Below, piece after piece: positions 1 to 49,993 of a stretch of DNA of 49,993 bases. A program made the position numbers and the translations under genes. Below the pieces are notes generated by a model. It made no database searches. It was given only the letters and a program-made list of their open reading frames with translations, and was not told the origin of the DNA. Within the stretch, counting starts at the first letter, position 1. Each line of letters starts with the position of its first letter. Source of the DNA: Armatimonadia bacterium (GTDB taxonomy: Bacteria; Armatimonadota; Zipacnadia; Zipacnadales; JABUFB01). Location: contig JBDKVB010000103.1 in assembly GCA_039679385.1 (NCBI GenBank), positions 1 through 49,993 on the forward strand, read 5' to 3'.

Positions 1-807
1 CCGACGAAGCTGACCTTACCCGCGCACTACCCGGACACGAAGCTGGTCCGCGAGGACTTCGCTCGCTACTACGACGAGATCGCCCGCTTTGATTCAGACT
101 TCGGCAAGGTGATGCAGGCCCTCGACGAGCGGGGTGTGGCGAGCAACACCCTCGTGCTCTTCATGGGCGACAACGGTGCGTCGCAGTTCCGGGGCAAGGG
201 CACGCTCTACGAGTTCGGCATCCACGTACCCCTCTTGGCGCGCTGGCCCGGCAAGATCCAGCCCGGGTCCAGCACCGACGAGCTCATCTCCGGCGAGGAC
301 CTGGCACCGACCTTCCTGCAGGCGGGCGGAGCACAGGTGCCCGAGTCCATCACCGGCAAGAGCTTCCTCGACCTGCTGCTCGGCCGACCCTTCACGGGCC
401 GCACCCATCTGTTCTCCGAGCGCGGAGCTCACGGCTCTGGGCTGCCCGGCAACAGCGCCGCCTTCGACCTCGGACGCTGTGTGCGGACCAGGACCCACAA
501 GCTCATCTACAACGCGCTGTGGCAGATCCCCTATGCGCCGGTGGACTTCGGCGGCGATGCCTTCTGGAAGGAGCTGCAGGCGATGAACGCGGCCGGGCAG
601 CTCACGCCGGAGATGTCGCGAATCTACTTCTCGCCAACGCGACCCATGTTCGAGCTCTACGACCTGCAGGCCGACCCGTGGGAGTTCAAGAACCTCGCTG
701 GAACGAAGGAGAACGCTGCCCTGGAGCGGGAGCTAAAGGGGATCATGCAGGAGTGGATGATCCTGGAGCGCGACTACCTGCCGCTGCCGATTCCGCCGGG
801 ACGCTGA
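1..807 (+). CDS. Sulfatase, C-terminal fragment (5' end outside window)
   Basis: The frame is open from base 1 and reads PTKLTLPAHYPDTKLV before the first internal Met, so the gene starts upstream of the window. The visible 268 residues match the C-terminal half of type I sulfatases (alkaline phosphatase fold): an FMGDNGASQFRGKGTLYEFG stretch, followed by VPLLARWPGKI, a DLAPTFLQ helix, and a closing region with ELYDLQADPWEFKNLAG, the usual sulfatase tail. The family hydrolyses sulfate esters of carbohydrates, usually outside the cytoplasm. The catalytic CxPSR or SxPSR motif and the signal peptide would lie in the missing part, so activity and maturation type cannot be judged. It converges with the sialidase-like gene, leaving 19 bases between stops. 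Together with the following operon it suggests use of a sulfated glycan. Confidence 0.9.
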   Translation, partial: PTKLTLPAHYPDTKLVREDFARYYDEIARFDSDFGKVMQALDERGVASNTLVLFMGDNGASQFRGKGTLYEFGIHVPLLARWPGKIQPGSSTDELISGEDLAPTFLQAGGAQVPESITGKSFLDLLLGRPFTGRTHLFSERGAHGSGLPGNSAAFDLGRCVRTRTHKLIYNALWQIPYAPVDFGGDAFWKELQAMNAAGQLTPEMSRIYFSPTRPMFELYDLQADPWEFKNLAGTKENAALERELKGIMQEWMILERDYLPLPIPPGR

Positions 808-826
808 CACCGGAAGGCTGCCCGGA

Positions 827-2071
827 TCAGGGCTCCGCTGAGAGCGATGCCACCGGAAGCACCGCCAGCCGTGCGTCGTTACGGTTGCCTCCCAGACCTC
901 GCGGAGCCCGGGAGTAGCCCACGTACAGGTAGCCGTCAGCTTCCACCGCATAGGGGTAGGCGAGGGCGCCATCGACCGTCTCGATACGGTACAGACGGCA
1001 CAGCGCTCTCTCTCCTGGCCGACTCACCGCGATTGCCAGCGTCCGTCGTGAGCGAGGCTGTGCGACACAGACATTCGCGAGCAGGTACCGCTGCCCGGTG
1101 CTGAGCACTCCGGCGCAGGGCTTGGAGGTTGCCAGCGGGAAGTTGCTCTCTCTCGACGGGCTCCAGGTCCGTCCGCCGTCGTGGCTCAGAGTGACCGCAG
1201 CGCCGATGAACCCCTGCTCGAGCGGGCTCTCATTGCGCATGACAGCCGTGACCTCGGGGCCCTCGACCCAGACGGTTGCCTCGGTGTAGACGCGACCGGC
1301 CACCGGCAGTCTCACCGTGTCCCAGTGCAGCAGGTCGTCGCCGTGGCTGATCGCCACCACGCCACGCCAGTTCTCGTCGCAGCCTGCCACGATCCAGTTC
1401 CCGTCGGTCATCTTCACGGGCGTCTGCAGGGGCCAGACGCCCTGCGCCACCGTGCCCACGTTTCCCCAGGTGCCCGTCTCCTCGTCGAGACACAAAGCCT
1501 CCATGCGCAGGCCCGGGAACTGCCCGCTGCCCTTGCCGAAACGCGGGACAAAGAGCCACAGCTTGCCCTCGCGGGACAGGAAGGCGCCGTGGCTGGAGCC
1601 CAGGCCTTCTCCACCAGGCTCAATCATCTCGGCAGAAGTCCAGGTCTGCCCCTTGTCGAGACTCCGTGAGCCCCGCGTGACCTCCGTCGGCGTGTTCTCC
1701 AGGCCACGGTTATTGCCCCAGCTTGCGAACAGGACGCCATCGTGGAACTGCAGGGCCACGCCGTGCAGCCAGTCGTAACCATCCACTTCCGGCTCGCGCT
1801 TCTTGATGTCGAAGTAGCGAACCCCGGCCACTATCGGCGCCTGTGTCTCGTCAGGCGAGACACCCTCCCACAGCGGATAGCGCTCGATCCTGGGCGCTCC
1901 CGCACTGCTCGCGGCGCCGAGAGTCTGGCTGATCATGTCACTGACCTCGCTCTTGGCAAGTCCCTCGCCGAAGGCCACAGGCATGGTACCGAGCCACCCG
2001 AGCGCCGCAGCCACGAGCACGCAGCGCAAACCCGTCCGTGGCACAGGTGGACACCTGCGGTTCTGCAGCAT
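827..2071 (-). CDS. Secreted sialidase-like (BNR/Asp-box) protein
   Basis: This is a 414-residue protein. I chose the ATG at 2071 rather than the longer frame because it begins a good signal peptide (MLQNRRCPPVPRTGLRC, then a hydrophobic core ending near VAFG) and removes overlap with the upstream gene. Two Asp-box motifs are visible, SLDKGQTW (about 137-144) and SHDGGRTW (about 296-303), which mark a six-bladed beta-propeller of the exo-sialidase superfamily. A Glu in YTEATVW and an Arg in AVMRNES are in plausible places for catalytic residues, but I cannot align them with certainty. The family cleaves terminal sialic acid or related sugars; many environmental members have other substrates. 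It is the last gene of the iclR-led operon, 16 bases after the UroD-like gene. Confidence 0.8.
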   Translation of the reverse strand: MLQNRRCPPVPRTGLRCVLVAAALGWLGTMPVAFGEGLAKSEVSDMISQTLGAASSAGAPRIERYPLWEGVSPDETQAPIVAGVRYFDIKKREPEVDGYDWLHGVALQFHDGVLFASWGNNRGLENTPTEVTRGSRSLDKGQTWTSAEMIEPGGEGLGSSHGAFLSREGKLWLFVPRFGKGSGQFPGLRMEALCLDEETGTWGNVGTVAQGVWPLQTPVKMTDGNWIVAGCDENWRGVVAISHGDDLLHWDTVRLPVAGRVYTEATVWVEGPEVTAVMRNESPLEQGFIGAAVTLSHDGGRTWSPSRESNFPLATSKPCAGVLSTGQRYLLANVCVAQPRSRRTLAIAVSRPGERALCRLYRIETVDGALAYPYAVEADGYLYVGYSRAPRGLGGNRNDARLAVLPVASLSAEP

Positions 2072-2087
2072 CGGCAGGCCTCCGGAC

Positions 2088-3242
2088 TCAGGCGAATTCC
2101 TCGTGCATCCGGTCGCAGTAGTAGCGCACCTTGTCCCACTCCGCATCCGGCGCGATTCGGTGGTCGGGGCATGGGATGTACCCGCCCAGATCGACCAGTG
2201 GCTTGAGCCGCTCAATCTCGGCATCAACCGCGGCACGGTCCCGCGCGAAGATGGTCTTGTTCATCCCGCCCACGCCCCGAATCTGCCGTCCATACTTCTC
2301 GCGCCATGGGGCGAGGTTGGCATCCCAGGTCCCGACCTCAATCGGGAACATGGTGTTGACGCCGTTCTCCAGCCACGTCGGAATCAGCGCGTCAATCTTC
2401 CCGTCGCAGTCCAGCGATACGATGTCAATCCCATACCCGGCCACGAGTTCTGTGATGCGCTGGTAGTGGGGCCCGACGACCTCCGCGAACAGCCCCGGCG
2501 AGATCAGCGGACCGCTCTTGAAGCAGATGTCCTCCCAGAAGTGGGCGAAGTCAAAGTGAGCGCCGGTCTCCAGGACCGCCCGCACCGTCTCCAGCCACAT
2601 CCCGGCATTCACCTCCACGATCTCGCGGAACAGCCCCGGGTCGTCCACCTGCAGGTAGCACAGGTCCTCCAGGCCGATCCATTTGCGGATCTCGCCCAGC
2701 AGGCTCCCGCAGTACAGACCGTACAGGTTCTCGCGCGTGTCCTCGACCAGGTACTCACGGCCGCCTGCGCCGAAGGGCACGGTCTCCTCACCGCGCAGCA
2801 CCGGGGCCTTCACGAACCTCTCGGGGCTGTACTGCAGTCGCGGCAGGAAGTACTCCTCCCAGGAGGCGCGGTCCTTGAGCAGGTGGTCGAAGTCCATGGG
2901 GATGCTGCCGGCGCCGGGCTTCTGAAGCAGGACGGTTCCGTTGCCGTCGCGGATCTTGCGCGAGCCGTCGGGCAACTCCTCCACAACCTCAGTGGGGAAG
3001 GGCGGCAGGAGCGGCGTTCGGAAGTTGAAGACCGTGAAGTAGTTGAAGTCGAAGCCCAGTTTCTTGGCGATCTGCACATCCATCGGGCCGCCGTCGGAGA
3101 ACCCTCGTGCCTCCTCGGCGGTCAGGTGTCCCTCGGCCGCCCACTTGGCGAGCGTTTCGGTCCAGTAGCCGAAGTGCACCACCGGGATCGGCCGCGCGCG
3201 CTCGTAGCGCAGAAGGCTCAGGGTAAGCTCGCGAGGTGTCAT
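2088..3242 (-). CDS. Uroporphyrinogen decarboxylase-like (URO-D/MtaA superfamily) protein
   Basis: This 384-residue protein has the URO-D superfamily pattern: an N-terminal MTPRELTLSLLRYERARPIP helix typical of the family (Arg-rich, 'RPIPVVHFGYW'), a central TIM-barrel region, SLDCDGKIDALIPTWLENGV (the place of the usual H-x-C-G-x4-L strand), and a closing GGYIPCPDH segment. True HemE enzymes carry an N-terminal RPxRFLPEY-like motif, which I do not see, and the context is sugar catabolism rather than haem synthesis. It is therefore more likely one of the many URO-D-like proteins related to corrinoid methyltransferases and demethylases. A role in removing methyl groups from a methylated sugar is only an inference. 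It sits between the isomerase and the sialidase in the same operon. Confidence 0.8.
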   Translation of the reverse strand: MTPRELTLSLLRYERARPIPVVHFGYWTETLAKWAAEGHLTAEEARGFSDGGPMDVQIAKKLGFDFNYFTVFNFRTPLLPPFPTEVVEELPDGSRKIRDGNGTVLLQKPGAGSIPMDFDHLLKDRASWEEYFLPRLQYSPERFVKAPVLRGEETVPFGAGGREYLVEDTRENLYGLYCGSLLGEIRKWIGLEDLCYLQVDDPGLFREIVEVNAGMWLETVRAVLETGAHFDFAHFWEDICFKSGPLISPGLFAEVVGPHYQRITELVAGYGIDIVSLDCDGKIDALIPTWLENGVNTMFPIEVGTWDANLAPWREKYGRQIRGVGGMNKTIFARDRAAVDAEIERLKPLVDLGGYIPCPDHRIAPDAEWDKVRYYCDRMHEEFA

Positions 3243-3324
3243 CGGTCTCCCTCCAGATCGTGCGCGGACATGATGAGCGCCCCTTTCGCCGCCATCAGTG
3301 CCTTTGCCTTTCTCCGTTGTCGTT

Positions 3325-3351
3325 CCCCCTCGCCACCGCGTGGAGAGGGGG
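3325..3351. repeat. REP-like palindrome, copy 1
   Basis: This is an imperfect hairpin with arms CCCCCTC-g-CCAC and GTGG-a-GAGGGGG around a CGC loop, in the 130-base gap between the isomerase and UroD-like genes. It shares an identical 17-base core with a second copy at 8306-8322. Both copies also have a GGGGTGAGGTGCC string close by. This suggests a dispersed intergenic repeat family of the genome rather than a gene-specific terminator. Confidence 0.55.
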
Positions 3352-3372
3352 ACAAAGGGGGTGAGGTGCCTT

Positions 3373-4830
3373 TCACTCCCTCGGCGTCACCACCACGCAC
3401 TCGATTCCCAGACACTCAGCGATCGCCACCAGGTCGGCCGCATGGTGGCCGATTCCCAGCGCGAAATGATGCGTCGGGCCCTCCGCCACCCAGCGCTTGA
3501 GGAAGGTGCGCACCTCCGGGGCGAATCGTCCATGCGTGTTGGTGTTGCCCGTGGGCGGGATCGGTCCGCGCACCGACTCCCCCTCAGCAATCACGAACTT
3601 GAACTTGCCCTGGGCCGTCACACCGAGGCTCAGCATGGTGATCGGCCCTTCCTTGATCTGGAACTCGACACTCGCCCCGGAGCCCGGTTTCCCATGGTAC
3701 TTGCGCAGGCTCCGCAGCGCCGGCTTCCCCTCGGCGATGTTGAGATGATGCGGCCCGTCATGGCCGACCAGCACGGTGTCGCGCTCGAAGTCGATGGGGT
3801 GGAACTCGGCGAAGCTCCCGCCGATCTCCAGCCGATCCATGATCAGCATGGCCAGGCACGTCTTGAGGTCGTACTCGCCGCACATCGGGAAGCCCGCCGC
3901 ACACAGCAGCGAGTTGCCCACGATCAGGTTCGTCACCACCGTCCGCATGGGCGTGCCGGCAGTGCCCTCGTAGTAGTACGCGAGCCCGTCCAGGTGACGC
4001 TCGGCAATGAAGGCATCCAGGGCCACCGAGACCCGTGCCGCGGTCGCAAGATCCGCTTCCGTTAGCCGGGTCGTCACCGGATCAGACACCGGGTCGGGCG
4101 TGTCGAAGAACCCCAGGATCTCCGCTTGCTTGGCCTGCACCTGCGCCTCCTCGGCGGTCAGGTAGTGGCGCAGAATGTCGTCGGGCTCACACTGCACCAC
4201 GTGGCACCCGAAGGCCGCCGTCACCGCCGTCGGGTCGGTGTGCATGTCCAGCATCGCTTCGAGGACGTGCCCCATATGTCCGATGCGCGCCCGCTTCAGA
4301 TCATGCAACACGTGCGCAATCCGGCACCAGCGGGCAAGGTCGGCCTCGGCCTGCGGATCATCATGCAGCATCCCCAGAATCACTTCCGGTGCCCGCTTCC
4401 CCATCCGCAGAGCGACGCCGGTGAACTCCGGCACGGAGCAGAAGTCGTCGTTGCACAGTTGCATGTAGGTGCTGCCGTGGGCGTAGTCCATCGCTGCGAG
4501 TGGCTGGAGCGCAACGAGCACCACCGGCAGGTTCAGCTCGCGCACCAGCACCCCGAAGGTCGAGGACGTAGCATAGGTCACCATGTCCACGAACAGCACG
4601 TCGAGGTCCGCTGCCTTGACCTGCGGCAGCACTCGGTACGCCGCTTCGGCGCAGTCCACCATCCCGAAGCTGACGGCCTCGACTCCCTGCTCCCTGAGCT
4701 TGCCAACCAGCACCTGTACCTTCGCCATCAGCTCGTCGAGCAGCCCCGCGAACTGGTCCCAGTACACGCGGTGGCCGACGGCGAGAACGCCGACCCGGGC
4801 AGTCAGTGGTTTTCGTCTCGGTACCTGCAT
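3373..4830 (-). CDS. L-arabinose/L-fucose isomerase-family protein
   Basis: This 485-residue protein resembles the L-fucose/L-arabinose isomerase superfamily. It has an N-terminal Rossmann-like region (RVGVLAVGHRVYWDQF, then DLDVLFVDMVTYATSS), a central YYYEGTAGTPMRT segment, and a C-terminal HPIDFERDTVLVGHDGPHHL motif typical of the active-site lid of arabinose isomerase relatives. Such enzymes interconvert aldoses and ketoses with a divalent metal; the sugar cannot be read from sequence. It probably acts in the cytoplasm on the sugar released by the secreted hydrolases of the same operon. It follows the 825-aa gene after 49 bases, and ATG at 4830 is preceded by a GGAGGAGA-type ribosome site. 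It is not close enough to classical AraA or FucI to give a gene name. Confidence 0.8.
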   Translation of the reverse strand: MQVPRRKPLTARVGVLAVGHRVYWDQFAGLLDELMAKVQVLVGKLREQGVEAVSFGMVDCAEAAYRVLPQVKAADLDVLFVDMVTYATSSTFGVLVRELNLPVVLVALQPLAAMDYAHGSTYMQLCNDDFCSVPEFTGVALRMGKRAPEVILGMLHDDPQAEADLARWCRIAHVLHDLKRARIGHMGHVLEAMLDMHTDPTAVTAAFGCHVVQCEPDDILRHYLTAEEAQVQAKQAEILGFFDTPDPVSDPVTTRLTEADLATAARVSVALDAFIAERHLDGLAYYYEGTAGTPMRTVVTNLIVGNSLLCAAGFPMCGEYDLKTCLAMLIMDRLEIGGSFAEFHPIDFERDTVLVGHDGPHHLNIAEGKPALRSLRKYHGKPGSGASVEFQIKEGPITMLSLGVTAQGKFKFVIAEGESVRGPIPPTGNTNTHGRFAPEVRTFLKRWVAEGPTHHFALGIGHHAADLVAIAECLGIECVVVTPRE

Positions 4831-4879
4831 CGCTTGTCTCCTCCAGTGTCCTGGGTCAGGGCTTTCCTGCCGCAGTCTG

Positions 4880-7357
4880 CTACCACGAGATCAGAAGCTC
4901 ACCGGTGACGTCCTGTGCCTCGAGGTACTCGCCCAGGCGGTCGCTGTGCCAGGTGACCTCCGGCGCCTTGCCCTTGAGGTACGGGTAGCGTGCGTCGATG
5001 AGCATCTGCACCCGGTCCCTGGTGCCTTCCTCCGGGTAGAAGCGCACCGTGGCCTGCTTGAGCCCCGACACTGCCAGCCGTATGTTCTTGTCCAGCACCT
5101 CCGAGGCCGAGCGCAGCATGCAGCCGACCTCTCCCGACTCCTGCTCGACGAATACCCGACACTCTCTGCGCCACGCGCGAGGCATCGAATAGGTCGAGCG
5201 TCCCTCCACCAGCGTCGTCTCATAGCCCGTCAGCAGCGGTGCGCCTTGCGGGAATCGCAGGCTCAGCCGGACATTGGTGTTGGGCGTGTAGCCGGCGAAG
5301 ACGAAGCCGTTGCTGTGCCGCGACACGCACACCAGCGGGCACTTGAGCTCCGGCGAGTTGCCCTCGAAGTTGCGTGCGAACTCCTGCTGCGTCGGCTTGC
5401 TCAGGAGTATCTCATAGCCCAGCGACGCCAGGGCTACTCTCATCAGCCGCTCACCGGGGTACGACCTCTCCAGCGCCAGCGGAATCAGCAGGTGCCCGCC
5501 GGTCCGCTCGGGGTCGCAGGAAACGGTGCCACGCACCCAGGCGATTCGTCCGCCCTTCCACTGCGGCAACTCACGAACCAGCGCCGCCGTCCGCCGCTGT
5601 CCGCCCTGCGTCGCGACGGCAAGCTCCACCGTCTGCTCGTCTCTCTCTTTCACAGCCGCTTCCATCCCACCGGCGCTGAACAGCCCCGGGTGGAACAGTG
5701 TGCGCGTGCCAACCTCCGTGCTCAGCGGCTCAGCCTCCTCGGCGAAGCTCAGCTCGAAGTCCCCCTCGATCGGTTCAGCAACCGTCAGATTCAGCGCCGC
5801 CAGTAACTCGTCCTCCGCGTACCGCACCGGGCCATATAGCAGCGCCCGACCGCCCTCAGCCACGAAGCGCAGGATCGCCTGCGACCACTCCGACCCGGCC
5901 TCAGGCACCGGGCTCACTAACAGCGACGAGGCCAGCGCGGCCGGATTCGTCTTCAGCGCCTCCACGAAGTTGCCCGTGCTGATGACGCAGTTCAGCGGCA
6001 GCCCGTTGTTGACTGCGCCCCGCATGAACCAGTCGCCGAAGAACACCTCGTCGATGCGCGTCGGCTTGCCGTAGACCATGTCGTGGTACTCGTCGAAGGG
6101 ATACACCCACACCAGGGGCGCGGCCTGGTCAGGAGCGGTCTCAAGGGTGTTCAGCAGGTGGCAGGTGACTTCCCGCGGCACGACCTCCGGCATCTTCCCC
6201 CAGGAGTCATCCACGCTCAGGAAGTTGATCGTCGAAGGCAGGTGCGTGCTGCCGTCGGCCCGCAGCCGCGACACCGACATGGGCAGGAAGATGTCGTGCG
6301 GTTCACGACCATAGCGGTCGAGCCAGGGGCTGTTCTTCCACCACGGGTCATGGGTGTAGAACCGGAAGGGGTAGCTGTCCGCCGGGAGTTCCGCAATGTG
6401 CGACATCCAGCCAATCAGCTCCAGGCCGAAGTCACCATTGAGGGCCGCCCAGGGGCTGTTGGGTGGCGGTTCCATCCCGAAGCCGCCACGGTAGATGTCC
6501 TTCAGGGGTGCAGCGTCCGAGGACAGGTCCATGCCGGTGCTCAGGTTGGTCCCGCGGGTCTCCAGTGCGAAGTCCGGGCACTCCTTCCGGAAGTCGTGCC
6601 AGAACCCCAGGATCTTGTCGCGGACCTCCTCGCAGCGAGCGGGGGAGAAGCTCTTGCCGTCGAAGATCGCACCACGCAGGGCCCAGGTCTCCATGCCGAA
6701 GCCGAAGCCGTTGGAGAGCCACAGGAAGTCGAAGCCCAGGTCGGTCAGGAAGTGCTGCGACTGTCGACCCAGGAAGGTGCCGATCGTGGTCCCCTCAGGA
6801 ATGCCCTCCGGGAATCCTGCGTAGTGCTCCTTGTCGCCCTTCAGTTCGCCGTAGCAGCACACGAAACTGGCCGTCCCCATCGTGCCGCCGACGCAGATCT
6901 CGTTGTGCCGCTCGTACTTGAAGGAGGACTTGGCGAACTCGGGGCCGGGGTCGAAGGTCTCGCCGACACGCACCGGCTTGCCGGTCACCTCCGTGCCGAC
7001 TTCCTTGAGTATCTCCACCAGCCGCTTCAGGTCGCCGTAGGTGAACTGCCGGGGATGCTCGGTGAACAGATAGGGCCGGCTGTGGAGGGCGATCCCCTCC
7101 GGATCGGCAGGATTGGCGGCCCTTGGGTTCGCGCCGCCGATCCAGTAGCACCACTCGAAGGTGGCGTCCAGATCGCCGCCGTAGTCCAGTATCTCCGAGC
7201 CGTCGGCGGTCCACAGCATCACCGACACCGTGTCGGCATGCTCAACCAGCGGCAGCCACTGGCGGAACATCCGCCGAGACGTCTCGCGAGTGGCCTCCTC
7301 CGAGGCGTCGTTGAAGGGCTTGAGACTGACCTCCAGCGTCACGTTCTTCAGGGACAT
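4880..7357 (-). CDS. Conserved unknown 825-aa protein of a sugar-use operon
   Basis: I do not recognise a named family. The 825-residue protein has no signal peptide (MSLKNVTLEVSLKPFND start), so it is probably cytoplasmic. The first half has many aromatic and acidic residues in alternating strand/helix blocks (SVMLWTADGSEILDYGG, FLTDLGFDFLWLSNGFGFGM, ALNGDFGLELIGWMSHIAEL), consistent with a TIM-barrel enzyme of the glycosidase type. A middle segment from about 450 to 620 looks like an alpha/beta domain (GRALLYGPVRYAEDELLAAL), as in beta-galactosidase trimerisation regions. The last 150 residues look beta-rich. It is the second gene of the iclR operon, starting 18 bases before the iclR stop side, and its abundance of Trp/Asp/Glu fits a sugar-binding enzyme. 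The catalytic residues cannot be assigned. Confidence 0.7.
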   Translation of the reverse strand: MSLKNVTLEVSLKPFNDASEEATRETSRRMFRQWLPLVEHADTVSVMLWTADGSEILDYGGDLDATFEWCYWIGGANPRAANPADPEGIALHSRPYLFTEHPRQFTYGDLKRLVEILKEVGTEVTGKPVRVGETFDPGPEFAKSSFKYERHNEICVGGTMGTASFVCCYGELKGDKEHYAGFPEGIPEGTTIGTFLGRQSQHFLTDLGFDFLWLSNGFGFGMETWALRGAIFDGKSFSPARCEEVRDKILGFWHDFRKECPDFALETRGTNLSTGMDLSSDAAPLKDIYRGGFGMEPPPNSPWAALNGDFGLELIGWMSHIAELPADSYPFRFYTHDPWWKNSPWLDRYGREPHDIFLPMSVSRLRADGSTHLPSTINFLSVDDSWGKMPEVVPREVTCHLLNTLETAPDQAAPLVWVYPFDEYHDMVYGKPTRIDEVFFGDWFMRGAVNNGLPLNCVISTGNFVEALKTNPAALASSLLVSPVPEAGSEWSQAILRFVAEGGRALLYGPVRYAEDELLAALNLTVAEPIEGDFELSFAEEAEPLSTEVGTRTLFHPGLFSAGGMEAAVKERDEQTVELAVATQGGQRRTAALVRELPQWKGGRIAWVRGTVSCDPERTGGHLLIPLALERSYPGERLMRVALASLGYEILLSKPTQQEFARNFEGNSPELKCPLVCVSRHSNGFVFAGYTPNTNVRLSLRFPQGAPLLTGYETTLVEGRSTYSMPRAWRRECRVFVEQESGEVGCMLRSASEVLDKNIRLAVSGLKQATVRFYPEEGTRDRVQMLIDARYPYLKGKAPEVTWHSDRLGEYLEAQDVTGELLISW

Positions 7358-7375
7358 GGACAGGTCTTCCTTCCC

Positions 7376-8173
7376 TCACGAAGTTGGTCGCCGATCGCTT
7401 CCGGGGTCCCCTCTGTCCCCGTGCGTCAGCTTGTCCGTCATCTTGCCTGCCGCCTCCAGCACAGCCTCTCGCATCTGCTGGAGGCGGTTCTCGTCAAGTC
7501 GGGTTGTGGGTGCGCTGCAGCCGATCGCCAGCACCAGGCCTCCCCTTGCGTCCAACACCGGCGCAGCCACCGCGGTTATCCCCGTCCCCTGCGCGTTCTC
7601 GGTCTGGGCATAGCCCTCCCGGCGAACCTCGTGCAGCAGGTCGAGCAACTCCTCCACGGTGGACGGCGTGTACTCGCCCGGTCCGGCCAGGGGCTCTCCT
7701 TCTGCGTAGCGCAGTTGGGCCTCGGGGGACTGATAGGCGAGAAGCAGCAAGCCGGTCGCCATGAGGTGCGGGTGGTCGATGGCCCGCTGCGTATGTACCA
7801 CCGCCAGCGGGTGCTCCGACTGCAGCCAGTGGACTACCTGCGCTCGGCCCCGGGTCCAGGTCATCGCCACCACGGTCTCCTCGAAGCGCTCGTAGAGCGT
7901 GTCCATGTGCGGCCGGCAGAAGTCGGCCAGGCGCGACAGGCTATCCCCAGCTTCGGCCAGCCGCAGTGCCGCCAGGCCGATCCGGTATCCACGCGTCCGC
8001 TCATCGAACTCCAGGAACCCCTTGGCCTGGAGCGTCTTGAGCAGGTTCTGGGCAGTCGGCGCCTTGAGGTCGGTGGCACGGGCAAGCTCACGCACGCCGA
8101 CCCAGTCGCCTCGTGCAGCGACCTCCTGGAGTAGTCTCAGCGCCCGATCCACAGCCTGGATAGTGTTCATCAT
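7376..8173 (-). CDS. IclR-family transcriptional regulator
   Basis: This 265-residue protein has the two-part IclR architecture. A winged helix-turn-helix covers about 1-65 (IQAVDRALRLLQEVA, VRELARATDLKAPTAQNLLKTL, YRIGLAALRLAEAG). An effector-binding domain follows, with EETVVAMTW, ATGLLLLAYQ and a C-terminal GITAVAAPVLDARGGLVLAIG strand set. Start at the ATG-ATG pair (8173/8170) places the protein start directly before MNTIQAVDRAL; the longer frame adds an unlikely Arg/His leader. As first gene of the operon it probably controls the downstream sugar genes and itself in response to a small sugar or aromatic metabolite; the effector is unknown. A TTGACA-N17-TATTGT promoter lies 27 bases upstream of the start, with no clear ribosome site. 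Confidence 0.92.
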   Translation of the reverse strand: MMNTIQAVDRALRLLQEVAARGDWVGVRELARATDLKAPTAQNLLKTLQAKGFLEFDERTRGYRIGLAALRLAEAGDSLSRLADFCRPHMDTLYERFEETVVAMTWTRGRAQVVHWLQSEHPLAVVHTQRAIDHPHLMATGLLLLAYQSPEAQLRYAEGEPLAGPGEYTPSTVEELLDLLHEVRREGYAQTENAQGTGITAVAAPVLDARGGLVLAIGCSAPTTRLDENRLQQMREAVLEAAGKMTDKLTHGDRGDPGSDRRPTS

Positions 8174-8199
8174 CAATAAACGTCGTTCAGTGTGCCGGT

Positions 8200-8228
8200 A
8201 CAATACCTTCCGCCAGCATGTCTGTCAA
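8200..8228 (-). promoter_or_regulatory. Sigma-70 promoter for the iclR operon
   Basis: Read on the minus strand there is a perfect -35 TTGACA (8228-8223), a 17-base spacer and TATTGT as -10 (8205-8200). The predicted transcript would start near 8193, about 20 bases before the iclR ATG. This is the only good promoter seen for the five-gene operon down to 827. Confidence 0.65.
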
Positions 8229-8301
8229 CCAGTCTGTGAACTGGCCCCAGCCACGGGGTGAGGTGCCCTTGCCGTCTGTCCTTCGCCCTTGCCTTTTCCC
8301 T

Positions 8302-8320
8302 CTCTCCACCGCGTGGAGAG
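8302..8320. repeat. REP-like palindrome, copy 2
   Basis: This is a perfect 8-bp hairpin, CTCTCCAC-CGC-GTGGAGAG, in the 254-base gap upstream of iclR. The 17-base core CCACCGCGTGGAGAGGG (8306-8322) is identical to that at 3333-3349. GGGGTGAGGTGCC occurs at 8255-8267, and a near copy follows the palindrome. It is probably a member of a genome-wide repeat family. Confidence 0.55.
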
Positions 8321-8374
8321 GGCTGGGGTGAGGGGCCGTGAAGAGAGCCCGTGGGGTCGGTGCCCCACAAACAC

Positions 8375-8405
8375 CGATGCCCGTAGCCACCGGCTACGGG
8401 CATCG
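8375..8405 (-). terminator. Strong hairpin after the 1051-aa gene
   Basis: A perfect 14-bp stem (CGATGCCCGTAGCC / GGCTACGGGCATCG) with a 3-base loop lies 22 bases downstream of the minus-strand stop at 8428. On the minus strand it is followed by GTGTTTGTGG, a weak T-rich tail, then a second small GTGGGG/CCCCAC hairpin. A factor-independent terminator is likely; the U-tract is short of ideal. Confidence 0.6.
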
Positions 8406-8427
8406 ACAGCGTGGGTTGCCCATCGCC

Positions 8428-11400
8428 CTAGGCCCCGAACAACTTCACGTAGACCTTCAGCTCCAGTTGCTTCAGGTACCCGCCCGGGTCATCCATCACG
8501 AAGTAGCCGACGTAGTACGGGCCCTGCCGGTAGTAGCGGACCCTCGTCTTGTACTGCCCGGTCACTGGGTCGAGGTCACGCAGGATGTCCGTTGCCTGCG
8601 CAGCGCTTGGCGCAGCGTTCTTGACGAAGTCGGCGTAGTGGAAGGTGCGGTTGAAGCGGAAGATGCTCTGCGCGACCCCCGGATCTCTGTCGAAGATGTG
8701 CCACTCGCAGTAGAAGCAGGCGCCAGGCAGGTAGGCCTCTGCGTCGCTGGTCACCTGCCAGGGCGGCTGGTCCTTGTCCACCGCGACCTTCTCACCGGCC
8801 CTCGCACTGACGATCGCGGGATTGTGCGCCCAGGCGTAGGGGGCAATCTCCTTGTCATCCGTCGAACCAAGGAACCGGTTGTCATAGAGCCCGACGCGGA
8901 TGATCGGCTCCTTGACTACCCAGATCTCACCCGAGGCGTTGGGGTCGGTGTGCAGATTGTCACTGAGGGTGAAGCTGAGCATGTGGATGCTGGACTTCAC
9001 CCAGTAGGTCGGCACCTTCCTTATGAGCAGGCTGGCCTTGGCCCAGTGTCCACCACCACCGGGCACCATGGCCGTCTCCCAGCCGCCCTCCGCAGGCTGG
9101 AAAGCGCTAACATTGACGTCGCCCGGTCCGATCGGCTCCACGGCGACCGACTCCATCTTGGGGTCGCCGCTGAAGGTCGCGGAGCGCTGGTTGTCAAAGA
9201 CGTAGGCCGGGTAGCCGATGTTGTCCCAGGTGTCGCTGACCTTCTCGAACTGCATCCCGGTCGCGGTCTTGTAGATGTGCTCGACGAAGGCCTCCGTTGC
9301 GCCCATGAGGTCGCCCTTCCAGACGCTGACGAGGATGCGTCCGAGCCGATTCAGAACCTCAAAGAGCATCTTGATCTGGGCCCAGGTAGAGGGATAGTCC
9401 TCCTCCAGGATGCTCAAGGAGACCCCGATCCGGTTGTACTGCTTGAGGTCGTTCTCAGTCCATTGCGCCACCGGCCAGCGCGGGAAGATGATGTTCCGTT
9501 TGTCCGGTGCCGGAAGCTGGCGGATGTAAACCGAACCGCCCCAGGTTGGCCAGCCGTCCTGCACGACCGAGGCCTTGGTGCCGGCGACGATCATGTCCTC
9601 CTGCTCCTCGGGAGTCGTTCCCATGCTGGGAGTGCGCAGTCGCGAGACCGTCGAGCAGATGTGGAACTCCCCGTCGCCGTCGTCCATGTCGTCGTCGTCG
9701 GGCTCCGACTGGTCGCTGACCTCCAGCGCTCGCAGCTCAGCCACATAGGAGAAGGGGAGACCGCCGGCCTGGCTGTCGAAGTCCAGGTTCACCCGCTCCA
9801 GTGACCCCATCTCGGTCCAGTAGTTGCCATTGTAGGTGAGACCGGTCGTCCGCAGTTTCGCCAGGCTGACCGGGTCGGTCGACAGCAGCACGCTGTAGTT
9901 GCCGACCTTGGCCGCCGGACACCGCAGGCGCAGTTCGCCTCCATACTCGCGCACCTCGGGGCTCAGCTTCTCGTCGTTGCACAGCACCTCCAGGTCGGGC
10001 CAGGCCACGGGCTCGACGCCGACACGAGAGCTCAGAACGATATCCAGACTCGCGGGCGTGCCATCCTTGTGTGTCGGGTAGTTCGGCTGGAAGGCCGCCT
10101 CGCATACGTACAGCGGCGGGCCGCTCTCGGGTGGGTTCTGGCGGTTGTAGAAGCTCAGCATCGTGGGCTTGTCCAGCCCCGGACGCAGGATCGCCTGTTC
10201 GGCAATCGCCAGCGTGCCCTGGACAGGTCCGTTGGCAGGTACCAGGCGCTCGACATTGTCGATGCCGCCGGTCTGCACCTGCTTGTCCAGGTTGGTGACA
10301 ATCTCCAGCGTGAACCGCAGGCTGCCCGTGGTCGGGACCTCCTCCTTCGACACCCAGAAGTAGGCATAGTAGGCCCGTGGCTCCTCGATGAACTCAATCT
10401 GCTTGTCGCCGGCGACCAGGGGCGTCCAGCCGGTCACCGTCACGGTGGCCGTCGGTGGTTGGGGTGCATCGAAGGGTGTGGTCCTGACGAGCGGTCCCCC
10501 AACAGTGGGCGAAGGTATCTGGACCTGCACCGCGATCTGTGGCTTCTCCACCGACCACTTGAGCGAGGCCACCCCACGAGGCCTGATGAGTGTGACCACA
10601 GCGCGGTACAGCCCGGCCTTGGCCACAGGGAACTGTCGTGAGCAGGAGTTCTGCCCGGAGGGGATGTACACCGCCGGTCCAGCCAGCGCCCCTACCAGAA
10701 CCGGGCTCGCCACCGTCCCAGGCGTTCCGCGCAAGGTTCTTGGCCGCGGACCTCCGGCCGTGGCGGTCGGTGCCGCGGAGAGGGCGCCGCTGGTCGGTGC
10801 TGCGGACAGGCGGCCAGCAGTCGGCATCGCGGGCAGGCCGCCGCCGGTCGGTGCCGCGGAGAGGGTGATACCGCCACCTCCGAGAGGCACGTCGTCACCT
10901 TCCGCTCCGAAGGACGCATCTCGGATCGGCGCTGGCGCAGCCTTGGGCATGAGTTCAGGAAGTAGCGTACTCACCGCAGGCAGCGCTGAGGTCTTGCCCT
11001 GAGCGGCCGCGATCCAGGCTGCCACCTCCTGCTCCGTCGGCGCCTGGGAGCCGAAGCCTCGTGCCCAGGCGCCCGCCATGAGTGTCAGGCGGCGCTCCTG
11101 GCCCCTGTAGCGGGCAAGGTCCTGCGGACGCTCAATGCCAAGCGCCTGCACCAGTCGCAGGCAATTCGCGTCTGTCCCCTTCGCTCCTAACAGCGGTGCC
11201 AGCTCCGCCTGCTGAGCACGCAGCAGAACCGTACTCGGGCTCAGACCCGTCTGCTGGCTGACCGCGAGCAGACTCTGGCGGTCCTTCACCGGCTGAGGCA
11301 GTCCCGCCAGGGGTGCGACTCGCGTTGGCGCTCTGCGTGGTGGAAGTGGCTGACCGAACAGCGGATTCAGGAAACCGAGGGGTGACCAGGAGGTCACCGA

Positions 11401-11583
11401 GGTGAAAGAAGAAGGATGCGCCTTGCCGGCCAGGAACACCAGAAGGGCGATGAAGAGTACTACGACCAGAAACCACTTGCGGTAGTGGCTGGAGGCGCGT
11501 TGGTGCCCGCCTCCGACGAGATACCCCTTTCCATGCTCCAGGGCAAAGCCGCTCTGTCGCACCATGCCCTTCAACCTCCCCAT
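8428..11583 (-). CDS. Large membrane-anchored protein with DUF4332-like region
   Basis: This 1051-residue protein of unknown function has one membrane segment near the N-terminus (about 36-52, KWFLVVVLFIALLVFLAG), so most of it probably faces outside the cytoplasm. Residues about 100-197 (SLLAVSQQTGLSPSTVLLRA, then LRLVQALGIERPQDLARY, then TEQEVAAWIAAAQ) resemble the helix-hairpin-helix repeats of DUF4332 proteins. A low-complexity Ala/Pro/Gly/Thr linker (about 238-290) contains a nine-residue tandem repeat. The remaining ~750 residues look beta-rich, with an acidic DDDDMDDGDGE run near 625-640, and suggest several immunoglobulin-like or calcium-affected modules. I cannot name any of them. 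An internal ATG at 11565 has a better GGAGG site and may be the real start. It is the only gene between two non-coding gaps. Confidence 0.75.
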   Translation of the reverse strand: MGRLKGMVRQSGFALEHGKGYLVGGGHQRASSHYRKWFLVVVLFIALLVFLAGKAHPSSFTSVTSWSPLGFLNPLFGQPLPPRRAPTRVAPLAGLPQPVKDRQSLLAVSQQTGLSPSTVLLRAQQAELAPLLGAKGTDANCLRLVQALGIERPQDLARYRGQERRLTLMAGAWARGFGSQAPTEQEVAAWIAAAQGKTSALPAVSTLLPELMPKAAPAPIRDASFGAEGDDVPLGGGGITLSAAPTGGGLPAMPTAGRLSAAPTSGALSAAPTATAGGPRPRTLRGTPGTVASPVLVGALAGPAVYIPSGQNSCSRQFPVAKAGLYRAVVTLIRPRGVASLKWSVEKPQIAVQVQIPSPTVGGPLVRTTPFDAPQPPTATVTVTGWTPLVAGDKQIEFIEEPRAYYAYFWVSKEEVPTTGSLRFTLEIVTNLDKQVQTGGIDNVERLVPANGPVQGTLAIAEQAILRPGLDKPTMLSFYNRQNPPESGPPLYVCEAAFQPNYPTHKDGTPASLDIVLSSRVGVEPVAWPDLEVLCNDEKLSPEVREYGGELRLRCPAAKVGNYSVLLSTDPVSLAKLRTTGLTYNGNYWTEMGSLERVNLDFDSQAGGLPFSYVAELRALEVSDQSEPDDDDMDDGDGEFHICSTVSRLRTPSMGTTPEEQEDMIVAGTKASVVQDGWPTWGGSVYIRQLPAPDKRNIIFPRWPVAQWTENDLKQYNRIGVSLSILEEDYPSTWAQIKMLFEVLNRLGRILVSVWKGDLMGATEAFVEHIYKTATGMQFEKVSDTWDNIGYPAYVFDNQRSATFSGDPKMESVAVEPIGPGDVNVSAFQPAEGGWETAMVPGGGGHWAKASLLIRKVPTYWVKSSIHMLSFTLSDNLHTDPNASGEIWVVKEPIIRVGLYDNRFLGSTDDKEIAPYAWAHNPAIVSARAGEKVAVDKDQPPWQVTSDAEAYLPGACFYCEWHIFDRDPGVAQSIFRFNRTFHYADFVKNAAPSAAQATDILRDLDPVTGQYKTRVRYYRQGPYYVGYFVMDDPGGYLKQLELKVYVKLFGA
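10766..10873. repeat. 27-base tandem repeat, four units, inside the 1051-aa gene
   Basis: Four consecutive 27-base units begin GTCGGTGCCGCGGAGAGG or a close variant, at 10766, 10793, 10820 and 10847. Because 27 is a multiple of three, each unit adds nine residues to the Ala/Gly/Pro/Thr linker (pattern LSAAPT-x-G). Units 1 and 4 are most alike and unit 3 is the most diverged. Confidence 0.8.
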
Positions 11584-11635
11584 CCCTCAGCCCCCCGGGG
11601 TGCAGACCATGACTGGTTACTCCTTCGGAGTCCAG

Positions 11636-11700
11636 GGCCGGAATCCTGCCACCTGGAAGATGCCAATTCGGCCGGACCCTGCCACCTGGTGTCAGGGTCC
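11636..11700. repeat. Direct repeat plus inverted repeat in a 206-base gap
   Basis: The string GGCCGGAATCCTGCCACCTGG (11636-11656) recurs as GGCCGGACCCTGCCACCTGG (11670-11689). The second copy is followed by GTGTCAGGGTCC, so GGACCCTG (11674-11681) and CAGGGTCC (11693-11700) form an 8-bp hairpin. The element lies between the ThuA-like stop (11790) and the start of the 1051-aa gene, both on the minus strand. It could be a terminator or operator; no T-run is present. Confidence 0.45.
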
Positions 11701-11789
11701 TAACACGCGCAACAGCCACTCCAAAGCCTGCTGTGACCAGGCCCCGTGAGTGGCTGTTGAGAGGAAATGCCTTGTCTGTCGGAAAGCCG

Positions 11790-12419
11790 CTACTTGCCCG
11801 CGGCCGCCCACATCATTCCGCGCGTCACAAGCTCCAGCACCTGCGGCATGCGCACGTTCTCCGCCACATGGCCCAGGGAGCAGTAGTACACCCGGCCCTT
11901 GCCGTAGCTCTTGGTCCAGATGACCGGCATGGCCGTGTAGCCGAACATGGTGGTCGCGTGGACGCAGTTGGCCGGGTCCACGTGCATGTAGTACTGCTCC
12001 GAGGTGATCTCGAAATCGTCGATCCCCTGTGTCAGCGGGTGCCACGGGTCGAGGAGGTGGACCTTGTACGTCATGCCGGCGCCACCGGGATGCGCGACCC
12101 ACTGGCCGCCGACCATGTACTGGAACTCGGTCTGCTGGCGGAAGGCGTCGCCCATCCCACCATGCACGCCGGCGATCCCGCAGCCATTCTTCACCGCCTC
12201 CAGCAGGGGCTTGAGCTGGTCGCCGCTGATGTCACCCATGGTCCAGATCGGGACCACCAGGCTGAGCGACTGCATGAGCGCCTCGTCCTTGAAGGAGTCG
12301 AGGGTGTCGGATACGGTGACGTCCACGCCGTTCTTGCGCAAAGCTTCGACCAGAATCTCAGAGACCGGTCCGGGCTCGTGGCCCTGCCAGCCGCCCTGGA
12401 CAACGAGTGCCTTCCTCAT
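11790..12419 (-). CDS. ThuA-like domain protein
   Basis: This 209-residue protein of the ThuA (trehalose-utilisation-like) family has a class I glutamine amidotransferase-like fold. Visible blocks are MRKALVVQGGWQGHEPG, LVVPIWTMGDIS, CGIAGVHGGMGDAF, and GYTAMPVIWTKSYGKGRVYY with SLGHVAEN, all typical of ThuA proteins in sugar-catabolic regions of soil bacteria and Planctomycetes. The start at 12419 follows GGAGAGGGAACCC; the longer frame upstream has no homology and is Arg-rich. ThuA proteins have an uncertain biochemical role; links to disaccharide (trehalose, sucrose or 3-keto-sugar) use are known from genetics. It is transcribed alone here, divergent from the DUF89 gene. Confidence 0.85.
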   Translation of the reverse strand: MRKALVVQGGWQGHEPGPVSEILVEALRKNGVDVTVSDTLDSFKDEALMQSLSLVVPIWTMGDISGDQLKPLLEAVKNGCGIAGVHGGMGDAFRQQTEFQYMVGGQWVAHPGGAGMTYKVHLLDPWHPLTQGIDDFEITSEQYYMHVDPANCVHATTMFGYTAMPVIWTKSYGKGRVYYCSLGHVAENVRMPQVLELVTRGMMWAAAGK

Positions 12420-12548
12420 GGGTTCCCTCTCCATCGTGCCGCGGGCCGTCAGCCCCGGCATCCTCGGCTTAGTGTTGATGCAGTGGTCTCGCTGAACAAA
12501 CACCTTTCCCCATAGGGCGGCGGTATCCTTCCGTCTCCAGGTGCAGCG

Positions 12549-12557
12549 TGGTATACT
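12549..12557 (+). promoter_or_regulatory. Extended -10 element before the DUF89 gene
   Basis: TGGTATACT fits an extended -10 (TGn-TATACT) about 95 bases before the DUF89 ATG at 12652. The expected -35 position holds only TTCCGT, so the extended -10 would have to compensate. Similar GTGGTA-type elements precede larC and argC. Confidence 0.4.
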
Positions 12558-12651
12558 TGCGACGTGGGTCTCTCCAAGCCCATCGCTCTGATCACTGCGC
12601 CGCGGGGTCATGCCCTTCTTGCTGCTCCCCGTCTTCTTCCGAGGTCCCGTC

Positions 12652-13539
12652 ATGAAGGCCCGAAATGCCTGTATCCCCTGCATGTTGTCGCAGGCCTACA
12701 ATACTGCCGTCCAGTGCACTGACGATCGAGAGTTGCAGCGCCGAATCCTCGATGAGACCATGCGCCGCTACACCGGCGTCGATCTGACGCTCACTCCCGG
12801 GGAGCACTCGCAGGTCGCCTTCGAGCTCTGCCGTGAGCTGAGCGGCGTTCACGACCCCTACCATCGCCTCAAGACCGAGTCCAACGAGGCAGCACTGGAG
12901 CTGTACCCGGCCCTTAAGGAGCGTCTTGCCCACAGCGCCGATCCCCTGCGCGATGCCTTGCTGCTCGCCGTCGCGGGCAACATCATCGACCTTGCCATCG
13001 CGAGTCGTTTTGACCTCGTCGAGGACATCGTGAAGCAGATTGACCGCGGCTTCGATGTGGAAGAGCTGGAGGCTTTCCGCGCTGCCCTCGGCCGTGCCCG
13101 GTCGGTGCTCTACCTTGCGGACAACTGCGGCGAGATCGTCTTCGACCGGCTCCTCGTAGAGGTCATCGGCCCCGAGAGGGTCGCCCTGATGGTGAAGGCC
13201 GGTCCCATCGTCAATGATGCGATGCTCGAAGATGCCGAGCAGGTCGGCCTGACGGACCTCTGCCGCGTCGTAGACACGGGGTCGAACTACTTCGGCTTCC
13301 CCTGGGGGATCGTGAGCGAGCAGGCCCGACAGGAGTTCGCCGCCGCCGATCTGGTCATCTCCAAGGGCCACGCCAACTTCGAGACCGTCAGCGAACTGGG
13401 CCCCGAGGGCGACAAGGTCTGGTACCTACTGAAGGTGAAGTGCGACGAGGTCGCCTCCGAGTTGCAGGCCCAGTGCGGCGATATTGTTCTGGTGTCTCAT
13501 TCGTCGGCCCGGAAGCGTGCCGGCGAGGCCCGAGGATAG
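12652..13539 (+). CDS. DUF89 (ARMT1-like) damage-control phosphatase family protein
   Basis: This 295-residue protein has the prokaryotic DUF89 layout: an N-terminal CxxC (MKARNACIPCML, Cys7 and Cys10), a helical region, then the phosphatase core. Core blocks are LYLADNCGEIVFDRLL (Asp157, Asn158), VKAGPIVNDAM (about 182-191), and DLVISKGHANFETVSE. In the family these Asp, Asn and Lys residues bind a divalent metal and the phosphoryl group. Members remove phosphate from damaged or by-product sugar phosphates (metabolite repair). I chose ATG 12652 because the preceding in-frame residues (PFLLLPVFFRGP) lie outside the conserved N-terminus. It is divergent from the ThuA gene, with no partner gene. 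Confidence 0.85.
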   Translation: MKARNACIPCMLSQAYNTAVQCTDDRELQRRILDETMRRYTGVDLTLTPGEHSQVAFELCRELSGVHDPYHRLKTESNEAALELYPALKERLAHSADPLRDALLLAVAGNIIDLAIASRFDLVEDIVKQIDRGFDVEELEAFRAALGRARSVLYLADNCGEIVFDRLLVEVIGPERVALMVKAGPIVNDAMLEDAEQVGLTDLCRVVDTGSNYFGFPWGIVSEQARQEFAAADLVISKGHANFETVSELGPEGDKVWYLLKVKCDEVASELQAQCGDIVLVSHSSARKRAGEARG

Positions 13540-13635
13540 CCTTCATCGCAGGCCTACACTCAGCCCGGTTGTGGTAAACTGCCACCAGGCGACCAAGGTC
13601 GCTGGTCGCACCTTTGTGCCGAGGAAGGGGTCGCA

Positions 13636-14265
13636 ATGCCCGCCCTCACTGCAAAAGCCTGTATGCTCCTCGCCGTTGTGTGCGCCCTCCTGATCTGTGG
13701 GTGTCGCTCTGCGACCCCGCCGGCCCCAGCCGGCCCTACAGCTCCCCCTGCAAATCCTACCGCACCGGCGCCCGTTGCTGCAGCTCCGTCTGCACCGCAG
13801 GCCCAGGCCGCTCCCTCGGGAGACGCCGGCTTCCTGCAGGGCCTCCAACGCGTCGCCGATACCCGCGTCCAGTACCGCTATGTCGTCGACGAGCAGGCCG
13901 GCGAGTACCACTGGTGGACCTGCCCGCGGGTTGCCGGGCAGACGGGCATCAAGCCCACGACCATGAGCAGGGAAGAGCTCAAGGCCCGGGGCTATAGGCC
14001 CTGTCAGGTCTGTCGTCCCGACATGGACGTGCCGCCTCCGGCTCCGAAGGCCCCGGAGAAGCCTAAGCCTGATGAGCGTCGCCGCAAGCTGGAGCAGCCC
14101 ATCAAGGTGGAGGCCGTGAACCAGGAGGCGGCCAACGCCGAGGCCGACAAGACTCCCGACGCCGGCGCCACCAGGGCAGAGAAGGGTGCTGCTACCAAGG
14201 CCGCTCCCGCGGGCGGCGCAAGGCCTTCGCCGACTCATCCCGTTCCCAGGCAGGCCCCTCGCTGA
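13636..14265 (+). CDS. Lipoprotein with Ada-like HxxxC-CxxC metal site
   Basis: This 209-residue protein starts with a lipoprotein signal: a Lys-bearing n-region, a hydrophobic core LLAVVCALLI, then a CGC box where Cys23 after Gly22 is the likely lipidation site. A Pro/Ala-rich linker follows to about residue 62. The only ordered region is about 63-130: FLQGLQRVADTRVQYRYVVD, then YHWWTCPRV and EELKARGYRPCQVCRPD. His92, Cys96, Cys123 and Cys126 resemble the zinc site of the Ada N-terminal domain and of extracellular nuclease-linked domains. The C-terminal tail is Lys/Glu/Ala-rich. It has a GAGGAAGGGG ribosome site. The function is unknown; metal binding is inferred from the motif only. Confidence 0.75.
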   Translation: MPALTAKACMLLAVVCALLICGCRSATPPAPAGPTAPPANPTAPAPVAAAPSAPQAQAAPSGDAGFLQGLQRVADTRVQYRYVVDEQAGEYHWWTCPRVAGQTGIKPTTMSREELKARGYRPCQVCRPDMDVPPPAPKAPEKPKPDERRRKLEQPIKVEAVNQEAANAEADKTPDAGATRAEKGAATKAAPAGGARPSPTHPVPRQAPR

Positions 14266-14338
14266 TCGCCGGAAGGTACGCGATGCTCTGACGGGGAAGA
14301 ACCCGAGGCTTGAGTGACAACGCCGAGGGAGGCTTCCC

Positions 14339-15100
14339 ATGCGACTGGGGACTGTAACCTACAACCTTGCCAAAGACTGGAACCTTGACCAGCTCCTGGA
14401 TATGTGCCGCAAGACCGGCTTCGAGGGCGTCGAACTACGCACCACGCATGCTCATGGCGTCGAGCCGAGCCTGACCGCCGAGGAGCGGGCCACCGTCAAG
14501 GGCAAGTTCCAGCAGAACGGAGTCGTGTTGTGCGGCCTGGGGACCGTCTGCGAGTACCACTCGGCCGATCCCGAGGTCGTCCGCCAGAACATCAAGCTCA
14601 CCGAGGACTTCATCAAGCTGGCCAAGGACGTGGGCGCCATCGGCGTCAAGGTCCGGCCGAACGGCTTCGCCGAGGACAAGGGCATCAGCAAGGAGCAAAC
14701 GCTGGAGCAGATCGGCAACGCGCTCCTCGACTGCGCCAAGATCGCCGAGCCCTACGGGATCGAGCTGTGGCTTGAGGTGCACGGGCCGGGGACCAGCCAT
14801 CCGCCCTACATCCAGCGGATCATGGAGGTCGCCGACCACCCGCTCGTGGGTGTGTGCTGGAACTGCAACCAGGCCGACATCAAGGACGACTCCATCCAGG
14901 AGTACCTTACCCCGCTCGTCCACAGAGTCCGCGAGTGCCACATCCACGACCTGTACGAGGACTACCCCTACTTCGAGCTCATCAGTATGCTGCAGGAGGT
15001 CGACTTCGACGGCTTCTGCCTGACCGAGATGCCGGAGAGTTGCGAGCCCGAGCGGCTGATGAAGTACTACCGCCTGCTCTGGAGCGAGTGGACCGAGTAG
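14339..15100 (+). CDS. Sugar phosphate isomerase/epimerase (xylose isomerase-like TIM barrel)
   Basis: This 253-residue single-domain protein of the AP endonuclease 2/xylose isomerase-like superfamily begins MRLGTVTYNLAKDWNLDQLL with the strand KTGFEGVELRTTHAHG. Likely metal ligands are Glu in ELWLEVHGPG, the WNCNQAD strand, His in RECHIHDLY and Glu in CLTEMPES. Members isomerise or epimerise sugars and cyclitols (inosose, 3-keto-sugars, erythrulose phosphates). The substrate is unknown. The start follows GAGGGAGG. It stands alone, 73 bases after the lipoprotein, and ends before a strong hairpin. It may work with the ThuA and Gfo/Idh proteins nearby, which often occur with such isomerases. 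Confidence 0.88.
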   Translation: MRLGTVTYNLAKDWNLDQLLDMCRKTGFEGVELRTTHAHGVEPSLTAEERATVKGKFQQNGVVLCGLGTVCEYHSADPEVVRQNIKLTEDFIKLAKDVGAIGVKVRPNGFAEDKGISKEQTLEQIGNALLDCAKIAEPYGIELWLEVHGPGTSHPPYIQRIMEVADHPLVGVCWNCNQADIKDDSIQEYLTPLVHRVRECHIHDLYEDYPYFELISMLQEVDFDGFCLTEMPESCEPERLMKYYRLLWSEWTE

Positions 15101-15137
15101 CCCTGCAGCAGTCCACGACTACAGCCATCGCAAACAC

Positions 15138-15167
15138 AGACGGCGGCCCTTCCCGGGGCCGCCGTCT
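15138..15167. terminator. Bidirectional terminator between convergent genes
   Basis: A 12-bp perfect stem AGACGGCGGCCC / GGGCCGCCGTCT with a six-base loop lies between the isomerase stop (15100) and the TldE stop (15200), which face each other. The plus side is followed by TCGCTATTCGTG and the minus side by GTGTTTGCGATGG. The tails are only moderately T-rich, but the position is classical. Confidence 0.75.
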
Positions 15168-15199
15168 TCGCTATTCGTGTCGGGTTGCCGGCGGACCGC

Positions 15200-16537
15200 C
15201 TACGCGCCGCCGATCACCATGATGCCGTCGATGAGAACGCTGGGGACGATGGTCCCAGGCTCCTCGCGGTAGTCGCTGGAGACCGCCGTGATGTTGTTGA
15301 GCATCTCGAAGACATCGCTGCCGATCATCGTGGTCTTGACGGGATAGGCTAGCTGCCCCTTCTCGATCTTGAAGCCGAAGTCGACGGTGGCCGAGATGTC
15401 GCCCGTCGCTGACTCGGGCTGCAGGCCGCCCGAGTTCACATACAGTCCCTCGTCGATCCCGGCGATCAGCTCCGCCTCCGTCTTGTCGCCTCGCTCCATC
15501 TGCGCGTTGCCGTAGCCGATGCCCACGGCGGGTGAGTAGCCGCCACGCATCGCATGGCCCGTGCTCGGAACCCCGGCCTTGTTCGCGGTGTAGGAGTTGT
15601 GCAGGTAGCTGGGCAGCACGCCCTTCTCAAGGAGAGCTCGGCGCTGCTTGGGCGTACCTTCGGCATCGACCCCATGGGAGGCGAGACCACCCGGAACGAA
15701 GGGCTCCTCCCACACCGTCAGCAGGGGAGAGGCAATCTGCTGCCCTTCCTTGCCGATCATGAAGGACCGCTTGCGCTGAATCCCCTCGGCATTGGCGGCG
15801 CCGATGGCTGAGCCGATGAGGCTCGCGGCCGCCATGGGTCCAAGCACCAGCGGCATCCGGGCCTTCCCGACGTGCTTTGCGCCGAGGAACTTGAGCGCTT
15901 GGTCGGTAGCGATCTTCCCCACACCCTCAGGCTTGAAGTCGGCCATCTGGCGCGCGACATCGTACTCGAAGTACGCGCCGACATCCTCGCCCTTCATGAC
16001 CACGGCCATGAAGCTGATGCTGACCTCGGTGCTGCGCGTGTAGAGGGAGACGCCCGTGGAGCTGACGATGGCTCGCTCGCCACACCCGAGACCGGCGTCA
16101 CCGGACAGCGCCAGGTCCGGCGTGACCTCCCGCGCTTCCTCGATCCCCCGCTGACACCACTCGACTACCTGCTCCGCAGGAAGGCCCGCGACTGCATCAT
16201 CCCAGAGCAGAGGCACTTCCTGGTAGGGCTGGGGCTCCGGCAGGTTCCTGAAGTCCGGGTCGCCGTGGGTGGCCCTGGCCATGTCGGCCGCCTGCTGACC
16301 CACCTCGCGGGCTGCCGCTTCGCTCAGAGTAGTGGTGGTTGCAGCGCCCATGCCGCCCCTGAAGAAGGCGCGGACACCGATGCCGTAGTCGCGGACCACC
16401 TCGCATTCGCGGATGCTGGTGTTCTCCACGATCACGCCGACGCTGCGACCGGAGGCGACGACGGCATCAGCCCACTCGGCTCCGGACTTCATGGCGGACT
16501 GGACGGCAAGCTGGGCGATATCAACAAGGGATGACAT
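15200..16537 (-). CDS. pmbA: TldE/PmbA-family metalloprotease subunit
   Basis: This 445-residue protein is of the TldD/PmbA family, TldE type: MSSLVDIAQLAVQSAMKSGAEWADAVV, an early GIGVRAFFRGGMGAA block, a central ARMPLVLGPMAAASLIGSAI in place of the HExxxH helix, and C-terminal GGLQPESATGDIS, typical of PmbA. TldE has no metal site of its own; it pairs with TldD to form a protease that degrades unfolded peptides and matures microcin/RiPP-type precursors. Here it lies 1.1 kb from its partner tldD (17665-19059), with an oxidoreductase gene between. The start follows CGGGAGTGCATC. Confidence 0.92.
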   Translation of the reverse strand: MSSLVDIAQLAVQSAMKSGAEWADAVVASGRSVGVIVENTSIRECEVVRDYGIGVRAFFRGGMGAATTTTLSEAAAREVGQQAADMARATHGDPDFRNLPEPQPYQEVPLLWDDAVAGLPAEQVVEWCQRGIEEAREVTPDLALSGDAGLGCGERAIVSSTGVSLYTRSTEVSISFMAVVMKGEDVGAYFEYDVARQMADFKPEGVGKIATDQALKFLGAKHVGKARMPLVLGPMAAASLIGSAIGAANAEGIQRKRSFMIGKEGQQIASPLLTVWEEPFVPGGLASHGVDAEGTPKQRRALLEKGVLPSYLHNSYTANKAGVPSTGHAMRGGYSPAVGIGYGNAQMERGDKTEAELIAGIDEGLYVNSGGLQPESATGDISATVDFGFKIEKGQLAYPVKTTMIGSDVFEMLNNITAVSSDYREEPGTIVPSVLIDGIMVIGGA

Positions 16538-16594
16538 GATGCACTCCCGGTGAAACGTGGTTTGGCTGCGGCAAGCGCCGCTGACGGGTTGTGG

Positions 16595-17614
16595 CTACAG
16601 CGCGCGTACCTCGATCCTCTTGCCCTTCCGGGCGCTCTCGATGGCCGACAGGACCATCGCCAGAGACTTGATGTTGTCGTGACACTCGGTCTGGGGGACC
16701 TCACCCGTGCGCAGGAACCGGAGCATCTCGCGCAGCGATCCGTGCATGCCCGGGTACTTGAGCGGCGACGTGGACACTCTGAGGTCCTTCAGCGGTCGGT
16801 TGAAGCCCGTGTCGCCGGCCACTACCTGCCCGCAGGGGTCCTGATCGTGATCGTACAGCAGCGTGCCCTGCTGGCCGATGAGCCGCCAGTCGCCGTTCCA
16901 GCTCGTATGGCAGCCCTCAGCGCACCAGCTCCCGCGGTACGTGAAGACGATGCCCTGGGTCATCTCGAATACGCAGGTGGCGGCCACATCGCCCTTGTAC
17001 CAGGAGCCCTGCGGGTTGAACTCCAGCGCGTAGACGGACACTGGATCAACTCCCGGCAGGAAGAACCGGGCGAGGTCGAAATGGTGAATCGCCATGTCCA
17101 GGAGCAGCGGGCTGGGCATCTCGTCGCGGAAGCCGCCGAAGTGGGCTCCCAGGTAGAAGTCGCAGTTGGCGGTGGTGATTTGCCCGATCCGACCTGCCTC
17201 CACGGTCCGCCGCACGCGGTCGTGGCGGTTGTCCCAGCGGCGCGACTGGCTGACCATGTACAGCCGGCCGGTCTCCTCCGACACCTTCACCATCTTGCGG
17301 GCCTGAGCCATGGTCGCGGCCATGGGCTTCTCGCTGACCACATGGCAGCCGGCTCGCAGGGCGGTACAGGTAACCTCGCAGTGCGCCTCGGGAATGGTGA
17401 GGTCGATCACGAAGTCCGGCTGGTGTTTGACCAGCATGGCTTTCAGATCGGTCGAGACCTCCGTGTCGATCCCGTACTTGGCGAGCTGGGCCTGTGCAAC
17501 CTCCGGCCGCAGATCAACGACGGCTCGCACCTGCACCTTTTCCTTGATCAGCGGCGGGAACCAGGCGTTCGAGATGCCGCCGGCGCCCACAACGACACAG
17601 GAGGGCCGAGCCAT
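16595..17614 (-). CDS. Gfo/Idh/MocA-family oxidoreductase
   Basis: This 339-residue NAD(P)-dependent dehydrogenase has an N-terminal Rossmann fold with SCVVVGAGGISNAWFPPL, the DLTIPEAHCEV strand and the family hallmark HVVSEKPMAATMAQA (the EKP lysine). The C-terminal half is the beta-sheet substrate domain (MPSPLLLDMAIHHFDLARFF has the conserved HHFD). Such enzymes oxidise or reduce sugars, inositols and related polyols; the substrate is unknown. It is unusual in lying between tldD and tldE with gaps of 57 and 50 bases, suggesting co-transcription with both. The start follows GAGGAGCATCCTGT. Confidence 0.9.
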   Translation of the reverse strand: MARPSCVVVGAGGISNAWFPPLIKEKVQVRAVVDLRPEVAQAQLAKYGIDTEVSTDLKAMLVKHQPDFVIDLTIPEAHCEVTCTALRAGCHVVSEKPMAATMAQARKMVKVSEETGRLYMVSQSRRWDNRHDRVRRTVEAGRIGQITTANCDFYLGAHFGGFRDEMPSPLLLDMAIHHFDLARFFLPGVDPVSVYALEFNPQGSWYKGDVAATCVFEMTQGIVFTYRGSWCAEGCHTSWNGDWRLIGQQGTLLYDHDQDPCGQVVAGDTGFNRPLKDLRVSTSPLKYPGMHGSLREMLRFLRTGEVPQTECHDNIKSLAMVLSAIESARKGKRIEVRAL

Positions 17615-17664
17615 ACAGGATGCTCCTCAGGTGGAGACTGAATACCAGGGCAAGCTCTTCGTCC

Positions 17665-19059
17665 CTACTCCTGGCCACCGACCACGACTTGCTCAATGGC
17701 CAGATGCGGGCCGCCGGAGTCTACCGGGGCGCCTTGGCCATCCTTGCCACAGGTTCCGCCCAGCTCAAAGGTCAGATCGTCGCCGACGGCAGTGACCTTC
17801 TGCAGCGTCTCCAGTGTCAGCCCGGAGATGCACACATTGCGGTAGTGCTGGCCGAGCTCGCCGTCCTCGATCGCGAAGGCGTGCTCGACGTTGCACGTGA
17901 ACTGCCCCTGGGCCGTGAAGACATAGCCCCAGTGACCGCCGCTCAGGTACAGGCCGTTGCGGACCTGCTCCAGCATCTCGTCGAAGGTCCAGTCGCCGGG
18001 CTCGATGTACGTATTGCTCATCCGCACGATGGGCGGGTAGGAGTGGCCCTGTGCCCGAGCACTGCCCTGCGGAACGGCACCAAGTCGCGCGGCCGTCTCG
18101 AGGCTGTGTAGGTAGCCCTGGAGGATGCCGTTCTCAACCAGGACGTGACGGGTGGCACGGGTGCCCTCGTCGTCGTAGGCGAAGGAGCCGTTGAGCTTCT
18201 CCAGCGTCGGGTCGTCGTAGATGTTCACGGTCTCCGCCGCTACCGGCTTCCCGAGTTTGTCCCTCAGGATCGACTCCCCGGCCCAGACGGCGTCGGCTTC
18301 ACAGTTGTGCCCAAAGGCCTCGTGGACGAGCAGCCCGCAGATGATGGAGTCGATCACGACGTCGAACTTCCCTGCCGGTGCGCGCTTGGCGGACAGCATC
18401 TCCACAGCCTTCCGGGCCGTCTTCGCAGCGAAATCCTCCGGGTCGATGCCCTGAATGAGCTCATACCCCGTTGAGTTCGAGCGGTTTTTCGAGGCCGTCT
18501 GTCGCACGTCGCCCTCTTGCGCGGTCACGTGGACGTTCAGCCCGCAGCGCACCGAGGAGCCCTCGATGTAGGTGCCCTCACTGTTGGCGATGATCTCCGA
18601 GCCGGCGCTGTCGCGGTAGTTGGCAACGGTGTTGACGATGCGCGGGTCCTGCTCCCGAGCCAGCTTCTCCAGTTCGTAGATGGCGCTGACGCGGTCCTGC
18701 AGCGGAATCTCGCGGGGATCGACCTTGAAGTCGGCCTCGTCGTGGGCCTCAACGGGCTCAAACTGCGCGACCATGCCGGGGTCGGTCACGTTTGGGCTCG
18801 CAGCGCGGGCCATGCTCACCGCGTCCTCGACACAGCCCCGGAGCTCCTCGCGAGTCGGGTTGTTGGTCGGTGCGAAGCCCCAGGCACCGTCCACGAGGAC
18901 GCGTACACCCGCTCCTCGACTCGAGGCGGTGCTGACCCGATCGGCGATCCCATCCTGCACCGACACGCCGGTGCCCGTTCCCTCGGTGAGACGAAGGTCG
19001 GCGAAGGACGCGCCGAGGCTCTTGGCGTACTGCAGTACTTCTTCCAGCATCTCACGCAT
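17665..19059 (-). CDS. tldD: TldD metalloprotease catalytic subunit
   Basis: This 464-residue protein carries the zinc site HEAFGHNCEAD (His246, Glu247, His251), which distinguishes TldD from TldE. Other family blocks are MREMLEEVLQYAKSLGASFADLR at the start, GVRVLVDGAWGF near residue 55, DVVIDSIICGLLVHEAFGH and the C-terminal PIVRMSNTYIEPGDWTFDEM. The enzyme acts in the cytoplasm with TldE on peptides entering the complex's chamber. It is first of the tldD-oxidoreductase-tldE run, 49 bases after a small membrane-protein gene. Its ATG at 19059 is preceded by AGGGGAGTCTTCGCC. Confidence 0.94.
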   Translation of the reverse strand: MREMLEEVLQYAKSLGASFADLRLTEGTGTGVSVQDGIADRVSTASSRGAGVRVLVDGAWGFAPTNNPTREELRGCVEDAVSMARAASPNVTDPGMVAQFEPVEAHDEADFKVDPREIPLQDRVSAIYELEKLAREQDPRIVNTVANYRDSAGSEIIANSEGTYIEGSSVRCGLNVHVTAQEGDVRQTASKNRSNSTGYELIQGIDPEDFAAKTARKAVEMLSAKRAPAGKFDVVIDSIICGLLVHEAFGHNCEADAVWAGESILRDKLGKPVAAETVNIYDDPTLEKLNGSFAYDDEGTRATRHVLVENGILQGYLHSLETAARLGAVPQGSARAQGHSYPPIVRMSNTYIEPGDWTFDEMLEQVRNGLYLSGGHWGYVFTAQGQFTCNVEHAFAIEDGELGQHYRNVCISGLTLETLQKVTAVGDDLTFELGGTCGKDGQGAPVDSGGPHLAIEQVVVGGQE

Positions 19060-19108
19060 GGCGAAGACTCCCCTAGGGTACAGTGGTCAAGGGCCGGATC
19101 GGTCCAGC

Positions 19109-19504
19109 TCAGTCCTCGGCGGCCCCTCGGTGTTGTTGCCGTAGACGGTCGGCCAGAGCATCCACCCCGGCAATCAGGGCCGTCCGGATCAGGGGCTCGA
19201 GGACACCCAGGTCCAGGTCCAGGACACGACTAGCTTCCTGCGCAGGCTCCTCCTCGGAGGAGCCAGACTCCGGTGTGGCTTCGTCGGCTTCTTCACTCGC
19301 CGAGGGCTCACCGCGGCGCCGCCCGAGGAAGTACCCGGCGACGACTCCGGCGATCCCGCAGACCACTGTGACGAACCACGGGCTGCGCACCGTCTCCTGC
19401 AGGGCAGGTGGCTTCAGACTTGCGAGCGCCCGCTCCTGGAGGCGCCGCCACTTTTCGGCCAGGTCGTCAGCGGTCACCCGGGTCTTCGTCGCTGCGTCGG
19501 GCAT
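19109..19504 (-). CDS. Small membrane protein with acidic linker
   Basis: I do not recognise this 131-residue protein. It has a charged N-terminus (TADDLAEKWRRLQERALASL), one membrane segment (about 44-63, WFVTVVCGIAGVVAGYFLG) followed by GRRRGE, a Ser/Glu/Ala-rich acidic linker, and a C-terminal amphipathic helix (LEPLIRTALIAGVDALADRL). The layout resembles the YtxH-like or DUF3618-like partners of phage-holin-superfamily proteins. It overlaps the upstream gene by 38 bases, so the two are translationally coupled and may form one membrane complex. Confidence 0.7.
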   Translation of the reverse strand: MPDAATKTRVTADDLAEKWRRLQERALASLKPPALQETVRSPWFVTVVCGIAGVVAGYFLGRRRGEPSASEEADEATPESGSSEEEPAQEASRVLDLDLGVLEPLIRTALIAGVDALADRLRQQHRGAAED

Positions 19505-19841
19505 CCCGCATCACCCCCCAGGCGCAGAGAGCACCGGCGATCGCGCATACTCCAAAGGCAACAGAATAGGCAGCGGCCTTGGTTCCCAGCCAGGCGTAGA
19601 GGACGTTGAACCCGGCCAGGGCGAGAAACACTCCGGCCATGATCGCCAGGCCCAGCGCCAGGCCCAGGAGCAGCACCTTCTTCGCCGCCCTCTTCAGCGG
19701 CTCGGCAAGGATGACATGTACGGCGTCGGCTGCGTTCTGCTTGAGGTAGGCGCCAAGAGTGGCGATGAACTCACGCAGGAGTTGCCCCAGCGGCTGCTCC
19801 TCGGACACGATGCCATCACCGCCATCCTGGGCAGCCGACAC
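19467..19841 (-). CDS. Phage-holin-family-like (Holin-X type) membrane protein
   Basis: This 124-residue protein has two membrane segments (about 55-78, VLLLGLALGLAIMAGVFLALAG, and 88-108, AAYSVAFGVCAIAGALCAWG) after an amphipathic N-terminal helix (LGQLLREFIATLGAYLKQ). This pattern fits the Actinobacterial Holin-X/DUF1469 group, chromosomal proteins of uncertain function that are not phage lysis proteins. It lies 38 bases after the FemAB-like gene and overlaps the next gene by 38 bases. Confidence 0.65.
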   Translation of the reverse strand: MSAAQDGGDGIVSEEQPLGQLLREFIATLGAYLKQNAADAVHVILAEPLKRAAKKVLLLGLALGLAIMAGVFLALAGFNVLYAWLGTKAAAYSVAFGVCAIAGALCAWGVMRDARRSDEDPGDR

Positions 19842-19879
19842 GAAGCTATCTCCCGACGGGACTGCCGGACCGACGCCGA

Positions 19880-20962
19880 TCAGTCACCCTCAGGGGATTT
19901 GTGCTCCTGGCGGCCGCGGGATTTGAGCTGCCGAACCACTGGCAGCAGACGTTCGAACAGCGCGTACCACAGTGGCGAGAACACGAGGTCCCAATCGCCA
20001 AGATATTCAACATACTCGGCCCCGAAACCTCTTTTGAAGCGGTTCAGTCCGGCAATGTGGGGCTCGGTTGGCTCGCCCTCGACCTCCGGCGAGACGCCCC
20101 GCATGTCGTAGACCGTGCAGCCCTGGGCCTTCGCCCACCGCATCATTTCCCACTGCATCAGGTGATTCGGCATCAGGTTGCGGTGCTCGTTGTCAGAGGC
20201 GCCGTAGACGTACCAGCACTGCCGCCCCAGGGCGAAGGCAATCGCTCCGGAAGCAACTGCCTCACCGGCACGCGCCAGAAAGAGCGTGCCCAGGCCCCGC
20301 TGTAGGATCCTCTCGAGCAGGTCCTGGAAGTACGACCGCGCCCGGACGCGGAACCCATCACGCTCGGCGGTCACCTGCAGCACATCATAGAAGGCGTCCA
20401 TGGCGGCCGGGCTCACTTCGGTGGTCACCGTCACACCCTTGCGGGCGGCAAGCCGGACGTTGTAGCGCCACTTGGAGTGGAAGCTCGCGAGGAGCGCGTC
20501 CTCATCCCTCGAGATGTCGACCTTCATGACCGAGCGCGGCTGGGTCGCACCGAAACCGTGACCGGCGGCCCTGGGTGCCGCGAAGCCACACTGACGCAGG
20601 GCCGCTGCGAAGGACTGCTCCGAGGCCGGGACAGCCGGATCCGTCTTCAGGGCGATGCCGCCATGCTCGCGCGCTCCCTGGCGGATGCAGGCCACGAGTT
20701 CGCTGAGAGCCTCCGGAACCGTCGGGTCAACGAGCGGTCCACGGGGGCAATAGAACAGACTCCGCCGAGTGTGGGGGAGAGGTCGCTTGAGTACCAGGGC
20801 AGTGGCTACGAGACGGTCGTCACGCCGGACGCAGAAGTGCAGCGGCTCCCAGCCGGTGCGGGATTTGAGCTCTCCCCACTCCCAGCACTGGAGCACGTCT
20901 CCGTACGGATGCGCAGCGACAAACTCGTTCCACTCGTGTCGGTTGGATTCACAAGACTGCAT
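19880..20962 (-). CDS. FemAB-like peptidyltransferase (GNAT-fold pair)
   Basis: This 360-residue protein of the FemABX superfamily has VLQCWEWGELKSRTGWEPLHFCV at the N-terminus (the typical 'q...WgelK...gw' signature), LFYCPRGPLVD, then the second GNAT half with FHSKWRYNVRLAARKGV and QCWYVYGASDNEHRNLMPNHLMQWEMM. FemAB proteins transfer amino acids from aminoacyl-tRNA to the lipid II stem peptide or to peptidoglycan side chains. In Gram-negative-like lineages many members have other acyl transfers. Placement directly after two penicillin-binding protein genes supports an envelope role. I did not assign a donor or acceptor. Confidence 0.88.
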   Translation of the reverse strand: MQSCESNRHEWNEFVAAHPYGDVLQCWEWGELKSRTGWEPLHFCVRRDDRLVATALVLKRPLPHTRRSLFYCPRGPLVDPTVPEALSELVACIRQGAREHGGIALKTDPAVPASEQSFAAALRQCGFAAPRAAGHGFGATQPRSVMKVDISRDEDALLASFHSKWRYNVRLAARKGVTVTTEVSPAAMDAFYDVLQVTAERDGFRVRARSYFQDLLERILQRGLGTLFLARAGEAVASGAIAFALGRQCWYVYGASDNEHRNLMPNHLMQWEMMRWAKAQGCTVYDMRGVSPEVEGEPTEPHIAGLNRFKRGFGAEYVEYLGDWDLVFSPLWYALFERLLPVVRQLKSRGRQEHKSPEGD

Positions 20963-21037
20963 GAGGGCACAGACCTTCGGTTATCTAGGCACACAGAGGC
21001 ACCGGCCGGTGACTGCAACCGCCGGTCTTGGGGGCCT

Positions 21038-23095
21038 TCAGTTCGATCGACCGGAGCCATACAGGGCCTCGGCTTCGGCAAGGCGGGCACGACGTCGGGC
21101 AGCCACAGTGGCCGGGTCCATCGGTCCCGGCATGATGAAGGCCTCGTCGTCTGGCGCGTGCAGACCCAGCAGGGCACGGAACACCTGATCGGCCACCGGC
21201 ACTGCGGTCTCCCCACCGGTTCCGCCGCCGCCGACAAACACGCACACGGCGTACTGCCGTTCGCCCGGTCCGGCCTCATAGGGGGCAAAGCCGATGAACC
21301 AGGCGTGCGTCGGCTCGTCGCGCACGTGCTGGGCTGACCCGGTCTTGCCGGCCGAAGTGATTGGTAGCTCGCGCAGCACCTTCGCGGTGCCATGCTCGTC
21401 CTCAACCGCCAGCCTCATGCCCTGACGAACAATGCCGATCGTCTCGGGTTTGACCTGTAGTTGCCGCGAGCGTCCCAGGAGATTGACCGTGTCCTGCCGA
21501 TGCATGTACTGCGGCCATCGGACGCGTGAGACCAGGTTGGGCGTAACCAGCTTGCCCCCGTTGGCCAGCGCTGCAGCGATCACACACATCTGCACCGGCG
21601 TCACCGTGAGGCGGTCCTGGCCGATAACGAAGTTCAGAGAGTTGCCCTGACGCCACGGTTGGCCGGTCTCGTTGATGCTGAACTTCGGCGACGGGACCTG
21701 CCCGGCGACCTCGCCCTTGAGCCCGAGACCGGTGGACTCACCGAGCCCAAAGCGCCGAGCATAGTCGGCGATCGCGTCGGGGTCGAGGTTGTGCTGTAGC
21801 ACGCACTGGTAGAAAAAGATGTTGCAGGACTTGGCGATGGCTTCGAGCAGGTCGACGGCGCCATGTCCGCCGCGGTCTGAAGTCCAGCAGCGGAAGGGCT
21901 CGTGCCGACGTCCCACGTGGATGGTCCCGGTGCAGTACGCTGAGGAGGCCGGGGTCACGTTGGTGGTCTCCAGCGCCGAGCAGATCGAGACCACCTTGAA
22001 GACCGAGCCCGGAGGGTATGCGCCTGCGGTCGCCTTGTTGAGCAGGGGAAGACCGGGCGTCTTCTGCGCAGCCTGCCACAGCTCCGGCGTGATCCCGCTT
22101 ACCCAGTCGTTCGGGTCCAGACAGGGCTCGCTGGCCAGGGCCAGGACGTCGCCATTTCTCGTGTCCATGACGACGACTGCACCCATGGCGTCGCTGCGGC
22201 CATGGAAGGCATCCCGCAGGGCCCTCTCGGCGACCCACTGCACCTCGGCGTCCAGCGTCAGGTTCACCAGGGCTCCCGGCACCGGTTCACGTTCGGCAAT
22301 GAGCCGCTGAGACGCTCCGACGGAGTCGACCTCGTACACCGTTCGGCCGCGACGACCGGGCAGAAGGGGCCGCGGTGCCTTGCCCGTCGTGTCCAACTCA
22401 CACATCGCCTCCGCGCCCTCGATCCCGATGATCGAGGACGGGTCATAGATCAGATCCGGGTTCGTCCCACTGAGGTCGGAGGCCGTCGGGTCCTGACGAT
22501 CCAGCGGATAGATGTAGGCCTTGACCTTCTCCAGTTGGTCGCGGCTGATGGCCCGGGCATACCCGATGGTCTGGGCAGCCAGCGCCCCGTAGGGATAGTG
22601 GCGGCGAGTGGTCGTCACCACGCTGATGCCCGGCAGGTCCATCTGGCGTTCCTCGATCCGCGCTACCTGGTCGAAACTCAGGTCCTGGCCGAGGTTACCC
22701 AGGGGAACCGGCTCCACTGCAGTGGCCTTCGCCCCGCGCTGGAGAGCCTTGCGGACCTCAGCGGTCGACACGGGGTCTTCGGGTGTCGAGAGGGTGCTGG
22801 CGAGGAAGGTCACCTCGCGTTCCAGCGACACCTGGTCCTCGGGAAGCTGGGAGGGGATCATGCAGAGGTTCCACACGTCCCGGTTCTCAGCCAGAACCCG
22901 TCCGCGACGGTCGCAGATGAGCCCACGGGGTGCCTGCTTCGTCACCACCGTCGTCCGGTTCATCTCCGCCTGGACGGCATAGTCGGACCAGTGCGTGAGC
23001 TGGATCCACCACAAGCGTGTGGCGATTCCCAGCAGCGCAAGGCCGAGAAAGACCCCGAGAGCCTTGATCCGGAAGTAGGGGTTCGGCATTCGCAA
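21038..23095 (-). CDS. mrdA: Penicillin-binding protein 2 (class B transpeptidase)
   Basis: This 685-residue class B PBP has an N-terminal membrane anchor (about 11-31, GVFLGLALLGIATRLWWIQL), a dimerisation domain including APRGLICDRRGRVLAENR, and a transpeptidase domain. The active-site motifs are complete: SVFK (Ser364-Lys367), SCN (423-425) and KTG (584-586). The -LIYDPSSIIGIEGAEAMCE- region and total length fit PBP2 of the elongasome rather than the divisome PBP3. It cross-links meso-diaminopimelate stem peptides in the periplasm. It follows the PBP1A-type gene after 39 bases; RodA and MreBCD are not in the window. Confidence 0.93.
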   Translation of the reverse strand: MRMPNPYFRIKALGVFLGLALLGIATRLWWIQLTHWSDYAVQAEMNRTTVVTKQAPRGLICDRRGRVLAENRDVWNLCMIPSQLPEDQVSLEREVTFLASTLSTPEDPVSTAEVRKALQRGAKATAVEPVPLGNLGQDLSFDQVARIEERQMDLPGISVVTTTRRHYPYGALAAQTIGYARAISRDQLEKVKAYIYPLDRQDPTASDLSGTNPDLIYDPSSIIGIEGAEAMCELDTTGKAPRPLLPGRRGRTVYEVDSVGASQRLIAEREPVPGALVNLTLDAEVQWVAERALRDAFHGRSDAMGAVVVMDTRNGDVLALASEPCLDPNDWVSGITPELWQAAQKTPGLPLLNKATAGAYPPGSVFKVVSICSALETTNVTPASSAYCTGTIHVGRRHEPFRCWTSDRGGHGAVDLLEAIAKSCNIFFYQCVLQHNLDPDAIADYARRFGLGESTGLGLKGEVAGQVPSPKFSINETGQPWRQGNSLNFVIGQDRLTVTPVQMCVIAAALANGGKLVTPNLVSRVRWPQYMHRQDTVNLLGRSRQLQVKPETIGIVRQGMRLAVEDEHGTAKVLRELPITSAGKTGSAQHVRDEPTHAWFIGFAPYEAGPGERQYAVCVFVGGGGTGGETAVPVADQVFRALLGLHAPDDEAFIMPGPMDPATVAARRRARLAEAEALYGSGRSN

Positions 23096-23134
23096 GCCCG
23101 TCGTTAGTGGTCAGTGATGGTGCGTCTGCGGCTA

Positions 23135-25558
23135 CTAGTCCAGCCCCGGTGGGCCTCCACCGTTCCCGCGGTCACCTTCGGACGGCTTCTTGCGCTCCTC
23201 GGAACGCGAGGAGGACTGTCCACCGCCACCCTCCTCCGAGCGCCCACGTCGAGGTCGATCAGCGCCGTCGCCGCCATGGCCATCCCCGGACCGGGATGGC
23301 CCGTGGACCGTGCAGTATCCCGCCGGTGCGTCACCGTGGCTGTAGCGCCTGACGATCGACGCCGGACAGTAGGGCGTTGCCAAAAGCCCACTGGAGGGGC
23401 ATACCACGGCCGTTACGCCATGATCGTCGTCCCCACCGGCGCCGGGTTCGGTGTTCCGTCCGGCCTCACCGTGAACCGTGCAGTAGCCGGGAGGAGCCTG
23501 CCCCTTCTTGAGTGCCATTTCCTTGGTGACGGGGCAGAACCGCGTCGCCCTCAGGCCGGTCTGCACGCAGATCGTTACGAAGTTGTCGGTGGTCTCTCTC
23601 GCGGGTTGTTCCTCTCGCTCAGCGCGCGCGCCCTCTCCCTCGGGGAAGTTGCCCTTGACCCCCAGGATCTCGGTGGCACGGCGGGTGAAGTCGGCCCAGA
23701 CCGGCGCACATAGCCCGCCACCGGAGGCACCGTGCATCTGGGCGTTGTTGTCATTGCCAACCCAGACAGCCGTACTCAGGTCCGGGGTGAAGCCCACGAA
23801 CCACACGTCACGTTCCCCGTTGGTCGTGCCTGTCTTGCCCCCGCAGGGGAGTCCGCAGGCCCGTGCACGCCTCCCGGTGCCTGATTCCACCACCGTTCCC
23901 AGCATGGAGAGCATACTCGTCGCCGTTGCGGCGCGGAGGACACGGGCCATCTCCGGCTCGTAGCTGACGACAACCTTGCCCTCGTAGTCCTCAATCCGTC
24001 GGATCAGACGGCGCGTGGGTCGCAAGCCGCCGTTGGCAAAGGCACAGTACCCGGCCGCCTGCTCCATCGGGCTCAGTTCGGAGGTCCCCAGCGCCATCGC
24101 CAGCACCGGCCGCAGTCGCTCCCGGGGGATGTCCAGCACCCGTGCCGCCAGCCGTTGCACTGCCCCCGGAGTCAGCTTCTGCACGATCCGCACCGAGACG
24201 AGGTTGACCGACTGCGCCAAGGCCCAGCGGAGGGTGTAGTTGCCGCCCTGGTGGGGCGTGTAGTTCTTCGGAGACCACGTCTGCCCGGGCCCGAGTTGGA
24301 TGGTTATCGGGTCGCCGCTGAAGACTGATTCGGGGCCATAGCCGTTCTCCAGCGCCGCGGCCCAGATATAGGGCTTGAAGGACGAACCGGGTTGCCGTCC
24401 GTAGCGTGGCCCTCCAGGCGCTGCGCGGTTGTACTGCACTTTCTCATAGGGGCCCACGCCGCCGACCATCGCCAGCACCCGTCCGGTCTTCACCTCTACA
24501 CAGCACATGGCTCCCTGACCGTTCAGGCCGCCCTCGATGTTCCCCGAGGATCGCAGGTCCTCAACGCCTTCGGTGAGTTCCTCCTCGGCCGCCTTCTGCA
24601 GCCGAACATCCAGGGTCGTGTAGACGCGCAGGCCGCCCTGGTAGACAGCGTCGTAGCCGTACTGGTCGCATAGCTCGCGCAGCACGAGGTTGGTGAAGTG
24701 CGGAGCGTGAGTGGCCACAACCGTCTGCTCCTGCGGCGGCTGCAGACCTTCCTTGACTGGAACCTGCTTCGCCTGCGCGCGCTGCTGGGCGTTGATGAAG
24801 CCCTCCCGCTCCATCCACGCGAGCACCGAATCGCGCCGCTTCTGGCAGCGGTCCGGGTACCGGTAGGGCGAGTACCCGACAGGCCACTGGGGCAGCCCGG
24901 CCAGGAGCGCACACTCGGCAAGAGTGAGCTGCTCAGGGTTCTTGCCGTAGTACATTTTGGCCGCAGCCTTCACCCCAAACACGCCGTGCCCGTAGCAGAC
25001 CTGGTTGAGGTACATCTCCATGATCTCGTCTTTGGAGTACTTGCGCTCCATCTGCAGCGCAAGGACCGCCTCCTTGAGCTTGCGGTCCCAGGTCTTCTTC
25101 TTGGTCAGCCACAGGTTCCTGACGAGCTGCTGGGTGATCGTGCTGGCACCTTGCTCGGCCGACTTGTGGGTGATGTCGATGTAGGCCGCACGAGCCATAT
25201 CACGCGGGCTGACCCCCCGGTGCTCATAGAACCGACGGTCCTCGATAGCGATCGTAGCCTGAACCATCTGCTCGGGTATCTGCTGCAGTTCTACCGGCTC
25301 ACGGTTCTCGTTGTATACCCGCGCCAGGAGTGTGTGGGCCTCGGTGCCGTCCTTCTGAACTTCGGTAGAGTAGATCTCCGTGCCTACCCGAGGTCGGTAG
25401 GACCACAGGTCCTCGTTGTCGGGCATCAGTCGGGTGATCTGCTCGAGGGCGCCCAGCATGAAGCCAAAGCCGATGAAGCCGCAGATCATGATGCCTGCGT
25501 TCATCCAGCGGAAAGCGTGTCGCATTGTCGAGAGGGTCGGATGCTGTTTCATGGTCAC
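23135..25558 (-). CDS. mrcA: Class A penicillin-binding protein (PBP1A-type) with Cys-rich tail
   Basis: This 807-residue protein has a membrane anchor (about 20-38), a glycosyltransferase-51 domain (about 90-265; catalytic Glu106 in IAIEDRRFYEHRG, then GASTITQQLVRN) and a transpeptidase domain (about 310-640) with SSFK (392-395), SVN (450-452) and KTGTTN (574-579). It polymerises lipid II and cross-links glycan strands. The C-terminal 150 residues are unusual: two copies of a Cys-rich unit (about 663-696 and 719-752), each with a C, then LRAT or LLAT, then xxCP, then YCTVHG. A Gly/Ser/Arg/Glu-rich disordered end follows. The annotated start is GTG at 25558; an ATG at 25552 is equally near the promoter. 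PBP2 follows after 39 bases. Confidence 0.93.
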   Translation of the reverse strand: MTMKQHPTLSTMRHAFRWMNAGIMICGFIGFGFMLGALEQITRLMPDNEDLWSYRPRVGTEIYSTEVQKDGTEAHTLLARVYNENREPVELQQIPEQMVQATIAIEDRRFYEHRGVSPRDMARAAYIDITHKSAEQGASTITQQLVRNLWLTKKKTWDRKLKEAVLALQMERKYSKDEIMEMYLNQVCYGHGVFGVKAAAKMYYGKNPEQLTLAECALLAGLPQWPVGYSPYRYPDRCQKRRDSVLAWMEREGFINAQQRAQAKQVPVKEGLQPPQEQTVVATHAPHFTNLVLRELCDQYGYDAVYQGGLRVYTTLDVRLQKAAEEELTEGVEDLRSSGNIEGGLNGQGAMCCVEVKTGRVLAMVGGVGPYEKVQYNRAAPGGPRYGRQPGSSFKPYIWAAALENGYGPESVFSGDPITIQLGPGQTWSPKNYTPHQGGNYTLRWALAQSVNLVSVRIVQKLTPGAVQRLAARVLDIPRERLRPVLAMALGTSELSPMEQAAGYCAFANGGLRPTRRLIRRIEDYEGKVVVSYEPEMARVLRAATATSMLSMLGTVVESGTGRRARACGLPCGGKTGTTNGERDVWFVGFTPDLSTAVWVGNDNNAQMHGASGGGLCAPVWADFTRRATEILGVKGNFPEGEGARAEREEQPARETTDNFVTICVQTGLRATRFCPVTKEMALKKGQAPPGYCTVHGEAGRNTEPGAGGDDDHGVTAVVCPSSGLLATPYCPASIVRRYSHGDAPAGYCTVHGPSRSGDGHGGDGADRPRRGRSEEGGGGQSSSRSEERKKPSEGDRGNGGGPPGLD

Positions 25559-25566
25559 TATCGCGG

Positions 25567-25595
25567 ATTATAGGGCAAGGAAGGCCCGTGCGCAA
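25567..25595 (-). promoter_or_regulatory. Promoter of the PBP operon, transcript nearly leaderless
   Basis: On the minus strand TTGCGC (25595-25590), a 17-base spacer and a perfect TATAAT (25572-25567) precede the PBP1A-type gene. The expected transcription start (about 25560) is only two bases before the GTG at 25558, or eight before the ATG at 25552, with no ribosome site in between. This suggests a leaderless mRNA. Confidence 0.6.
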
Positions 25596-25752
25596 TTGCC
25601 GGCCGCGCTGAGGTCCGGGGCCGGACACGCCTTGCCTGAGCCCTTCGAGAGAGTACGCCTGAGCCCTTGACCACTAGGCAGGCGCCGCCACAGGATCGGT
25701 CCCGTCGCGGCGCCTCCAAGGACTCTTCGGTTGGCCCTAGACCCGTCGCCGG

Positions 25753-27540
25753 CTACTCGCTGGGCGGCAGATCGAGCTTGATGTGCAGGTCGCGCAACTG
25801 CTGGGTGTCGACCTCGGTAGGCGCTCCCGACATCAGGTCCTGCGCTCGCTGGGTCTTCGGGAAGGCGATGACGTCGCGAATGCTCTCCTCGCCGCAGATG
25901 ATGGCCACGATGCGGTCGAAGCCCGGTGCGATCCCGGCATGGGGTGGCGCACCGTACTTGAAGGCGTTCAGCAGGAACCCAAAGCGCTCCTGGGCCTGCT
26001 CGGGCGTGATCCCCAGGATGTCGAAGACCTTCTGCTGGATGTCAGGGCGATGGATTCGGACGCTGCCGCTGGCAACCTCCGAACCGTTGAGCACGACGTC
26101 ATAGGACTGCGCGCGCACCTTGCCCGGATCACTGTCGAGATACTCCCAGTCCTCCGGGTGGGGCATGCAGAAGGGGTGATGCTCGGCGTCCCAGCGCTTC
26201 TCCTCTTCATTCCAGGCAAAGAGTGGGAAGTCGAGGACCCAGCAGAGCTGGAAGTCGCCCGGCTTGATGAGCCCTTCGCGCTGCGCCATCTCGCGACGGA
26301 TCCAGTCCAGGGATTCGGCCACGATTGCCGGCGCATCGGCCACCATCAGGAGCAGGTCACCGGGCTCCGCACCGAAGGCCGACAGGATCTGCTGGATCTG
26401 TTCGGCGCTGAAGAACTTGGCGATCGGGCTGTCCACGCCGCCCTCCACTACGCGCATCCAGGCCAGACCCTGCGCCTTGTGGAGCTTGGCGAAGTCGGTC
26501 AGCTTGTCCAACTGCGCCCGGGCGTAAGTACCGCAGCCCTTCGCGCAGATGCCCTTGACTTGCCCACCCTTCTTGAGGGTGCCCGTAAAGACCTTGAACT
26601 CGCTCTCTGCGACGATCGAGCCCAGGTCGACGAACTCCATCCCAAAGCGCAGGTCCGGCTTGTCCGTCCCGTACCTGGACATGGCCTCGGCATAGGTCAG
26701 GGTGCGGAAGGGACGGGGCAGCTCGACGCCCAGGGTCTCGCGGAACATGGCCGCGTACAGACCCTCAGCCATCTCCATGATGTCGCTGAGCTCAACAAAG
26801 GACATCTCGATGTCGATCTGCGTGAACTCGGGCTGGCGGTCGGCACGCAGGTCCTCGTCGCGCAGGCAGCGCGCGATCTGGTAGTAGCGGTCCATGCCCG
26901 CAACCATCAGCAGTTGCTTGAGGATCTGCGGCGACTGCGGAAGCGCATAGAAATGCCCCGGATTGACGCGACTCGGGACCAGGTAGTCCCGGGCGCCTTC
27001 AGGGGTCGGGCAGAACAGCAGCGGTGTCTCGACCTCCAGGAACCCGAGACCGTCGAGGTAGTCGCGGGCTGCCTTCGACGCCTTGGCCCGCAGTTGCAGG
27101 TTGCGCTGCATCCGGTCGCCGCGCAGGTCGATGTAGCGGTAGCGCATCCGCACATACTCATCGGTGTCGGTTTGGTCGGAGATGGAGAAGGGAGGCGTGT
27201 CGGCCGCGTTGAGTATCTGGGCCTCCTGGACACGAACTTCGACCATGCCGGTGGCCAGGTCAGCGTTCACAGTACCTTCCGGGCGGGGCGCCACGGTGCC
27301 CTTCACAGCGACCACAAACTCGCTGCGCATCTCGTGAGCGAGCTTGTGGGCCTCCGGCGCCTCAAGAGGCGCGAAGACAACCTGCACTAGCCCGTAGCGA
27401 TCGCGCAGGTCGATGAACACGACGCCACCGTGGTCGCGCCAGCGGTGCACCCAGCCGTTGAGGATGACCTCCTGGCCGACGTGCTCGATCCGCAGTTCGC
27501 CACACTTGTGCGTCCGCTTAAGGAAGGTGGGTGTTGCCAT
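25753..27540 (-). CDS. aspS: Aspartate--tRNA ligase (bacterial type)
   Basis: This is a 595-residue class II aminoacyl-tRNA synthetase. The N-terminal anticodon-binding OB fold begins KRTHKCGELRIEHVGQEVIL and includes GWVHRWRDHGGVVFIDLRDR. The catalytic core has FLEVETPLLFCPTPEGARDY, motif 2 (FRDEDLRADRQPEFTQIDIE), the bacterial GAD insertion (about 300-410) and motif 3 with PGFDRIVAIICG. It charges tRNA-Asp with aspartate. Without asnS or gatCAB in view I cannot tell whether it is discriminating. ATG 27540 follows GGAGGCTTCCC, and the longer upstream frame lacks homology. It is third in the hisS-zinc ribbon-aspS run. Confidence 0.97.
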   Translation of the reverse strand: MATPTFLKRTHKCGELRIEHVGQEVILNGWVHRWRDHGGVVFIDLRDRYGLVQVVFAPLEAPEAHKLAHEMRSEFVVAVKGTVAPRPEGTVNADLATGMVEVRVQEAQILNAADTPPFSISDQTDTDEYVRMRYRYIDLRGDRMQRNLQLRAKASKAARDYLDGLGFLEVETPLLFCPTPEGARDYLVPSRVNPGHFYALPQSPQILKQLLMVAGMDRYYQIARCLRDEDLRADRQPEFTQIDIEMSFVELSDIMEMAEGLYAAMFRETLGVELPRPFRTLTYAEAMSRYGTDKPDLRFGMEFVDLGSIVAESEFKVFTGTLKKGGQVKGICAKGCGTYARAQLDKLTDFAKLHKAQGLAWMRVVEGGVDSPIAKFFSAEQIQQILSAFGAEPGDLLLMVADAPAIVAESLDWIRREMAQREGLIKPGDFQLCWVLDFPLFAWNEEEKRWDAEHHPFCMPHPEDWEYLDSDPGKVRAQSYDVVLNGSEVASGSVRIHRPDIQQKVFDILGITPEQAQERFGFLLNAFKYGAPPHAGIAPGFDRIVAIICGEESIRDVIAFPKTQRAQDLMSGAPTEVDTQQLRDLHIKLDLPPSE

Positions 27541-27647
27541 GGGAAGCCTCCGGTAGGAATACAGCCTTGGTACGGATATGAAAGGGCGTCCCGTCGCCCC
27601 ACTCCAGGGCGTCAGACGCCGGGTCTTCTCACTGCAGTCCAGTGAGG

Positions 27648-28139
27648 TCAGTCCTTGGGGTTGCACAGCAGCTTCACGTACACGGGCATCCGAACCAGCA
27701 GATAGCCGAATCCCACCAGGGACATCGCAAAGAACGCCGCAAACAACTGCAGGCCCTGCCCGAGGAAGAACAGCACCAGCCCCATGATGGCAATCGTCTC
27801 GGCCAGGGCTCCGGCCACCGTGACCGCCACCTGGACCGATCGCACAGTTCCGCCGGCCAGAAGTGAACGCTCAACGACGACCATCAGCACGTAGACAGCG
27901 AGAGCAGCGATGAGCAGAATGACTTTGAGCTGTGGCGGAGCGGTCACCGGCGGCTTCTTCGTAAGGTTGACGACCACGGCCACCACCGCGTACAGCAGAC
28001 AAGACATCAGCAGTGCGAACACGATCACGTAGATCCTCGCAAGAGCCTGCTGCATGACGCCAATCGCTGCCCCGCACAGTGGGCAGCGCTGGTCCTCAGT
28101 CAGGTCGGTGAACTGCTGCGCACAGGAAGGGCACTTCAT
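27648..28139 (-). CDS. Zinc-ribbon four-helix membrane protein
   Basis: I do not recognise this 163-residue protein. An N-terminal zinc ribbon (CPSC, then CPLC: Cys3, Cys6, Cys19, Cys22) is followed by four membrane segments at about 36-58, 71-90, 105-126 and 130-149. The C-terminus ends with a short cytoplasmic tail. No catalytic residues are visible. It lies between hisS and aspS, 68 and 107 bases from them, and all three read on the minus strand, so it may be co-transcribed without a shared function. Confidence 0.75.
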   Translation of the reverse strand: MKCPSCAQQFTDLTEDQRCPLCGAAIGVMQQALARIYVIVFALLMSCLLYAVVAVVVNLTKKPPVTAPPQLKVILLIAALAVYVLMVVVERSLLAGGTVRSVQVAVTVAGALAETIAIMGLVLFFLGQGLQLFAAFFAMSLVGFGYLLVRMPVYVKLLCNPKD

Positions 28140-28207
28140 GGCTGAGCTCCTCGCCCCACGATTCGGTCTAGCCTGTCCAGCCGGACACGACCGGAATCCG
28201 CCTTGCG

Positions 28208-29476
28208 TCAGCGGTCCGCCTGCAGCCGGGCGACCAGTTCGCCTCGTGGCACCTCAACCTGCTCGCTGGTCTCGAGGTCACGCAGGGTCACGACCTTCCG
28301 GGCCAACTCGTCGTCACCCAGGATCACGGCCCAGGCGAAGTGGTCGTTGTCGGCATAGCGCAGTTGCGACTTCATGGAGCGCTGCCGATAGTCCAGATCG
28401 GCCTCGACGCCGGCGTCCCGGAGTTCAGCGGTAAGCTTGATGCCTTCGCCCCAAGCCTCGTCACCCAGGGTAACCACCAGCACGCCCCGTCGTTTGCGCT
28501 CTTCGGCCAGCACCCCGAGGGCCTCGCGCACCAGCAGGATCCGCTCGATGCCCATGCCGATCCCGACACCCGGCGTCGCCGGTCCGCCACACTGCTCAAT
28601 CAGCCCGTCGTAGCGTCCGCCGCCGCCGATGACATCCTGCGCGCCCAGGCCGGCACTGACCTTGAACTCGAAGGCGGTCTTCGTGTAGTAGTCCAAGCCC
28701 CGAACGATGCGTGAGTCCAGGACATAGGGGATGCTCAGCCCTTCGAGATGCCCCTGCAGCGCGATGAAGTGGCTCGCGCAGTCCTCGCAGAGCACGTCCA
28801 CCATCGTCGGAGCGCCGTCGGTGATCTCGCGGCAGGTCTCGACCTTGCAGTCGAGCATCCGCAGCGGATTGGCCTCGAAGCGTCGCTGGCAGTCCCCGCA
28901 CATCTCGGCCAGTCGCGGCGCAACGTGCTGCTTGAGCACCTCGGTGTAGGCCGGCGCACAGACCGGGCAGCCGACGGAGTTCAGCCGCAGTTCGACCCCC
29001 GTGATCCCCAGCGCCGCATAGAAGCCCAGGGCAAGGTCAATGACCTCGGCATCCACGGCCGGGTTCTGGCTCCCAAGGGCTTCCAGCCCGCACTGGTGGT
29101 GCTGCCGGTACCGTCCGGCCTGTGGGCGATCGTAGCGGAAGATCGGGCCGATGTAGAACAGCTTCACCAGCCGCTCGCGATCCTGGCCCCGAAGGTTGTT
29201 CTCCAGGTACGCGCGAATCGTCGGCGCCGTGCCCTCCGCCCGCAGCGTCAGGCTATGTCCGCTGCGATCCTCGAAGGTGTACATCTCCTTGGAGACGATG
29301 TCGGTCTCCTCGCCAACGGCACGGGTGAACAGCTCGGTCTCCTCGAAGACCGGAGTCCGAATCTCCTCGTAGCGGTAGCGGCCGCAGACCTGGCGGAAGG
29401 TCGACTCCGCGAGTCGCCATTCCTCGACCTTGTCCGGCAGAATGTCCTGTAGTCCGCGGGGGCGGCGGTATCTCAT
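28208..29476 (-). CDS. hisS: Histidine--tRNA ligase
   Basis: This 422-residue class II synthetase starts MRYRRPRGLQDILPDKVEEW, as HisS proteins do. Motif 2 is seen in KLFYIGPIFRYDRPQAGRYRQ, the two histidine-specific signatures as GLDYYTKTAFEFK and GGGGRYDGLIEQCGG, and motif 3 in GVGIGMGIERIL. The C-terminal alpha/beta anticodon-binding domain is about 330-420 (VLVVTLGDEAW to the end). It charges tRNA-His. The usual hisS-aspS pairing is kept with one membrane gene inserted. The start has AAAGGGGGAT upstream. No T-box-type leader is visible in the 146 bases before it. Confidence 0.97.
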   Translation of the reverse strand: MRYRRPRGLQDILPDKVEEWRLAESTFRQVCGRYRYEEIRTPVFEETELFTRAVGEETDIVSKEMYTFEDRSGHSLTLRAEGTAPTIRAYLENNLRGQDRERLVKLFYIGPIFRYDRPQAGRYRQHHQCGLEALGSQNPAVDAEVIDLALGFYAALGITGVELRLNSVGCPVCAPAYTEVLKQHVAPRLAEMCGDCQRRFEANPLRMLDCKVETCREITDGAPTMVDVLCEDCASHFIALQGHLEGLSIPYVLDSRIVRGLDYYTKTAFEFKVSAGLGAQDVIGGGGRYDGLIEQCGGPATPGVGIGMGIERILLVREALGVLAEERKRRGVLVVTLGDEAWGEGIKLTAELRDAGVEADLDYRQRSMKSQLRYADNDHFAWAVILGDDELARKVVTLRDLETSEQVEVPRGELVARLQADR

Positions 29477-29564
29477 CGTGATCCCCCTTTGGGTGTGAGT
29501 TCTGTCCCGTGTTCCTCGGCCTCGGGCCAGTCAGGCGCCCGGCACCGTCGACGAACACAAAATC

Positions 29565-29583
29565 GCCCGCGAAGATCGCGGGC
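29565..29583 (-). terminator. Terminator after the membrane-protein gene
   Basis: The 7-bp GC stem GCCCGCG/CGCGGGC has a five-base loop. On the minus strand it is followed by GATTTTGTGTT, a usable T-rich tail. It lies between the stop of the membrane-protein gene (29623) and hisS (start 29476), so it should separate these two transcripts. Confidence 0.65.
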
Positions 29584-29588
29584 TATTC

Positions 29589-29627
29589 AGTAGCATGGCC
29601 GTTATCATGGCACCGGGCCATGCTACT
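29589..29627. repeat. 12-bp inverted repeat overlapping a stop codon
   Basis: AGTAGCATGGCC (29589-29600) and GGCCATGCTACT (29616-29627) are perfect inverted copies with a 15-base loop. The right arm includes the stop codon (29623-29625) of the membrane-protein gene. It stands just before the terminator hairpin and may protect the mRNA end or add to termination. Confidence 0.55.
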
Positions 29628-30210
29628 TAGTGTTCGGGTGATTAGCGTCCTCTTCAGCTACGACCAGCTCGCCCCGGGAGGCTGCTTCGAGCACTTCCTC
29701 ATAGTAGGGCTGGCGGGAGAACACGAAGAACTGGTAGGCGAGACCCAGCAGCAGCACTTGGGCGCCCTCAGCGATACCCAGGCCTGCCCACACGGCAATC
29801 ACGGCTGCCACGGCCATGGCCGCACCCATGAAGGTCAGCGCGTTCACCGAGGAGCCGATCGTCTTGAAGGCGATGTCGGCCTGCGTGGCGAGCTGGGCAC
29901 GGGTCGGGCTGAACTGACCTCCACCGGCCGCCTTCCAGATCCGCTGGGCGATCCGCTCGGAGTTCGTCCACTTGCCGTCGAGCCAGAACCCGGCAAGGAA
30001 GAGGCTGGCGCAGATGGCCAGCGCAGCCTGGAAGCCGCGTTCGATGTTGTGCGCGTCCACGCCCTGAAGAGGCTTGGCCCAGGCGACACTGATGGTGAAG
30101 GTGAGCAGGGCGGAGGCTGCCAGCGGCAGCATCCCCCACATCAGCCACGTCCTCATCATCTTGTCGCGGGCCTGGATGACCCGGGTTTGGCCGTCGTAGG
30201 CTTTGCTCAT
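29623..30210 (-). CDS. Hypothetical multi-pass membrane protein
   Basis: This 195-residue protein of no family I can name starts MSKAYDGQTRVIQ. Four membrane segments are likely (about 22-44, 61-79, 121-140, 144-163), with a soluble stretch between the second and third (WTNSERIAQRIWKAAGGGQF). The C-terminus is acidic. The longer GTG frame to 30258 adds only 16 residues of low quality. It is transcribed divergently from mutL. No ribosome site is obvious before the chosen ATG. Confidence 0.65.
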   Translation of the reverse strand: MSKAYDGQTRVIQARDKMMRTWLMWGMLPLAASALLTFTISVAWAKPLQGVDAHNIERGFQAALAICASLFLAGFWLDGKWTNSERIAQRIWKAAGGGQFSPTRAQLATQADIAFKTIGSSVNALTFMGAAMAVAAVIAVWAGLGIAEGAQVLLLGLAYQFFVFSRQPYYEEVLEAASRGELVVAEEDANHPNTK

Positions 30211-30418
30211 GGTATGGTGAAGTAACCGCACAGACGACAAAGAAGTTCCGATCCGCACAACCGGTCGGGTGCGGTCAGTATATCACCGGCCTTTTCGGGC
30301 GTCAACGCCGCTCCCCAGGGCCGTCCGGATGGTGTACAATACCGCCTGGTCCCGCGCCTTCGCGTTGGTCGAGATCACGGCGGCAAGGTCCGCCTTACCT
30401 GGAACGTACTCCATCATC

Positions 30419-32242
30419 ATGCCTCGCATTCACGTACTCACCGAACAACTCGCCAATCGTATCGCCGCAGGCGAAGTCGTCGAGCGTCCAGCCAGCGTCG
30501 TCAAGGAGCTGGTTGAGAACTCGATAGACGCCGGGGCTCGTCGTGTGGAGGTCGAGTTGGTAGAGGGCGGCAAAAGGCTGATTCGCGTCCGCGACGACGG
30601 CTGCGGAATGCCGGCCGAGGATGCGCTCCTTGCCGTTCAGCGCTTCGCCACGAGCAAGATCAGCCAGGCCGAAGACCTCGAGGCCATCCTCACCATGGGC
30701 TTCCGTGGCGAGGCCTTGCCCAGCGTGGCCGCCGTCTCTCACTTCCGGCTGCAGACCCGCGAGCCTGCCAGCGCAGAGGGTGCTGAGGTGGTCGTTCACG
30801 GCGGCAGCGAACCCGAACTCAAGCCGGTCGGGTGTCCCTCCGGCACGATGGTCGAGGTCGCCGACCTTTTCTTCAACACACCGGCCCGGCTGAAGTTTCT
30901 CTCCGCAACCAATCGCGAGCGGGCTCACTGTGCCGACTGGCTCACTCGACTGGCGCTGTCCCGACCGGACCTCGCCTTCAAGCTCACCCATGACGGCGAC
31001 GTGATCTTCAACACCTCGGGCTCAGGTGATCTGCGCTCCGTTCTTGCGGCCGCCTACGGCAGTGCGGCCGCCCGGGAGTTCCTGGAGGTCCACGCCGAAC
31101 AGGACGACCTGCTGATCGAGGGCCTCATCTCCGGCCCGAAGCTCCTGCGCGCCACTCGTGAACACCAGCTCTTCTTCGTGAACCGCCGCTTCGTGCGCAG
31201 CAGGCAGATGGGGCACGCGCTGAACGAGGCCTACGGGTTGCTCCTGCCGGCAGGACGCAATCCCCTCTGTGCCCTGCACCTGGTTCTGCCGCCCGAGAAG
31301 GTCGACCCGAATGTTCACCCGACCAAGATCGAGGTCCGCTTCCGCCGTGGTGGTGAGGTCCACGAGTTGGTCCAGCAGGCCGCCGAGAAAGCCCTCTCGG
31401 ATGCCGGATTCCGCTCCTTGACCCAGGCCGCCCGGCATGTTGAGCGCCCGCCCGACGAACCCTTCACGTCTGAAGGCCTGCAAAGCCCGCGTACCGCAGA
31501 CGTGGCCGGACGCTTCGCCCCGGTGGGTTTCGAGCAGACACTCCGTGCTCGCAGGCTCCGGGTGAACCCCTTCGCCGACCGGATCGACGAGCGAGACGAG
31601 GGACTTGAGGTCCACGCAGAGCCAGTGACCCCGCTTCCTGTGTCGGCACCGACCGATGCCTTGCCGGTGGAGTTGGCCCCGGAGCCGGTGCGGGTACTCG
31701 GGCAGTTGGCCGACCGATACATAGTGGCCTGCACCTCCGAGACGCTGCTGCTCCTCGACCAACACCGGGCCGCCGAGCGCGTCCTGCTGGAGCGCCTTGA
31801 GGACACGAAGCTCTCGCGGCAGTTGCTGATGATTCCCGAGACCTTGGAGCTGTCGGCCGGCGAGGCTGCCGTGGCCCGCGAAAGCCTGGAAGTCCTGGGC
31901 GAGATGGGCTATGACTTGGAGGAGTTCGGCGCCAACTCGCTCCTGGTGCGTTCGGTCCCGGCAGCCGCGGTATCACAATCGCCGGTGGCGATCCTGCGGG
32001 CGGTGATCGGCGACCTGACCGAATGGGACGCGCCCTCTTCCGCCGAACGCCTGCGGGAGAAGGCTCGAGCCAGTCTGGCCTGCCATGCAGCGACGAAGGC
32101 CGGTCAGCATATGGAGCTAGCCGAGATGCAGCGCCTGGTGGACGATCTGCTGGCCAGTGATTCGCCGGCGATCTGCCCCCATGGCGACCCGATCATCGTA
32201 TCCTACGACCTCCGCCGCATCGATCGCCAGTTCAGCCGCTGA
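30419..32242 (+). CDS. mutL: DNA mismatch repair protein MutL, endonuclease type
   Basis: This 607-residue protein has an N-terminal GHKL ATPase (VVKELVENSIDAGA, RDDGCGM, GFRGEALPS), the MutL transducer domain with HPTKIEVRF, and a C-terminal dimerisation/endonuclease domain. Near residue 447 it has DQHRAAERVLLE, matching the metal-binding endonuclease motif DQHA-x2-E-x4-E except that Ala is Arg. So it is probably a nicking MutL, as in organisms without MutH. It pairs with MutS after mismatch recognition. I chose ATG 30419 because MPRIHVL begins the conserved N-terminus; the longer frame has no homology. miaA follows after 18 bases, giving the mutL-miaA-hfq order common in bacteria. Confidence 0.96.
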   Translation: MPRIHVLTEQLANRIAAGEVVERPASVVKELVENSIDAGARRVEVELVEGGKRLIRVRDDGCGMPAEDALLAVQRFATSKISQAEDLEAILTMGFRGEALPSVAAVSHFRLQTREPASAEGAEVVVHGGSEPELKPVGCPSGTMVEVADLFFNTPARLKFLSATNRERAHCADWLTRLALSRPDLAFKLTHDGDVIFNTSGSGDLRSVLAAAYGSAAAREFLEVHAEQDDLLIEGLISGPKLLRATREHQLFFVNRRFVRSRQMGHALNEAYGLLLPAGRNPLCALHLVLPPEKVDPNVHPTKIEVRFRRGGEVHELVQQAAEKALSDAGFRSLTQAARHVERPPDEPFTSEGLQSPRTADVAGRFAPVGFEQTLRARRLRVNPFADRIDERDEGLEVHAEPVTPLPVSAPTDALPVELAPEPVRVLGQLADRYIVACTSETLLLLDQHRAAERVLLERLEDTKLSRQLLMIPETLELSAGEAAVARESLEVLGEMGYDLEEFGANSLLVRSVPAAAVSQSPVAILRAVIGDLTEWDAPSSAERLREKARASLACHAATKAGQHMELAEMQRLVDDLLASDSPAICPHGDPIIVSYDLRRIDRQFSR

Positions 32243-32260
32243 GGTCTCGCGAGACGGTCC

Positions 32261-33250
32261 ATGCCGAGAGTGATTCCGCTTCTTGTGGTTGCCGGTCCGA
32301 CCGCCTGCGGCAAAACGCAGGCGGCGATTCGTGTTGCGCGGGCCGTCGGGGGCGAGATCATATCGGCCGACTCGATGCAGATCTACCGCGGTCTGGAGGT
32401 CGGGACTGCCAAGCCGACCCCGGAGGAACGTGCCCAGGCCCGGTTTCATCTGGTCGACTTCGTGGATGTCGAGCAGCCCTACACCGTGGCCGACTTCCAG
32501 CGCGATGCGACACAGGCGATCGCAGAGGTCTGGGGGAGAGGCTGCCTACCGATCCTGTGTGGCGGCACGGGGCTCTATGTGCGTGCGGTGCTGGAGCATT
32601 TCGTATTCCCGGCTGACGACCCGCAGCAGAGGGCCCGGCTACGCACGCAACTGGAGGCTGAAGCGAAGCGGCTTGGTACCGAGACGATGCACCGTCGGCT
32701 AAGCGAGATCGACCCCGAGGCGGCAGTTCGTATCATGCCCGGTGATCTGCGGCGCATCCTCCGCGCCCTTGAGGTCTGCGCCCTGACCGGAGCCCCGGCC
32801 GGTGTGCAGCAGCGTCGCGTTGACGACGCACCGGGGGTCCAGTATAATCACTCCACCTTCATCCTCTCACGCCCGCGCGCTGTATTGTATGAAGGCATTG
32901 AGCAGCGCGTGGACCAAATGATGGCGGCCGGATGGGTGGACGAAGCTGCGGCACTACGCCGCAGTCGTCCTTCGGCGGGTGGGTCGCAGGCCATGCAGGC
33001 GATCGGCTACCGTCATCTGTGGCAGGCTTTGGAGGAGCGTCCGGAGAACCTTGACCTCGACGGGTTGACGGCGACCATTAAGCGTGATACGCGCCGTTTC
33101 GCCAAACGCCAGCTAACTTGGTTCCGACGCGAGAGTCCCGCACAGTGGCGGGAATGGGGGACTGCCGCAGAGTTCGATTGTCTCTTGCACGACCTGTGCC
33201 ATGGTGCGGCGCGACTTCTCGGGGAGAGACGCGAGGGTATCAGGAAATGA
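32261..33250 (+). CDS. miaA: tRNA dimethylallyltransferase
   Basis: This 329-residue enzyme has a P-loop VVAGPTACGKTQAAI, then the DMAPP/tRNA-binding SADSMQIYRGLEVGTAKPT and the GGTGLYVRAVLEH segment, all typical of MiaA. It adds a dimethylallyl group to A37 of tRNAs that read UNN codons, improving reading-frame accuracy. A 12-base perfect palindrome (GTCTCGCGAGAC) lies just before its start. Its stop overlaps an ATG (ATGA, 33247-33250) that may begin hfq. Confidence 0.97.
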   Translation: MPRVIPLLVVAGPTACGKTQAAIRVARAVGGEIISADSMQIYRGLEVGTAKPTPEERAQARFHLVDFVDVEQPYTVADFQRDATQAIAEVWGRGCLPILCGGTGLYVRAVLEHFVFPADDPQQRARLRTQLEAEAKRLGTETMHRRLSEIDPEAAVRIMPGDLRRILRALEVCALTGAPAGVQQRRVDDAPGVQYNHSTFILSRPRAVLYEGIEQRVDQMMAAGWVDEAAALRRSRPSAGGSQAMQAIGYRHLWQALEERPENLDLDGLTATIKRDTRRFAKRQLTWFRRESPAQWREWGTAAEFDCLLHDLCHGAARLLGERREGIRK

Positions 33251-33285
33251 GCGAATTACCGGCCCCACGAAATGAGGGAGCTTCT

Positions 33286-33498
33286 GTGAGCGGCAAGGGC
33301 AACGTCCAGGACGTGTACCTCAAGCAGGTCAGCGAGCAGAAGACCGTTTTGCGCATCAGCCTGGTCAGTGGCAAGGAAGTCCGCGGTCAGATCAAGTCCT
33401 TCGATGCCTTCACTATCATCGTTACCACCAAGGGCCTTGAAATCCTGGTGTACAAGAGCGCTATCGCAGCCATCGGTCCAGCGACCAACCAGGAGTAG
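33286..33498 (+). CDS. hfq: RNA chaperone Hfq
   Basis: This 70-residue Sm-like protein has VQDVYLKQVSEQKTVLRISL, then GKEVRGQIKSFDAFTIIV (Sm1) and LVYKSAIAAIGP (Sm2, where the family has YKHAISTI). I start it at GTG 33286 because GAGGGAG stands five bases upstream and the result has the normal Hfq length. An alternative ATG at 33247, overlapping the miaA stop as ATGA, would add 13 residues (MSELPAPRNEGAS). The hexameric protein helps small RNAs pair with mRNAs. The usual YKH histidine of proteobacterial Hfq is Ser here. Confidence 0.92.
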   Translation: MSGKGNVQDVYLKQVSEQKTVLRISLVSGKEVRGQIKSFDAFTIIVTTKGLEILVYKSAIAAIGPATNQE

Positions 33499-33525
33499 TC
33501 CCGTCTGCCTGTAGGAGAGCTAGAC

Positions 33526-34395
33526 ATGCGTTTCACCAAGCTGCACGGCCTCGGCAACGACTACATCTACATCAACACCCTTGAAGAAGACCTCTCCGGT
33601 TACGACGTCCCGAGACTGTCCGAGGTCCTGTCCAATCGCAACTTCGGGGTGGGTGGCGATGGCATCATCCTGGTCCTGCCGTCCACCGTTGCTGACTTTC
33701 GCATGCGCATCTTCAACGCCGACGGCAGCGAAGCCGAAATGTGCGGTAACGGTGTCCGGGCGTTCTCCAAGTACCTGTACGAGCACGGGCTGACCACCAA
33801 GACCGAGCTGGCCATTGAGACGGGAGCCGGGATCATCAGGCCCTCGCTCACGGTCGAGGGCGGAGTGGTTAAGCTCGTGCGCGTCGACATGGGCGAGCCG
33901 CGACTGGCTCGCAAGGACCTCCCGGCGGCCGGTGAGCCCGCCGACCAGCCCATCGTCGCCCAGCCCCTGAGCATCGGCGGGCACGACCTCTCAATCACCT
34001 GCGTCTCCATGGGCAACCCGCACTGCGTCCTCTTCGTCGAGGACGCTGCCAGCTTCCCGGTGAGCGAGATCGGGCCGAGGATCGAGCGCCACGAGCTCTT
34101 CCCGAAGCGGACCAATGTAGAGTTCGCGACGGTCCAGGATCGCAGCCACATCGTCATGCGCGTCTGGGAGCGAGGCTCTGGTGTGACCCTGGCCTGCGGC
34201 ACCGGCACCTGCGCGACGGTGGTGGCGGCTACGCTGAACGAGCTTGTCGATCGTGGCGAGATCCACGTTTCCCTCCTCGGCGGCGAGTTGGTCGCTGAGT
34301 GGGCGTCCAATAACCACGTGTTCCTGACGGGCCCTGCTGCTGAGGCTTTCAGTGGCGAGGTGCATCCCGACCTGCTGGCTCAGGCTCGCAAGTGA
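33526..34395 (+). CDS. dapF: Diaminopimelate epimerase
   Basis: This 289-residue enzyme has both catalytic cysteine motifs: EMCGNGVRAFSKYL (the first Cys) and VTLACGTGTCATVVA (the second). MRFTKLHGLGNDYIYIN and NFGVGGDGIILV at the start are classic. It converts LL- to meso-diaminopimelate for lysine and peptidoglycan synthesis. It starts 27 bases after hfq with a GTAGGAGAG ribosome site. Its substrate is made by DapL, encoded 216 bases downstream. Confidence 0.97.
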   Translation: MRFTKLHGLGNDYIYINTLEEDLSGYDVPRLSEVLSNRNFGVGGDGIILVLPSTVADFRMRIFNADGSEAEMCGNGVRAFSKYLYEHGLTTKTELAIETGAGIIRPSLTVEGGVVKLVRVDMGEPRLARKDLPAAGEPADQPIVAQPLSIGGHDLSITCVSMGNPHCVLFVEDAASFPVSEIGPRIERHELFPKRTNVEFATVQDRSHIVMRVWERGSGVTLACGTGTCATVVAATLNELVDRGEIHVSLLGGELVAEWASNNHVFLTGPAAEAFSGEVHPDLLAQARK

Positions 34396-34611
34396 ATCGG
34401 TAGGGCGGGAGATTCTTCCCGTTACTGATTGGTGCATGAACATGGCTGTTCGCCATACTCCGCAGCTTGCAAGGAGGCATGCATACCACGGGTGCTTAGC
34501 GCACCCGTGCTGCAAGGCTTCCTGACTCCGCGAGCCCGCTGCGCCCCGGCTCGCGGGTGCGCCTTTTCCCGTCTGATTACCGGTCATCTCTAACCCAGGG
34601 AGGGTATCCTT
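34396..34611 (+). other. Structured spacer between dapF and dapL (possible RNA element)
   Basis: No gene of family-like sequence is here, but three hairpins line up on the plus strand. These are ATGGC/GCCAT (34442-34456), an outer CTTGCA/TGCAAG stem (34466-34516) holding a perfect 9-bp CACGGGTGC/GCACCCGTG stem (34487-34509), and a terminator-like CCGCGAGCC/GGCTCGCGG (34528-34556). The layout resembles a leader RNA or small RNA ending in a terminator, upstream of dapL. It does not match the lysine riboswitch consensus as far as I can see. Confidence 0.45.
34528..34570 (+). terminator. Terminator-like hairpin upstream of dapL
   Basis: The 9-bp perfect stem CCGCGAGCC / GGCTCGCGG has an 11-base loop and is followed by GTGCGCCTTTTCCC. 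It could end the mutL-dapF transcript, end the preceding RNA element, or act as an attenuator for dapL, which starts 42 bases later. Confidence 0.6.
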
Positions 34612-35796
34612 GTGGAGCTAGCCCAGCGCCTCCAGCGTATTCCGCCGTACCCGTTCCGCCAGATCGCCGCCATAAAGTCGCAGATGATTGCCGAGGGCAA
34701 GGAGCCCATCGACTTCGGCATTGGCGACCCCGACATGCCGACGCCGCAGTTTGTCATCGATGCCCTGTACGACGCGGCCAAGGACCCCAGCACACACCCG
34801 TATGACGAGACCGGCTTTGGCACCCCGGAGTACAAGGACGCCATCGCTGACTTCGCCAAGCGCCGTTTCGGTGTCGACGTCGATCCCGACAAGGAGATCC
34901 AGAGCTGCATCGGCTCCAAGGAAGCCCTTGTCCATATCATCTGGGCCTACATCGACCCCAGCGACGTTGTCCTCGTGCCCGATCCGGCTTACTCCGTCTA
35001 CAAGGTCCAGACGACCTGGTGCGGCGGGGCCGCCTTCCCGATGCCGCTGCGTGCTGAGGCCGGGTTCCTGCCCGACTTCGACGCCATCCCCGGCTCGGTT
35101 GCCAAGGCTGCCAAGCTCATGTTCCTCAACTACCCGAACAACCCGACGGGCGCCGTTGCCCCGCTGGAGTTCTACGAGAAGGCCGTTGCCTTCGCCAAGG
35201 CAAACGACCTGCTGATCGTCAACGACTGCGCTTACTCCGAGGTGGCCTACGACGGTTACCGGCCCTGCAGCATTCTCGAAGTGCCGGGCGCCAAGGACGT
35301 AGCCATCGAGATGCACTCGCTGTCGAAGACCTTCAACATGACCGGCTGGCGCGTTGGCTGGGCAATGGGCGGTGCGGACTTCGTCGCCGCGCTTTCCAAG
35401 TGCAAGAGCAACGTCGACAGCGGCACCTTCATGGCCATCCAGCGTGCTGCGATCGCCGCTCTCGCGCGCTTCGAGGAATGGGTCCCGCAGATGCAGGCCC
35501 AGTACCAGGTCCGCCGCGACGCGCTCATCGACGGCCTGAACTCCCTCGGGTGGAAGCTCGAGAAGCCGAAGGCGACCTTCTACGTCTGGGTCCCGGTGCC
35601 GCCCGACCACACCAGCGAGAGCTTCGCGACCGCCCTCCTGCGCGACTGCCAGGTCTTGGCGATTCCGGGCTCAATGTACGGGGAGTTCGGCGAGGGGTTC
35701 GTGCGGATGTCCCTGACCATCAAGGGGACCGACAAGGTCGCCCAGATTGAGCAGGCGATAGCCGGCATGAAGGCGAACCTGAAGCTCAATTGGTAA
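34612..35796 (+). CDS. dapL: LL-diaminopimelate aminotransferase
   Basis: This 394-residue fold-type I PLP aminotransferase begins at GTG after GGGAGGGTATCCTT. Typical DapL pieces are RIPPYPFRQIAAIKSQM, DFGIGDPDMPTP and YDETGFGTPEYKDAIADF; the PLP lysine lies in LSKTFNMTGWRVGW. NYPNNPTGAVAP is the canonical asparagine-containing loop. It transfers an amino group from glutamate to tetrahydrodipicolinate, making LL-DAP in one step and bypassing the DapDEC acylase route. Placement next to dapF supports this assignment over other class I aminotransferases. Confidence 0.95.
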   Translation: MELAQRLQRIPPYPFRQIAAIKSQMIAEGKEPIDFGIGDPDMPTPQFVIDALYDAAKDPSTHPYDETGFGTPEYKDAIADFAKRRFGVDVDPDKEIQSCIGSKEALVHIIWAYIDPSDVVLVPDPAYSVYKVQTTWCGGAAFPMPLRAEAGFLPDFDAIPGSVAKAAKLMFLNYPNNPTGAVAPLEFYEKAVAFAKANDLLIVNDCAYSEVAYDGYRPCSILEVPGAKDVAIEMHSLSKTFNMTGWRVGWAMGGADFVAALSKCKSNVDSGTFMAIQRAAIAALARFEEWVPQMQAQYQVRRDALIDGLNSLGWKLEKPKATFYVWVPVPPDHTSESFATALLRDCQVLAIPGSMYGEFGEGFVRMSLTIKGTDKVAQIEQAIAGMKANLKLNW

Positions 35797-35875
35797 GTGC
35801 CGCTAGGCGATGGGCCGCCTTCAGCGCAGTCTGTCCCGATGCGTCGAAGGCGGCCCTCTGCGAAGTCAGGCCCCG

Positions 35876-36616
35876 ATGATCGACACCCATTGTCACATCT
35901 TGCCGGGGATCGACGACGGTCCCCGCGATCTTGCCGAGGCTCTGGAGATGGCTCGGATCGCCGTGGCTGACGGCATCCAGACCGTCGTCGCGACTCCGCA
36001 TCTGGACTGCGAGCGCAACGCCCTCAGCCCCGACTTCCTCCGCGACCAGGTTGCGCAGTTCAACGCTGCACTGGCCGAGGCCCAGATCCCCCTGACCGTT
36101 CTGCCGGGAGCCGAGATTCGCATCGGTGCCGATCTACTGGAGCGGGCCAAGGCCGGGAGCCTCATGACCCTTGCCGATCGCGGCACTCATCTTCTCCTCG
36201 AGCTGCCCTTCAACAGCTACCCGTCCTACGTGCCCCAGCTCTTCTTCGGCCTGCAGCTTCTGGGGCTGGCACCGATCCTGGCTCATCCCGAGCGGACCGC
36301 ACTGTTCCGCACCCACCCTGAGGTCATCCAGGGCCTCGTGGACCGTGGCGCGCTGATCCAGGTGAACGCGGATAGCTTGACCCGCTGGCGCGACCGCACT
36401 GTCCGGGCTCTCGCCTTCGATCTGCTCAAGCACGGTGCCGTCGACCTGCTGGCCTCAGACGCGCACGACACACGGCATCGGCCGCCTCAGCTCTCCCGGG
36501 CACGACGGGCTCTGCGCCGTCACGGCGGAGACGAAGCCTTTGCACGGTTCACGCAGACCAACCCCTCTCGCTTACTCAGCACACAACCGGCTCGCAGGCC
36601 GGAGCCTAAGGCTTGA
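35876..36616 (+). CDS. PHP-type protein-tyrosine phosphatase (CpsB/YwqE-like)
   Basis: This 246-residue protein starts MIDTHCHILPGIDDGPRDL, the exact motif of the CpsB/CapC/YwqE family of manganese-dependent tyrosine phosphatases. Further metal ligands appear in TVVATPHLDCE, VLPGAEIRI, LILAHPER-like PILAHPERTALF and LLASDAHDT. These enzymes dephosphorylate bacterial tyrosine kinases that control capsule and exopolysaccharide export. No capsule genes are in the window, so the partner is unknown. It ends in a 11-base convergent overlap with the glycoside hydrolase gene. Confidence 0.88.
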   Translation: MIDTHCHILPGIDDGPRDLAEALEMARIAVADGIQTVVATPHLDCERNALSPDFLRDQVAQFNAALAEAQIPLTVLPGAEIRIGADLLERAKAGSLMTLADRGTHLLLELPFNSYPSYVPQLFFGLQLLGLAPILAHPERTALFRTHPEVIQGLVDRGALIQVNADSLTRWRDRTVRALAFDLLKHGAVDLLASDAHDTRHRPPQLSRARRALRRHGGDEAFARFTQTNPSRLLSTQPARRPEPKA

Positions 36617-39600
36617 CCCTCACCGCGAAGCGCCGGTACGAGAGCGGCGACTTCCCCTCACCAATCCCCGGCGTCAGGCCCATCCAATAGCCTCGTCCCA
36701 GACCATCGTTGTCATTGGCGAGGTAGCTGATCGCGAGGACCTTGCCATCGGTCGGCACGGGCAGCCCGAGCGCTTCCCAGGGAAGGAAGGCCTCATAGCA
36801 GGTGACGGTACCCTCACGACGGATCGCGAGTGGAACCGTGAGTTGACGCGAGGTGCCCGGATAGCTCGCATAGCAGACCGGCCCCTGCGGGGCCAAGGCA
36901 AAGCCCACTTCGCGGTCGTTGGCATCGAAGCCGTCGCGACTGTCATTCTCCGAATCAATGGCCAACTGCAGGCTGTCGTTCTTCCAGAAGCTGTCCGGGG
37001 TCACCTGGTCGCAGAAGTGCACGTCGTCAGTCACCGCCGCGGCGAAGTAGAGCCCCTTGCTGTCCGCCGCGAGCCATCCACGCAGGCTCAGGTCCTGCGG
37101 TCCGTCCCAGCCGATACCCGGATCAGGCGGCAGCACGAAGCGCCGATCCTGGAGCGTCTCCGAGCGTAAGGGTTCCCACTCCGTCAGGTCGCCATCGACC
37201 TTAAGCTTCTGCGGCGGAACAGGCAGGTACTGGTAGCGAGCCGTGAAGGCGCGGGTGCTGGACTGGCCTTCCACCGTCGCAGTCGCCGTCATCTCGCGCA
37301 CGCCGGGCTCGTTGATCGCTTTGGCAAGCGGCAAGTCCACTCGCATCGGCTGCGTGCCAGGTGCAACCTCCACTGTCTGCGACGCACTGCCCGCTGTCAG
37401 CCTTGCACGTTGCGACCGGTCTGAGCGGTTGCGCAGGAGCATGCCGACACGGTTCGGTGCGGCCAGGAAGGCGCTCTCGACCGTGATGGGTGCGATCGGT
37501 GCGACGCCCAACTGATCCACCACTCCGGCGGGGTCCGCGACGGCACTCAAGGGCAGGATCCAGTAGACCGGCATCCGGCCGACCTTGAGGCCTTGAGTGC
37601 CTGGTACCAGCTCCTGCAGCAGGCTGCTCACCCAGCGCCCCTGAGGGAGCGTGGTTGAGGGTCGTACAAGGTCCTCGTCACCCTCGCTCCACAGCACGGC
37701 CACCAGCTCATCGCGGCTCTTGCACGTGAACACCGCGCTCCACAAGTCCGCGCCAACCTGCTTGAGGCCCAGGGACTGCGTGTCGTCGAGGAGATAGGCA
37801 GCGGTCGCGTAGGCGACTGCCGCCGGAAGCGGATAGGCCGGATGCCCGCGCATCAGCCCGTACTCGTACCCGCTCTCGTTGCAGCCCCGCTGTGTGAAGT
37901 GCAGGTACCTCTCGACGCCCGGGACCGTCTTACCGACGACCAGCGACTGGGCGATGCAGGCCGCGAAATCCAGCGAGTAGGTGCTCAGAGGGTCGGCCGT
38001 CGCCTGCAGTCCCCAACCCAGTTCGCCGATCCAGGACCGACGTGGCCGCCCGTAGAAGGCATACAGGTCCAGGGCCTCCGTGAGCTTCTCCGCCATCCGG
38101 TTGGCGATCGGCCACTTCGGATTCTGCCCCGGCCCGAAGTACCGTGGCGAGGCATAGGGATGCCCCGGGAACAGGTCCATCGTGTCGGCCGCCCGGCTCA
38201 GAACCGCTCGCGAGTACGGCAGTCCGCGCTCGTAGTCGCCGCCGCTGACATCGAGGCCCGCGACGGGCACGTCTGGATCGCCGGCCTTCGCACCGGCACG
38301 CCCGAAGCGGAGCAGTTTGGCGTAGTAGTCGGCGCCCTCCTCGACCGTCATCCCCACGTGACCGACGCAGACCAGGTCGGGTTCATTCACGATCTCCAGC
38401 GCGGTGATCTGCCCGCGGTAGCGCGTAGTGATGTCACGCACATAGCGTTCCCATTCCGAGAGACGGGCCGGGTCGGCTAGAGCCTTCAGCTTCGGCCGGT
38501 CCGGGTCGTTCCAGGCAATCCAGGCGGGCGCCTGGGCCTGAACGGAGAAGAGCACCTCCATGTGGTGCTCCCTGGCCGCCGCCATCAGCGGGTCGGACTG
38601 CTCCTCCCAGCGGATCAGTCCCTGGCGACCTTCGGAGTAGATCCAGGAGAAGAAGTACCGGATAGCCTTGGCGCCCAGGCGTTCTGCGGCCTCCATGTCG
38701 CCGATGATCTGCATCCCGAAGTAGCAGCCCGGCGCCTCCTTCCCGTAGTGCCGAGGCTGCGGAACCACCGCCAGCCCGCTGGTGATGCTCGGCAGGTCTC
38801 CGCCCTCGGCATCGTGCAGGTCAACCGACAACCTCTGATACCCGAGGCGCTTGGTGGAAGGCCGAAGTGTGTACTCCTTCTGTTGCCAGCCCTCCAGCGT
38901 CAGGCTGTCCGTCTGCATGGCCGACGGTTGAGAGCCCGGTTCCTGGGTGCGCAGTGCGACCTCACACTTGGCCTGGCGCTCCAGCCGGTTGATGAGAGTC
39001 ACGCGGTAGGAAGCCGCTTCGTCAGGGAAGGCGACGCCCATCGGAACCGTGGGCTCCACAACCACCTTCCATCGATCCTCGGGCAGCAAGGTGTCGGTGA
39101 CCGCATAGAGGTTCGAGACCCACACCTGGGCGGAGGCCGGTTTGTTCCCGGCGGCGATCAGAACGCGCGTGAGCGGGAAGTGCATCACGCCGTCGTTAGC
39201 GCCACCCCAGTGACTGCCCAGTCTCTTTGTGTCCAGGGGGATCTCGATACGGGTCCACTGGCCGGGCTGAAGAGTAAAGTTGCCGGCGAACTCCTGCTCG
39301 GTGTTGTCGCGGACACGCACCATCCCCCAGTTCCGGTCACTGAGCTTCACCCAGAAGCCAATCGCCCTGGCCTCCGGGAGACTCCCCGACCACAGCGCAC
39401 CGGCATACCGACTCTCGCCCGAGAACTGGAACTTACCCAGGATGCACGGGCCACGCTCGGGATCCTGGGCGACTTCCAGCGATCCGGTTGCGCCGGGGAA
39501 CTCGGTGCCCAGGGAGGTGGTCCATGACACGGTGTCACGAGCGCCATCGAGCAGCAGGTTCTCAGCCCCTGCAACCGTGACGGTGAGGAGGATAAGGCAG

Positions 39601-39626
39601 GCCAGAGCTGATCCTAAGGTCCGCAT
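36606..39626 (-). CDS. Secreted modular glycoside hydrolase (clan GH-A-like) with C-terminal CBM9/DOMON-like domain
   Basis: This 1006-residue secreted protein has a clear signal peptide (MRTLGSALACLILLTVTVAG) and start after GGAGGCTTTGCC. Residues about 25-175 form a jelly-roll binding module. A TIM barrel follows from about 295 to 600 with clan GH-A features: the acid/base Glu415 in IVNEPD and the likely nucleophile Glu535 in WIGELGWG. The region about 610-800 looks like beta-sandwich domains. The last 200 residues (DGDLTEWEPL to the end, with WKNDSLQLAIDSEND) match the CBM9/DOMON-like carbohydrate-binding fold. It resembles GH39- or GH5-type enzymes; the substrate cannot be read. It precedes nfo on the minus strand by 34 bases but probably has its own regulation. 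Confidence 0.8.
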   Translation of the reverse strand: MRTLGSALACLILLTVTVAGAENLLLDGARDTVSWTTSLGTEFPGATGSLEVAQDPERGPCILGKFQFSGESRYAGALWSGSLPEARAIGFWVKLSDRNWGMVRVRDNTEQEFAGNFTLQPGQWTRIEIPLDTKRLGSHWGGANDGVMHFPLTRVLIAAGNKPASAQVWVSNLYAVTDTLLPEDRWKVVVEPTVPMGVAFPDEAASYRVTLINRLERQAKCEVALRTQEPGSQPSAMQTDSLTLEGWQQKEYTLRPSTKRLGYQRLSVDLHDAEGGDLPSITSGLAVVPQPRHYGKEAPGCYFGMQIIGDMEAAERLGAKAIRYFFSWIYSEGRQGLIRWEEQSDPLMAAAREHHMEVLFSVQAQAPAWIAWNDPDRPKLKALADPARLSEWERYVRDITTRYRGQITALEIVNEPDLVCVGHVGMTVEEGADYYAKLLRFGRAGAKAGDPDVPVAGLDVSGGDYERGLPYSRAVLSRAADTMDLFPGHPYASPRYFGPGQNPKWPIANRMAEKLTEALDLYAFYGRPRRSWIGELGWGLQATADPLSTYSLDFAACIAQSLVVGKTVPGVERYLHFTQRGCNESGYEYGLMRGHPAYPLPAAVAYATAAYLLDDTQSLGLKQVGADLWSAVFTCKSRDELVAVLWSEGDEDLVRPSTTLPQGRWVSSLLQELVPGTQGLKVGRMPVYWILPLSAVADPAGVVDQLGVAPIAPITVESAFLAAPNRVGMLLRNRSDRSQRARLTAGSASQTVEVAPGTQPMRVDLPLAKAINEPGVREMTATATVEGQSSTRAFTARYQYLPVPPQKLKVDGDLTEWEPLRSETLQDRRFVLPPDPGIGWDGPQDLSLRGWLAADSKGLYFAAAVTDDVHFCDQVTPDSFWKNDSLQLAIDSENDSRDGFDANDREVGFALAPQGPVCYASYPGTSRQLTVPLAIRREGTVTCYEAFLPWEALGLPVPTDGKVLAISYLANDNDGLGRGYWMGLTPGIGEGKSPLSYRRFAVRVKP

Positions 39627-39660
39627 GGCAAAGCCTCCGGTGTGCTGCTACAGTTCTGGG

Positions 39661-40548
39661 TCAACTGTCGAGAGATCGCCGCAGGCTCGGCAAGGCCGGA
39701 CGCAGTTCGGGACGCACGGCCCGGCGCAGTGCTCGAAGGTTCCGCAGGTCCCACTCCGAGGAGCTCGGCGTTTCCATGATGAAGGGCAGGGACTGCAAGC
39801 GTGGTTCGTTCATGATGACGGCGAAGCCCTGGCGCCCGATCTTCCCGTGCCCGATGTGCCAGTGCCGATCAACGCAGGAGCCAAGGTCCGACTTCGAGTC
39901 GTTGGCATGGATCAGGGCGAGCCGTTCGAGCCCGAAGGCTGCGTCGCACTCCCCCAGGAGCTGGTCGAGACCCTCCGGGGTGTGCAGTGCGTATCCTCGG
40001 GCGAAAGCGTGGGCTGTGTCCAGGCAGACCCGTAGCCGCTCGGGGCGGCGCGACAGATCGACAACTGTGCCCAGGGCGGCCGGAGTGCAGCCGACCAGGC
40101 TCCCCTGCCCGGCGCAGTTCTCCAGCAGCACGCTGACCCCCTTATCGGCAGCCTCCAGGGCCTCATCTACGCCCCTGGCGACACGTCGCAGCCCGTCTTC
40201 GGGGTCACCGTCGGAACCGACGCTTCCCAGGTGCAGGACCACTCCGCAGGCCCCGAGCTGGCCGGCCCGACGCAGTTCCTCCGCAAGGTTGTCACGGCTC
40301 TTCTTCCACAAAGCCCGGTCCGCGGTGGCAAGGTTGAGCAGGTAGGCGGCATGCACGAAGAGCGGCTGCAGGTCCAGCGCCGCCACTCTCTCGGCGAACC
40401 AGGCGGTCTCCTCCGGGTCGAGGTCCTTGCGTGCCCACTGCACCGGGGCAGAGGTGAACACCTGCAAGGTCGTGCAGCGCCGCTCGAGCCCGCGCTCAAG
40501 CGCCTTGCGCCATCCCCCCGCCGTCTGAACATGGAAGCCGATTCGCAT
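39661..40548 (-). CDS. nfo: Endonuclease IV (AP endonuclease)
   Basis: This 295-residue member of the AP endonuclease 2 family carries the zinc-ligand pattern: VHAAYLLNLA, VLLENCAGQG, RVCLDTAHAFARGYAL, ALIHANDSKSDLGS, DRHWHIGHGKIG and IMETPSSSE. The N-terminal MRIGFHVQTAGGW matches the usual 'G-H-S-GG' start. It cleaves DNA at abasic sites in base excision repair. The N-terminus diverges from larC with a 140-base gap. Confidence 0.93.
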   Translation of the reverse strand: MRIGFHVQTAGGWRKALERGLERRCTTLQVFTSAPVQWARKDLDPEETAWFAERVAALDLQPLFVHAAYLLNLATADRALWKKSRDNLAEELRRAGQLGACGVVLHLGSVGSDGDPEDGLRRVARGVDEALEAADKGVSVLLENCAGQGSLVGCTPAALGTVVDLSRRPERLRVCLDTAHAFARGYALHTPEGLDQLLGECDAAFGLERLALIHANDSKSDLGSCVDRHWHIGHGKIGRQGFAVIMNEPRLQSLPFIMETPSSSEWDLRNLRALRRAVRPELRPALPSLRRSLDS

Positions 40549-40617
40549 GCCGCAAAGTCACCGCCAAAGCTGGGAGCCGTGCCTGTTCCTGGCGGCCTAC
40601 CACCTCTACCCTTCGCG

Positions 40618-40626
40618 TGGTACAAT
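40618..40626 (+). promoter_or_regulatory. Extended -10 element before larC
   Basis: TGGTACAAT fits TGn-TACAAT, 62 bases upstream of the larC ATG. The -35 position (TACCAC) is weak. It lies between divergent nfo and larC and is the best promoter candidate for the larC run. Confidence 0.45.
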
Positions 40627-40688
40627 GGGGCCGTCAGGATGGCCGCATACTGTTCTTTCTACTCTCCCGCGCTGGAGGCCTTCTGTCC

Positions 40689-41942
40689 ATGCGTATCGCA
40701 TACCTTGATGTCTTTGCGGGCATCAGCGGCGACATGACTCTGGGCGCCTTGGTCGACGCCGGAGTCTCGCTGGATGCCCTCGCCTCGGAGTTGCACAAGA
40801 TCCCTATGCACGGCTGGAGCCTTGAGGCCGACAAGGTTCGCAAGCAGGGGATCTCGGGCACAAAGGTCACCGTTAGTCTCGCCCACGACCATGAACACCA
40901 CCACCACGGAGAGGCGCCACACGAGCACGGTCGCTCCTGTCGCGAGTTGGTGGCGCTCATCGAAGCTTCTACCCTGGACCGCGACGTCGTCCGCCGTTCC
41001 GTCAAGATACTGGAGCGGATCGCCCAGGCCGAAGCTCGGGTCCATGACACGACGCCGGAGGAAGTGCATTTCCACGAACTCGGCGGCCTGGACTCGATCG
41101 TCGATATCGTCGGTGCCGTGGTCGGTTTCAAGCTCCTCGGGGTGGAGGAACTCGTCTGCTCGCCGCTGCCGGTCTCCCATGGTTTCGTCGATTGCGCCCA
41201 TGGCCGCCTTCCGGTTCCGGCACCGGCCACGGCGGAGATGCTCCGGGGTGTTCCGACCTTCAGCCTCGATGTGGAGGGGGAGACGGTGACCCCCACGGGC
41301 GCCGGGATTGTGGTTGGACTGGCCGACCGCGTGGGTAGCTTCCCGGCCATGAAGGTCGATGCCATCGGCTACGGCTGCGGCACCAAGGACTTCCCGGGAG
41401 TGCCCAATGTGCTGCGGCTCTTCGTGGGTGAGCGCTCCGCAGCAATGCCCGGGATCGAAGGTGGAGAGGGCCTCTGGCCGAGCGTGGTGACCGACCGCAT
41501 CATGCTCGTGGAGTCCAACATCGACGACATGAACCCGGAGCTGTATACGGCGGTGCTGCAGCAGGTCTTCGACGCCGGGGCGGCCGACGCCTGGACGACG
41601 CCGATCATGATGAAGAAGAGCAGGCCCGGCACACAGTTGTCCGCGGTGTGTGAGCCCGATCGTCTCGACGCGGTCATCGATGCGATCTTCGCTGAATCCT
41701 CCACCTTCGGTGTCCGCGTCTCCGCCTGGGGACGGCGCTGCCTTCCGCGCGAGCGTGTAGCGGTCCAGACTCCCTACGGCTCCATCCGCATCAAGGTGGG
41801 CAAAGTAGGGGAGCGCATCGTGAATGCCTCGCCGGAATACGAGGACTGTGCAGAGGCGGCGGCACGCCGGGGTGTCTCCGTCAAGGAAGTCTACTCAGCG
41901 GCAGTATCCGCAGCCCGTTCCTTGCTGCTCACCTCAAGGTGA
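40689..41942 (+). CDS. larC: Nickel-pincer cofactor biosynthesis protein LarC
   Basis: This 417-residue full-length LarC starts MRIAYLDVFAGISGDMTLGA and continues as a single frame, where the Lactobacillus gene is split in two by a programmed frameshift. Features include a His-rich loop (about 66-80, HDHEHHHHGEAPHEH) suited to nickel storage, VHFHELGGLDSIVDIVGA, SHGFVDCAHGRLPVPAPAT and the C-terminal ESNIDDMNPELYTAVLQQVF. LarC inserts nickel into the pyridinium bis-thiocarboxylate nucleotide made by LarB and LarE. Neither of these, nor lactate racemase LarA, is in the window. The stop overlaps the GTG frame of the SIS gene. Confidence 0.93.
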   Translation: MRIAYLDVFAGISGDMTLGALVDAGVSLDALASELHKIPMHGWSLEADKVRKQGISGTKVTVSLAHDHEHHHHGEAPHEHGRSCRELVALIEASTLDRDVVRRSVKILERIAQAEARVHDTTPEEVHFHELGGLDSIVDIVGAVVGFKLLGVEELVCSPLPVSHGFVDCAHGRLPVPAPATAEMLRGVPTFSLDVEGETVTPTGAGIVVGLADRVGSFPAMKVDAIGYGCGTKDFPGVPNVLRLFVGERSAAMPGIEGGEGLWPSVVTDRIMLVESNIDDMNPELYTAVLQQVFDAGAADAWTTPIMMKKSRPGTQLSAVCEPDRLDAVIDAIFAESSTFGVRVSAWGRRCLPRERVAVQTPYGSIRIKVGKVGERIVNASPEYEDCAEAAARRGVSVKEVYSAAVSAARSLLLTSR

Positions 41943-41965
41943 GCGATAGCCGAGAGGTGATAGGT

Positions 41966-43015
41966 ATGCAGAAAGAACCAGGAATCATCATGCGCCGGGA
42001 GATTCGCGAGCAACCCCAGGCCATCGCAACCACGGTGGCCAGGGAAGCCCCGGCGCTTGAGGAGCTCGTGAAACGTCTGAAGCGCGAAGACATCAGTGCA
42101 GCGCTTGTCGTGGCCCGCGGAACCTCGGACAATGCGGCCCAGTACGGCCTCTACATGCTCGGCGCCGTCACCAACAAGCTCGTGGCCCTTGCTGCGCCCT
42201 CGCTGTTCACTTGCTACCACACACGCATGGACCTGCACAAGACCCTCGTGATCGGGGTGTCGCAGTCCGGCAAGGCCACTGACGTGATCGAGGTGCTCGA
42301 GGCCGGTCGTGAGGCCGGTGCCGTCACCTGCGCCCTCACCAACACCGAGGACTCGCCGATCTGCAACGGGGTCGACCATGTCCTCCTGACCCATGCCAAG
42401 GAGGAGAGGGCGGTCGCAGCCACCAAGACCTACACGACCGCTCTGGCCATCTTCCACCAACTCGCGACCCGCTGGGCTGGACGGGAGGATCTCGTCGCGG
42501 AGATCGAGCAGGTCCCCGCCTGGGTCGAAGAGGCCTTCTTGCTCGAGGATCGGATTGTCGGTTTCGCCGAGCGCTTCCGCTTCATGGGGACCTGTCACTG
42601 GCTGGGGCGGGGGATGAACTACTGCACCGCCAAGGAATCGGCCCTCAAGATGGCTGAGTGCTGCTACGTCGTGCCCTCACCCTTCAGCACTGCCGACTTC
42701 CAGCATGGCCCGATCGCCACTACCGACCGTGGGTTCCCCTGCTTCATCGTGGCGCCGGAGGGGAAGACCTTCGACTCCGTCTACGAGGTCATCGCCGCCC
42801 TCAAGGAACGGGGCGCGGAGATGCTGGTCATCTCCAACAACCACGGGGCCCTGGCCGAGGGCAAGATCGGTCTGCCGCTTCCCTCGCTTCCCGAGGAGTG
42901 CTCGCCGATGGTGGCCGGCGTGGTGGGGCAGATGATCGCCCTGCACGTAGCCCGAGAGAAGGGCCTCGATCCCGACCAGCCGCGGGGCCTGAACAAAGTG
43001 ACGCTGACGGTCTAG
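41966..43015 (+). CDS. SIS-domain sugar isomerase/deaminase (GlmS-C/AgaS-like)
   Basis: This 349-residue protein has two SIS domains and no glutaminase domain. Typical pieces are ALVVARGTSDNAAQYGLY, VIGVSQSGKATDVIEVLE, TNTEDSPICN, and in the second domain CTAKESALKMAECC with a closing GLNKVTLTV. This is the isomerase half of glutamine-fructose-6-phosphate aminotransferase as found in AgaS, NagB-II and FrlB-like deaminases or isomerases acting on amino-sugar phosphates. I chose ATG 41966 after GAGAGGTGAT; the GTG at 41939, overlapping the larC stop, is the other option. No sugar transporter or kinase is adjacent to define the substrate. Confidence 0.9.
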   Translation: MQKEPGIIMRREIREQPQAIATTVAREAPALEELVKRLKREDISAALVVARGTSDNAAQYGLYMLGAVTNKLVALAAPSLFTCYHTRMDLHKTLVIGVSQSGKATDVIEVLEAGREAGAVTCALTNTEDSPICNGVDHVLLTHAKEERAVAATKTYTTALAIFHQLATRWAGREDLVAEIEQVPAWVEEAFLLEDRIVGFAERFRFMGTCHWLGRGMNYCTAKESALKMAECCYVVPSPFSTADFQHGPIATTDRGFPCFIVAPEGKTFDSVYEVIAALKERGAEMLVISNNHGALAEGKIGLPLPSLPEECSPMVAGVVGQMIALHVAREKGLDPDQPRGLNKVTLTV

Positions 43016-43036
43016 TCTCCGTCCACATCAATGGAC

Positions 43037-43067
43037 TTGCGCGATTGAGCGACTACTACTACATAAT
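43037..43067 (+). promoter_or_regulatory. Weak promoter candidate before the radical SAM gene
   Basis: TTGCGC (43037-43042) and CATAAT (43062-43067) are separated by 19 bases within a locally AT-rich patch, TACTACATAATAGT. The spacing is long. The 140-base gap holds a 27-codon GTG frame without a ribosome site, which I do not believe. Confidence 0.3.
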
Positions 43068-43155
43068 AGTGACGATAAGGGAGGTGATAGCGACGAAGCC
43101 GGCGAAAGGACGTGCTCGATCCGTGGACAGGGCGTGGCGATCCGAGGGGTAAGCA

Positions 43156-44508
43156 GTGGACACGGGAGTGTACGTCTTTCTACAGCCTGACCTTGGGGGC
43201 TTGTCGGTCGGGCCGCCTCTTGATCTCCTCTACCACGCGGGTGCGGTGAGGGCCTCGGGCCGCACCGTCGCCTATCTGGATGCGCGGCAGGGCCATCTGT
43301 CGGCGGAGGACTGTGCCGCGCGCTGTGCGGCGCTCGTACCGAAGGCAGTCTTTGTACGCTGCGTGCCTGGTCAGCATCGGCAGGTGGACCGACTGCTTCG
43401 CGCGCTCAAGTCGGCGTCCGAGTCTCCCACAGTCCTGCTGGGGCAGTACCCGGCTACAGTGCCTGCGGGAATACTGTCACAGATGACCGGGCTCGACTTC
43501 GCCCTGACCAGTGATGCCGAGCACCACATGGCCCAGTTCTGCGCCGCGCTGGAGGCTGGGGAAACGCCTTCGGTACCAGGCCTCGCGGCGCAGACGTCAG
43601 GGCAGTTCGGTGTCGCCCCGCCGGAGTCCGCGTCCGCAGACCTCGATACCCTCCCCTTGCCTTACCGGCCCTGGCTAGAGAACGGGACGGCTCACTACCG
43701 CTCCACCTTCGGCGAGCCGATGGACGTGCTGCTGACGGCTCGTGGCTGTCCCTGTCAGTGCAGCTTCTGTGGGCGGGGCAAGGCGGAGGTCTCCTTCCGC
43801 TCGATCGGGCTGGTCCTGGAGGAGTATGAGTTGCTGGTGCGTGCGGGCCTGCGGTTCATCTCGATTGCGGACGGGGCACTGACACAGGATAGGGACCGCT
43901 GCTGCGAGTTCCTCGAGGGCGTTCTGTCTCGCGGCCTCAAGGTCCGGATGCTCGTGCGCAGCACCGTCGACAAAGTAGACCGCGAGCTGCTGCGCCTGAT
44001 GAAGCGTGCGGGCGTAGTCCAGATACAGTACGGGATGGAATCGGGCAGCGAGGAGGTGCTGGCTTCGCTCGCGAAGCCGGCGTCGGTGGAGATGAACACG
44101 GAGGCCTGTCGCTTGACCCAGGAGGCGGGCATCCAGACAGACACCAGTTGGATCGTCGGCTCCCTGCCTGAAACGCCCGATTCGGTGAGGACCACTGCCG
44201 ACCTCGTGGAGCGTCTGCGTCCCACTTCGGCCACCTTCTTTGCCCTTCTCCCGCTGCCGGGGACGCCTCTTGAGGCCCAGGCGCGTGAGTTGGGATGGCT
44301 TCGCGGCGGCTGGTCGGTGACCGACACGCCGGCGTGGGTGCAGTTGCCCTGGCTTACGGACCGCGACCACTTGCTTGAGATCGTCTCCGGTCTGAACCGG
44401 CGCTTCAAGTACAACTGGAAATGGGCAATGCGTTACGGACTGGCCAATTGGCGACGGTTGCGGTACTCCGTGGTGCGCACCGGCCTGCACCGCCTCCGGT
44501 CTGGCTGA
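43156..44508 (+). CDS. Radical SAM protein with N-terminal B12-binding-like domain
   Basis: This 450-residue protein has a radical SAM cluster motif CPCQCSFC (Cys198, Cys202, Cys205). The N-terminal 170 residues have the alpha/beta pattern of a B12-binding-like domain (VYVFLQPDLGGLSVGPPLD, AVFVRCVPGQHRQ, TVLLGQYPATVP), but I do not see the DxHxxG cobalamin-lower-ligand motif. After the core, VVQIQYGMESGSEEVL and FALLPLPGTPLEAQA fit the usual barrel. Members catalyse methylations, ring closures and rearrangements. No substrate or partner is evident. It starts at GTG with GAGGGGTAAGCA upstream and is followed by the consensus promoter of the HEPN operon. Confidence 0.82.
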   Translation: MDTGVYVFLQPDLGGLSVGPPLDLLYHAGAVRASGRTVAYLDARQGHLSAEDCAARCAALVPKAVFVRCVPGQHRQVDRLLRALKSASESPTVLLGQYPATVPAGILSQMTGLDFALTSDAEHHMAQFCAALEAGETPSVPGLAAQTSGQFGVAPPESASADLDTLPLPYRPWLENGTAHYRSTFGEPMDVLLTARGCPCQCSFCGRGKAEVSFRSIGLVLEEYELLVRAGLRFISIADGALTQDRDRCCEFLEGVLSRGLKVRMLVRSTVDKVDRELLRLMKRAGVVQIQYGMESGSEEVLASLAKPASVEMNTEACRLTQEAGIQTDTSWIVGSLPETPDSVRTTADLVERLRPTSATFFALLPLPGTPLEAQARELGWLRGGWSVTDTPAWVQLPWLTDRDHLLEIVSGLNRRFKYNWKWAMRYGLANWRRLRYSVVRTGLHRLRSG

Positions 44509-44549
44509 GTTCTGCGGTCGGAGTCGATGGACCGCGCAACAGTGGGTGC

Positions 44550-44578
44550 TTTACAGTGCGCCTTCGCATCCGTATAAT
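44550..44578 (+). promoter_or_regulatory. Strong sigma-70 promoter of the HEPN operon
   Basis: TTTACA (44550-44555), a 17-base spacer and a perfect TATAAT (44573-44578) make one of the best promoters in the window. The transcript would start near 44585, 23 bases before the first gene, with a GGGAGGT ribosome site at 44594-44600. Confidence 0.7.
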
Positions 44579-44607
44579 GACAATAATCGTTCCGGGAGGT
44601 GCAGCAT

Positions 44608-44991
44608 ATGCCCAACGATGGCGACGACATGGTCCACAGCAGCGAACCATTGAGTGTCCGGTTTGTCTATACGCGGGCGCCCGAATGTCGCACCATCCAC
44701 GTGAGCGGCGCCCGCGGCGGCATGACTGCGGGCGGCGAGTTCCGCATGGACCTGTTCGTCGAGGGCGCACTCATGGCAGACGTAACGGAGGTGTCGCTGG
44801 AGGGAGACGGTCTGGGTGAGGAAGTGCCCGTTGAGCCCACCGGAGAGCCTGGCGTCGTTCTCATTGAACGCGAGACGCAGGTGAGGCTGGCGATGTCTCC
44901 TAAGCAAGCGGTGTCTCTCGCCCAATGGATCACGAAGCTGCACGACGAGTGGTCCCAGCGACTGGCGAAGGAAGGGGAGGAGACCGCGTGA
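44608..44991 (+). CDS. DUF3467-like small protein
   Basis: This 127-residue protein is first in the three-gene operon. Its core reads CRTIHVSGARGGMTAGGEFRM, then DLFVEGALMADVTEVSLEGD, and ends with QVRLAMSPKQAVSLAQWITK. The pattern resembles DUF3467-like proteins (an antiparallel sheet with a Gly-rich 'GG.t..Ge....f' turn, then a strand and a C-terminal helix beginning at 'MSP'). The function is unknown. ATG 44608 follows GGGAGGT with seven bases between; a GTG further up lacks a site. Its stop overlaps the next gene's GTG (GTGA), suggesting coupled translation and a fixed ratio of the first two products. Confidence 0.7.
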   Translation: MPNDGDDMVHSSEPLSVRFVYTRAPECRTIHVSGARGGMTAGGEFRMDLFVEGALMADVTEVSLEGDGLGEEVPVEPTGEPGVVLIERETQVRLAMSPKQAVSLAQWITKLHDEWSQRLAKEGEETA

Positions 44992-45608
44992 GTGAGAGCC
45001 TGTCCGCAGCGCATGCGGACGCGGGGGCACCCTACAGTGTTAGCAGCGCTGTGCCAGACACGCGTAGAGGGCTCTTGGCGTCACTAGTCGCGGCGCTTTC
45101 TGCGACGTTGAGGGTGGGTGGCGGGGCAGACGCTGTTGTGGCTTGCGGCCCTACCACGTCTACGGGGGAGACGGTGCCCGCGGCCGACCTGGCTGCCACG
45201 GCGTGGAGCGCAGTTCGGTCCACGCCACTGCGGCTTCCTGCCGACTTGTGGGTGCCCAGGCGTTCGGTCTCTCTGGAGACCGACGTCGTCTCGGCGCAGG
45301 CGCCGCCCTTCCTGCCTCGTCTGCGCAACAGCGTCGAGGCCTTGTCTGCCAACGCCCACGTTGTCGCCATCGAGCTGGATCGTGGAGAGGGCGTCTGGGA
45401 CCTCTACGTCTACCTTGACCGTTGGGATGGGCGTGTGGTTGAGGTGGTCTCCGAAGCGATAGGCGGTGTCTACAACGCCTTAGCCGAGGCCGGTGTTGAG
45501 ATACCGATGGACGCCCACATCATCGATGCAGAGGATGCCGGCCCGAGGACGGCGGCGTCCGGCGGACCTTACATCCTGTACGATAGCCAGGAGGCGCCAG
45601 GTGACTGA
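44988..45608 (+). CDS. Unknown 206-aa protein of the HEPN operon
   Basis: I do not recognise this protein. The N-terminal 110 residues are Ala/Ser/Thr-rich and may be partly disordered (SESLSAAHADAGAPYSVSSA). A C-terminal domain of about residues 110-183 is better defined: RLRNSVEALSANAHVVAIEL, then VWDLYVYLDRWDGRVVEVVS, EAIGGVYNALAEAGVEIPMD and AHIIDAED. The alternation of strand, helix and strand fits a small alpha/beta fold of the kind used by nucleotidyltransferase-like partners of HEPN proteins, but no catalytic GS..D.D motif is present. It starts at GTG overlapping the first gene's stop and overlaps the HEPN gene by eight bases. Confidence 0.6.
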   Translation: MSESLSAAHADAGAPYSVSSAVPDTRRGLLASLVAALSATLRVGGGADAVVACGPTTSTGETVPAADLAATAWSAVRSTPLRLPADLWVPRRSVSLETDVVSAQAPPFLPRLRNSVEALSANAHVVAIELDRGEGVWDLYVYLDRWDGRVVEVVSEAIGGVYNALAEAGVEIPMDAHIIDAEDAGPRTAASGGPYILYDSQEAPGD

Positions 45609-45966
45609 CTGGCGATCCAAACTGGAGCAGTACGAGCACAACCGCGAGTTCTACACGCAGCTTGACAGCGCCCGCTTCGCTGACTGGTGCATCACAGGCA
45701 GGTTCTATGCTGCAGTCAACCTGGTGGAGGCCGTACTCCTCAAGGAGAGGGGAGGGCTCCCTGTGGGGCACCAGGAACGCACACTGCAGGTCCAGACACA
45801 TACGTCAACTAAGGGTATTGCCAATGCCTACATCTCCCTCAAGAGCCTGTCCGAGAGGGCGCGCTACCATGTGCACTACTCGAAGATAGCTCAGGAAGAC
45901 CTGGGCGACGCCGAGCGGTGGTTTACTCAGATCGAGGAGCAACTGTCTGGCTGTCTGAAGGACTGA
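45601..45966 (+). CDS. HEPN-like small protein
   Basis: This 121-residue helical protein has the HEPN-type core of the SAV6107/RFYAA group: DWCITGRFYAAVNLVEAVLL (29-48), HQERTLQV (57-64), YISLKSLSERARYH (77-90). The pattern is 'dW....FYaA.hlveA', then H..R, then 'Y..L..lS..aRY', seen in small HEPN proteins often encoded beside toxin-antitoxin or defence genes. The strict R-x4-H RNase motif is not exact here (RARYHVH), so RNase activity is uncertain. It starts at GTG 45601 with AGGAGG upstream (45590-45595) and overlaps the previous gene. The stop is followed by the argC promoter region. Confidence 0.72.
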   Translation: MTDWRSKLEQYEHNREFYTQLDSARFADWCITGRFYAAVNLVEAVLLKERGGLPVGHQERTLQVQTHTSTKGIANAYISLKSLSERARYHVHYSKIAQEDLGDAERWFTQIEEQLSGCLKD

Positions 45967-45974
45967 GCACCGCT

Positions 45975-45998
45975 CACCGGTGGTACCTCGGATCCGAG
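45975..45998. promoter_or_regulatory. Palindromes just upstream of the argC promoter
   Basis: CACCGGTG (45975-45982) and CTCGGATCCGAG (45987-45998) are perfect palindromes only nine bases from the -35 box. They could be operator sites, but they do not look like the usual AT-rich ArgR box. Confidence 0.4.
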
Positions 45999-46006
45999 CC
46001 CGGGTG

Positions 46007-46036
46007 TTGACCTGCGGCAACGCGGTGTGGTATAGT
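46007..46036 (+). promoter_or_regulatory. Promoter of the arg operon leader (extended -10)
   Basis: TTGACC (46007-46012), an 18-base spacer ending in TGTGG, and TATAGT (46031-46036) form a good sigma-70 promoter with an extended -10. The transcript would begin near 46041-46043, only a few bases before the leader-peptide ATG at 46046. Confidence 0.65.
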
Positions 46037-46045
46037 GCGCACATC

Positions 46046-46093
46046 ATGATGACGAGTGCTCTCGGCCACGAGACCCGCGCTAGGCGCAAGTAG
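46046..46093 (+). CDS. Candidate arginine leader peptide (MMTSALGHETRARRK)
   Basis: This is a 15-codon frame ending at TAG 46091. Three of the last five sense codons are arginine (CGC 46076, AGG 46082, CGC 46085), followed by AAG. It begins within a few bases of the predicted transcript start, so translation would be leaderless or nearly so. Its Arg codons overlap the 5' arm of a terminator-like hairpin (46073-46080). It lies upstream of argC, so it has the features of an attenuation peptide: scarcity of charged tRNA-Arg would stall the ribosome over the arm and favour read-through. Function is inferred, not shown. Confidence 0.5.
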   Translation: MMTSALGHETRARRK

Positions 46094-46113
46094 CACAATC
46101 TGCGCGGGTTTTT
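46073..46113 (+). terminator. Leader terminator 1 (candidate attenuator)
   Basis: The 8-bp perfect stem ACCCGCGC (46073-46080) / GCGCGGGT (46102-46109) is followed at once by a T-run (46109-46113). The loop contains the Arg codons and stop of the leader peptide. A competing stem GCGCA (46084-46088) / TGCGC (46101-46105) uses the same 3' arm, so the two folds exclude each other. Confidence 0.6.
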
Positions 46114-46134
46114 GCGAGGCACGGTGTTTGCGAT

Positions 46135-46162
46135 GCCGCCCGATCTCAGGGGTGGCTTTTTT
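46135..46162 (+). terminator. Leader terminator 2
   Basis: The stem GCCGCCC (46135-46141) / GGGTGGC (46150-46156) has one G-T pair and an eight-base loop, followed by six T (46157-46162). It is a convincing factor-independent terminator 117 bases before argC, so transcription must pass it to reach the arg genes unless a second promoter exists. Confidence 0.65.
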
Positions 46163-46278
46163 GTTATCTGCTGGTTTGCGTGCCGATGGTCCGACAGCCC
46201 GCGCATTTCGGCTTGCCGCCCACGCACCGCACGCGGTGTGACACTCGACCTTTCGCACCACCCTGGGAGGACCCTTCA

Positions 46279-47316
46279 ATGACCCGCGTTGGCATTTTCG
46301 GAGCTGCAGGATATGGCGGCGTCGACATGATCCGCCTGCTCGTCAACCATCCGCAGGCAGAGATCACCTACCTGGCTGGTCACACGACCGTGGGCGAGAA
46401 GTTCTCGGACTTGTACCCCTTCATGCTCGGCACCTGCGACCTGCCCATCGAGGAGACCTCGGTGGAGATCGCGGCTGAGAAGGCTGATGTCCTGGCCTTC
46501 GCCCTGCCGGCCGGCGCCGGTACGGAGATGATCAAGCAGGCTCTGAGCATGGGCAAGAAGGTCATCGACTTCTCCGCCGACTACCGCCTCAGGAGCGTGG
46601 CCGACTACGAAGCCTACTACGCTCCGCATCCCTGCCCAGAGCTGATCCAGCAGGCAGTCTATGGGCTGCCCGAGCTGCACCGCGAGGAGATCAAGAAGAC
46701 CCAGCTCGTGGCCGTTCCGGGCTGCTATCCAACCAGCGCCACCCTGGCTCTGGCACCGGCCGTGAAGGCCGGCATCATCGACACCAACATGGTCATCGTC
46801 GACAGCAAGTCCGGCGTCTCGGGTTCGGGGCGCTCCAAGCTCACCCTCGGCACCCACTTCGCCGAGGTCAACGAGTCGGTGCATGCCTACAACGTGGCCA
46901 TCCATCGCCACACCCCGGAGATCGAGCAGGAGCTTTCCGCGCTGGGCTCGCCGGTGAAGGCCACCTTCTCGCCGCATCTGATCCCGATGATCCGGGGCAT
47001 CCTCAGCACCTGCTATGCGCCGCTCAAGCAAGGCATGTCCGCCGCCGACGTCCTGGACATCTACCATGAGTTCTACGAGGGCGAGCCCTTCATCCGCGTC
47101 TTGCAGGAAGGCAAGCTGCCCCGAACGAAAGACACCACGGGATCGAACCGCTGCCACATCGGCATCGTCGTCGACAAGCGCTACCAGCGCCTGGTGGCCA
47201 TCGCCGCCATCGACAACCTCACCAAAGGTCTCGCTGGGGCCGCCGTTCAGTGCATGAACCTCATGCTCGGCTACCCGGAGACCATGGGCCTCGAAGGTCT
47301 CGGCATGTGGCCCTAG
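46279..47316 (+). CDS. argC: N-acetyl-gamma-glutamyl-phosphate reductase
   Basis: This 345-residue enzyme has the Rossmann start TRVGIFGAAGYGGVDMIRLL and the catalytic cysteine motif AVPGCYPTSATLAL. SGVSGSGRSKLT and the C-terminal TGSNRCHIGIVVDK fit the family. It reduces N-acetylglutamyl phosphate with NADPH. ATG 46279 follows GGGAGGACCC; the longer upstream frame is non-homologous. First structural gene of argC-argJ-argB-argD. Confidence 0.97.
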   Translation: MTRVGIFGAAGYGGVDMIRLLVNHPQAEITYLAGHTTVGEKFSDLYPFMLGTCDLPIEETSVEIAAEKADVLAFALPAGAGTEMIKQALSMGKKVIDFSADYRLRSVADYEAYYAPHPCPELIQQAVYGLPELHREEIKKTQLVAVPGCYPTSATLALAPAVKAGIIDTNMVIVDSKSGVSGSGRSKLTLGTHFAEVNESVHAYNVAIHRHTPEIEQELSALGSPVKATFSPHLIPMIRGILSTCYAPLKQGMSAADVLDIYHEFYEGEPFIRVLQEGKLPRTKDTTGSNRCHIGIVVDKRYQRLVAIAAIDNLTKGLAGAAVQCMNLMLGYPETMGLEGLGMWP

Positions 47317-47365
47317 AGACCCGGCGGCCGCAACTCTTCTCATTTCTCGGCATCGGAGGGCACTC

Positions 47366-48592
47366 ATGTCCGACTACAAAGTGATCGACGGCGGAGTACT
47401 TGCTGCCAAGGATTTTGTGGCGGCGGCCATCAACTGCGGCATCAAGAAGGACAAGCTGGACCTGGTGATGATCCACTCGCTGCGGGCGGCAGCGGCGGCG
47501 GCGACGCTCACGCGCAACAAGTTCCGGGCCGCACCGACGCAAGTGACCGAGGAGGTCGTCTCCGACGGCAATGCGCAGACCATCATCGCCAACTCCGGCA
47601 ACGCGAACTGCGCCACTGGTCAGCAGGGACTGGTCGACGCCTGGCGCATGGCTGCTCTCGCGGGTCTGGCAACGGGTGTGGAGGCCACGGAGGTCGTCGT
47701 CTGCTCCACTGGGCACATTGGCGATGCCATGCCCATGGACAAGATCGTGGCCGGAATCAGCCAGCTCGGAGGCATGCTGAGCCCCGACAACGCTGAACTG
47801 GCCGCGCGTGGCATCATGACCACGGACACCCACCCGAAGTCTTGCGCGGCTGAGTTCGAAGTGCAGGGCGTCATCTGCCGTCTTGGCGCGATTGCCAAGG
47901 GCGCCGGCATGATCCACCCGAACATGGCCACCATGCTGTGCTTCGTGTGCACCGACGTCGCCATCGACTCCGCGCTCCTGCGCATCACCTTGAAATGGTG
48001 TGTGGAGCGCAGCTTCAACTGCATCAGCGTCGACGGTGATATGAGCACCAACGACACGGTCGCGATCCTGGCCAACGGAGCCGCCGAGAACCCGACCATC
48101 GTGTACCCGGAAGACGAGGGGTACGCCAGCTTCCGCGCCGCCCTGTTGCATGTGTGCCAGGACCTGGCCAAGCAGATCGCCTTCGACGGTGAGGGCGCGA
48201 CGAAGGCCGTGACGATCGAGGTCAAGGGCGCTCGCAGCTTCGAGCAGGCACGCGCGATGGGCAAGGCGATCGCCAACTACAACCTGGTGAAGGCCATGCT
48301 CTACGGCATGGACTTCAACTGGGGCCGGGTCGCCGCCGCTATGGGCGCAAGCCTGATGGACTTCAAGCCCGAGGACGTTTCCATTGAGATGCAGGGGATC
48401 GCTGCCTGGCGCAAGGGCAATCCGGTACCCTTCGACCTCGCCACGGCACGCGAGGCACTGAAGTCGGAGGACATCCGGATCCGAGTGAACCTCGGTCAGG
48501 GCGATGCGGAGGCGACCGTCTGGACCTGCGACATCACGCCCGAGTACGTGAGCTTCAACGCGGAATACGAAAGCGCCGAGCCCACCAGCTAG
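47366..48592 (+). CDS. argJ: Glutamate N-acetyltransferase / ornithine acetyltransferase
   Basis: This 408-residue protein carries the self-cleavage site of ArgJ in GAGMIHPNMATMLCFVCTDV, where the Thr of MATM becomes the nucleophile of the beta chain. Other blocks are NSGNANCATGQQG and YGMDFNWGRVAAAMGAS. It moves the acetyl group from N-acetylornithine to glutamate, making the pathway cyclic; whether it also uses acetyl-CoA (bifunctional type) cannot be told. The gap to argC is 49 bases. Confidence 0.96.
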   Translation: MSDYKVIDGGVLAAKDFVAAAINCGIKKDKLDLVMIHSLRAAAAAATLTRNKFRAAPTQVTEEVVSDGNAQTIIANSGNANCATGQQGLVDAWRMAALAGLATGVEATEVVVCSTGHIGDAMPMDKIVAGISQLGGMLSPDNAELAARGIMTTDTHPKSCAAEFEVQGVICRLGAIAKGAGMIHPNMATMLCFVCTDVAIDSALLRITLKWCVERSFNCISVDGDMSTNDTVAILANGAAENPTIVYPEDEGYASFRAALLHVCQDLAKQIAFDGEGATKAVTIEVKGARSFEQARAMGKAIANYNLVKAMLYGMDFNWGRVAAAMGASLMDFKPEDVSIEMQGIAAWRKGNPVPFDLATAREALKSEDIRIRVNLGQGDAEATVWTCDITPEYVSFNAEYESAEPTS

Positions 48593-48681
48593 CCCCTCCT
48601 GACAGGCCGGCCGCCTCCGAACTGATCGGAGGAACGCTGAGGCCGGGGCACGGCCCGGTCCCATACCCTTCGGAGTTGAGC

Positions 48682-49557
48682 ATGGAACAGCTCAAGCAGT
48701 CGGCACAGACCCTGATCGAGGCCCTTCCTTACATCCGCCAGTGGTCGGGCAAGACCGTGGTGGTCAAGTATGGCGGCAACGCCATGACCGACGATGCGCT
48801 CAAGCGCAGTGTCGCCGAGGACCTGGTGCTGCTGCACTACGTCGGCATCAAGGTTGTTGCGGTGCACGGTGGCGGTCCGGCGATCAACTCCATGATGGAG
48901 CGCCTGGGCCTGGAGTCACGCTTCGTCGCCGGCCTGCGGGTCACCGATGCCCCGACGATGGAAGTCGCACAGATGGTGCTCGTCGGCCAGATCAACCAGG
49001 AGCTGGTGTCCCTGGTGAATGCCTGCGGCGGCAAGGCCGTCGGCCTCTCCGGCAAGGACGCCAACCTCATCCGCTGCCGCAAGATCGAGCACCCCGCGGG
49101 CGACCTGGGCTTCGTCGGCGACATCGTTTCCATGGACTGTTCCGTGATCGACACTCTCACCGATGCCGGCTACATCGTAGTGATCTCCTCGATCGGCGTC
49201 GGCGAGGAGGGAGAGAGCTACAACATCAATGCCGACACCGTCGCGGGCGATCTGGCCGGTGCGCTGAAGGCCGAGAAGCTGGTCACGCTCAGCGATGTGC
49301 GCGGCATCTTCCGCGACATCAAGGACGAATCCAGCCTCCTCAGCAAGCTGTCGCTGGAGGAAGCTCGCGAGCTGATGAAGTCCGACATCATCAGCAAGGG
49401 GATGATCCCCAAGCTGCAGAGCTGCATCGGTGCCTTGGAGAAGGGTGTCTCGCGTGCGCACATGATCGACGGCCGGGTGCCGCACGCGATCCTGATGGAG
49501 CTGTTCACCGACCAGGGCATCGGGACCATGCTCGAAGGGCAACCGAGTCCCTGGTAG
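48682..49557 (+). CDS. argB: Acetylglutamate kinase
   Basis: This 291-residue amino acid kinase has TVVVKYGGNAMTD near the N-terminus, VVAVHGGGPAINSMMERLGL, a central NINADTVAGDLAGALKAEKL and the allosteric-type LEKGVSRAHMIDGRVPHAIL end. It phosphorylates N-acetylglutamate and in such pathways is often inhibited by arginine; the N-terminal helix MEQLKQSAQTLIEALPYI is the type found in arginine-sensitive hexameric enzymes. ATG 48682 is preferred to the TTG six bases earlier. Confidence 0.96.
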   Translation: MEQLKQSAQTLIEALPYIRQWSGKTVVVKYGGNAMTDDALKRSVAEDLVLLHYVGIKVVAVHGGGPAINSMMERLGLESRFVAGLRVTDAPTMEVAQMVLVGQINQELVSLVNACGGKAVGLSGKDANLIRCRKIEHPAGDLGFVGDIVSMDCSVIDTLTDAGYIVVISSIGVGEEGESYNINADTVAGDLAGALKAEKLVTLSDVRGIFRDIKDESSLLSKLSLEEARELMKSDIISKGMIPKLQSCIGALEKGVSRAHMIDGRVPHAILMELFTDQGIGTMLEGQPSPW

Positions 49558-49629
49558 GGTCCCGCCCCTTCAGTCGGCCCCAGTTTCCCTGCCGTCACTA
49601 TTCCTGCAAAGACGCTACTGGAGTCCCTC

Positions 49630-49993
49630 ATGAACACAGAGCAGATCCTTGAGCTTACGTCGCAGTACATCATGCCCACCTACGGGCGCTTGCCGATTGC
49701 TTTCGTCCGCGGCGAGGGTGCGCACCTGTGGGATGCCGAAGGCAAAGAGTACCTCGATTTTGTGGCAGGCATCGCGGTCCTCGGTGTGGGTCATTGCCAC
49801 CCGAAGGTCGTCGAGGCCATCCGCGAACAGGCCGGCCTCCTGATGCACACCTCGAACCTGTACAACATCGCCCCGCAGGCTCTGCTGGCGAAGAAGCTGT
49901 CCGAGCTCTCCTTTGGCGGGAAGACCTTCTTCTGCAACAGCGGCGCCGAGGCCAACGAGGCGGCCATCAAGCTCGCCCGCAAATGGGCACACC
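49630..49993 (+). CDS. argD: Acetylornithine aminotransferase, N-terminal part (cut by window end)
   Basis: The first 121 residues are visible and open to the end of the window. They read [43 protein letters not shown] and [20 protein letters not shown], the start of a class III PLP aminotransferase. Position after argB points to N-acetylornithine aminotransferase. The PLP lysine lies beyond the edge. Confidence 0.93.

Follow-up and report, generated by a model that had tools for sequence, protein, structure and literature searches.

The window analysed here, a stretch of 49,993 nucleotides from a Zipacnadia (Armatimonadota) genome of 5.6 Mb and 65% GC, ends within an arginine biosynthesis gene cluster, argCJBD, whose features all lie on the forward strand. 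The first gene, argC (46279–47316; TIGR01850, 418 bits), has a clear Shine-Dalgarno sequence ahead of its start at 46279; behind it come argJ (47366–48592), argB (48676–49557), and argD (49630–49992, truncated by the window end), and the identities of all four genes were confirmed. Relatives of the ArgC protein put the genome close to Candidatus Zipacnadia / WS1 within Armatimonadota. Upstream of argC, a promoter (46007–46036) with a −35 box TTGACC, an 18-nt spacer, and an extended (TG) −10 box TATAGT matches the consensus at 10 of 12 positions; it is the only sigma70-like site within 1.1 kb (0.2 expected), and similar promoters precede the related leaders described below. Nine nucleotides past it begins a 15-codon ORF (46046–46093, with ATG at 46046 and TAG at 46091–46093) encoding the peptide MMTSALGHETRARRK, which confirms the promoter and short ORF of the preliminary description. 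Leader comparison singles out four codons near its end, CGC-GCT-AGG-CGC (46076–46087), as the probable sensor; they encode R-A-R-R, and the motif RxRR is kept in relatives.

The same distance of nine bases between −10 box and ATG recurs in the other leaders of the f1 type (L003, L004, and L005). It would leave a 5′ leader of only ~2–3 bases, which is consistent with leaderless translation, and translation of the ORF in the window probably begins on an almost leaderless mRNA. The near-leaderless start proposed earlier thus suits these four leaders but not those of families f4 and f6, which have longer 5′ leaders with GGAG-type Shine-Dalgarno-like sequences. Judging from these sequences, translation of the leader is compatible with both types of start and proven by neither.

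Folding predicts a first terminator-like hairpin (46070–46113) with arms at 46070–46080 and 46102–46112 and a U-run at 46109–46113. The arginine codons had been placed inside this hairpin, and indeed the first CGC (46076–46078) belongs to its 5′ arm and AGG (46082–46084) and the last CGC (46085–46087) to its loop, but the U-run is found mainly in the family of the window, the leaders of other families having only a helix between the ORF and the linker that follows its stop codon. The ORF itself supplies the 5′ arm, which would therefore be covered by a ribosome held up at the arginine codons; this masking follows directly from the geometry, whereas the effect of such a stall on the second terminator is something we infer. 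That second terminator (46135–46162), which matches the terminator consensus, pairs GCCGCCC (46135–46141) with GGGTGGC (46150–46156) ahead of six T (46157–46162), and its hairpin is kept in 20 of 20 aligned leaders. The short competing stem noticed earlier, GCGCA (46084–46088) with TGCGC (46101–46105), does exist, but we rejected it as a general antiterminator because it is kept only in close relatives; the conserved alternative is a different stem located further downstream.

A leader ORF ending in R-[A/V/P]-R-R (GARR in G004) precedes argC in 21 of the 41 genomes of the order (Zipacnadia/WS1), with a length of 13–24 codons and the RxRR motif near its end. About half of the genomes of the order have no recognised element or lack its locus. 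The alignment of argC upstream regions, the test set in advance, bore the proposal out: families f1, f2, f4, f5, and f6 and part of f3, namely its genus g19, keep both the in-frame arginine codons and the second hairpin. The f3 genera g5, g10, and g16 have no leader upstream of argC. The N-terminal parts of the peptides are unrelated from family to family (for example MTIAFLIAKTRVRRR, MHPTSDQLWPALSAPRARR, MSYTTACHVDMESRVLRARRA, and MKYVTNNTRRPRRV) and RxRR is what they have in common; a leader in G042, of the same class, reads ...SARARCV. Codons 1 and 4 of the motif vary synonymously (CGC, CGT, CGA, or CGG), whereas 23 of the 24 Zipacnadia leaders have AGG as third sensor codon (46082–46084 in the window) and the remaining one has AGA. 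AGG accounts for 6.3% of the arginine codons in the long ORFs of the window, and its preference may reflect either a constraint on the RNA or the sensitivity of a rare codon, which are not separable here.

The Zipacnadia leaders also share two RNA elements, a GCCGCCC:GGGNGGC hairpin and a stem between GGCAY, located between linker and terminator, and RUGCC, which forms the first bases of the terminator 5′ arm. GGCAY and RUGCC are complementary in 18–20 of 20 leaders, and the pairing outlasts double changes to GGCAA:UUGCC (L026 and L119) and GGCGU:GCGCC (L114). As the lower part of the terminator cannot form alongside this pairing, the stem makes a natural antiterminator. In the window it corresponds to GGCAC (46118–46122) with AUGCC (46133–46137), sharing bases with the 5′ arm of terminator 2 (whole stem 46118–46137), and its last pair (C-A) is mismatched. 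The ORF is itself complementary to the post-stop linker, more so than to shuffled linkers (mean z −1.60 over 24 leaders), and the segments from the start codon to GGCAY fold better than controls in 20 leaders (mean z −1.74 against shuffled ORFs and −1.92 against shuffled linkers), z-scores that are not independent, the sequences within a family being related. The released-state hairpin of the window (46056–46122), hereafter the 1:2 helix, pairs the ORF at 46056–46059, 46061–46064, and 46070–46080 with the linker at 46102–46112, 46115–46118, and 46119–46122. The probability that GGCAC is paired to the ORF is 0.98, as opposed to 0.44 with a shuffled ORF, and the segment 46046–46122 folds unusually well (z −2.65 against shuffled ORFs, −2.48 against shuffled linkers); the longer stretch 46007–46200 showed no unusually stable fold (z −1.35). 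Leaders of family f6 pair their DQLWP codons (GACCAGTTGTGGCC) with the post-stop sequence GGCCACAACnGGTC, and several of them also pair ATGC(C), around the start codon, with GGCAT. In the f3 leaders L007 and L152, the hairpins equivalent to terminator 2 have poor U-tracts, so that termination there may need another factor.

Of the proposed switch in Zipacnadia, the evidence supports two parts, the helix between ORF and linker and the antiterminator stem. In equilibrium folding of the Zipacnadia leaders the terminator stays the minimum-energy structure even with a stalled ribosome masked, and the probability of the GGCAY stem before the terminator 3′ arm is made shows no consistent rise on stalling (mean 0.45 free and 0.48 stalled). 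Complementarity of the linker to the terminator was no better than chance in these leaders against shuffled controls. Minimum-energy folds had suggested an extended antiterminator that joins the linker to the terminator 3′ arm; we discarded it because it did not surpass shuffled linkers (mean z 0.04), and the linker against any downstream partner gave a mean z of 0.14 against shuffles. The default consensus structure of a MAFFT alignment was uninformative because the arms were misaligned.

A covariance model (R1) built from 15 leaders and run over the 41 whole genomes of the order matched in 19 of them, once in the source genome, and its strong matches lie before argC, with one more before argG. 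The latter, in G036 (E 1.9e-4), is a clear match upstream of a gene starting MAKELCVLAYSGGLDTSVAIKW, which encodes argininosuccinate synthase, and its leader peptide is MEHIDHIISRARRV. This occurrence before a second arginine gene was found unsought and is the strongest single support for a function in arginine control. Such a leader is not a general rule for argG: we found it only in G036, plus one doubtful ORF (L161, in G008), an arginine-rich short frame (VETRRHASRRVRAPVSPCTPHY) behind a promoter-like site that could be due to chance. For G019 and G008, the model gave weak matches (E about 0.09) that we judged from their surroundings to be chance. Most genomes of the order also have a second, more divergent argininosuccinate-synthase-like gene (e.g., G000:C77:10668). 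G031, from family f6, carries two argC copies, both matched by the model, with an f1-like leader (L005, on G031:C28) and an f6-like one (L117, on G031:C25); it seems that argC travelled along with its leader.

Arginine-codon leaders also occur in a second, Capsulimonas-like order of the phylum, represented by G057 and the single-contig 7.6-Mb genome G102, which we take to be perhaps Capsulimonas itself. There, nearly every argC has an arginine-run leader behind a promoter, with peptides such as MSFLAANNLPLRRRVRVLGNASATR, MQITQTYRRRVRRPFEVTG, MPNTIIHVERRVRRQQEAT..., and MLCKTAFRRLRRSRFAVPAAIL, and runs RRRVRR, RRRVRV, RRRLRR, RRRERR, RRRIRR, and RRLRR written with CGT and CGC codons, unlike the AGG at the third sensor codon in Zipacnadia. 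Using a fixed criterion (a TTGAC promoter followed within ~95 bases by an ORF of 8–40 codons with an arginine cluster), we detected leaders in 20 of 32 argC upstream regions in the order of the window and 10 of 15 in the second order, but 4 of 72 in the rest of the phylum and none of 74 from other phyla. Shuffling the sequences gave a mean of 0.05–0.10 per group and the reverse strand gave 0. The arginine-codon ORF is conserved in association with promoters, terminators, and arginine genes. We did not detect the repressor ArgR in any of the 41 genomes of the window's order (positive control 8 of 14) or, again with positive controls, in 119 of 121 relatives. The two exceptions both belong to family f21, whose argC upstream regions have no arginine leader by the fixed criterion, and ArgR and the arginine leader look mutually exclusive. 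The two f21 ArgR genes (G101:C8:483411 and G109:C7:59945) lie ~2.3 kb from argC. Because ArgR is nearly absent from the phylum and arginine-codon leaders recur before argC in much of it, arginine is probably measured there by the speed of the ribosome on its codons.

The locus combines a cluster of codons for the pathway end product, genes of the same pathway downstream, an intrinsic terminator, and an overlapping antiterminator. We consider it very probable that this element attenuates transcription of argCJBD through the ribosome, in response to arginine, so that the preliminary proposal largely holds, with leaders before argC in 21 genomes and also before argG. Transcription would start a few bases before the leader ATG. 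With plentiful Arg-tRNA, the translating ribosome would pass the RARR codons, terminate just after them, and leave; the ORF would then pair with the post-stop linker up to GGCAC in the 1:2 helix, which in the family of the window would be terminator 1 itself. Held in this helix, GGCAC would be unavailable for forward pairing, terminator 2 would form, and RNA polymerase would stop before argC. A shortage of Arg-tRNA would stall the ribosome on CGC, AGG, or CGC, where it would cover the ORF arm of terminator 1 and thereby free the linker; GGCAC could then pair with AUGCC and disturb terminator 2, passing the stall on as read-through into argC. The leader of G117, from the second order, is predicted to fold as a textbook attenuator: with the arginine codons masked, its minimum-energy fold combines 1:2 and antiterminator, and with the stop codon masked, 2:3 and terminator. 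Other members of the second order switch less cleanly.

A ribosome stall that sets the RNA fold could also be caused by the nascent peptide, if the RARR sequence itself arrests translation, perhaps when free arginine or an intermediate is sensed. Arginine-rich stalling peptides have precedents in the erm and speF leaders, the motif is close to the stop codon, and most Zipacnadia leaders retain a small residue (A or V). However, the distance from motif to stop varies from 0 to 3 codons and position 2 can be A, V, or P, whereas in the second order the runs RRRVRR, RRRERR, or RRLRR are followed by up to about 20 residues. Taking all leaders together, A, V, P, I, L, or E can stand between the arginine codons, and the run is followed by a stretch of variable sequence, 0 to about 20 residues long. 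That only arginine is shared while its flanks vary favours stalling dependent on tRNA charging over a specific arrest peptide, which we regard as improbable. Even less probable is direct sensing by the RNA, as a riboswitch or T-box with an incidental ORF: GCCAGGCG, CACAA, GGCAY, and GCCGCCC are conserved at the nucleotide level, but the window has no Rfam match, the arginine frame is kept through synonymous changes at positions 1 and 4, and the second order keeps arginine codons within a different RNA sequence. Least probable of all are constitutive terminators next to an accidental arginine-rich ORF, with regulation elsewhere, since, although high-GC DNA readily yields such ORFs and the folding switch is not shown thermodynamically in Zipacnadia, the leaders occur at ~100- to 200-fold the rate in shuffled DNA and the element recurs before argG.

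Attenuation by leader peptides is textbook knowledge for Trp, His, Leu, Thr, Phe, and Ile/Val, whereas arginine biosynthesis is, to our knowledge, otherwise known only under the control of ArgR or T-boxes. The attenuator that we propose shares with the trp, his, leu, and thr systems the cluster of end-product codons, the terminator before the first gene, the alternative stem, and the pairing of the ORF with post-stop sequence. It differs in its amino acid and in its phylum, in having the sensor codons at the very end of the ORF in Zipacnadia and inside the first terminator in the family of the window, and in that folding energy alone shows no switch in Zipacnadia. Leaderless polycysteine short ORFs have reportedly been described upstream of a biosynthetic operon in mycobacteria (Canestrari, in 2020, as cited by PMC13236596). 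They have in common with the leader of the window a leaderless short ORF with end-product codons before a biosynthetic operon. They concern cysteine and another lineage, and terminators are not obvious there (PMC1262725). A survey of Actinobacteria contains no RNA element for arginine and names T-boxes as the RNA control of arginine elsewhere (PMC1262725); arginine T-boxes and ArgR also act on arginine biosynthesis genes, but the window has no T-box match in Rfam and the order no ArgR. In Salmonella, consecutive arginine codons of ORF34 in the speF leader sense arginine, as established by codon replacement, and control ornithine decarboxylase (polyamine synthesis) via Rho, RNase G, and the ribosome-binding site (PMC6386406), whereas here the genes are those of arginine biosynthesis, the terminators are intrinsic, and the peptide is unrelated. 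The HIRRT-type core before ornithine decarboxylase, typical of ORF34, was not found; our leaders differ from it and precede argC or argG. Arginine goes unmentioned in a wide-ranging attenuator survey (PMC2965389), and we found no bacterial leader-peptide attenuator of arginine biosynthesis in Rfam or in the full-text literature searched, which largely leaves out subscription papers and therefore makes the novelty provisional.

A phylum nearly devoid of ArgR but endowed with arginine-codon leaders before argC would fill the arginine gap in attenuation, and the principle of attenuation would recur in a deeply branching, largely uncultured phylum. It would also provide a sequence-based arginine sensor, testable in a reporter. 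For Armatimonadota as a whole, we give an even chance to the broader idea that an undescribed arginine-codon attenuator replaces ArgR and that, in Zipacnadia, the ORF carries its sensor codons at the end and nearly all of it, in some lineages including the start codon, is the RNA arm holding back the antiterminator, so that start codon, sensor, and terminator would constitute a single compact switch.
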